A DNA stretch of 36,852 nt, from the NCBI GenBank assembly GCA_023248875.1, contig JAHFDT010000005.1, positions 13,170 to 50,021 of the forward strand, read 5' to 3'. Within the stretch, counting starts at the first letter, position 1; each line of letters opens with the position of its first letter. Under the pieces are notes generated by a model that was not told where the DNA came from, did not search any database, and worked only from the letters and a program-made list of their open reading frames with translations. Made by a program: the position numbers and the translations under genes. This DNA is from Myxococcales bacterium (GTDB taxonomy: Bacteria > Myxococcota_A > Polyangia > Palsa-1104 > SHYY01). Shown here one piece after another: positions 1-36,852 of the stretch.

Positions 1-2
1 CG

Positions 3-119
3 GGGATGAGCAGCCACGACCGCGCGCTGCTCCATTTTGCTGCGGCCCTCGCGGCCACGGCTACGACCGCTGCGCTCGGCCTCGCGAATCTTCTCAGCGC
101 GCGCCACGAAGCGGCTTGA
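3..119 (+). CDS. C-terminal part (or short whole ORF from ATG at 6) of a small hydrophobic protein, ...MSSHDRALLHFAAALAATATTAALGLANLLSARHEAA
   Basis: Open frame from the window edge to TGA at 117-119; TTGA overlap with the next start suggests translational coupling; Ala/Leu-rich hydrophobic segment. Confidence 0.35.
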   Translation, partial: GMSSHDRALLHFAAALAATATTAALGLANLLSARHEAA

Positions 120-742
120 ACGCCCTTTCGCTCGGGCACTCGCACGAAGGTCGCCCGCTCCTGGCCTACGCGTTCGGCCAGGGGCCCACGTGGGCGCTCG
201 TCCATGGGGGGATCCACGGCGACGAACCGGGGGCGGTGGCCGCCGCGGAACGTTTCTGCCGTCGGCTCGGCACCGAGGGGCCACGAATCATCATCGTCCC
301 GGCGGTCAACCCGGACGGGCTGGCAGCGAACCAAAAAGACAACGCCCGCGGCGTCGATCTCAATCGTAACTTCCCAGCCAGTTCATGGTGCGCTGACCAT
401 CCCACCGGCTATTATCCCGGCAGTGCGCCTCTTTCGGAGCCGGAGAGCAGGGCGCTCGCCACACTGATCGAGAACGAAAAGCCGGCCCACCTCATTGCGC
501 TCCACCAGCCCTTTCGCTGCATCAACTTCGATGGGCCCGCGCAAAAGCTCGCCCAGGCGATGGCGGAGGCCACCGGCTGGCCGGTGGTCGCCAACCTTGG
601 CTACCCGACCCCGGGCTCGTTTGGCAGCTACTACGGCATCGATCACAATCTGCCCGTGATCACCCTGGAGCTTCCCAGGCCCGCAGGCGAAGAGGATTTC
701 GCGGCCACTCTTCGCGCACTCGCGCTAATCTGCGCCCGCTGA
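116..742 (+). CDS. M14-family zinc carboxypeptidase / murein tripeptide amidase MpaA-like
   Basis: Motifs HGGIHGDEPG, PAVNPDGL, GVDLNRNFP, and late Glu in ITLELPR; TTG start. Confidence 0.85.
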   Translation: MNALSLGHSHEGRPLLAYAFGQGPTWALVHGGIHGDEPGAVAAAERFCRRLGTEGPRIIIVPAVNPDGLAANQKDNARGVDLNRNFPASSWCADHPTGYYPGSAPLSEPESRALATLIENEKPAHLIALHQPFRCINFDGPAQKLAQAMAEATGWPVVANLGYPTPGSFGSYYGIDHNLPVITLELPRPAGEEDFAATLRALALICAR

Positions 743-754
743 TACGATGGGGCC

Positions 755-2290
755 ATGCGGCTTCGGGTGCTGCTCCTCCCCTTCGCCCTGTGGGGGTGTC
801 GCTCGCCCTGCATGGCGGTGGCCCCGACCGATCTCATCGTCAGCGCGAAGCATTTCGAGGTCGATCTGCTGGCGCCCAGCACTGCCTGCAGCGCTGCAGC
901 CACGGAAGCGCTCTTCACCTTTCATTTCGCGGCCGGCCAGCCGCTCGAATTCTCGGCGCCGCCCGGGAGCTACCGGCTGGTGCTGCGCGCCTTTTCCGAT
1001 ATCGACGGAACCACGCTGCTCGGCGCGGGATGCATCGCGCAAGAGTTTTCCCGCGGCCAAGAGCAGTGTATCACACTGACTGTCGGCGCCGCCGCCTCTG
1101 ATGCGCAGGTGCCTAGCGATGGGAGCGCCGACCAAGCGATTCTTTCGGACCAGGCCGATTTGGGAATGGCCGAGGCGCTTTCCCCCGACCTCCTGCTCGT
1201 CGATGCGGCGATTCCTCCTGACCTCCCGAGTGACCAGGCGAGCTCCCCCGACCTCTTTTCCCCGCCCGATTTGATGACCTCGCCCAACTATATGTTCGTC
1301 ACCTCCAAGGCCTACGCCCAGGGCGGTTTCAATGGGCTTGCTGGCGCAGATCAAGCATGCAACACCCTGGCGAAGAGCGCGGGTCTTCCGGGCAACTACG
1401 TGGCCTACCTCTCGACTTCGCAGATCTCTGCGCTCGCGCGGCTGGGCCAGGCGCGCGGCTGGATCCGAACCGATGGCCAGCCCTTCGCCGACGATTCTCC
1501 GCACCTCGTGGGAGCGTTGAGAAAGATCTTCTTCCCGCCGCGCTTCGATGAAACGGGAAAGGATGTCACTGATGACCTCGTGGCCACAGGCACCAGCGGT
1601 GATGGTTCGTTGGCAGCCGGTTCCAATTGCAGCGACTGGACCTCCTCCTCGCTGCAGGACAAGGTGGCCGTTGGCTACTCTGCCGCTGGCATGCAGTGGG
1701 CCAATGCCGGGTATTCTGTCAGTTGCCAATTACCCAAACGAATCTACTGTTTCGGCATCGATCGCACCGTCGTGGTCAGCCCCCAAAAGGCGCAGGGGCG
1801 GTTCGCCTTTCTCAGCCTCGGAACGATCGATGGCGCGTGGGGAGTGATGCCCGCCGATGGCCATTGTAAGTCCGAAGCCAATTCGGCCCAACTCCCCGGC
1901 ACCTACAAGGCGCTCCTGGCCACCACCACCGCCTCGGCCGCGTCGCGCTTCAACTATGGGAACGGCACCCTGCCCTGGGTGCGCCCCGATGGCATTCCGC
2001 TGGCCGCTACTGCCGCCGATCTGATGACCGGCAAGCTGCTCGCTGCCTTGGAGGTGACCTCGGGCGGTTTTCAACTCCCTCTGTTTCTGACGGGCGGGGC
2101 GGCGACGGGCGTTCCCTGGGGTAACCCTCTTCAGCCGGGAAGTCTAGCCGAAACCTGCCAAAACTGGACCTCGAAAGCCTCCGCCGATCTGCTGGTGGTG
2201 GGCAATGCCAGTCGATCGACCGATAGCTTTCTCCACGAGGTCTTCTCGTCGTGCGATAGCCAACGCCATGTCTACTGCCTGCAGGAGTAG
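755..2290 (+). CDS. Lipoprotein with two DUF1554-like (C-type-lectin/endostatin-like) domains
   Basis: Lipobox FALWGC; Asp-rich linker; NYMFVTSKAYAQGGFNGLAGADQACN..LPGNYVAYLSTS..ARGWIRTDG..CSDWTSSS..RIYCFGID and a second copy ending HVYCLQE. Confidence 0.8.
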   Translation: MRLRVLLLPFALWGCRSPCMAVAPTDLIVSAKHFEVDLLAPSTACSAAATEALFTFHFAAGQPLEFSAPPGSYRLVLRAFSDIDGTTLLGAGCIAQEFSRGQEQCITLTVGAAASDAQVPSDGSADQAILSDQADLGMAEALSPDLLLVDAAIPPDLPSDQASSPDLFSPPDLMTSPNYMFVTSKAYAQGGFNGLAGADQACNTLAKSAGLPGNYVAYLSTSQISALARLGQARGWIRTDGQPFADDSPHLVGALRKIFFPPRFDETGKDVTDDLVATGTSGDGSLAAGSNCSDWTSSSLQDKVAVGYSAAGMQWANAGYSVSCQLPKRIYCFGIDRTVVVSPQKAQGRFAFLSLGTIDGAWGVMPADGHCKSEANSAQLPGTYKALLATTTASAASRFNYGNGTLPWVRPDGIPLAATAADLMTGKLLAALEVTSGGFQLPLFLTGGAATGVPWGNPLQPGSLAETCQNWTSKASADLLVVGNASRSTDSFLHEVFSSCDSQRHVYCLQE

Positions 2291-3731
2291 ATCCATTCGC
2301 CTTCTGCTCCTGGGGGCGGTTCTCTCCCTACCGCTCACGGGCTGTCGCGCTCCCTGCATGGCGGTCGCGCCCTCCGCCCTCCTCGCGCAGGCCCAGTTTT
2401 TCGAAGTCGATCTCTTCGCTGCCGATGTCCCCTGTGGCCTGCTGTCCGGTGGTGCTCTCTTCACCTTTCACTTTGCTTCCGGAAAGCCCCTCGAGTTTTC
2501 TCCGCCGCCGGGGCGTTACACGCTGGTGCTGCGCGCCTTTGCCGATGACGGCGGTACCCGACTGCTCGGCCAAGGATGCCTGTCGCAGGAGTTTGGACGC
2601 GGCCAAAATCAGTGCATTACCCTGGCCGTCAATGCCCCCGATGCACAGTCGTCGAGCGATGGGAGCGTTGACCTCGTGCTCCCCGATGGGGCGCTTGATC
2701 AGGCGTTCTCCCCCGCGCCCGATCTAGCCGCATTACCCAACTACATTTTCGTGACTTCCCAAATGTATCCGCCCGGAAGCTTCAACGGACTTTTGAGCGC
2801 CGACAAGGCGTGCAATTCACTGGCGCAAAAGACTGGACTACCGGGCAACTTTATCGCCTACCTTTCCACCTCGCAGACCTCGGCGGTCTCGCGGCTCGGA
2901 AGCGCCCGCGGCTGGATCCGAGTGGACGGGGCACCGGTCGCGGATAGGGTGGCGGACCTGGCGAGTCTTTCGAAAAAGATTCTCTTCCCACCGCGCCTCG
3001 ATGAAACCGGGAAGGAGGCCATAGGTCCGGCCGCCACGGGCACCCAGACCGATGGCCTGCTCGCGAGTGGGAAGAACTGTAGCGACTGGACTTCCTCATC
3101 TGCCCAGGATTCGGTTGAAATCGGCAGTCCTACGGGGGGCAGCTCCTGGGCCGCCGCCGGCTATTCCCAATGCAGTTGGCCACTGCGAATCTATTGCCTG
3201 GGAATCGACCGCACCGTGGCTATCGTCCCCCCCAAGGTGCCAGGACGGATCGCGTTCATCAGCCAAGGATTGCTCAACCCCTCGATGGGACAGGGCAGCG
3301 CGGATGCGCTATGCGTGGCCGAAGCGGCCACCAGCAAACTTCCGGGCACCTACAAGGCACTCCTCGCGACCACTGCCGCCTCGGCCGCGTCGCGCTTCGA
3401 CTACGGCAACGGCACTTTGCCGTGGGTTCGTCCCGATGGCATCCCGCTGGTCGCCAAGGCCGCCGATCTCATGACGGGCAACCTACTCGCAGCTCCCGAG
3501 GTGCTCGCCGATGGCACCCAAGCCACTTCCGGGACTCTAGTTTCGACCGGTATCCCACTCGCCAACAGTCTGCAGCCCGGGGGGCTAAGCGACACCTGTC
3601 AGAATTGGACCTCGAATTCCTCGAACCAAACTTTGGTGACTGGATCCTCAGCGTCGTCTACATCGACCGCGATCAGCGCGTATCATGTGCCCTGCAGCTT
3701 CTCGAACCGGGTCTACTGCCTCCAGGAATAG
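2268..3731 (+). CDS. Lipoprotein, tandem paralog of the preceding gene (two DUF1554-like domains)
   Basis: MSTACRSRSIRLLLLGAVLSLPLTGC signal/lipobox; collinear similarity to the 755-2290 product over the whole length; start ATG 2268 overlaps the 3' end of the upstream gene. Confidence 0.8.
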   Translation: MSTACRSRSIRLLLLGAVLSLPLTGCRAPCMAVAPSALLAQAQFFEVDLFAADVPCGLLSGGALFTFHFASGKPLEFSPPPGRYTLVLRAFADDGGTRLLGQGCLSQEFGRGQNQCITLAVNAPDAQSSSDGSVDLVLPDGALDQAFSPAPDLAALPNYIFVTSQMYPPGSFNGLLSADKACNSLAQKTGLPGNFIAYLSTSQTSAVSRLGSARGWIRVDGAPVADRVADLASLSKKILFPPRLDETGKEAIGPAATGTQTDGLLASGKNCSDWTSSSAQDSVEIGSPTGGSSWAAAGYSQCSWPLRIYCLGIDRTVAIVPPKVPGRIAFISQGLLNPSMGQGSADALCVAEAATSKLPGTYKALLATTAASAASRFDYGNGTLPWVRPDGIPLVAKAADLMTGNLLAAPEVLADGTQATSGTLVSTGIPLANSLQPGGLSDTCQNWTSNSSNQTLVTGSSASSTSTAISAYHVPCSFSNRVYCLQE

Positions 3732-5338
3732 ACCCGTTGCAGGATCGTCCCGCAATCGACTCCCGGCGGCAGCGTGCCGAAGCTACGCCCCCCATCGCCC
3801 GCGAGGCGCGTGGCACAAAAGGCATCGGCCACGGCGCGGTCGCCAAAGCGCACCAGCAGGGAGCCTTGCAGCGCCAGGGCCAGCGCTTCAACGAGCCGCC
3901 GCGCCTGATCTTCGTGCGCGCCCAAGCGATCGATCGCACCGTCGAGCGCTGCCACCGCCGCATCGAACCGCCGGTCGGCGCCAATGCCAAGCCGAATCTC
4001 CGCGCGCACCACTTCGAGCACCTCGGGCTCCTTGGCGACTGCCCGCAACACATCCAGGCAGATCACATTGCCCGAGCCCTCCCAGATCGAATTGAGCGGA
4101 CTTTCGCGGTAGAGCCGCGGTAGCGGCGACTCCTCGACAAAGCCGGCGCCGCCCAGGCATTCGAGCGCTTCGGCTACCAGCGGTGGCGTGCGCTTGCAGA
4201 TCCAGTACTTGGCGATCGCCGTGGCGAGGCGGCGAAACGGTGCGGCCGAGGGGCCGTCATCGTACGATCGGGCCAGCCGCATCATCAGGAGTGTGGCCGC
4301 TTCCGATTCGACGCACAGGTCGGCCAGTACATTGCGCATGAGCGGCTGCTCGATGAGCAGGCGCCCAAAGGCCGCACGATGTCCCACGTGATGCGCCACC
4401 TCGGACACCGCCTGGCGCATGAGACCAGTCGAGCCGATGACGCAATCGAGCCGCGTGTGCTGCACCATATCGATGATGGTTCGCACGCCCCGCCCCGGAT
4501 CGCCAACGAGCCGCGCCCAGGCGTTATCGAACTCCACTTCGCTCGAGGCGTTCGAGCGATTGCCGAGCTTGTCCTTGAGCCGCTGCAGAAAGAAATGGTT
4601 CTTCGTGCCATCGGGTAAAAAGCGCGGCAGAAAAAAACAGGAGAGTCCTTCGGGGGCCTGGGCTAGGACGAGGAAACCATCGCACATCGGCGCCGAACAG
4701 AACCACTTGTGGCCGGTCAGGCGATACTCGCCACCGCTGCCGACGGGCTGCGCGCGGGTGGTGTTGGCCCGCACATCGGAGCCGCCCTGCTTTTCGGTCA
4801 TTGCCATACCGAACAGCGCGCCGCGCTTCTGGGCTCCCGGCAGAAAGCGTGAATCATAATCGGTGGACGCGATCCGCGGCTCCCATTCCGCCGCTAGCTC
4901 CGGCTGCTTGCGCAGCACCGGCACCACCGCATAGGTCATCGCAATCGGGCAGAGGTGGCCCGCCTCCGCCTGGGTGGCCATCATGCAGAGCGCCGCGCGC
5001 GCGACGTGCGCACCCGGTCGCGCCTCGCGCCACGGCAGATTGTGCAGCCCCGCGCCAACTGAAAGCTGCATCAGCGAATGCCAGGCCGGATGGAACGTCA
5101 CCTCGTCGCGACGGTGGCCATAACGATCGTGCGTCTGCAGTTCGGGTGGATGGCGATTCGCCAGCACCCCCCAGCTCCGCACCTCCTCGCTACCGACCCG
5201 CGCACCAAATTCCTCTGCCGTGCGCTCGGCCCCGCCCGCCCCTTCACGTCGCAGCGCCTCGCGCAGCGCCGGGTCGCAGGTGAAGAGATTCTGGTCCCCG
5301 CGCGGCGGTGGCTGATTGAGCACTTCGTGGGTGGCCAT
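3713..5338 (-). CDS. Acyl-CoA dehydrogenase family protein, AidB-like
   Basis: LCPIAMTYAVVPVL, GMAMTEKQGGSDVRANTTRA, LTGHKWFCSAPMCDGFLVLAQ, RLYRESPLNSIWEGSGNVICLDVLR. Confidence 0.88.
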   Translation of the reverse strand: MATHEVLNQPPPRGDQNLFTCDPALREALRREGAGGAERTAEEFGARVGSEEVRSWGVLANRHPPELQTHDRYGHRRDEVTFHPAWHSLMQLSVGAGLHNLPWREARPGAHVARAALCMMATQAEAGHLCPIAMTYAVVPVLRKQPELAAEWEPRIASTDYDSRFLPGAQKRGALFGMAMTEKQGGSDVRANTTRAQPVGSGGEYRLTGHKWFCSAPMCDGFLVLAQAPEGLSCFFLPRFLPDGTKNHFFLQRLKDKLGNRSNASSEVEFDNAWARLVGDPGRGVRTIIDMVQHTRLDCVIGSTGLMRQAVSEVAHHVGHRAAFGRLLIEQPLMRNVLADLCVESEAATLLMMRLARSYDDGPSAAPFRRLATAIAKYWICKRTPPLVAEALECLGGAGFVEESPLPRLYRESPLNSIWEGSGNVICLDVLRAVAKEPEVLEVVRAEIRLGIGADRRFDAAVAALDGAIDRLGAHEDQARRLVEALALALQGSLLVRFGDRAVADAFCATRLAGDGGRSFGTLPPGVDCGTILQRVYSWRQ

Positions 5339-5439
5339 GGGCTAATACAAGACGAGCTGCGCCCTGGCGTCAAGCAGTCCGAGCTTGCGCTCGCTCGGCG
5401 GGCGACATAGACTCGCCGCGTCCATTTTTGGGGGTAGCG

Positions 5440-6450
5440 ATGACCATGCGAATGATTTTCTTAGGAGCAGTTCTCTCGGTGGTGGGTTGTGGCACCAGCA
5501 ATCCGCCGGTGACGGCCGATATGGCGATGGCGGCCACCGTCGATATGGCCATGGCAGTGACGCCCGCCGATATGACGCCTACGGGGACCGCCGTGCTCTT
5601 CGAAGTGCGCACCACGGTCCCTTTCAACGCGGGCGATGCGGGCGTTGTGATGGTCCCGGTCAAGGTGCTGGCACCGGTCGTTTCGTTGACGGCCGCCAAT
5701 GCGCCGGCTCCCGACTACGATAGCAATCCGGGCATGCTGCTCGGTTGCAAGGGGAACCACTACGACGCGACCAAGCCCAAACTGCCGACGATGGACGTCA
5801 ACGGGGGTACGGTCAAGATCACCGGTTTTGAAAAGGCCACCACGCTCAGCCAGTCGATGCCGGAGGAGATCAACTGTCAGATCGGCTCGGTCGGATACTA
5901 TAAATGTGGTTTTGGCCCCACAACGGACGCGGGCGTCGGTCCCGATCCGGGCGTGACTCCCTATCCCGGTACGGCCGACCTGGTCAAAGCCGACCAAAAG
6001 GTCCGTTTCCAAAGCACGGGCGGAGCCGGTTTCGCGGCCTTCGATACCGCTATGGCGGTGGCCGCAGCCGACAAAGTGAACGTTACGGACGACCTCAGCA
6101 AGATCACACTGAGCCCCACCCAGGACACCACCATCGCCTTCACCTGCCCGAATGAGACCTCGGGTTGCGGCCTCACTGGAATCGTGGCGCGGGTCGTGTT
6201 CGCCACCGTGACTCCCGACGACCAGACCTTCCCTGGCGCGGTATTCGGCGACGTGACCTGTGTGGGCGTAGGAGCCTCCGGCACCATCAAGATCAACAAG
6301 GAGGCGATTGCAGCCGCTCTTGGGACCGACAAGACCTACAAGTCGGCGCGCGTCTTCCTGCTGCGTGCCAAGCTCCCTGCCCAAGGCCAGAAAGTCAACG
6401 CCGCGGCAGGCAACGGTCAGCTCGTCAATCGAGCTTTCTCGGTTCAATAG
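5440..6450 (+). CDS. Secreted lipoprotein with DMA-rich linker, C-terminal adhesion/cohesin-like beta domain suspected
   Basis: MTMRMIFLGAVLSVVGCGTSN lipobox; linker ADMAMAATVDMAMAVTPADMTP; secreted-type beta-rich sequence. Confidence 0.65.
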   Translation: MTMRMIFLGAVLSVVGCGTSNPPVTADMAMAATVDMAMAVTPADMTPTGTAVLFEVRTTVPFNAGDAGVVMVPVKVLAPVVSLTAANAPAPDYDSNPGMLLGCKGNHYDATKPKLPTMDVNGGTVKITGFEKATTLSQSMPEEINCQIGSVGYYKCGFGPTTDAGVGPDPGVTPYPGTADLVKADQKVRFQSTGGAGFAAFDTAMAVAAADKVNVTDDLSKITLSPTQDTTIAFTCPNETSGCGLTGIVARVVFATVTPDDQTFPGAVFGDVTCVGVGASGTIKINKEAIAAALGTDKTYKSARVFLLRAKLPAQGQKVNAAAGNGQLVNRAFSVQ

Positions 6451-6470
6451 GCCGCCGCACATTGTTATCG

Positions 6471-6504
6471 GGGCCAGCCGGAACCAGTCGGCTGGCCCTT
6501 TTCT
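6471..6504 (+). terminator. Intrinsic (probably bidirectional) terminator between convergent genes
   Basis: Perfect 10-bp stem GGGCCAGCCG / CGGCTGGCCC with 8-nt loop, followed by TTTTCTT. Confidence 0.8.
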
Positions 6505-6507
6505 TAT

Positions 6508-7269
6508 TCAGCAAAAAGAGCGCCCCCGACCGAGGGGAGTCGCCGCGGCGATGCGGGCTGCCACGCGTGCATGGGCCGTGGCCACGGCCGAGTGAAGCGT
6601 CTCGCCTGCCGCCAGTGCGCAGGCGATCTCGCTGGAGAGCGCGCAGCCGGTGCCGTGGGGAGTGATGCCGCTCCGTCGCGGCATGCGGAACAGTACCGTC
6701 TCTCTGCCATCGAAAAGTAGGTCGACCGACTCGGGGCCTGCAAGATGGCCGCCCTTGACCAGCGCACCACCGGCGCCGGCAGCAACCAGAGCGCGCGCCG
6801 CCGCTTCTTGCGAGGCACAATCGGACACCCGGATCCCCGTCAGCCGCTCCGCCTCGTCTCGGTTGGGCGTCACCAGCATCGCTCGGTGCAATAGGGGAGA
6901 CAGCGCCTTCGGATCGCCGCCATACAGCCCACTGCCGATCGAGGCGTGCAGCACCGGATCGAGCACCATGGGGACCGCCCGTTCGCACAGCGGCCCGATC
7001 GCTTGCGCCAGCGCCTGCGCCATCGCTGCGCTGCCGACCATGCCGATCTTGATGGCGCGGATCGGCAGATCCTCGACGAGGAGCGAGAGCTGTTTTGCCA
7101 CCAGCTCAGGCGACACGGGATCCCAGCCCGCGCAGTGGGCACTGTCCTGAATGGTCCATCCCGTCGCTACGGCAGCGGGATGGAACCCGCGTCGTACCAC
7201 CGTGGCCGCATCGGCGACCAGCCCCGCACCGCCGGAAGGATCGAGTCCAGCGATGATCAGCACCACCAT
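6508..7269 (-). CDS. thiD: Hydroxymethylpyrimidine/phosphomethylpyrimidine kinase (ThiD family)
   Basis: IIAGLDPSGGAGLVADAATV, IKIGMVGS, VLDPVL, VTPNRDEAERLTG, ALVKGGHL, HGTGCALSSEIACALA. Confidence 0.88.
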   Translation of the reverse strand: MVVLIIAGLDPSGGAGLVADAATVVRRGFHPAAVATGWTIQDSAHCAGWDPVSPELVAKQLSLLVEDLPIRAIKIGMVGSAAMAQALAQAIGPLCERAVPMVLDPVLHASIGSGLYGGDPKALSPLLHRAMLVTPNRDEAERLTGIRVSDCASQEAAARALVAAGAGGALVKGGHLAGPESVDLLFDGRETVLFRMPRRSGITPHGTGCALSSEIACALAAGETLHSAVATAHARVAARIAAATPLGRGRSFC

Positions 7270-7327
7270 GGACCGACGCTAGCAAATCAAGCTGCTTTCC
7301 AGAAGCTGTTTTGACTACACTGCACCC

Positions 7328-8332
7328 ATGACCCCTTCTCATGAGGCTCGCGCGGTTCACGATGCTGCAATTTCCATCGATCTCCATGCCGACACGCCCA
7401 AATTCATGTCGCGCGGCTACGATGTCCGAAAGCGCCACTCGCCCCCCTGGCCGATCTCCAACTTCGGTGGCCATGTCGATCTTCCGCGAATGCGTGAGGG
7501 CGGCCTCGCGGCACAGTTTTTCGGGATGTGGACCTTTCCGCTACCGCAGCGCGGCTGCGCGCGGGACGTCCATCGCCAACTCGATGCCCTGGAGGCCGCC
7601 GCTGCCGAAGTTCCGGACCAGCTCAAGCTCGCCACCCGAGCCGAAGAGGTACGCGCCGCGCATGCGGCCGGGGCCCGTGTGGGGCTGCGCGGCATCGAAG
7701 GGGGCCATGCGCTCGAGGGAAAGCTCGAGGAGCTGGAGAAGTTTGCCCGACGCGGAGTGCGCTATCTTGGACTGCTGCACTTCAGCGCCAACCAGCTCGG
7801 CTACCCGCAAAAAGGCTACGGCCGCGATGATAGCCAGGGGCTGACCTCCTTTGGCTGTGAAGTGGTCGATGCCTGTTCGCAGTTCGGCGTGCTGGTCGAC
7901 TTGGCGCATGTCAACCGCCGTGGCTTTTTCGATGCAGTGGCCCGTAAACCGGGGCCGCTGTTGGTCTCCCATACCGGTGTGCTCGGTGCGCACGTTCATT
8001 GGCGCAACATCGACGATGAACAGATTCGCGCCGTCGCCGATTCGGGCGGTGTGGTCGGCATCATTTTCGCGCCGGCGTTCGTCGGCGGCCACCTCGAATC
8101 GGTCGTCGACCACCTGCTACATGTCATCCAGGTAGCAGGAGAGGAGGCCGTGGCGATCGGCTCCGATTGGGACGGCTTCGTCCGTCCCTGCCAAGGGCTC
8201 GCGCACGCGGGTGAGCTGCCCAATTTGACTGAAGCGCTACTCCGTCGCGGACTGTTGCCCGAAGCGGTCCACCGTCTGCTGGGAGGAAACGTGCTTCGCG
8301 TTCTGGAAAGCTTTCCGCCGGCTGGGGCATAA
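7328..8332 (+). CDS. Membrane dipeptidase (peptidase M19, renal dipeptidase family)
   Basis: ISIDLHADTPKF, GLRGIEGGHALEG, VDLAHVNRRGFFDAV, LLVSHTG, VAIGSDWDGF. Confidence 0.9.
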   Translation: MTPSHEARAVHDAAISIDLHADTPKFMSRGYDVRKRHSPPWPISNFGGHVDLPRMREGGLAAQFFGMWTFPLPQRGCARDVHRQLDALEAAAAEVPDQLKLATRAEEVRAAHAAGARVGLRGIEGGHALEGKLEELEKFARRGVRYLGLLHFSANQLGYPQKGYGRDDSQGLTSFGCEVVDACSQFGVLVDLAHVNRRGFFDAVARKPGPLLVSHTGVLGAHVHWRNIDDEQIRAVADSGGVVGIIFAPAFVGGHLESVVDHLLHVIQVAGEEAVAIGSDWDGFVRPCQGLAHAGELPNLTEALLRRGLLPEAVHRLLGGNVLRVLESFPPAGA

Positions 8333-8338
8333 AGAGCG

Positions 8339-9574
8339 CTAAAAAATTTCGGAGATCCATGCGCGCATGCGCTTCTTGACCTGGGCGTAGACGGAGTCGC
8401 CGCCCTCGTGTGCGAGAAAATGGTTGGCGCTGAGATGCTTGTAGCCATACCGCACCAGTCCCACACCCGTCGAGTAGATTGGCGACGACACCACATCCGA
8501 CAGACCGCCGACTCCTTTGGGTGCCCCACGCCGCACCGGCAGTCCCAGCACCTCGGAGGCCAGCTCGGGCATTCCCTCGAGAATCGTGGTGCCACCCGTG
8601 ATCACCACGCCCGAACCGAGCAGCTCGAGAAATCCGGTCTTTTCCAGCTCGCGCCTCACCAGCTCGAATATTTCCTCCACGCGCGGCTGAATGTATTCCG
8701 TCAAAGCGATGCGCGGCAGAACCCGCGGCTGGCGTCCTCCTACCGAAGGGACCTCGATGGTCTCCCCCTCGACCACCAGTGAGGGTAGAGCACAACCCCA
8801 GCGGTGTTTGATCCGTTCGGCGTCGCTCTTCGGTGTGCGCAGCCCGATGGCGATATCGTTGGTGAGCTGCTGCCCTCCAACGGGAAGTACCGAGGTATGG
8901 ACGATTGCGCCGTCATGAAACAGAGCCAGATCGGTCGTGCCACCGCCGATGTCGATCAGCGCGACGCCGAGCTCCTTCTCATCCTCATCGAGCGCAGCGT
9001 AGGCGGAGGCGAGCGGCTCCAGCACGATATCGGCTACGTTGAGTCGGCAACGCTGGCAACACTTGATGATGTTCTGGGCCGACGCCACCGCCGCGGTGAC
9101 CAAATGCACCTTCGTTTCGAGTCGCACGCCCGACATGCCCAGCGGATCCTTGATACCATCCTGTCCGTCGACAATGTACTCCTGCGGCAAGGAATGGATA
9201 ATCTCGCGGTCGATCGGCATCGGCACAGCCCGAGCCTGATCGATGACACGCTGGATATCGGCTTCGCGGACCTCCTTGTCCTTCACGGTGGTCATTCCGT
9301 GCGAATTCTGACCCTGGATGTGCGCGCCGGCGATCCCCGCGTAGACCATGGAAATCTCGACGCCGGCCATGTGCTCGGCCTCTTCCACCGCACGTTGGAT
9401 CGAAGCGACCGTCGAATCGATGTTCACCACCACGCCCTTTTTCAGACCGTGGGACGGATGGGTACCAATTCCGATGATGTCGAGATCGCCATCGGGAGTC
9501 ATCTCGCCGACGATCGCGGCGATCTTGGTGGTACCGATGTCCAGACCGACGATGCACTCTGCATACTTAGCCAT
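8339..9574 (-). CDS. ftsA: Cell division protein FtsA
   Basis: AECIVGLDIGTTKIAAIVGE, GIAGAHI, GVALIDIGGGTTDLALFHDGAIVHTSVLPVGGQQLTNDIAIGL, GVVITGGTTILEGMPELA, C-terminal amphipathic VYAQVKKRMRAWISEIF. Confidence 0.92.
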   Translation of the reverse strand: MAKYAECIVGLDIGTTKIAAIVGEMTPDGDLDIIGIGTHPSHGLKKGVVVNIDSTVASIQRAVEEAEHMAGVEISMVYAGIAGAHIQGQNSHGMTTVKDKEVREADIQRVIDQARAVPMPIDREIIHSLPQEYIVDGQDGIKDPLGMSGVRLETKVHLVTAAVASAQNIIKCCQRCRLNVADIVLEPLASAYAALDEDEKELGVALIDIGGGTTDLALFHDGAIVHTSVLPVGGQQLTNDIAIGLRTPKSDAERIKHRWGCALPSLVVEGETIEVPSVGGRQPRVLPRIALTEYIQPRVEEIFELVRRELEKTGFLELLGSGVVITGGTTILEGMPELASEVLGLPVRRGAPKGVGGLSDVVSSPIYSTGVGLVRYGYKHLSANHFLAHEGGDSVYAQVKKRMRAWISEIF

Positions 9575-9625
9575 GGCTAGCCGAGTGTGCCCCTGTCTAG
9601 AGAGCAGAGCCAATTTTTTGCCCGC

Positions 9626-9668
9626 TTGACAGTTCCTTTATATGCGAATAGTTAGTGTGCTAACTATT
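9626..9668 (+). promoter_or_regulatory. Promoter with overlapping MarR-type operator
   Basis: TTGACA at 9626-9631; 17-bp spacing to TAGTTA (9649-9654); perfect palindrome AATAGTTAG-TGTG-CTAACTATT at 9647-9668 immediately upstream of the MarR gene. Confidence 0.7.
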
Positions 9669-9673
9669 TCATC

Positions 9674-10139
9674 ATGCCGGGTGTCGACCTCAAAGCCGAT
9701 CTCGATCGCATCGTCGAGACCATCATCTACCTGGTCACTGAGAGCCGTCGCCTGGCGCGAGAGATCTCCGCCGGCTATGGCGTCACTCCCACTCAACTGT
9801 CGGTCCTCAAACTGCTGCACGAGATCGGCAATCTCCGACTGAGCGACCTCTCCCGTCGCATTCAGGCGCAGAATTCGACCGTCACCGGCATCGTCGACCG
9901 CATGGAGGAGGCGGGGCTGGTGTTGCGCTCGCGCTCCACCGACGATCGGCGGGTCTGGACCATCGCGCTCACGCCGCGCGGCCGCCAAGTCGCGGAACGG
10001 GCCATCGTCAGCCCGTGGGACACGCTCCGGGGAGCGCTCGACGCGCTGCCCAAGTCGGACAAGCGCAAATTGATCGAGTTGCTTACGCGGGTGGCACGCA
10101 GCGTGACGGAATCCGTGAACGAGAATAAGGAGTCAGCCC

Positions 10140-10153
<14 letters not shown>
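9674..10153 (+). CDS. MarR-family transcriptional regulator
   Basis: wHTH: LSDLSRRIQAQNSTVTGIVDRMEEAGLVLRSRSTDDRRVWTIALTPRGRQVAERA. Confidence 0.92.
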
Positions 10154-10990
<837 letters not shown>

Positions 10991-10994
<4 letters not shown>

Positions 10995-12553
10995 ACATGC
11001 GTGAGGCAGTGGCCGAACTCGAACGGCGCCGCAACGAGATCAAACAGATGGGTGGCGAGGAGAAGGTCCAAAAGCAGCATCAGCGCGGCAAGTGGACTGC
11101 GCGCCAGCGGCTCGACCGCTTCTTCGACGGCGGCGCTTGGTTTGAAATCGGTATCCACGGCACCCAGATGGGGATGGCCAACGCCAGCGACAAGCCGCCC
11201 GCCGACGCGGTGATCTGCGGCTATGGCGAGGTCGATGGCCGCATGGTCTGCGCGGCCGCCTACGATTTTACCGTCAAGGGCGGATCGATCGGCCAGGTGG
11301 GCGAAGTGAAGGTGACCCGCCTGCGCGAGCTGGCGCTACGCAATCGCGTTCCGATGGTCTGGTTCATCGACTCCGCAGGCGCTCGCATCGACCCACGCGG
11401 GGGAGCCCACGCCGATCAACTTTCGCTCTTTGCCGGCAGCGGCCACCTCTTTCGCGAAGAGGTGATCATGTCGGGCGTGGTACCGCTGGTCGCAGCGATG
11501 GTCGGTCCCGGAGCGGCTGGCACCGCCTACATCCCCGGCCTCGCCGATTTTGTACCGATGGTGAAAAATATCGCCTCGATGGCACTCGCTGGGCCGCCGC
11601 TGGTGCGCGCCGTGACCGGGCAGGAGATCTCGGAGCAGGAGCTCGGTGGCTCGAAGGTGCACAGTGAAGTTTCCGGCGTCGGCGATTGCGAAGTGGCGAA
11701 CGATGAAGAGTGCATCGCGACCATCAAGACCTACCTCGGCTTCTTTCCCTCGAATTGCCAGGAGAAGCCGCCGATCTTGCGCGGCAAGGATCCAGCGAAT
11801 CGGCGCGACGAGGCGCTGCTCGATGTGCTGCCCGAGACGACCCGCCAGTCCTACGACATGTACCGGGTGGTCAAGGCGATCGTCGACGATGGCATTGTCC
11901 TCGACGTCAAACCGAAATGGGCGCGGTCGATCATCACATGTCTGGGGAGAATCGATGGCTATCCGGTGGGTATCGTCGGCAACAACCCCAAACATCTCGG
12001 CGGCATTCTCACCAACGACTCGGCCGATAAGGCGGCCCATTTCATCCAGCTGTGCGATGCCTTCGGCATCCCGCTGGTGTTTCTCATGGATGTTCCGGGT
12101 TTCATGGTCGGCTCGAAAGTCGAGCACGAAGGGATCATCCGCCACGGCGCCAAGATGCTCCATGCCATGGCTTCAGCGACGGTGCCCAAGCTGACGGTAG
12201 TGGTGCGCAAGGGCTACGGCGCCGGCTACTATGTGATGGCGGGGCGCGCCTTTGAGCCCGATCTCTTGGTCGCTTGGCCGGGGGCTGAAATCAGCGTGAT
12301 GGGTGCCGAGGGCATGGTCGGCATCGCCGGCAAGAAGCTCTTTGGTGAAGTCGAACCGCCGGCCGAGGTGCGCCAGCAGATCATCCAGACCATTCAGCAG
12401 CACATCGATATCTATCGCGTCGCCGGCTGGGGGCTCGTCGACGATGTGATCGACCCGCGCGATACCCGCGCGGTGCTGGCCCTGGGACTGAAGCTATCCT
12501 GGAACAAGACCGTGGAACGGCCGTGGCGCAAACGCGGCGTAATGCCAGTCTAA
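10991..12553 (+). CDS. Acyl-CoA carboxylase carboxyltransferase (beta) subunit / decarboxylase alpha-type (crotonase-like carboxyltransferase)
   Basis: KWTARQRLDRFFDGGAWFEIG, DSAGARIDPRGG, GPGAAGTAYIPGLADFVPMV, LVFLMDVPGFMVGSKVEHEGIIRHGAKML; GTG start overlaps the stop of the upstream gene (or ATG 10997). Confidence 0.9.
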
Positions 12554-12562
12554 GGAGGCAAT

Positions 12563-13786
12563 ATGTTCGAATTCTCCGATGAACAGAAGATGGCGCAGAC
12601 GATGTTGCGGCAGTGGTGTGAAAAGGAGCTAGCGCCGCAGGTGGCCAAGCTCGAGCGCGGCGAATATCCACCCTACGAGCTCATGCGCAAGATGGCGCGC
12701 ACCTTCGCGCTCGACGAGATGGTGCGAGCTTCTTTCAAGCGACTGGAGGAGCGAGCCGCCAAGGGTGAAGTGGCGCCCGAGCGGGAAGAGGGTGAGAGCG
12801 GCGGCTTCGCACGCGATCCCGGGATGTCGGCGATCGTCGGCATGGAGCTCTCGCGCCACTGTCCGGGGTTTTGCCTCGCCTTTGGCGCTTCATTGGGATT
12901 GGCCGGTGGCGCGATCATGGCCAAGGGCACGCTGGCGCAAAAAAAACGCTGGGCGCTGCCGATCCTCACCCTCGAGAAGATCGGCGCCTGGGGCATGACC
13001 GAGCCCAACGCCGGCTCAGACGCTTTCGGCGGAATGCGCACCGTGGCACGCCGCGACGGGGATAGTTATGTCCTCCATGGGCAAAAAACCTTCATCACCA
13101 ATGCCCCGTTTGCCGACACCTTTGTGGTCTACGCTAAGATCGTGGAGGATAGCGCCACTGATCCGCGCAGCCGGCCCATTCACACCTTCATTTTGGAGAA
13201 GAGCGATCCCGGTCTCTCGGTCTCGAAGCCGATGGAGAAGATGGGCATGCACTCGTCGCCGACAGGCGAAGTGTTCCTGGCCGATGTGCGGGTGGGGCGC
13301 GAACGTCTACTCGGTGAAAAGGAGAAGGATCCCTCGCGTGAACAGGCGCGCGAGGTGTTCCACGGCGAGCGTACCGGCATGGCACCCATGTGTCTCGGTA
13401 TCGTCGAGCGATGTCTCGAGGACTCGATTAAATACTCCAAGGAGCGCACCACCTGGGACAAGCCGATCGCCGAGAACCAGCTGGTTCAAGAAAAGTTGGC
13501 GCGTATGTACATGCACCGCGAAAACATCCGCAATTTACTGTTCAAGCAGCTATGGATGGTCAAGCATGGCCAGAAGCAGTCGATGGCCGAGGCTTCGGCG
13601 TGCAAGCTCTACTGCGCGCGCGCGACCACGGAGGTAGCGCTCGAAGCGGTCCAGATCATGGGCGGCAACGGTTATATGCGCGAATACCACGTTGAGATGC
13701 TGATGCGCGATGCCAAGCTGCTACAGATCGGCGGCGGTACGGATGAGATCCAGATTGTGACGATCGCCCGGCAGTTGCTGGGTTAA
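12563..13786 (+). CDS. Acyl-CoA dehydrogenase
   Basis: GAWGMTEPNAGSDAFGGMRTVARRDGDSYVLHGQKTFITNAPFADTFVVYAK, QIMGGNGYMREYHVEMLMRDAKLLQIGGGTDEIQ; AGGAGG RBS. Confidence 0.93.
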   Translation: MFEFSDEQKMAQTMLRQWCEKELAPQVAKLERGEYPPYELMRKMARTFALDEMVRASFKRLEERAAKGEVAPEREEGESGGFARDPGMSAIVGMELSRHCPGFCLAFGASLGLAGGAIMAKGTLAQKKRWALPILTLEKIGAWGMTEPNAGSDAFGGMRTVARRDGDSYVLHGQKTFITNAPFADTFVVYAKIVEDSATDPRSRPIHTFILEKSDPGLSVSKPMEKMGMHSSPTGEVFLADVRVGRERLLGEKEKDPSREQAREVFHGERTGMAPMCLGIVERCLEDSIKYSKERTTWDKPIAENQLVQEKLARMYMHRENIRNLLFKQLWMVKHGQKQSMAEASACKLYCARATTEVALEAVQIMGGNGYMREYHVEMLMRDAKLLQIGGGTDEIQIVTIARQLLG

Positions 13787-13789
13787 ACT

Positions 13790-13993
13790 CTAATCCCGCC
13801 TCGCAAATTCCTCCAGCGCATAAGCGCTTCGGTGCCGTGCCGTCGGAAGATGTGCGTCCCAGCAGCCGGTATTGCAGAAAACCAGCTTGACCTTCCCGCT
13901 GTTGCAGGTCGAAACCGAGCAGCGGTAGATGCGCTCTCCCACGTAAAGCTGCTTGCGGCACATGGAGCAGACGGCGAACGGCACAGGCGGCAT
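13790..13993 (-). CDS. Small Cys-rich putative zinc-ribbon protein (67 aa)
   Basis: MPPVPFAVCSMCRKQLYVGERIYRCSVSTCNSGKVKLVFCNTGCWDAHLPTARHRSAYALEEFARRD; CxxC, two further Cys pairs and His residues. Confidence 0.6.
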   Translation of the reverse strand: MPPVPFAVCSMCRKQLYVGERIYRCSVSTCNSGKVKLVFCNTGCWDAHLPTARHRSAYALEEFARRD

Positions 13994-14070
13994 GTTCTCT
14001 AGCGTAGCTTCGGGAAGACCAGACTTCAACCAAGTTTGTGGAAGCGCACAACCGATGCTACGATCGCTCG

Positions 14071-15111
14071 GTGAAGCTTTGGGGGATCCTGCTCCTCGAG
14101 CTCGCCGCGTTGAGCAGCGCTTCCGGCCTCTACTTCTTCGGCGCTCATCGTCTTCGCGGGAGCTTCCCGATGCAGCCGTCGAACGCGGCGGCAATGGCCT
14201 CCGAACCAGCGACCGAACCCGAGTTCGATCCGCCTCACGTCACGATTGCGACCACAGCGGTCGGGACCTTCATGGGGATGAAGGATGAGATCCTTCTCGA
14301 CCACATGCGCACCACACCGATCCAGGAGGCCAAGCTCAACCGTGGCGGTTCATCGCTCTCCTTTCGTATCACCTTTGCCGATGGCAGCCGGGCCGCGTTC
14401 AAACCGCTCCAGATCAACCCGCAGACAGTGCCGCGCAAGGAGATTGCCGCCTATCGCATCAACCGCATGCTGGGGCTCAACGGCGTGCCGCCCGCCAGTG
14501 CGCGCACCCTGCATCGCGATGAGCTCATCGGCAAGCTGCCGCCCGACCTGCACTATTATGCAGTGCGTATCGATGCCGAAACGATCTTCGATGAGGAGGG
14601 CTTTACTGCGGGTGAGGTCTCCTACTGGATCCCGACCATCACCGACTCCCACTTGGATCAGCCGGAGGCGATGGCGGAGTGGCAGCAGTGGCTGAGCGTA
14701 GGGGAGGTGATTCCCGCCCACAAGATCGGACTGATGGCGCAGTTATCCTCTCTCTTGTTGCTCGACCTCATCACCAATAACTCCGATCGCTTTTCGGGCG
14801 GCAATCTCATGACCTCACTGAACGGCCGCACGCTCTATTTCATGGACAACACCTTTGGCTTCCAGGTCGATCCGGAGGGACATCTCAAGTGCCGCACGGC
14901 GTTTCAACGCTGCCAGAAATTCTCACGACGCCTCGTGGCGACCCTGCGCTCGTTCGACCGGGCGACGCTCGAGCGCGGCCTGCTCTCCGAACCGGGTGTG
15001 CTGACGCCCGATGAGATCCGCGCCACGGTGGCTCGTGCCCAGGTGGCGTTGCGCCACATCGATATCCTGATCCAACTCTACGGTGAAGAACGGGTGCTGG
15101 TGTTCCCATGA
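14071..15111 (+). CDS. Membrane-anchored FAM20/Four-jointed/HipA-like predicted kinase
   Basis: N-terminal TM segment VKLWGILLLELAALSSASGLYFFGA; RAAFKPLQ (candidate ATP-binding Lys), YRINRMLGLNGVPPASARTL, LLLLDLITNNSDRFSGGNLM and LYFMDNTFGF kinase-type catalytic/metal motifs; GTG start inferred. Confidence 0.6.
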   Translation: MKLWGILLLELAALSSASGLYFFGAHRLRGSFPMQPSNAAAMASEPATEPEFDPPHVTIATTAVGTFMGMKDEILLDHMRTTPIQEAKLNRGGSSLSFRITFADGSRAAFKPLQINPQTVPRKEIAAYRINRMLGLNGVPPASARTLHRDELIGKLPPDLHYYAVRIDAETIFDEEGFTAGEVSYWIPTITDSHLDQPEAMAEWQQWLSVGEVIPAHKIGLMAQLSSLLLLDLITNNSDRFSGGNLMTSLNGRTLYFMDNTFGFQVDPEGHLKCRTAFQRCQKFSRRLVATLRSFDRATLERGLLSEPGVLTPDEIRATVARAQVALRHIDILIQLYGEERVLVFP

Positions 15112-16328
15112 TTCCCAACTACCTGCGTCGTCGTCTGGCCCTGTTTCAGCTCTACCGTTTTCTTTCCACCTCCTACCTGTTCGCGCCAGTTCTCATCAAG
15201 TTCTTCGTCGCGCGCGGCCTATCGATCACCGAGATCACGCTCCTCAACACCGTTTACTGTGCGACTGCGATGCTGTTCGAAGTGCCCACCGGTGTTCTGG
15301 CCGACCGCTGGGGGCGCCGACGCGCGATGGTACTAGGCGCGCTGATGATGGCGGCCGGGTGTCTCATCGATTTCTCCGGCCATGGCTTCGTCCAGTTTGC
15401 GCTTGGCGAGGGGCTCCTGGCGCTCGGCATGACGCTCTCGTCGGGCGCCGATTCGGCCTACCTGTACGATCTCTTGCGCGCCCACGGTTGCGAGCCGGCC
15501 TATCCGCGTCTCGAGGGGATCGCCTCGGCCGCGAAGCTGCTCGGGGCCGCCGCGGCGCTCTGCTTCGGCGACTGGGTGGCTTCGCACAGTGTACCGGCCA
15601 CCTACCTCGTGACCGCCGGGGTTTGCATCGCGGCTGCGATCGCAGCGGCGCTACTCCAGGAAGCGCCCTATCGCCGTCCCGAGGCGCGACCGATGTGGCA
15701 CCAGATTGTCCAGTCGAGCCGCCTTGTGCTCAGCCACCGTCCACTGGGTGCCGCCGTCCTCTTTTCAGCGTTGCTCTTTTCGCTGATTCAAATGAAGATC
15801 TATTTTCACCCGGCCTTTCTCACTGCGATCGGGGTGGTTCACGTCGGCTGGGTGATGGCCCTGCTCAGCCTCGGGGCAGCTGCAGGTGCGCGCTGGGTGG
15901 AGCCGCTGCGGCGATGGGTCGGCGACTCGGTGCTGCTGTGGGGTCTTCCCGCGTTACTCGCAATTTCTTATGGATTAGTGGCTGCAGGGCCCCGGCTGTG
16001 GGCGATCTCACTGCTCGGTGTGCAGTGTTTCGCGGGCGGCGTCTATTCCCCCTTTTCCAAGACCCTCATCAACCGCACCATTCGCGATTCTGGGCAGCGC
16101 GCGACCATCCTTTCCATCGAGAGCATGGCCCGGCGACTGCTGTTCGGTCTCCTAGCACCGCTCGTGGGGCTTACCATCGATCGCGCAGAGCTGAGCGCCG
16201 GACTGATGCTCTGCGCCGCTCTGGCTGCACTGATCGCGCTCGGGATGGGCGTTTGGCACTGGGCGGCTTCTCGGCAGCGGTCCGAAGAGACTGCGGTGGA
16301 GCGCTCGACCGCCGTGGGGACAGGGTGA
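15108..16328 (+). CDS. MFS transporter
   Basis: LFEVPTGVLADRWGRRRAMVLGALMM motif A and about 12 hydrophobic segments; ATGA overlap with upstream gene. Confidence 0.88.
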   Translation: MIPNYLRRRLALFQLYRFLSTSYLFAPVLIKFFVARGLSITEITLLNTVYCATAMLFEVPTGVLADRWGRRRAMVLGALMMAAGCLIDFSGHGFVQFALGEGLLALGMTLSSGADSAYLYDLLRAHGCEPAYPRLEGIASAAKLLGAAAALCFGDWVASHSVPATYLVTAGVCIAAAIAAALLQEAPYRRPEARPMWHQIVQSSRLVLSHRPLGAAVLFSALLFSLIQMKIYFHPAFLTAIGVVHVGWVMALLSLGAAAGARWVEPLRRWVGDSVLLWGLPALLAISYGLVAAGPRLWAISLLGVQCFAGGVYSPFSKTLINRTIRDSGQRATILSIESMARRLLFGLLAPLVGLTIDRAELSAGLMLCAALAALIALGMGVWHWAASRQRSEETAVERSTAVGTG

Positions 16329-16413
16329 CACTACTCCCAATAAGGGTTAGACAGAAGCGGCAGGTTGGGCGAAGATTGGTCGTTCTTAAAACCGCTTAAC
16401 GAGGGGGCCATCG

Positions 16414-17073
16414 ATGAGAACATTGCTTATGGCAGGAGCTCTTCTGTTTGCAGGACGGGCCGGGGCCAGCGACCAGACGGGCGTCTATGCCTACGTTTCG
16501 AGTGTGGTGTTCGAACCGAACGCGAGCGATGTTTCGACCGCGACCAAGGCCAAGATCACCGGCTGGTTCCGCATCGCGAATGGGGCGCTCGGCCAAGGCG
16601 ATAAGTACACCGACTCGGCGATGGGCTACCTCTACTACAGTTGCCCGACGGGGAAGGAGTCGGTGTGCCGCTCGGAGTGGACCGATATCAAGTACGCAGC
16701 AGGATCGAAGGACTGCAAGACCTGGGGCTCGCGCACTTTCTACACGACGACGGGCAACGGAACCGTACGAACGGATGCGAACGCCTCCAGCCCCGACCCG
16801 TACCCTGTCAACCAGGGGGTCGCCACCGCCAACCCGAACTTCAACTACTGCCCTGTGATCCCTGACGGGGGCGTCGAGCCCAAGGTCGATATGGCGCAAG
16901 CAGGGGCGGTCGATATGGCGAAGGCGGCGCCTGTGGACATGGCTCAAACGCCAGTCAATACCCCGAAGAGTGGCTGCTCGGCCGCGCTCGGCACGACCCA
17001 TACCGGGATGGGGGCGATGGTGGTGCTCGGCCTCTTGGCGGTGGTCACGCAGCACCGTCGTCGCCGTAGTTAA
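16414..17073 (+). CDS. Secreted protein with C-terminal MYXO-CTERM-like sorting tail
   Basis: MRTLLMAGALLFAGRAGA signal peptide; linker VDMAQAGAVDMAKAAPVDMAQ; C-terminal SGCSAALG + TM GMGAMVVLGLLAVV + RRRRS. Confidence 0.65.
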   Translation: MRTLLMAGALLFAGRAGASDQTGVYAYVSSVVFEPNASDVSTATKAKITGWFRIANGALGQGDKYTDSAMGYLYYSCPTGKESVCRSEWTDIKYAAGSKDCKTWGSRTFYTTTGNGTVRTDANASSPDPYPVNQGVATANPNFNYCPVIPDGGVEPKVDMAQAGAVDMAKAAPVDMAQTPVNTPKSGCSAALGTTHTGMGAMVVLGLLAVVTQHRRRRS

Positions 17074-17393
17074 CACTACTGCGTCACTTTCTCCCATCTC
17101 TGTCGCTGCTGCGGACCCTGGCCGCTTCCTCGCTCCTCATACGCCCTCTCGTTGATCACTCGCGTCGTCGGGCCTACTGCGGGCCCAGCCCGCTGCGTTG
17201 TTCCTCGGTCAGCTACCTACAGGTAGCTTCCCTCGTCACGCCTTGCGGGCTGGGCTCCTCGCTACGGCCGGACTCGCTCCGGATCAACGGGAGGGCGTAT
17301 CAGTCGGTTACCACCAGTAGCCTTCTTCGTCGCTCGTCGCGACCGGGGATCCTCGCGACGCAACGGCTCGGTCCGAAAGTGACGTAGTGGTGT
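17073..17393. repeat. 321-bp structured inverted-repeat element (copy A), TA-flanked, with about 19-bp imperfect terminal inverted repeats
   Basis: ACACTACTGCGTCACTTTC at the left end vs GAAAGTGACGTAGTGGTGT at the right end (reverse complement ACACCACTACGTCACTTTC); TA at 17071-17072 and 17394-17395; second copy at 36718. Confidence 0.8.
17139..17300. repeat. Nested inner hairpin element inside copy A
   Basis: ATACGCCCTCTCGTTGATC (17139-17157) pairs with GATCAACGGGAGGGCGTAT (17282-17300), 18/19; internal GCCCAGCCCGC/GCGGGCTGGGC and apex AGCTACCT-AC-AGGTAGCT; absent from the 36718 copy. Confidence 0.75.
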
Positions 17394-18553
17394 TAAACCG
17401 GTGGCTCGGCTCACCTCTCTTTCGTGCTTCGCGGTGGGATTCGCTGCTGGTGGGAGCGGGCCTCTTGCAAGGAGGGGTGCTCCTGCTCGCGGCGATCCAT
17501 GTTCGCCTGGGACCGAGTGCGGCGCCGGTGGTGCTGCTTGGTGCAGTGGGCCTATGGTGGAACTGCAATACCGTCTCCCATATCCATCTTCACACGCCGA
17601 TTTTTCGATCACGCTGGCAAAGCCGTGCTTTCGCGCTCTACCTGACCGCGCTGCTCGGTGTGCCGCAGACGATCTGGCGAGAGCGGCATCTGGCACACCA
17701 TGCCGGGCGAGAGGCGAGCCGTCGCCCGCTCGGCTTTGGTATCACGCTGGAAATAGTTCTCGTCGCAGCGGTGTGGGGCCTCTTGTTGCTGCGGGCGCCC
17801 AGCTTTTTCTTCGCGGTCTACCTTCCCGCCTACCTGCTGGGGCTGCTGCTGTGTCAGGCTCAGGGCCATTTTGAGCACCTCGGACAGCTGGGCGGTATCA
17901 GCCACTATGGCGCACTTTATAATGTGTTCTGGTTCAACGATGGCTTTCATGCAGAACACCACCAGCATCTCGGCGAGCATTGGACCCGTCTGCCTGCGCG
18001 ACGGCTGGCAGTGGCGTCGGTGAGTCGTTTTTCGCCACTTCTACGGTGGCTCGAGCCACTGCATCCGCTGGAATGGCTCGAATGGTGGGCGCTCGGCTGG
18101 CCGAGGCTACAGCGCTTTATGCTGGAGACGCACGAGCGAGCCTTTCGCCGCCTCTTGCCGGCCCTCGGAGATCGGCCGATCGCTCGCATCTGCATCGTTG
18201 GTGGAGGCCTTTTTCCCAGAACGGCGCTGGTGCTGCGAACGATCTATCCCACCGCGGATCTGGTGCTGCTCGACGCCGAGGAAGGGCACCTCGACCGGGC
18301 TCGCGACTATCTGCGCGAAAACGGCCATCCGTTCGCGCAGCTGGAATTTCGCTGCGGACGATTTGCCCCCGGAGCATGCTGCGATGCGGATCTGGTGGTG
18401 GTGCCGCTCGGCTTCTTCGGTGATCGGAAGGCGCTCTATCGCCAAGGCTCAGGGCCACCGATCATTGTGCACGATTGGCTGTGGCACAGGTGCGGACGGG
18501 CGAGTACGACCGTTTCGCTGCTGCTGCTCAAGCGCCTGAACCTCCTGAGATGA
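17387..18553 (+). CDS. Membrane fatty acid desaturase-family N-terminal domain fused to Rossmann/SAM-MTase (nicotianamine-synthase-like) C-terminal domain
   Basis: His boxes HIHLHTP, HLAHH, HAEHHQH; C-terminal ARICIVGGGLFPRTALVLRTIYPTADLVLLDAEEGHLDRARDYL. Confidence 0.72.
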   Translation: MVLNRWLGSPLFRASRWDSLLVGAGLLQGGVLLLAAIHVRLGPSAAPVVLLGAVGLWWNCNTVSHIHLHTPIFRSRWQSRAFALYLTALLGVPQTIWRERHLAHHAGREASRRPLGFGITLEIVLVAAVWGLLLLRAPSFFFAVYLPAYLLGLLLCQAQGHFEHLGQLGGISHYGALYNVFWFNDGFHAEHHQHLGEHWTRLPARRLAVASVSRFSPLLRWLEPLHPLEWLEWWALGWPRLQRFMLETHERAFRRLLPALGDRPIARICIVGGGLFPRTALVLRTIYPTADLVLLDAEEGHLDRARDYLRENGHPFAQLEFRCGRFAPGACCDADLVVVPLGFFGDRKALYRQGSGPPIIVHDWLWHRCGRASTTVSLLLLKRLNLLR

Positions 18554-19374
18554 GGTGGCACCGCAGCGCACCGTTTCTGCACGTCTATCGCTTCTTGCCG
18601 CATCGCCTGCTCAATGCTGCTGCCGCCGCGCTCGGACGTGCGCGCTGGCCAGACTGGCTGGTGCAGGCCGCTATCCAGCACTGGACGCGACGAGGAGGGA
18701 TCGATCTCCAGGAATTTGAACCGACGGAATACCGAACCGTGGAGGAGTTCTTCTTGCGGCGGCTCCAACCCGGAAGGCGGCCTTTGGGCGAGGGGTTCGT
18801 CTCTCCTTGCGATGGCACCATCATCGATGCGGGGACTCTCACGCCGGACCGACGGCTGCAGGTAAAAGGTCAGCAGCTTTCCGTCGACCGTCTGGTCAAT
18901 GGGAGGCACCACGCGTTGCCGCTGCACGCCTACCAGGGTGGAAGTTATCTCGTGATCTTTCTCAGTCCGGACGGCTACCACCGCCTGCACATGCCGGCCG
19001 ATGGCGAGATCCGCGGTTGCCAGTGGATCCCGGGGCGCTATTTTCCGCAAAACGAGGAGGCTCTCCGGAAGATCGAACGGGTCTACGAGAGGAATGAGCG
19101 TGCCGTGTTGCGCCTTGTGCTCGATGAGGGATGGGAGCTCCTGCTGGTCCTGGTCGGTGCCAGTTTGGTGGGCGGCATCCATCTCGAGGGCGTGTTGCGC
19201 CAAGACTGGGTTCAGCCGCGCCCTGTGGAGTTGGCGCTGCGCCGAAAGAAAGGCGAGGAGATAGGCTATTTCAGCTTTGGCTCAACGGTGGTCGTGATCT
19301 TTCCGGCGGGGAAAGTGCCGGAGCACACCCAGGGTAACGTACGGATGGGGGATCCGCTATCCATTCACCGATAG
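18550..19374 (+). CDS. Phosphatidylserine decarboxylase proenzyme-like
   Basis: SPCDGTIIDAG, LSPDGYHRLHMPADGEI, GYFSFGSTVVVIFPAGK (G-S-T self-cleavage site); ATGA overlap with upstream gene. Confidence 0.85.
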   Translation: MRWHRSAPFLHVYRFLPHRLLNAAAAALGRARWPDWLVQAAIQHWTRRGGIDLQEFEPTEYRTVEEFFLRRLQPGRRPLGEGFVSPCDGTIIDAGTLTPDRRLQVKGQQLSVDRLVNGRHHALPLHAYQGGSYLVIFLSPDGYHRLHMPADGEIRGCQWIPGRYFPQNEEALRKIERVYERNERAVLRLVLDEGWELLLVLVGASLVGGIHLEGVLRQDWVQPRPVELALRRKKGEEIGYFSFGSTVVVIFPAGKVPEHTQGNVRMGDPLSIHR

Positions 19375-21125
19375 GCCATCCAGCCGAGGAGATGGTTGCG
19401 AAAGCGAGCGACTCGTTCGCTTTGTGTCGAGCTGAGGTCGTGTTGCTCCCCCTGGTCTTGGTCTAGATCGAACAGCTGTGAGCGCCCGGTTTCCAATTCG
19501 TGGATGAATTTCCAGCGTCCGACACGCAGGCCTGCAAGCCACAGCGCCTGGTCGGTGAAAAAGCGCGCGATCCCCGGTTCAGGGATAAGCAGCGTGCGGC
19601 CCTGATAGCGAGACGGGATCGGTAGCCCCACGAGGTCAAGCAGCGTGGGCGCAACATCGATCGTGCTTCCCACCTGAGCTGCATGCTGCGCCGTTTGACC
19701 GGGCGGTACAATCACCAGCGGTACATGTAGATTCTCTTCGTAGAGGAAAAGTGTGTGGGCGAGGTTTCCCGGGTGCTGTTGAAAGGCCTCGCCGTGGTCC
19801 CCCATGACGACCCACAGGGTGTTTGGATCGAGCCCGCGGCGCGCGAGACCCTCGATGAGCGCACCGAGCGCGAGATCGCCGCGATAGAGATCGCTGGCGT
19901 AGATATCGATTTCTCGCGGGCCATCGAAGGGGCGCGGCCCCTCCCCGGGCGCGTTGTAGGGGTGGTGGCCGGCGATGGGCAGGTACATAAGAAAGAAGCG
20001 CTCGCCGGCTTTCAGGGCGTCGATGTATTCCAGGATCTTTCGGACGGTCGACGCTTCGTCGACGCCAAAGCTGGAGGCGTACTTTCCGCCGACATCACCA
20101 GCGTCGATGAGTTTTTCGAAGCCGCGCTGATCCACGATGCCCTGCATTCCGAGGTAGACGAAGCGGCCGGAGTGGAATAGCGCGGTGCGATAGCCGGCGG
20201 TGGCAAACTGCTCCGCGACGGACGGGCAGGGAAGCGCGCGTGCGGTGTACCGTTCGGGTCCGGTATACGGCGCGGGTGCCCGCGAACAGAGCGTCGCGAA
20301 GAGCCCCTTGATGCTCTCGGGATAGACGGTGTAGAGGCTGTCGAACACCACCCCGCGCGCGGCGAGCTGGGTGAGGTGCGGCGTAGGATCGCGCTCGGCT
20401 CCGTAGAGTTTGAGATACTGCGCTGCGGTCGATTCGAGCACCACCCAGACGACATTTTTCCCCCGGGCGATGGCGCGCAGCGATCGCAGATCGGTGGCAG
20501 GGCCGGTAGCGACGAGCGGCTCCAACTCCAGCGCATCGGTGTGCGAGCCAACGATCTGTCGCAGTGCAGTCGAGGCGAAGGCCCACAGCGCGTTGCGATG
20601 CAAACCGGCACTCTCCAGGTGGGCGGTCGCCAGAGGACCGAGCGCGAGTACCGGAGCCGCCAGGACTGAGAGAGCAACCAGTAGCCGCCGCCGTGGCGCT
20701 GTCACAAATCGCGGCAGGAACGCTGCCAGCGCGGCCACCGCCAGGACCGATACGATATTCTGCGCAGTGAAGTAGATGCGGATGGAGTCGGCCAGGGCGG
20801 CGCCGGCGTGGGTGAGGATGGGATAGGTAAGCGGCGTCGAGAAGATGCGCGCCGCCGCAACATTGAAAGCAACGTAGCCGGCCACCACGCCGTAAAGTGA
20901 CCACCCGAACCAGACAGCGAGACGGCCGAATCGGTGGAGGGTGAAGTCGCACACTCCCCAGATGATCAGCACCCACAGGTCCTGATAGAAAAAGGCGATC
21001 GGTGTCCACGGCGACCAGAGTGGCGCGGCCAGTCCGTCGAGTGAGCGCAGCGAAACGACACCGATCTTGGCGGCGATGAACACCAGGCCAAGGCACAGAG
21101 TGCGGCGCGCCCAGGTGCGATCCAT
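19365..21125 (-). CDS. LTA synthase-like / sulfatase-family integral membrane protein (alkaline phosphatase superfamily)
   Basis: N-terminal TM helices; NVVWVVLESTAAQYLKLYG, PTPHLTQLAARGVVFDSLYTVYPESIKGLFATL, LWVVMGDHGEAF, APTLLDLVGLPIPSRYQGR. Confidence 0.83.
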   Translation of the reverse strand: MDRTWARRTLCLGLVFIAAKIGVVSLRSLDGLAAPLWSPWTPIAFFYQDLWVLIIWGVCDFTLHRFGRLAVWFGWSLYGVVAGYVAFNVAAARIFSTPLTYPILTHAGAALADSIRIYFTAQNIVSVLAVAALAAFLPRFVTAPRRRLLVALSVLAAPVLALGPLATAHLESAGLHRNALWAFASTALRQIVGSHTDALELEPLVATGPATDLRSLRAIARGKNVVWVVLESTAAQYLKLYGAERDPTPHLTQLAARGVVFDSLYTVYPESIKGLFATLCSRAPAPYTGPERYTARALPCPSVAEQFATAGYRTALFHSGRFVYLGMQGIVDQRGFEKLIDAGDVGGKYASSFGVDEASTVRKILEYIDALKAGERFFLMYLPIAGHHPYNAPGEGPRPFDGPREIDIYASDLYRGDLALGALIEGLARRGLDPNTLWVVMGDHGEAFQQHPGNLAHTLFLYEENLHVPLVIVPPGQTAQHAAQVGSTIDVAPTLLDLVGLPIPSRYQGRTLLIPEPGIARFFTDQALWLAGLRVGRWKFIHELETGRSQLFDLDQDQGEQHDLSSTQSERVARFRNHLLGWMAYR

Positions 21126-21183
21126 TCGGTGAATTCTACCCCTGGAGGTTGACAAGTGCGGCGACGATCTGCATCGTCCGCTC

Positions 21184-22578
21184 GTGCCGGATACCTCGGT
21201 CTATTTCGTTTCGCTCGGCTGCCCGAAGAATCGCGTCGATAGCGAGGTGATGCTCGGCCTCTGCGACCAGTCGGGCCTCACGATTGCCAGCGTGCCCGAG
21301 GAGGCCGAGGTGATTGTGGTCAACACCTGCGGCTTCATCGGCGAAGCGAAGGAGGAGTCGGTCGATACCATCCTCGAGATGGCGCGCTACAAGCAGTCGG
21401 GGCGCTGCCGCCGCCTGGTGGTCACCGGCTGTCTGTCGCAGCGCTACGCGGGGGATCTACAGAAGGAGCTGCCCGAAATCGATGTCCTCATGGGGTCGAG
21501 TGAAGTGGGCGAGATCGTCGCGGCGGTGAGCGGGCAGGTGGGGGCGGTGAAGGTCGCGGAGGTGCCGAGCTATCTTTATGACCACGCGAGCCCGCGCCTC
21601 GGCGGTGCGCGCCACAGCGTCTACGTGAAGATCGCCGAAGGGTGCGACCGTCCCTGTAGCTTCTGCATCATTCCGAAACTGCGCGGGCCGCAACGCTCGC
21701 GTTCGCTCGACTCGGTAGTCGCCGAAGCGCAGGGACTGGCGGCGCAGGGCGCGGTCGAAATCAATCTGGTGGCACAAGATCTCACCACTTATGGCACCGA
21801 TCTCGATGACTCGGCGGCGACGCTGCCCGAACTGCTCCGGCGGCTCGGATCCGTCGAGGGGCTGCGCTGGATCCGGCTCCACTACGCCTATCCCACCGCG
21901 ACCAGCGATGAGCTGCTCGAGGTGATCGCCACGCAGCCGCGCGTCGCCAAGTACCTCGATGTGCCGCTGCAGCACATCGACGACCAGGTGCTCAAGCTGA
22001 TGCGGCGCGGTCACCTCGGTAAGACCGCGCGGTCGCTGGTCGAGCGGGCGCGTGCCCGGGTGCCGGATCTTACGCTGCGAACCACCCTGATCGTGGGCCA
22101 TCCGGGCGAAACCGAGGAGGCCTTTGCGCGGCTGCGCGATTTTGTCGAGGAGTCGGAGTTCGACCGGCTGGGGGTTTTCACCTATTCAAAGGAGGAGGGG
22201 ACCCACTCGGCTACGCTCGATACGGTCGAGGTTCCGGCCGAGACGGCGGAAGCGCGGCGACGCGAGCTGATGCGGCTCCAGCGGCGGATCTCCCAGCGCA
22301 AGATGAAGGCGCTCCGTGGCAGCGAGCTCGAGGTGCTGGTGGATGGACCTTCCTCGGAAAGCGAGTACCTTGCCGCAGGGCGTCATGCCGGCCAGGCGCC
22401 GGAGATCGACGGCCAAGTGTTTCTGGCGCTCGCCGATGGCGTTGCCGCGCTCTCCCCCGGCGATGTGGTGCGAGCCCGGGTCGATTCGTTCGCCGACTAT
22501 GATTTGGCTGCGACGGCGCTCGAGGTGGTTGCGCGGGCACGAACCCGCCCTCGACGGCTGCACGTGCTACGGAGTTAG
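21184..22578 (+). CDS. rimO: Ribosomal protein S12 methylthiotransferase RimO
   Basis: VYFVSLGCPKNRVDSEVMLG, VVNTCGFIGEAKEESVDTI, VTGCLSQRY, KIAEGCDRPCSFCIIPKLRGPQRSR (radical SAM CxxxCxxC); TRAM-like C-terminus; GTG start. Confidence 0.93.
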   Translation: MPDTSVYFVSLGCPKNRVDSEVMLGLCDQSGLTIASVPEEAEVIVVNTCGFIGEAKEESVDTILEMARYKQSGRCRRLVVTGCLSQRYAGDLQKELPEIDVLMGSSEVGEIVAAVSGQVGAVKVAEVPSYLYDHASPRLGGARHSVYVKIAEGCDRPCSFCIIPKLRGPQRSRSLDSVVAEAQGLAAQGAVEINLVAQDLTTYGTDLDDSAATLPELLRRLGSVEGLRWIRLHYAYPTATSDELLEVIATQPRVAKYLDVPLQHIDDQVLKLMRRGHLGKTARSLVERARARVPDLTLRTTLIVGHPGETEEAFARLRDFVEESEFDRLGVFTYSKEEGTHSATLDTVEVPAETAEARRRELMRLQRRISQRKMKALRGSELEVLVDGPSSESEYLAAGRHAGQAPEIDGQVFLALADGVAALSPGDVVRARVDSFADYDLAATALEVVARARTRPRRLHVLRS

Positions 22579-22657
22579 AGCGGCGGTCACCCGGATTGAT
22601 CGGAAAATGGCGAAAGAGCGAGCCAGCGCCGCATCAATCCGGGTGATCGCCGCTCTA
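22576..22657. repeat. 82-bp inverted-repeat element starting in the rimO stop codon
   Basis: TAGAGCGGCGGTCACCCGGATTGAT (22576-22600) vs ATCAATCCGGGTGATCGCCGCTCTA (22633-22657), 24/25 complementarity, 32-bp loop. Confidence 0.85.
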
Positions 22658-22752
22658 GCCATGGCCACTCGAGCAGCCATGCTGTCGATCGCAGGTTTCA
22701 CAGTATTTCGCCTGGCCCCCCTCTTGCTTGGAACGAGGCGCGGGAGGAAACC

Positions 22753-23277
22753 ATGCGTAAACCCAATCTGTCGGTGGTGCTGGTTGCATTGAGTCTGGTG
22801 AGTTCTTTTGCCCACGCTGGGGGAGCTAATCTTCGCAACGCTCGCAAGAAGGCGAAGCAATTGGCCACGGGATGGGTTACCCCGGGGAAGAACGTGATCC
22901 AGAGAATCAATCTAGGCAGTCGCGAAGTGCACTTCAAAGATGGCGATATCGGTCGGTATACCACGCACGTCAGCGAGTATTACCCGAGTGCGGGAGTCCG
23001 TAAGGAGCCGGATGGTATCGTTGAGATCACTAGCCCCAACCGCAGGGGAACTTCACTTCAGGGGGCCAATACGACTCGCAGGTTTGAGACCTACCAGGGC
23101 AAAGTGACCTACATGGGGGCTCAGACCGCCTACAAGAACGGGACGCGATTGAGCACTTTGGGCCAGGATCGGCATGGGATAGAGCGAGAGGGGAAAGGTC
23201 CGAGCTTCCCCACGTCGCATCAACCGCGCCTCGCCAACGGCCGTTGGGGCGGGAATGTGCCACAGCCGGCGCAGTAG
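22753..23277 (+). CDS. Small secreted protein of unknown function (paralog 1)
   Basis: MRKPNLSVVLVALSLVSSFAHAGGA signal peptide; RBS GGGAGGAAACC; similar to the next ORF. Confidence 0.7.
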   Translation: MRKPNLSVVLVALSLVSSFAHAGGANLRNARKKAKQLATGWVTPGKNVIQRINLGSREVHFKDGDIGRYTTHVSEYYPSAGVRKEPDGIVEITSPNRRGTSLQGANTTRRFETYQGKVTYMGAQTAYKNGTRLSTLGQDRHGIEREGKGPSFPTSHQPRLANGRWGGNVPQPAQ

Positions 23278-23308
23278 GCGCAGACGGTAGGCAACTCGGG
23301 AGGAAACG

Positions 23309-23836
23309 ATGAGTCCAACCATTCTGTCGGCGATTCTGGTGGCGTTGAGCCTGGTAAGCGGGGTCGCGCATGCCCGGGGTGCTCACTATCGCGATGCCCT
23401 CAAGAAGGCCAACCTTCTGGCTGCCGGACGCATTCGACCGGGGACGAAGGGCATCCGGGAGATCCGTTTCGATCGGCCTGGCGAAGTGGTGTTCACGAAC
23501 GGTGATATCGGTCGATTTTCACCGCATCAGAAGAAGTATTCCAACGATGAGCCGGAGGCCTATATCGAGATCATCAAGAGCAAGGGCAAGGGGGCTGAAA
23601 CGACCCGTTTCTTTCAAACACACGGCGGAAAAGCGACCTACAATTGGACCTCGGCCCATTTTAAGAACGGCGCCTCGTTTGGGAACTCCTTTCGGCGTAC
23701 TCTTGAGCGAGAAGGTGCCGGTCACGCTTGGAAATCGAAGCAGCAGCGCCTTCCGAACGGCCGATTTGGCGCTCGCGTCGCGCCGCCGGTCGCGCCGCCG
23801 GTCGCGCCGCCGGTGCCGCTGGAAGGGCAGCCTTGA
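23309..23836 (+). CDS. Small secreted protein of unknown function (paralog 2) with APPV repeat tail
   Basis: MSPTILSAILVALSLVSGVAHARGAH signal peptide; shared GDIGR, F.NG/YKNG and LPNGRFG motifs; same RBS GGGAGGAAAC. Confidence 0.7.
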   Translation: MSPTILSAILVALSLVSGVAHARGAHYRDALKKANLLAAGRIRPGTKGIREIRFDRPGEVVFTNGDIGRFSPHQKKYSNDEPEAYIEIIKSKGKGAETTRFFQTHGGKATYNWTSAHFKNGASFGNSFRRTLEREGAGHAWKSKQQRLPNGRFGARVAPPVAPPVAPPVPLEGQP

Positions 23837-24612
23837 TCCCACTGCGCTACCTGATCTTACTGATGCTGCTGACGGCGAGCAGCTCGCAGGCCGTGCCCCC
23901 CACGCTCGGTCCGCTGGCCAAGGCCTACGCCGACAAGCACGGACTACCCGTGCGGGTGGTCAAGCGCGATCTCGGAACCCGGGAGATCGAGCGCCACTTC
24001 GTTCCGGTATTGCCGACCACGCACGACGATTTTATTGCAAACTTTCAGACCGGTAATGGTGCGGTGATCTGGCGCACCAACCAGACTGACAAGACCCATG
24101 GCCTGGTCAGCATGAAGCCAGGCAGCATGATTTCGCATTCGAATCGCAACGGACCGACTCCCGAGTACGGGAACGTGATGGGTCATGAAAACGGTGGCAC
24201 GTATCTGACCCTGGCACTCAGCCAGGAGCAGATCGGCCATTTTGAGCAGTTCCTCGATCGCCACATTGCCGCGGCAGGAACGGTCAGAGACGGCCACGGG
24301 CGAAGTCATACGCCTTGGGCGGGGCAGGCAGCCTTCGGTAGGGAGAACAACGGGACAGTTCATGGCGGCTGCATGTGGTGGTTCGTGCATGCGCAAGTCG
24401 CACCCAATCTAAATCTCGCTACGGCGATGGGCGTACGGCGCGCCAAGGGGGCGGAGGTGCTGGGCCCGCGCTTCATCCATTCGGGCAATGAGCATGTGGG
24501 ACCGATCGGAATTGCGGTGCCCTCGCTGGAGGTCTTCAACAAGATGACTGACGACGAGCTGCTCGGCCCCGAGCCGGCCGGTGGTGCAGCGGAGCAAGTG
24601 AAGATTCTATAA
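23833..24612 (+). CDS. Secreted protein of unknown function, possible Cys/His thiol-hydrolase fold
   Basis: TTG start overlapping upstream TGA; MIPLRYLILLMLLTASSSQA signal; NNGTVHGGCMWWFVHAQVAPN and HSGNEHVGPIG. Confidence 0.6.
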   Translation: MIPLRYLILLMLLTASSSQAVPPTLGPLAKAYADKHGLPVRVVKRDLGTREIERHFVPVLPTTHDDFIANFQTGNGAVIWRTNQTDKTHGLVSMKPGSMISHSNRNGPTPEYGNVMGHENGGTYLTLALSQEQIGHFEQFLDRHIAAAGTVRDGHGRSHTPWAGQAAFGRENNGTVHGGCMWWFVHAQVAPNLNLATAMGVRRAKGAEVLGPRFIHSGNEHVGPIGIAVPSLEVFNKMTDDELLGPEPAGGAAEQVKIL

Positions 24613-26064
24613 CGAGTGACCCCCTGCTTTTTGTTGCGCGGCGTGACGGAGCTCGTGACCCGTCGGCCCTTCGCCCAACGCGGTGCGCCGCTTCTCACCA
24701 TGGCCGGGCCCGAGGACATCGCGCAGGTAGGGCGCGTACTGGAAGGTGTCGGAATGGTCCTTGGTGTGACAGCTTTTGCAGTCGTTATCGCTCGGCATCT
24801 TTAGCCGCATCTTTTGGGGCCGCTCCACATGCTGCGAGCCTGGCCCGTGGCAGACTTCGCACTGCACGTCGGTGAGCCCATCGACGTGCGCCATGGCGCT
24901 GCCGCCGCGCTGACCATAGCCGGTGATGTGGCAGCCGATGCAGTCGAAGCTCCACTGCTTGTTGACCTGCACGAGCTCGTTCCATGCGCGCGCATGGACG
25001 GTGGTTTTCCAAAAGTTCACGGCTTCGTCGTGGCAGAGCTCACACTGTTCGAGGCCGACGTAGTGGGCTGCGCCCGGTGCCGCCGCCGGCACGGCCATTT
25101 TTTCCCCCGCCGTGCGATTCGCCTCTCCCACTGCCGCGTCGAGCACTTTCATCGCGGCGGCGATTTGCGGGTCGCGCGGCAGAGTATGCCTAATCGGCAT
25201 CAGCTCGGCGATGGCATACGATCCCGAAGGAGTCGGAGTGGGCGCGGCGAGCGCGGCTGCGAGCTCAGCGCGCTGCCGCCGCTTGGTCGCCACGAAGGCC
25301 GGCTCTGCCGTCGGGTCCTTCTCGAGTTGCGCGATTTCATTATCGAGCACAGCAATTTTTTGCTGAGTGCGGGCCCGCTCTCTTGCGCGGTCCGTCTCAC
25401 TCGCCACCAGCCGGGTGGAAAGAGTGCCATTCGCCATGTGCAGCACGATGCGCACGATGCGTTGCCCCTCTTCGGCCGGCTGCACGATCAACGTTTCTCC
25501 GAGCTGCTCGGGCGCACCCCCTTCGCCCACCTCCTTGCCCACCACTAGAATCGAAATGCCCGGCGTCGATCGAGCGATTTGGCGCGCGGTCGCACGGTCG
25601 ACCTGCGCCAGAGCGACGATAAGATCCGCGCCTTGCGACCGAAGCCCGGCCACGACCGGAGCAGGAGCCGCACCCAGCCGGAGGAGGCCAATTTTAAGTC
25701 CGTCGATCGTTCGCACCTCCGGCTGCACGAGATCATCGCCCAGCACCGCGCCGAGATCGCGAAAGGTGCGTTCGAGAAAATGTGCTTTCAGCTGCGCCTG
25801 CGCTTCGGCCGCCTCGGGAATCGGCTGGTTCGTCCGTCGCAACCCTCCCGCATCGACCAGTAGTGCCGGTCCGCGCCGCTGCGCCTGCTGGAAGAGGCCA
25901 CCGATGCGCGCCACATCGCCGAGGGGATCGCTCTGGCAACCACACGGCTCGGGCGTGCCATGGATCTCCGCAGTCGCCAGTAGGGTCACAATTCTCTCCG
26001 GCGACGCCTTGGGGCGACAGCCCGCTACCAGCAGGAGCGCGAGGACCAACCGGCACATGGCCAT
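24607..26064 (-). CDS. Multiheme c-type cytochrome lipoprotein with N-terminal UshA/metallophosphatase-like domain
   Basis: MAMCRLVLALLLVAGC lipobox; HGTPEPCGCQSDPLGDVARIGGL..LLVDAGGL; CELCH, CIGCH, CEVCH, CKSCH (4 CxxCH). Confidence 0.82.
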   Translation of the reverse strand: MAMCRLVLALLLVAGCRPKASPERIVTLLATAEIHGTPEPCGCQSDPLGDVARIGGLFQQAQRRGPALLVDAGGLRRTNQPIPEAAEAQAQLKAHFLERTFRDLGAVLGDDLVQPEVRTIDGLKIGLLRLGAAPAPVVAGLRSQGADLIVALAQVDRATARQIARSTPGISILVVGKEVGEGGAPEQLGETLIVQPAEEGQRIVRIVLHMANGTLSTRLVASETDRARERARTQQKIAVLDNEIAQLEKDPTAEPAFVATKRRQRAELAAALAAPTPTPSGSYAIAELMPIRHTLPRDPQIAAAMKVLDAAVGEANRTAGEKMAVPAAAPGAAHYVGLEQCELCHDEAVNFWKTTVHARAWNELVQVNKQWSFDCIGCHITGYGQRGGSAMAHVDGLTDVQCEVCHGPGSQHVERPQKMRLKMPSDNDCKSCHTKDHSDTFQYAPYLRDVLGPGHGEKRRTALGEGPTGHELRHAAQQKAGGHSL

Positions 26065-26082
26065 CTTCCGCTGCAAGGTATT

Positions 26083-26325
26083 CTACAGCCCCATTGCAGC
26101 GGCCAGGTGGATGGGGCAGAGGGCGGTCGCATCTCCTGTGGCGCGCGCCTTTTGGCAATCAGCACACGCTTCTGCTGCCACATAGGTATCCCCGGTCCGC
26201 TCCGTCTGCAGCAAATCGCGCAGCGGCTGCTCCCGGTTACGGACCGACGGGTCCCAACCTGGTTTGGCTTTCAGTCGACGGAGCCCTTCGGCGATCGTGC
26301 GATCTTTTTCGCGCCGACTAGTCAT
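26083..26325 (-). CDS. Small hypothetical protein with CADCQ...CPIH Cys/His motif (80 aa)
   Basis: ATG directly abuts the TAG of the upstream SDR gene; CxxC-x11-CxxH. Confidence 0.5.
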   Translation of the reverse strand: MTSRREKDRTIAEGLRRLKAKPGWDPSVRNREQPLRDLLQTERTGDTYVAAEACADCQKARATGDATALCPIHLAAAMGL

Positions 26326-27258
<933 letters not shown>

Positions 27259-27323
27259 CCGAGTGGGATAGTAGCACACAGGCGGTTGACAAGCGCGGTG
27301 CGCTATTGGTTTGATCGTTTGAT

Positions 27324-28277
27324 ATGGCAGAGCCCTTGCTCACGGTGGCCAACGATCTCTACGGGTTGGTCACCGCTCTCGATCCATTGCCGGCGCCGGG
27401 ATCAACCGCTGCGGCCCAGATCGAGCGCCGTGCTCGCGAGCTCTTGGCAGCTGTTCAGCGCCCCGGTGAACCGCTTGCCAGCGGACGAGAGCGCATGGTT
27501 CAGGCGCTGGAACGGGTAGCGCAGAATCTACGTGTGCTATTGCAGAACTTGCCCAGCGCGCCCGACCTCAAGGGGCTGCGAGAGGCGCGCTCTCGACTGA
27601 TGGATAGCTACGAACATTTTCTGAACAGTCTACGGGCGGTGGAGCCGCTCACTGAGTCGGCACTGCCCGCTTCGCTTCGACCGCGCAACTATGTTCGCAA
27701 TGGCTTTCATGTGCTCAATGCGCTTACCGGAGTGGCCCTCTACCAGTGGGTGTTCGATCGGCACGGTTGTCTGCTGGTTCTCATCGCCGTGCTGGCCGTC
27801 TATGCAACGCTCGACATCACGCGGCGCCTGTGGCCACGCTGGAATGAGATCCTGTTTGATTCCGTCTTCAAACAGATCACCCGACCCCGCGAGCGCCACC
27901 AGATTCCGGCGGCGAGCTGGTACGCGCTGGCCACGTTTCTTGTGGTGCTGACTTCGCAGCAGACCACTGCGCAGCTGGCGGTCCTGGTGCTGGGCATCGG
28001 TGACCCAGCAGCCTCGCTGGTGGGGCGGAAGTGGGGACGCCGTAAACTCTGGCGCCGCAAGAGCCTGGTGGGCACCGGCGCTTTTGCCATCGCCAGCTTC
28101 TTAGCGGCGGCGATTTTTCTCACGACGCTGAAGGCGCTCCCCTGGGGAAGGCTCCTGCCGATGGCGACCGTGGCTTCGGTGGCGGGTGCAGCCGCTGAGG
28201 TGGTGAGCGACGATCGGTTGGACGATAACTTCACCGTGCCGATCACAGTCGCCGCAGCGCTGGGGTTGTTTACTTAG
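27324..28277 (+). CDS. CTP-dependent diacylglycerol/phytol/dolichol kinase-like (phosphatidate cytidylyltransferase fold) membrane protein
   Basis: [70 protein letters not shown]. Confidence 0.72.
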
Positions 28278-28283
28278 GAGAAC

Positions 28284-29426
28284 TTACTGAATCGGCACTG
28301 TCACCGGCACATTCACCGACTCGGCGCTCCACTGGAAATTATCGATCAAGACCGATGAATCGAGGATGTGATCTCCCTCGTCGAAGATGATGTAGTGCAG
28401 CGTCACCTCTTCGCCCGGTGTCACCGGCGAGGTCGTGGTGAGCCAGCCCGTTGAACCACCGGGAGTGCCACCGCCAAAGCCGCCCACGGGATCTTCGAAG
28501 CCGGTGCCGTTGATCCCCGAGACGGGCATCGTGCAGTGCTGCGTCTGCTTCTTGGAATTGTCGTTGGTACACACGGTGAAGAAGCCGTTGTTGATCGTCA
28601 CTGGGTTCTTCTGCATATCGAACGCAATGTTGGTGGGCATGGCGAACTCGTTGGCCGACTCCTGGAGCACCAGGAACTCATCATTGTACTCGGTGCAAAC
28701 GAACTCAGGATATTCCGCCGAGAAGAATTGAAAGTCGAAGGAGAACGAGTTGGCGTTACTGGGCGCTTTGAGCTTCACCACCAGCTCCGTGTAGTCGTTC
28801 ACCTCCGCGGGCTGTGTGGACGAGCAATCGGGCGAGGCAGGGAGGTCGGGGAGCGGGTTGGCGTAGACGTTGTTGTCCCCGAAATCGGTGCCCGGGTTGT
28901 TCTTCTCGTCGTTCAAATAGTTGGGGTCGCTCTTATCCGCTGCAGTACCGCTTGAGAGCAGCGCCATGCCCTTCCCATAGCGCGCGTGAATCACGCCAAA
29001 CTTGGGCACCGCCTTGCGGGCCCGCTTGTCCGAGGGGCCGACCAGCTGGGCACCCTTGAAGAAGCGGGGATCGCACTGGTCGAACGCCGCCGCGAGCGCG
29101 GTCGCATCGCGCATTCCCGCTACCGCCAGGTCGCACGCCGACTCGACCACGCCCGGCATACCGTTGCACGCGTAGTCGACGGGGTCATTGGCGATCTGAA
29201 TCGCTCCCGGGTTGATCGCCCTGTTGCAGTCGTTACAGTCCCCCTGCGCGGGCGTGTAGCCGTCGAGATCCTGGTCCCCGTCCGGATCGGTGGCGGTGCA
29301 GTCCTTGTCCTTGACAGCGGGATCCATGCCGCCCCCCGCTCCCGGTCCGCCGCCTTTGGGGCGTGAGATGCGGCCACAGCCCACCCCGAACACCACTAGC
29401 GCAGCGCACAATAACCTCGATCGCAT
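28284..29426 (-). CDS. Lipoprotein with MopE-like metal-binding motif and choice-of-anchor L-like domain (paralog 1)
   Basis: MRSRLLCAALVVFGVGCGR; DPDGDQDLDGYTPAQGDCNDCNRAINPGAIQ; FQFFSAEYPEFVCTEYNDEFL; IIFDEGDHILDSSVLIDNFQW. Confidence 0.83.
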   Translation of the reverse strand: MRSRLLCAALVVFGVGCGRISRPKGGGPGAGGGMDPAVKDKDCTATDPDGDQDLDGYTPAQGDCNDCNRAINPGAIQIANDPVDYACNGMPGVVESACDLAVAGMRDATALAAAFDQCDPRFFKGAQLVGPSDKRARKAVPKFGVIHARYGKGMALLSSGTAADKSDPNYLNDEKNNPGTDFGDNNVYANPLPDLPASPDCSSTQPAEVNDYTELVVKLKAPSNANSFSFDFQFFSAEYPEFVCTEYNDEFLVLQESANEFAMPTNIAFDMQKNPVTINNGFFTVCTNDNSKKQTQHCTMPVSGINGTGFEDPVGGFGGGTPGGSTGWLTTTSPVTPGEEVTLHYIIFDEGDHILDSSVLIDNFQWSAESVNVPVTVPIQ

Positions 29427-29492
29427 GATCCACCTCCCAGGCAGCAACTAACCCATTTGGGGCCGATAGTCGAGCCCCCAAGTAGCCTGCCG

Positions 29493-30620
29493 CTATTGAA
29501 TGGGAATCGTCACCGGCTTGTCGATCGAGGTGGCGCTCCACTGGAAGTTGTCGATCAAAGCCGACGAGTCGAGGATGTGGTCGCCCTCGTCGAAGACGAT
29601 GAAATGCAGCGTGATGTCCTCTCCCGGAGTGACCGGCGAGGTCGTCGTGAGCCACCCCGTCGAGCCGCCGGGAGTGCTGTTTCCATCCTCAAAGCCCGTA
29701 CCGTTGATGCCCGACACCGGCATGGTGCAGTGCTGGGTCTGGGGCTTGGAGTCGTCATTGGTGCAAACGGTGAAGAAGCCGCTGTTGACCGTCACGGGAT
29801 TCTTCTGCATATCGAAGGCGATGTTGGTGGGTTTGGCAAACTCGTTGGCCGATTCCTGGAGCACCAGGAACTCGTCGTTGAACTGGGTGCACACGTAGAC
29901 CGGGTATTCCCGCGAGAAGAATTGAAAGTCGAACGAGAAGGAGTTGGCGTTGGTAGGCGCCTTCAGCTTCACCAGTAGTTCGGTGTAGTCGTTGACCTCT
30001 GTCGGCTGCGACGCCATCGAGCAGTCGGGGGCAGCCAGCAAATCGGGCGCCGGATTGCTGTAGGTGTTGGTGTAGTTCAGGGTAGTCGACACGCCCGACA
30101 CGAAGTCGGGATCGCTCTTATCCGCGGCAATGCCGCTCGAAATCAGCGCCATCGTTTGACCCGAGCGGGTCTTGACTACGCCATACTTGCGTACCGCCTT
30201 CCGGGCCCTGGGATCCGAGGGGCCGACCAGCATCGCCCCTTTGAAGAAGCGCGGATCGCACTGATCGAAGGCCGACACCAGCGAAGTGGCGTCGCGCATG
30301 CCCGAGACCGTCAGATCGCAGGAGGTTTGCACCACCCCGGGGGTGCCATCGCAGGCATAATCGACCGGATCGTTGGCGATCTGAATGGCCCCTGGATTGA
30401 TCGCCTTGTTGCAGTCGTCACAGTCCCCCTGCGCCGGTGTGTAGCCGTCGAGGTCCTGATCGCCGTCGGGATCGCCGCCCATCGCCCGGCACTCCGGCGG
30501 GGCGTTGGGGGGGGCGCCTGCGTCGGGGGACATCGCCCCCTTATTGGCCTTCGGTAGGCGGCCTGGACCGCAGCCCAGGCCGAAGAGAACCAGCGACGTC
30601 GCGAGCAGGGTCTGACGCAT
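29493..30620 (-). CDS. Lipoprotein with MopE-like metal-binding motif and choice-of-anchor L-like domain (paralog 2)
   Basis: MRQTLLATSLVLFGLGCGPGR; DPDGDQDLDGYTPAQGDCDDCNKAINPGAIQ; IVFDEGDHILDSSALIDNFQW; collinear with paralog 1. Confidence 0.83.
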   Translation of the reverse strand: MRQTLLATSLVLFGLGCGPGRLPKANKGAMSPDAGAPPNAPPECRAMGGDPDGDQDLDGYTPAQGDCDDCNKAINPGAIQIANDPVDYACDGTPGVVQTSCDLTVSGMRDATSLVSAFDQCDPRFFKGAMLVGPSDPRARKAVRKYGVVKTRSGQTMALISSGIAADKSDPDFVSGVSTTLNYTNTYSNPAPDLLAAPDCSMASQPTEVNDYTELLVKLKAPTNANSFSFDFQFFSREYPVYVCTQFNDEFLVLQESANEFAKPTNIAFDMQKNPVTVNSGFFTVCTNDDSKPQTQHCTMPVSGINGTGFEDGNSTPGGSTGWLTTTSPVTPGEDITLHFIVFDEGDHILDSSALIDNFQWSATSIDKPVTIPIQ

Positions 30621-30795
30621 CGGGACCTCCACTAGGATAGCCGCCACGAAGTGCAAGCGGCACGCCACTGCCCCCCATTGCCTCTCGGGCGCGCCTCCTG
30701 GACCGACCCGTATATCCCAGTGGCTTCCAGGGCAGCCAGGCAACTCGCTTGGCCCATCATTATCATAGTGACACGCGGTTTCACGAGTGTCGCAA

Positions 30796-31515
30796 CTATA
30801 ACTTGGCGACAGCGTTCCGCAGCTGCTCGGCAGCCTGGGTCGTGAGGAGATCCCCATGGCAGGGAAGAATCCGCAGTAGGTTGGGGAGTTGGGTCAAGCG
30901 CTCCAGGTGGGTGCGCAAGGCTGCCCGGTCTTTCACAAACAGCAGCCGCGCTACGGGCGGCACCTTGAGCCCGCCGCCAAAACCTAACAGACGCAGCAGG
31001 AGATGCAGCTTCCGCGAGGGGTTGTTCTGGAGGAGATCGCAGAACAGCAAACTCACCCGCTGGTCGACGCCGCTCCGCACGATCACCACCGGCTCGCCGC
31101 TCTTGGCGCCGCTCAGCGACTCGACGGTGACCGCGGGATCGATCGGCAGGTTTTCGAAGGTCCCCTCGAGCTCCAGTCGGCGGCGCAATTTGGCTTCGCA
31201 CGGGCGAGGTCCATAGATCTTGACCCCCAGCCGATCGCGAAACGGCTGCGCATCGATCGCGTGCTGGTCGTGGCCCACGAGCAGAATCGACGGCTGGCCC
31301 CAGGCCAGCACCTCGTTGAGCGCGGTCTCTTCGAGGGGGACCGCATGGTAGAAGAGTAGCCGGCCATCGCCGAGCTTGACGATCGCCATCCGTCGCTGGA
31401 TCGGCGCTCCGGGCACGTCGCCGCAGACCGTCCAGAGGTTGTCGTCGATCTTCTCGATGGCACCGTGCCGCGTCACGATCCAGGGGCGTTTTTTGGGAAC
31501 CACGGACACCTCCAT
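30796..31515 (-). CDS. DUF4336-like / degenerate metallo-beta-lactamase-fold protein
   Basis: IEKIDDNLWTVCGDVPGAPIQRRMAIVKLGDGRLLFYHAVPL, LVGHDQHAIDAQPFRDRLG, LPCHGD. Confidence 0.55.
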   Translation of the reverse strand: MEVSVVPKKRPWIVTRHGAIEKIDDNLWTVCGDVPGAPIQRRMAIVKLGDGRLLFYHAVPLEETALNEVLAWGQPSILLVGHDQHAIDAQPFRDRLGVKIYGPRPCEAKLRRRLELEGTFENLPIDPAVTVESLSGAKSGEPVVIVRSGVDQRVSLLFCDLLQNNPSRKLHLLLRLLGFGGGLKVPPVARLLFVKDRAALRTHLERLTQLPNLLRILPCHGDLLTTQAAEQLRNAVAKL

Positions 31516-31577
31516 GACACAGTGCATCATATCATGAAGCTTGACCCTCTGCCCAGTCGGCGCTTAGTTTCCGCCCC

Positions 31578-31880
31578 ATGCGCTGGCTACCCTTGTCGCT
31601 CCTGCTATGGGGGGGCTGCACTGCTCCACCCGTCGCACCCAAATCTCCCCTCGGGACGGTGCCTGCTTTTGCGCAGCGGCCGGGCGACCCCCAAAAGGGT
31701 TGGGAGACACTGACCCGCTATCCCTATGTGACCTGCGGTGTGCCGCGCTCGGCCTACGACCAGGCTTTTCCGCCCGCCCCCGAGGAGGATCGCATCGCGG
31801 AGCGAAGCGGTGAGAGCACCGATTTGCCCTACAACCGGACCGGCTTCAAAGTAGCCGTGCTAAAGTCCGCTCCGTGTTGA
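31578..31880 (+). CDS. Small lipoprotein, possibly the truncated N-terminal part of a cytochrome-like protein
   Basis: LLLWGGC lipobox; GDPQKGWETLTRYPYVTCGVPRSAYDQAF..STDLPYNRTGFKVAVLKSAPC; ends as the next gene begins. Confidence 0.55.
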   Translation: MRWLPLSLLLWGGCTAPPVAPKSPLGTVPAFAQRPGDPQKGWETLTRYPYVTCGVPRSAYDQAFPPAPEEDRIAERSGESTDLPYNRTGFKVAVLKSAPC

Positions 31881-32707
31881 GCCAGAAGCGCACCGAACCG
31901 AGCGGCGCCCCCTTGGAGCTGCTGGCGCCGTTCGAACGCACGGCCTTCCGGCTGATGGACCTGCTGTTTCGTCGGGCGCGACCGGTGACTGAATTGTGGC
32001 TACGCACCGTGGGTGCGGCTTGGATGACGCTCGGCTCACGCCGTCTCGTCGAAGCCCATGGCCTCGAGCGGCTGTCCGGACTCACGTCGAAAGATCCCAT
32101 TCTATTGGTCGCCAACCACCGCAGCTTTTTCGACCTCTACATGCTGATGCTGACGCTGCACCGCCGCACCGAGCTGCGTCAGCCGGTGATGTGCCCGGTG
32201 CGAGCTGACTACTTTTATCAAAACCCGGTGGGCGTGCTGGTCAATCTCCTCATCGGTGGCGGGCGGATGTTTCCCCCCTTTTTCCGAGAACCACACAAGG
32301 GTGAGTTCAATAAGTGGGCGCTCGGGCGCGTGGCCGATACGCTCCGGCGTGGCGGCGTGATGGTGGGTTTCCACCCCGAAGGGACGCGCAACAAGGGCCC
32401 CGATCCCTATACGCCGCTGCCGGCGCAGCCCGGCGCGGGCAAGCTGATCATGGAGAGCTGGCCGATCGTGGTACCGGCCTTCATTCAAGGGTTGTCCAAC
32501 AATTTTCTCGGCGATATCCGGGCCAACTTCACGGGTGACCGACGCGCCATCGCTATCTTCGGGACTCCGATCGATCTGACGGAGTTTCGCGCGATGTCGA
32601 ATCGGCTCGCCACCCACAAGCGGATCGCCGACCGGCTGCTCGAGACGATCTATGCACTGTCGCACGAGGAGCGGGCGGTGCGCAAAATGAGAGGAACCGA
32701 TGGATGA
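31874..32707 (+). CDS. 1-acyl-sn-glycerol-3-phosphate acyltransferase (PlsC family)
   Basis: LLVANHRSFFDLYML (HX4D), GFHPEGTRNKG, IVVPAFIQG; GTG start. Confidence 0.88.
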   Translation: MLSQKRTEPSGAPLELLAPFERTAFRLMDLLFRRARPVTELWLRTVGAAWMTLGSRRLVEAHGLERLSGLTSKDPILLVANHRSFFDLYMLMLTLHRRTELRQPVMCPVRADYFYQNPVGVLVNLLIGGGRMFPPFFREPHKGEFNKWALGRVADTLRRGGVMVGFHPEGTRNKGPDPYTPLPAQPGAGKLIMESWPIVVPAFIQGLSNNFLGDIRANFTGDRRAIAIFGTPIDLTEFRAMSNRLATHKRIADRLLETIYALSHEERAVRKMRGTDG

Positions 32708-35036
32708 GAAGCGATTGAAACGTGTTTCAGTATTGGGTGCAGGTGTGATGGGCAGTGGCATTGCCGCGCATCTGGCGGGAGCGGGCCTCGAGGTCCAGCT
32801 CTTCGATATCGTTCCGCCGAGCGGTGGCGCCGATCGCAATGCCTTTGCCCGAGGGGGGCTCGAACGGGCGATCAAGGCCAAACCCGCGGCTTTTTTTAGC
32901 GCCCGTGATGCGGAGCGTATCACCGTCGGCAACTTCGACGATGATCTGGCCAAGGTGAAAGACAGCGACCTTGTGATCGAGGTCGTCAAAGAAGATCTTG
33001 CGGTCAAGCGCGCGCTGTTTGCTCGACTCGAACCGCTGGTTGCCCCCGAGGCGATCGTCACGTCCAACACGTCGGGGCTGCCGATTCGACTGCTGATGGA
33101 GGGGCGCAGCGCCGCATTCCGGCAACGCTTCCTCGTCACCCACTTCTTCAATCCGCCGCGCTATATGAAGCTGCTCGAACTGGTAGCCGGCGAGGCGACC
33201 GATCCCGCGGTATTGGCCCGCGTTGCCCATTTTGCCGAGGAGGTGCTGGGCAAGGGGGTGGTCTTTGGCCACGATACGCCCAATTTTGTCGCCAACCGAA
33301 TTGGCGCCTTTTCGATGATGTATCTCATGCACGAGGCGCTCGGTGGCGGCTTTACCGTCGAGGAGATCGATGCAATCTTCGGCGTGCCGATGGGGCGACC
33401 CAAGTCGGCTGTATTTCGCACTGCCGACATGGTCGGCCTCGACGTTTTGTGCGATGTGGCACGCAACTGCTACGCGAATCTGCCCAACGATGAGATGCGC
33501 GACCGCTTCCAGCTGCCGGCACCGGTGGAACGGATGATGGAACGCAGGCTGCTCGGGGACAAGACCGGCGGAGGCTTCTACAAGAAGACCAAAGAGGGGC
33601 TGCTGGCGATCGATCTGGTGAGCGGGGAATATCGTCCGCAGGCCAAGGCCAAGTTCGCCGCGGTGTCGGCCGCCAAGAACGCGGGGGATGCGGCGCAGCG
33701 CACGCGGGCGCTGCTCAGCGGCAATGACCGTGCCGCGGAGCTGGCTTGGAAGGTGACCGCGGCGACGCTGGCCTACTCGTCGCGGCGGATTGGCGAGATC
33801 GCGGATGATGTCGTCAACATCGATCGCGCGTTGCGCTGGGGCTTCAACTGGGAGCTTGGCCCGTTTGAGCTGTGGGACGCCCTCGGGGTGCAGGCGACAG
33901 TGGAGCGGATGACCAAAGCGGGCTTTGCGCCGGCCGATTGGGTAAAGGACGTGCGGCACTTTTACGCTGGTACCGCGGCGGCCCCCAGCTATTTTGATAT
34001 TCTGTCGCGTGTGGAAAAGCCGGTGCCGAGTTCGCCACGCGCTGTCACGCTGGCCGGGCTTCGCTCTACCCATGAGATCGCACGCAACGATGGTGCGTCG
34101 CTGATCGATCTGGGCGATGGAATTGCTTGCCTCGAGCTGCACACCAAGATGAACGCCATCGACGCCGATGTGATCAAGATGATGGATCAGGCGATCGCGC
34201 GGGCCGAGCGCGATTTCGTCGGGCTGGTGGTCGGCAATCAGGCCAGCGACGCTTTTTCCGCGGGCGCCAATATCTTCGTGGTGCTGGTGGCTGCGGGGCA
34301 AAAGGACTGGGCTGCGATCGAACGGGCCGCCAAGGAGCTCCAGGATGCTTGCCTGCGGATGCGCTACGCCGATGTGCCGGTGGTGACCGCACCGTTTGGG
34401 TTAACGCTCGGGGGCGGTGCAGAGATCGCGATGCAGGGCGCCTTTGCGCGCGCGCACACCGAGCTCTACATGGGGCTCGTCGAGGCGGGCGTGGGCCTAA
34501 TTCCGGCTGGCGGCGGCTGCAAGGAGCTGCTGGCGCGTGCCCTCGGATCCCTGCCAGATGCCATCGACCCCTTCCCCTTCGTACAGCAGATTTTCATGAC
34601 TGTCGCGCTGGGCAAGGTCTCGATGTCGGCGGAGGAGGCGCGTGGCTACGGATTCCTGCGCGAGAGTGATCCGGTAACGCTCAACCGCGACCACCTCCTC
34701 TACGAGGCCAAGCAGACTGCCCTCGGGTTGGCCCGTGCAGGATATCGCAAACCGCGACCGCGTACCTTCCGGCTACCAGGTGAGAGTGGCTACGCCACCT
34801 TGCGCTCGGCGCTGCAACAGATGCGGGCGGCACACCAGATCAGCGACCACGATGTGGTGGTGGGGTCCAAGCTGGCCTGGGTGTTGTGCGGCGGACGGGT
34901 TTCACCGATGGTGCGAGTGACCGAGCAGCATGTGCTCGATCTCGAGAGGGAGGCGTTCGTCTCCCTCTGCGGCGAGCCCAAGACGCAGGAGCGCATGCAG
35001 TACATGTTGATGAATAACAAACCGCTGAGAAACTGA
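32700..35036 (+). CDS. fadN: 3-hydroxyacyl-CoA dehydrogenase / enoyl-CoA hydratase (FadN-type domain order)
   Basis: [29 protein letters not shown] at the N-terminus; [16 protein letters not shown]; crotonase domain [39 protein letters not shown] at the C-terminus. Confidence 0.9.
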
Positions 35037-35053
35037 TGGCCGACAGGCACCTG

Positions 35054-35246
35054 GAGACGGAGTCGGTATCGGTGTCGGTGTCGGAGACGGTATCGGAGAC
35101 GGTGTCGGAGTCGGTGTCGGAGACGGAGACGGAGACGGAGTCGGAGTCGGTGTCGGTGTCGGAGCCGGAGACGGAGTCGGAGTCGGTGTCGGTGTCGGAG
35201 TCGGTGTCGGAGCCGGTATCGGTGTCGGAGTCGGTATCGGAGTTGG
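35054..35246. repeat. Degenerate hexanucleotide array (TCGGWR)n, about 190 bp
   Basis: Uninterrupted 6-bp phase of [T/A/C]CGG[T/A][G/A], e.g. tcggagtcggtgtcggtgtcggagccggagacgg. Confidence 0.9.
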
Positions 35247-35249
35247 ACA

Positions 35250-35558
35250 ATGTTCCATGTAGCTTATGAATTCAAAGTGAAGGCAGGTTGTGAGGCGCCG
35301 TTTATTGAGGCTTGGCGTGCAGTGACCTTGGCTTTCCGACGCTACCGGGGCGCGCTGGGCTCCCGTTTGCATCGGGCGGAGGATGGCACCTATGTCGCCT
35401 ATGCACAGTGGCCGTCCGAGGAATCCTACGGACAGGCGAGCGTGCTCCCGGAAGAGGTCGTGGTGGCACAGCGGCAATTGCGCGAGAGTTGTGATGAGAT
35501 CATTACTTGGAAGAAGATGTCGGTAGTCGACGATCTACTCGTACAGGAGAGTGCGTGA
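35250..35558 (+). CDS. Antibiotic biosynthesis monooxygenase (ABM)-domain dimeric alpha/beta-barrel protein
   Basis: [60 protein letters not shown]. Confidence 0.75.
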
Positions 35559-36718
35559 TGCGCGATGTGGCGATTGTGGAGGGCGTTCGAACGCCGTTTG
35601 GGCGAGCGCTCAAAGGATCACTCAAGGACACGCGGCCCGATACCTTGGCGGCACGGGTGATCCGCGAAGCGGTGGCGCGCGCCAAGATCGATCCAGCAAC
35701 GGTCGAGGATGTGGTGCTCGGCTGCGCGATGCCGGAGGGGGAGCAGGGGCTCAACATCGCGCGGGTGGCGGCGCTGGCTGCCGGGCTGCCGGTGGAGACG
35801 CCGGCGATGACGATCAATCGCTTTTGCTCCTCGGGGCTGCAGTCGATGGTCAATATCGGCGATCGCATCGCCGTCGGAGCGATCGAGGTGGGCGTTGCCG
35901 GCGGTGTCGAATCGATGTCGATGATTCCCATGACCGGTAACAAACCGTCGCTCAATCCGCAGCTCGTGGAGGAGCGGCCGGAGATCTTTACGCCGATGGG
36001 CGTGACCGCAGAAAATGTGGCGCGCCGTTTCGAAATTTCGCGTGCGGCGCAGGATGAGTTTGCGCTACGATCGCATTTGCTCACGGTGGCGGCCCAAGCT
36101 GCGGGTAGGTTTGATGCCGAGATACTGGCGATCGAAACCACGCTCCTCGAGGGCACTGCGTCGCGCCCGGTGAGCCTCAAGCGCGACGAGCTACCCCGCG
36201 CCGATACCACTTTGGAAAAGCTCGCGCAGCTTAGGCCCTCCTTCGATCCCACCGGGACGGTTACGGCGGGTAATTCGTCGCCACTGACCGACGGCGCGGC
36301 TGCGGTGGTGCTGATGAGTGCTGAGAGTGCACGTGCTATGGGTGCGAAGCCGCTCGGTTACTTGCGCCATTTCGCAGTCGCGGGCGTGCCGCCCGACATC
36401 ATGGGCATCGGCCCGGTGCCAGCCGTTCGCAAAGTTCTGGCGCGCGCGGGAATGAAGATCGAGCAGATCGATCTGTTCGAACTGAACGAAGCGTTCGCGG
36501 CTCAATCGCTCTATTGCATCCGAGAGCTGGGACTCGCTTCCGAGAAGGTGAATGTTAACGGCGGCGCCATCGCGATCGGCCATCCACTAGGCGTCTCGGG
36601 CACTCGGCTGGCCCTGACGATCTTGCACGAACTCCGTCGGCGCGGCGACAAGTTTGGCATCGTGACCATGTGCATTGGCGGCGGTATGGGGGCAGCCGCG
36701 ATCCTTGAAGCGGCCTAG
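35558..36718 (+). CDS. fadA: Acetyl-CoA acyltransferase (thiolase)
   Basis: [81 protein letters not shown] overlap. Confidence 0.93.
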
Positions 36719-36852
36719 CACTACTGCGTCACTTTCTCCCATCTCCATCGCTGCTGCGGGCCCCGTCCGCTTCCTCGCTCCTCGGTCGGTTACGACCAGT
36801 AGCCTTCCTCGTCGCTCGTCGCGACCGGGTCTCCTCGTGACGCAACGGCTCG
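36718..36852. repeat. Structured inverted-repeat element copy B (truncated by window end)
   Basis: GCACTACTGCGTCACTTTCTCCCATCTCCATCGCTGCTGCGGGCC... closely matches 17073-17138 then 17301-17370, lacking the inner module. Confidence 0.85.

Follow-up and report, generated by a model that had tools for sequence, protein, structure and literature searches.

What kind of genetic entity is a short, strongly folding, non-coding repeat that carries a second such repeat inside it, and how could it have arisen? The question is raised by positions 17070-17396 of a 36,852-nt stretch of DNA from a Myxococcales bacterium (the whole stretch that was analyzed, here called the window). A reading of this stretch from its sequence alone had claimed a structured repeat under selection for its structure, with a diverged sibling nested in it. 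The analysis below follows these elements from their boundaries to the core that they share, and from the core to the enzymes that may move them.

Nested elements and their targets

Two nested short non-coding elements occupy 17070-17396, family B lying within family A. The outer element with both copies of its target site duplication (TSD), TTAA at 17070-17073 and 17393-17396, spans 17070..17396 as an unstranded feature, and its interrupted body, 17074-17392, is bounded by a left terminal inverted repeat on the plus strand, CACTACTGCGTCACTTTC (17074..17091), and a right one on the minus strand (17375..17392). The inner element, likewise unstranded, covers 17137..17302 with both TCA copies (17137-17139 and 17300-17302), and its body of 160 bp (17140-17299) lies between the plus-strand repeat TACGCCCTCTCGTTGAT (17140..17156) and a minus-strand counterpart (17283..17299). 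Family A ends in CACTACTGCGTCAC with TTAA duplicated, and family B in TACGCCCTCC with TCA duplicated. Both predicted pairs of inverted repeats were recovered, each with 91% complementarity (outer, 17070-17091 / 17375-17396; inner, 17136-17157 / 17282-17303), and folding is far better than that of shuffled sequences (z = -10.6 for a 331-nt stretch and -9.2 for the inner 162 nt, no shuffle being equally good in either case), which confirms the structured nested repeat. Removal of the insert and one TCA from family A leaves 156 bp, the length of uninterrupted A copies. This clean insertion with its own TSD, together with stand-alone copies of both families, bears out the nesting of a diverged sibling in a family member.

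A second family A copy lies at 36715..36852 (unstranded; TSD CTAG at 36715-36718, body from 36719). It lacks the insert, as had been read, but it is incomplete, with approximately 134 of 156 bp, and the contig (C275) ends there. In the whole genome, family A is represented by 11 copies and one end fragment, and family B by 4 copies, three of which stand alone at other loci with the duplications TAA, TGA or TTA. The cores of A and B align with a local score of 66, whereas 2,000 dinucleotide shuffles average 18 and never exceed 31, and the score is still 62 after removal of the terminal 20 nt; the likeness of inner and outer cores is therefore well above the shuffled background. The sibling relation thus holds for the core but not for the terminal repeats or the TSD types (YTAR, 4 bp, versus TNA, 3 bp), and because these are unrelated, two different transposases probably moved the two families.

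Each of the two window copies is inserted at a stop codon contained in its target. The TAA at 17071..17073 (plus strand), within the TTAA target copy, closes the open reading frame (ORF) 16414-17073, and the TAG at 36716..36718 (plus strand), within the CTAG copy, closes a full-length thiolase ORF, 35507-36718, whose domains are complete. Among the copies of the same genome, ORFs of 150 codons or more end at 36% of the TAA or TAG triplets at element junctions, versus 9% of the remaining TAA or TAG triplets of those flanks (Fisher p ~2e-10, the rows being not fully independent), an enrichment to which frames truncated by insertion may contribute. TA-containing targets are concentrated in stop codons because the genome is G+C-rich. 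The stop codon is restored by the target duplication, and insertion of this kind is a simple way to do little harm.

Structure of the hairpin core

The element core, ~90-120 nt in length, folds as a long imperfect hairpin. In the window, the conserved hairpin core of family B is found at 17174..17266 on the plus strand (model R1, 101.8 bits), with its tandem GA mismatches carried by the minus strand, and that of the second A copy at 36751..36842 on the plus strand (92.7 bits). The core of the outer element is split by B into a left half at 17105..17136 and a right half at 17303..17360, both on the plus strand and both placed by comparison with uninterrupted A copies; the right half also falls in a partial model match at 17268-17360 (33.3 bits).

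Selection on the structure, as proposed in the sequence-only reading, is supported by an alignment of 15 diverse cores made with MAFFT, in which structure was ignored. From this alignment RNAalifold derived a hairpin in which 19 of the 22 pairs covary, and in a slightly extended structure both sides have changed in 21 of 24 pairs. Paired cells of the 24-pair structure amount to 93.1% across the 15 cores, versus 74.8% after shuffling (0/500), pairing drops to about half in every slid version of the structure, and the covariation in larger core sets fitted to the model agrees. On the window plus strand, the consensus stem reads GC-TC-C-TC-GG-TC-stem-loop-TC-CC-TC-G-TC-GC. Its three TC/TC oppositions are highly conserved mismatches, and the intervening pairs swap C-G for G-C. 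Seen from the opposite strand, these oppositions are tandem GA/AG mismatches, which are stable in RNA as well as DNA. Covariation strongly suggests that the folded core has a selected role. Templated correction from one palindrome arm to the other could contribute to this pattern, but the conserved TC/TC mismatches speak against it as the only cause; because such correction would erase them, selection acting on a folded single strand explains the pattern better.

The nature of that strand bears on another explanation, namely transcription of the core into a structured RNA that serves the cell or itself (such as a sponge, a processing signal, or a transcription attenuator at gene ends), for which the transposon ends are a mere vehicle. 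Strong covariation with conserved unpaired columns, the location of elements directly after stop codons, and a group II intron inserted beside the apical hairpin of one copy are all in keeping with such a role. A single RNA strand, however, should favor G-U, whereas in the core G-T mispairs are roughly as common as A-C ones (59 and 72 of 1,930 cells), so that structure at the DNA level is at least as likely as RNA. The stem, moreover, is not followed by a U run, and an Rfam search, at the gathering score and also at E up to 5, returned no family for the core. An RNA function appears rather unlikely. Acido-Lenti-1, an RNA family with reported closeness to group II introns, was considered as the RNA family of the core and rejected when the Rfam search gave no match.

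The intron mentioned above (RF02003, 69.9 bits) lies directly after the apical hairpin of a single element (L065 ~1571-2440, in G066 C176). It has no evident reverse transcriptase and is on the GA strand, as expected of hairpin-targeting introns; no further group II introns were found within cores.

Distribution, ends and candidate transposases

Family C surfaced through the core that it shares with A and B, and a search with C yielded a fourth family, D, and then more; homologous elements are also carried by relatives of the same class. A covariance model, which had been suggested as a check on the sequence-only reading, was built from the core and detects 74 cores in the genome of origin at E < 0.001, a minimum. 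With 11 A copies, 4 B copies and at least 74 core-bearing elements in one genome, the notion that only the window copies exist is false. In the class Polyangia, 85 of 241 genomes contain model matches; for a thinner sample of the phylum, scored against a stricter threshold, the count was 13 of 141. Among the matches listed in a pattern scan of named genomes are Myxococcota, many Acidobacteriota (Vicinamibacterales) and Verrucomicrobiota, and also Nitrospirota, Nitrospinota and Gemmatimonadota, most of these loci being confirmed by the covariance model. Many core-bearing records are metagenome bins, single ones of which may be mis-binned, and the breadth does not depend on any one of them. Plasmids gave no match to a family B query, nor did phages to a family C query, and of 5 pattern hits in viral contigs only L426 was confirmed by the model. 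The family suspected from the window is therefore real, but its size was underestimated: 20 or more types of terminal repeat surround one core, and the phyla concerned are several.

Several unusual arrangements were observed during these searches. In Acidobacteriota, cores stand head to tail at ~94-106 bp spacing with the usual ends absent (L267 6502-6688; L268 616-815), and short forms of ~106 nt, whose left side resembles (C)TA-G(G)TTTTC, occur in L253, L298, L240 and L237, possibly representing an older or differently mobilized core. In L046 and L047, the left half of family C is joined to the same foreign sequence (CAGTTCCCACTGGCCTGCGG...) at two loci, a junction that may be another insertion or a chimera.

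Contigs end in or beside elements at position 36852 of the window (C275) and in C270, C175 and C23, so draft genomes undercount them. Frequent contig ends inside elements, the window included, are also what would be expected if the elements were chance palindromes or assembly artefacts. That reading has next to no probability and is excluded by independent copies, which occur at many loci with distinct flanks and TSDs and in independent public genomes, with fold z-scores near -10.

The elements show the hallmarks of miniature inverted-repeat transposable elements (MITEs), that is, terminal inverted repeats, direct TSDs, several dispersed copies and no transposase gene. Total length is 156-164 bp in nearly all types, apart from a few 178-bp members. 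Direct duplications, TTAA/TTAA, CTAA/CTAA and TCA/TCA among them, fall into three length classes: 4 bp, YTAR, in type A and some others; 3 bp, TNA, in B, C, D, H and others; and 2 bp, TA, in E, F, P and others. Among DDE transposases, different duplication lengths imply different enzymes, to which the 2-, 3- and 4-bp duplications across the types accordingly point. Between types, the terminal repeats are 0.43 identical, versus 0.39 when shuffled, while the cores average 0.62, and pairs of cores with unrelated ends reach identities of up to ~85-90%.

These numbers bear on the proposal that the elements are ordinary MITEs descended from one drifting ancestor, whose ends co-evolved with one transposase lineage and whose middle parts are similar since the families are young. 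MITEs with terminal repeats, 50-500 bp in length, are a known class (PMC10969869), and the types D/H/T, F/M and P/U are indeed related among themselves, and some of the variety thus reflects gradual divergence. A single lineage is nevertheless hard to reconcile with duplications of 2, 3 or 4 bp, which suggest different enzymes, or with ends that resemble shuffled ends between types around cores still 62% identical. The core, being common to several phyla, is also older than the ends. A common ancestor of this ordinary kind is accordingly considered improbable, and exchange of ends would be the simplest reading of unrelated ends around similar cores.

A candidate source of family A ends is present in a relative, G010, which belongs to the same order but another family. 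It carries an insertion sequence (IS) of ~1.48 kb (L220) with a 407-codon reading frame of the IS701 family (PF13546, E 8e-64; NF033540, 403 bits), with ends CACTACTGCGTCAACC / CACTACTACGTCG and the flanks TTAA/TTAG. At its left end, the first 13 bases are identical to those of family A (terminal repeat CACTACTGCGTCA..), and the IS701 locus gave no match to the family A core. The IS701 family has the end consensus ---YACT-Y--YR and a duplication of exactly 4 bp (PMC2266710); the family A end CACTACTGCGTCA matches this consensus at every specified position, as the left repeat of the window copy also does, and the family A TSD is likewise 4 bp. Other relatives contain IS5-family elements whose ends are similar to those of types V and E (L227 and L225), a weaker case than that of IS701, the second end of the type E-like element (L225) not being found.

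Subgroups of IS5 duplicate TNA, 3 bp, and the family B duplications TCA, TAA, TGA and TTA follow this pattern. No IS with family B ends was present in the genome of origin or in the fetched IS loci, and B is for this reason not filed as IS5-derived. In the same draft genome, no autonomous partner for A, B, D or H was identified: profile searches gave 3 matches to PF01609, 1 to PF13546 and 0 to PF13340, none of them a partner, and a scan for type D/H ends at IS spacing gave only short-element spacing or single ends. This draft comprises 304 contigs at 88% completeness, so it may lack some IS copies. The search for an autonomous transposase with the same terminal repeats, which the sequence-only reading had suggested, yielded a candidate for A in a relative and none in the draft itself. 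Judged from ends and duplications, DDE transposases of several IS families would move the elements in trans, a reading that appears well supported for A and is supported by the TSD for the other types. The mover of A would be of the IS701 type, and that of B a TNA-duplicating enzyme, IS5-like by its TSD.

A different kind of mover, a Y1 tyrosine transposase, is invoked if the core belongs with single-strand DNA elements such as REP or IS200/IS605 and the terminal repeats are secondary. The ~106-nt core-only forms of Acidobacteriota, which lack such ends, would suit this idea. However, elements with terminal repeats have direct target duplications, and among 30 Y1_Tnp loci from core-bearing genomes only one has a strong core match, which lies ~1 kb beyond the limits of its Y1 element; Y1 transposases as movers were rejected for want of any association with the core in these loci, and the idea as a whole is highly improbable. 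Separately, G045 has 34 Y1_Tnp matches and an element of ~1.36 kb with CTAG and AGTCCGACCCCGTA-type ends and a 272-codon Y1_Tnp-like frame (e.g., L398 1145-2499), six aligned copies of which are 86-93% identical and show no link to the core.

Proposed origin and comparison with known systems

Taken together, the elements are probably MITE-like and non-autonomous, with a conserved folded core capped by short ends borrowed from insertion sequences. At the window locus, a family A element would have inserted first, into a TTAA at a gene's stop codon, and a B element later, into a TCA near the apex of the A hairpin. Selection may act on the folded single strand of the core, whose most likely benefit is that the element transposes well or is well tolerated as a substrate; the core would then be a cis element aiding transposition or tolerance. 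Now and then it may gain new ends by recombination, perhaps aided by nestings such as that of B in A, in which similar cores come to lie within two sets of ends, a possible substrate for recombination. A bolder version, offered tentatively, is that the hairpin core is an independent genetic entity, an ancient structured nucleic-acid module under selection in its folded single-stranded form, which might persist across phyla by taking the ends of active insertion sequences, as one parasite of many unrelated transposases. The elements open two questions to testing, namely how a non-coding element benefits from having a structured core, and by what route transposon families exchange their terminal repeats. 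In addition, they may account for many contig breaks in drafts, and genome annotation of Myxococcota, Acidobacteriota and Verrucomicrobiota would gain a large family that is apparently undescribed. No description of the core family, which is widespread, was found in the open-access literature.

Among known systems, REP/RAYT and BIME repeats (PMC2817692, PMC3733652) are similarly intergenic, palindromic and present in many copies, but the present elements are much longer and have direct target duplications; no Y1 transposase gene flanked by the repeats, the mark of REP/RAYT, and no link to Y1 transposases were found among the 30 Y1_Tnp loci. Family A resembles the IS701 family in end consensus and 4-bp duplication (PMC2266710) and differs in having no transposase, its core being absent from the G010 IS. 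Bacterial MITEs, which have been treated as decayed derivatives of IS or transposons, share with the present elements their short, non-coding nature, terminal inverted repeats, TSDs, many copies and strong predicted folding (PMC10969869). Unlike the MITEs described there, one structured core is found here within many unrelated end types and with differing duplication lengths. The closest description found, likened by description only, is that of the coral CMITEs, animal elements linked to piggyBac-like transposons, in which differing terminal repeats surround an internal region more conserved than the ends (PMC2872659); relative to the part of that account available, a covarying hairpin and several duplication lengths are seen only in the present elements. 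The usual picture of a MITE would here be reversed, with the inside conserved and the ends probably exchanged.
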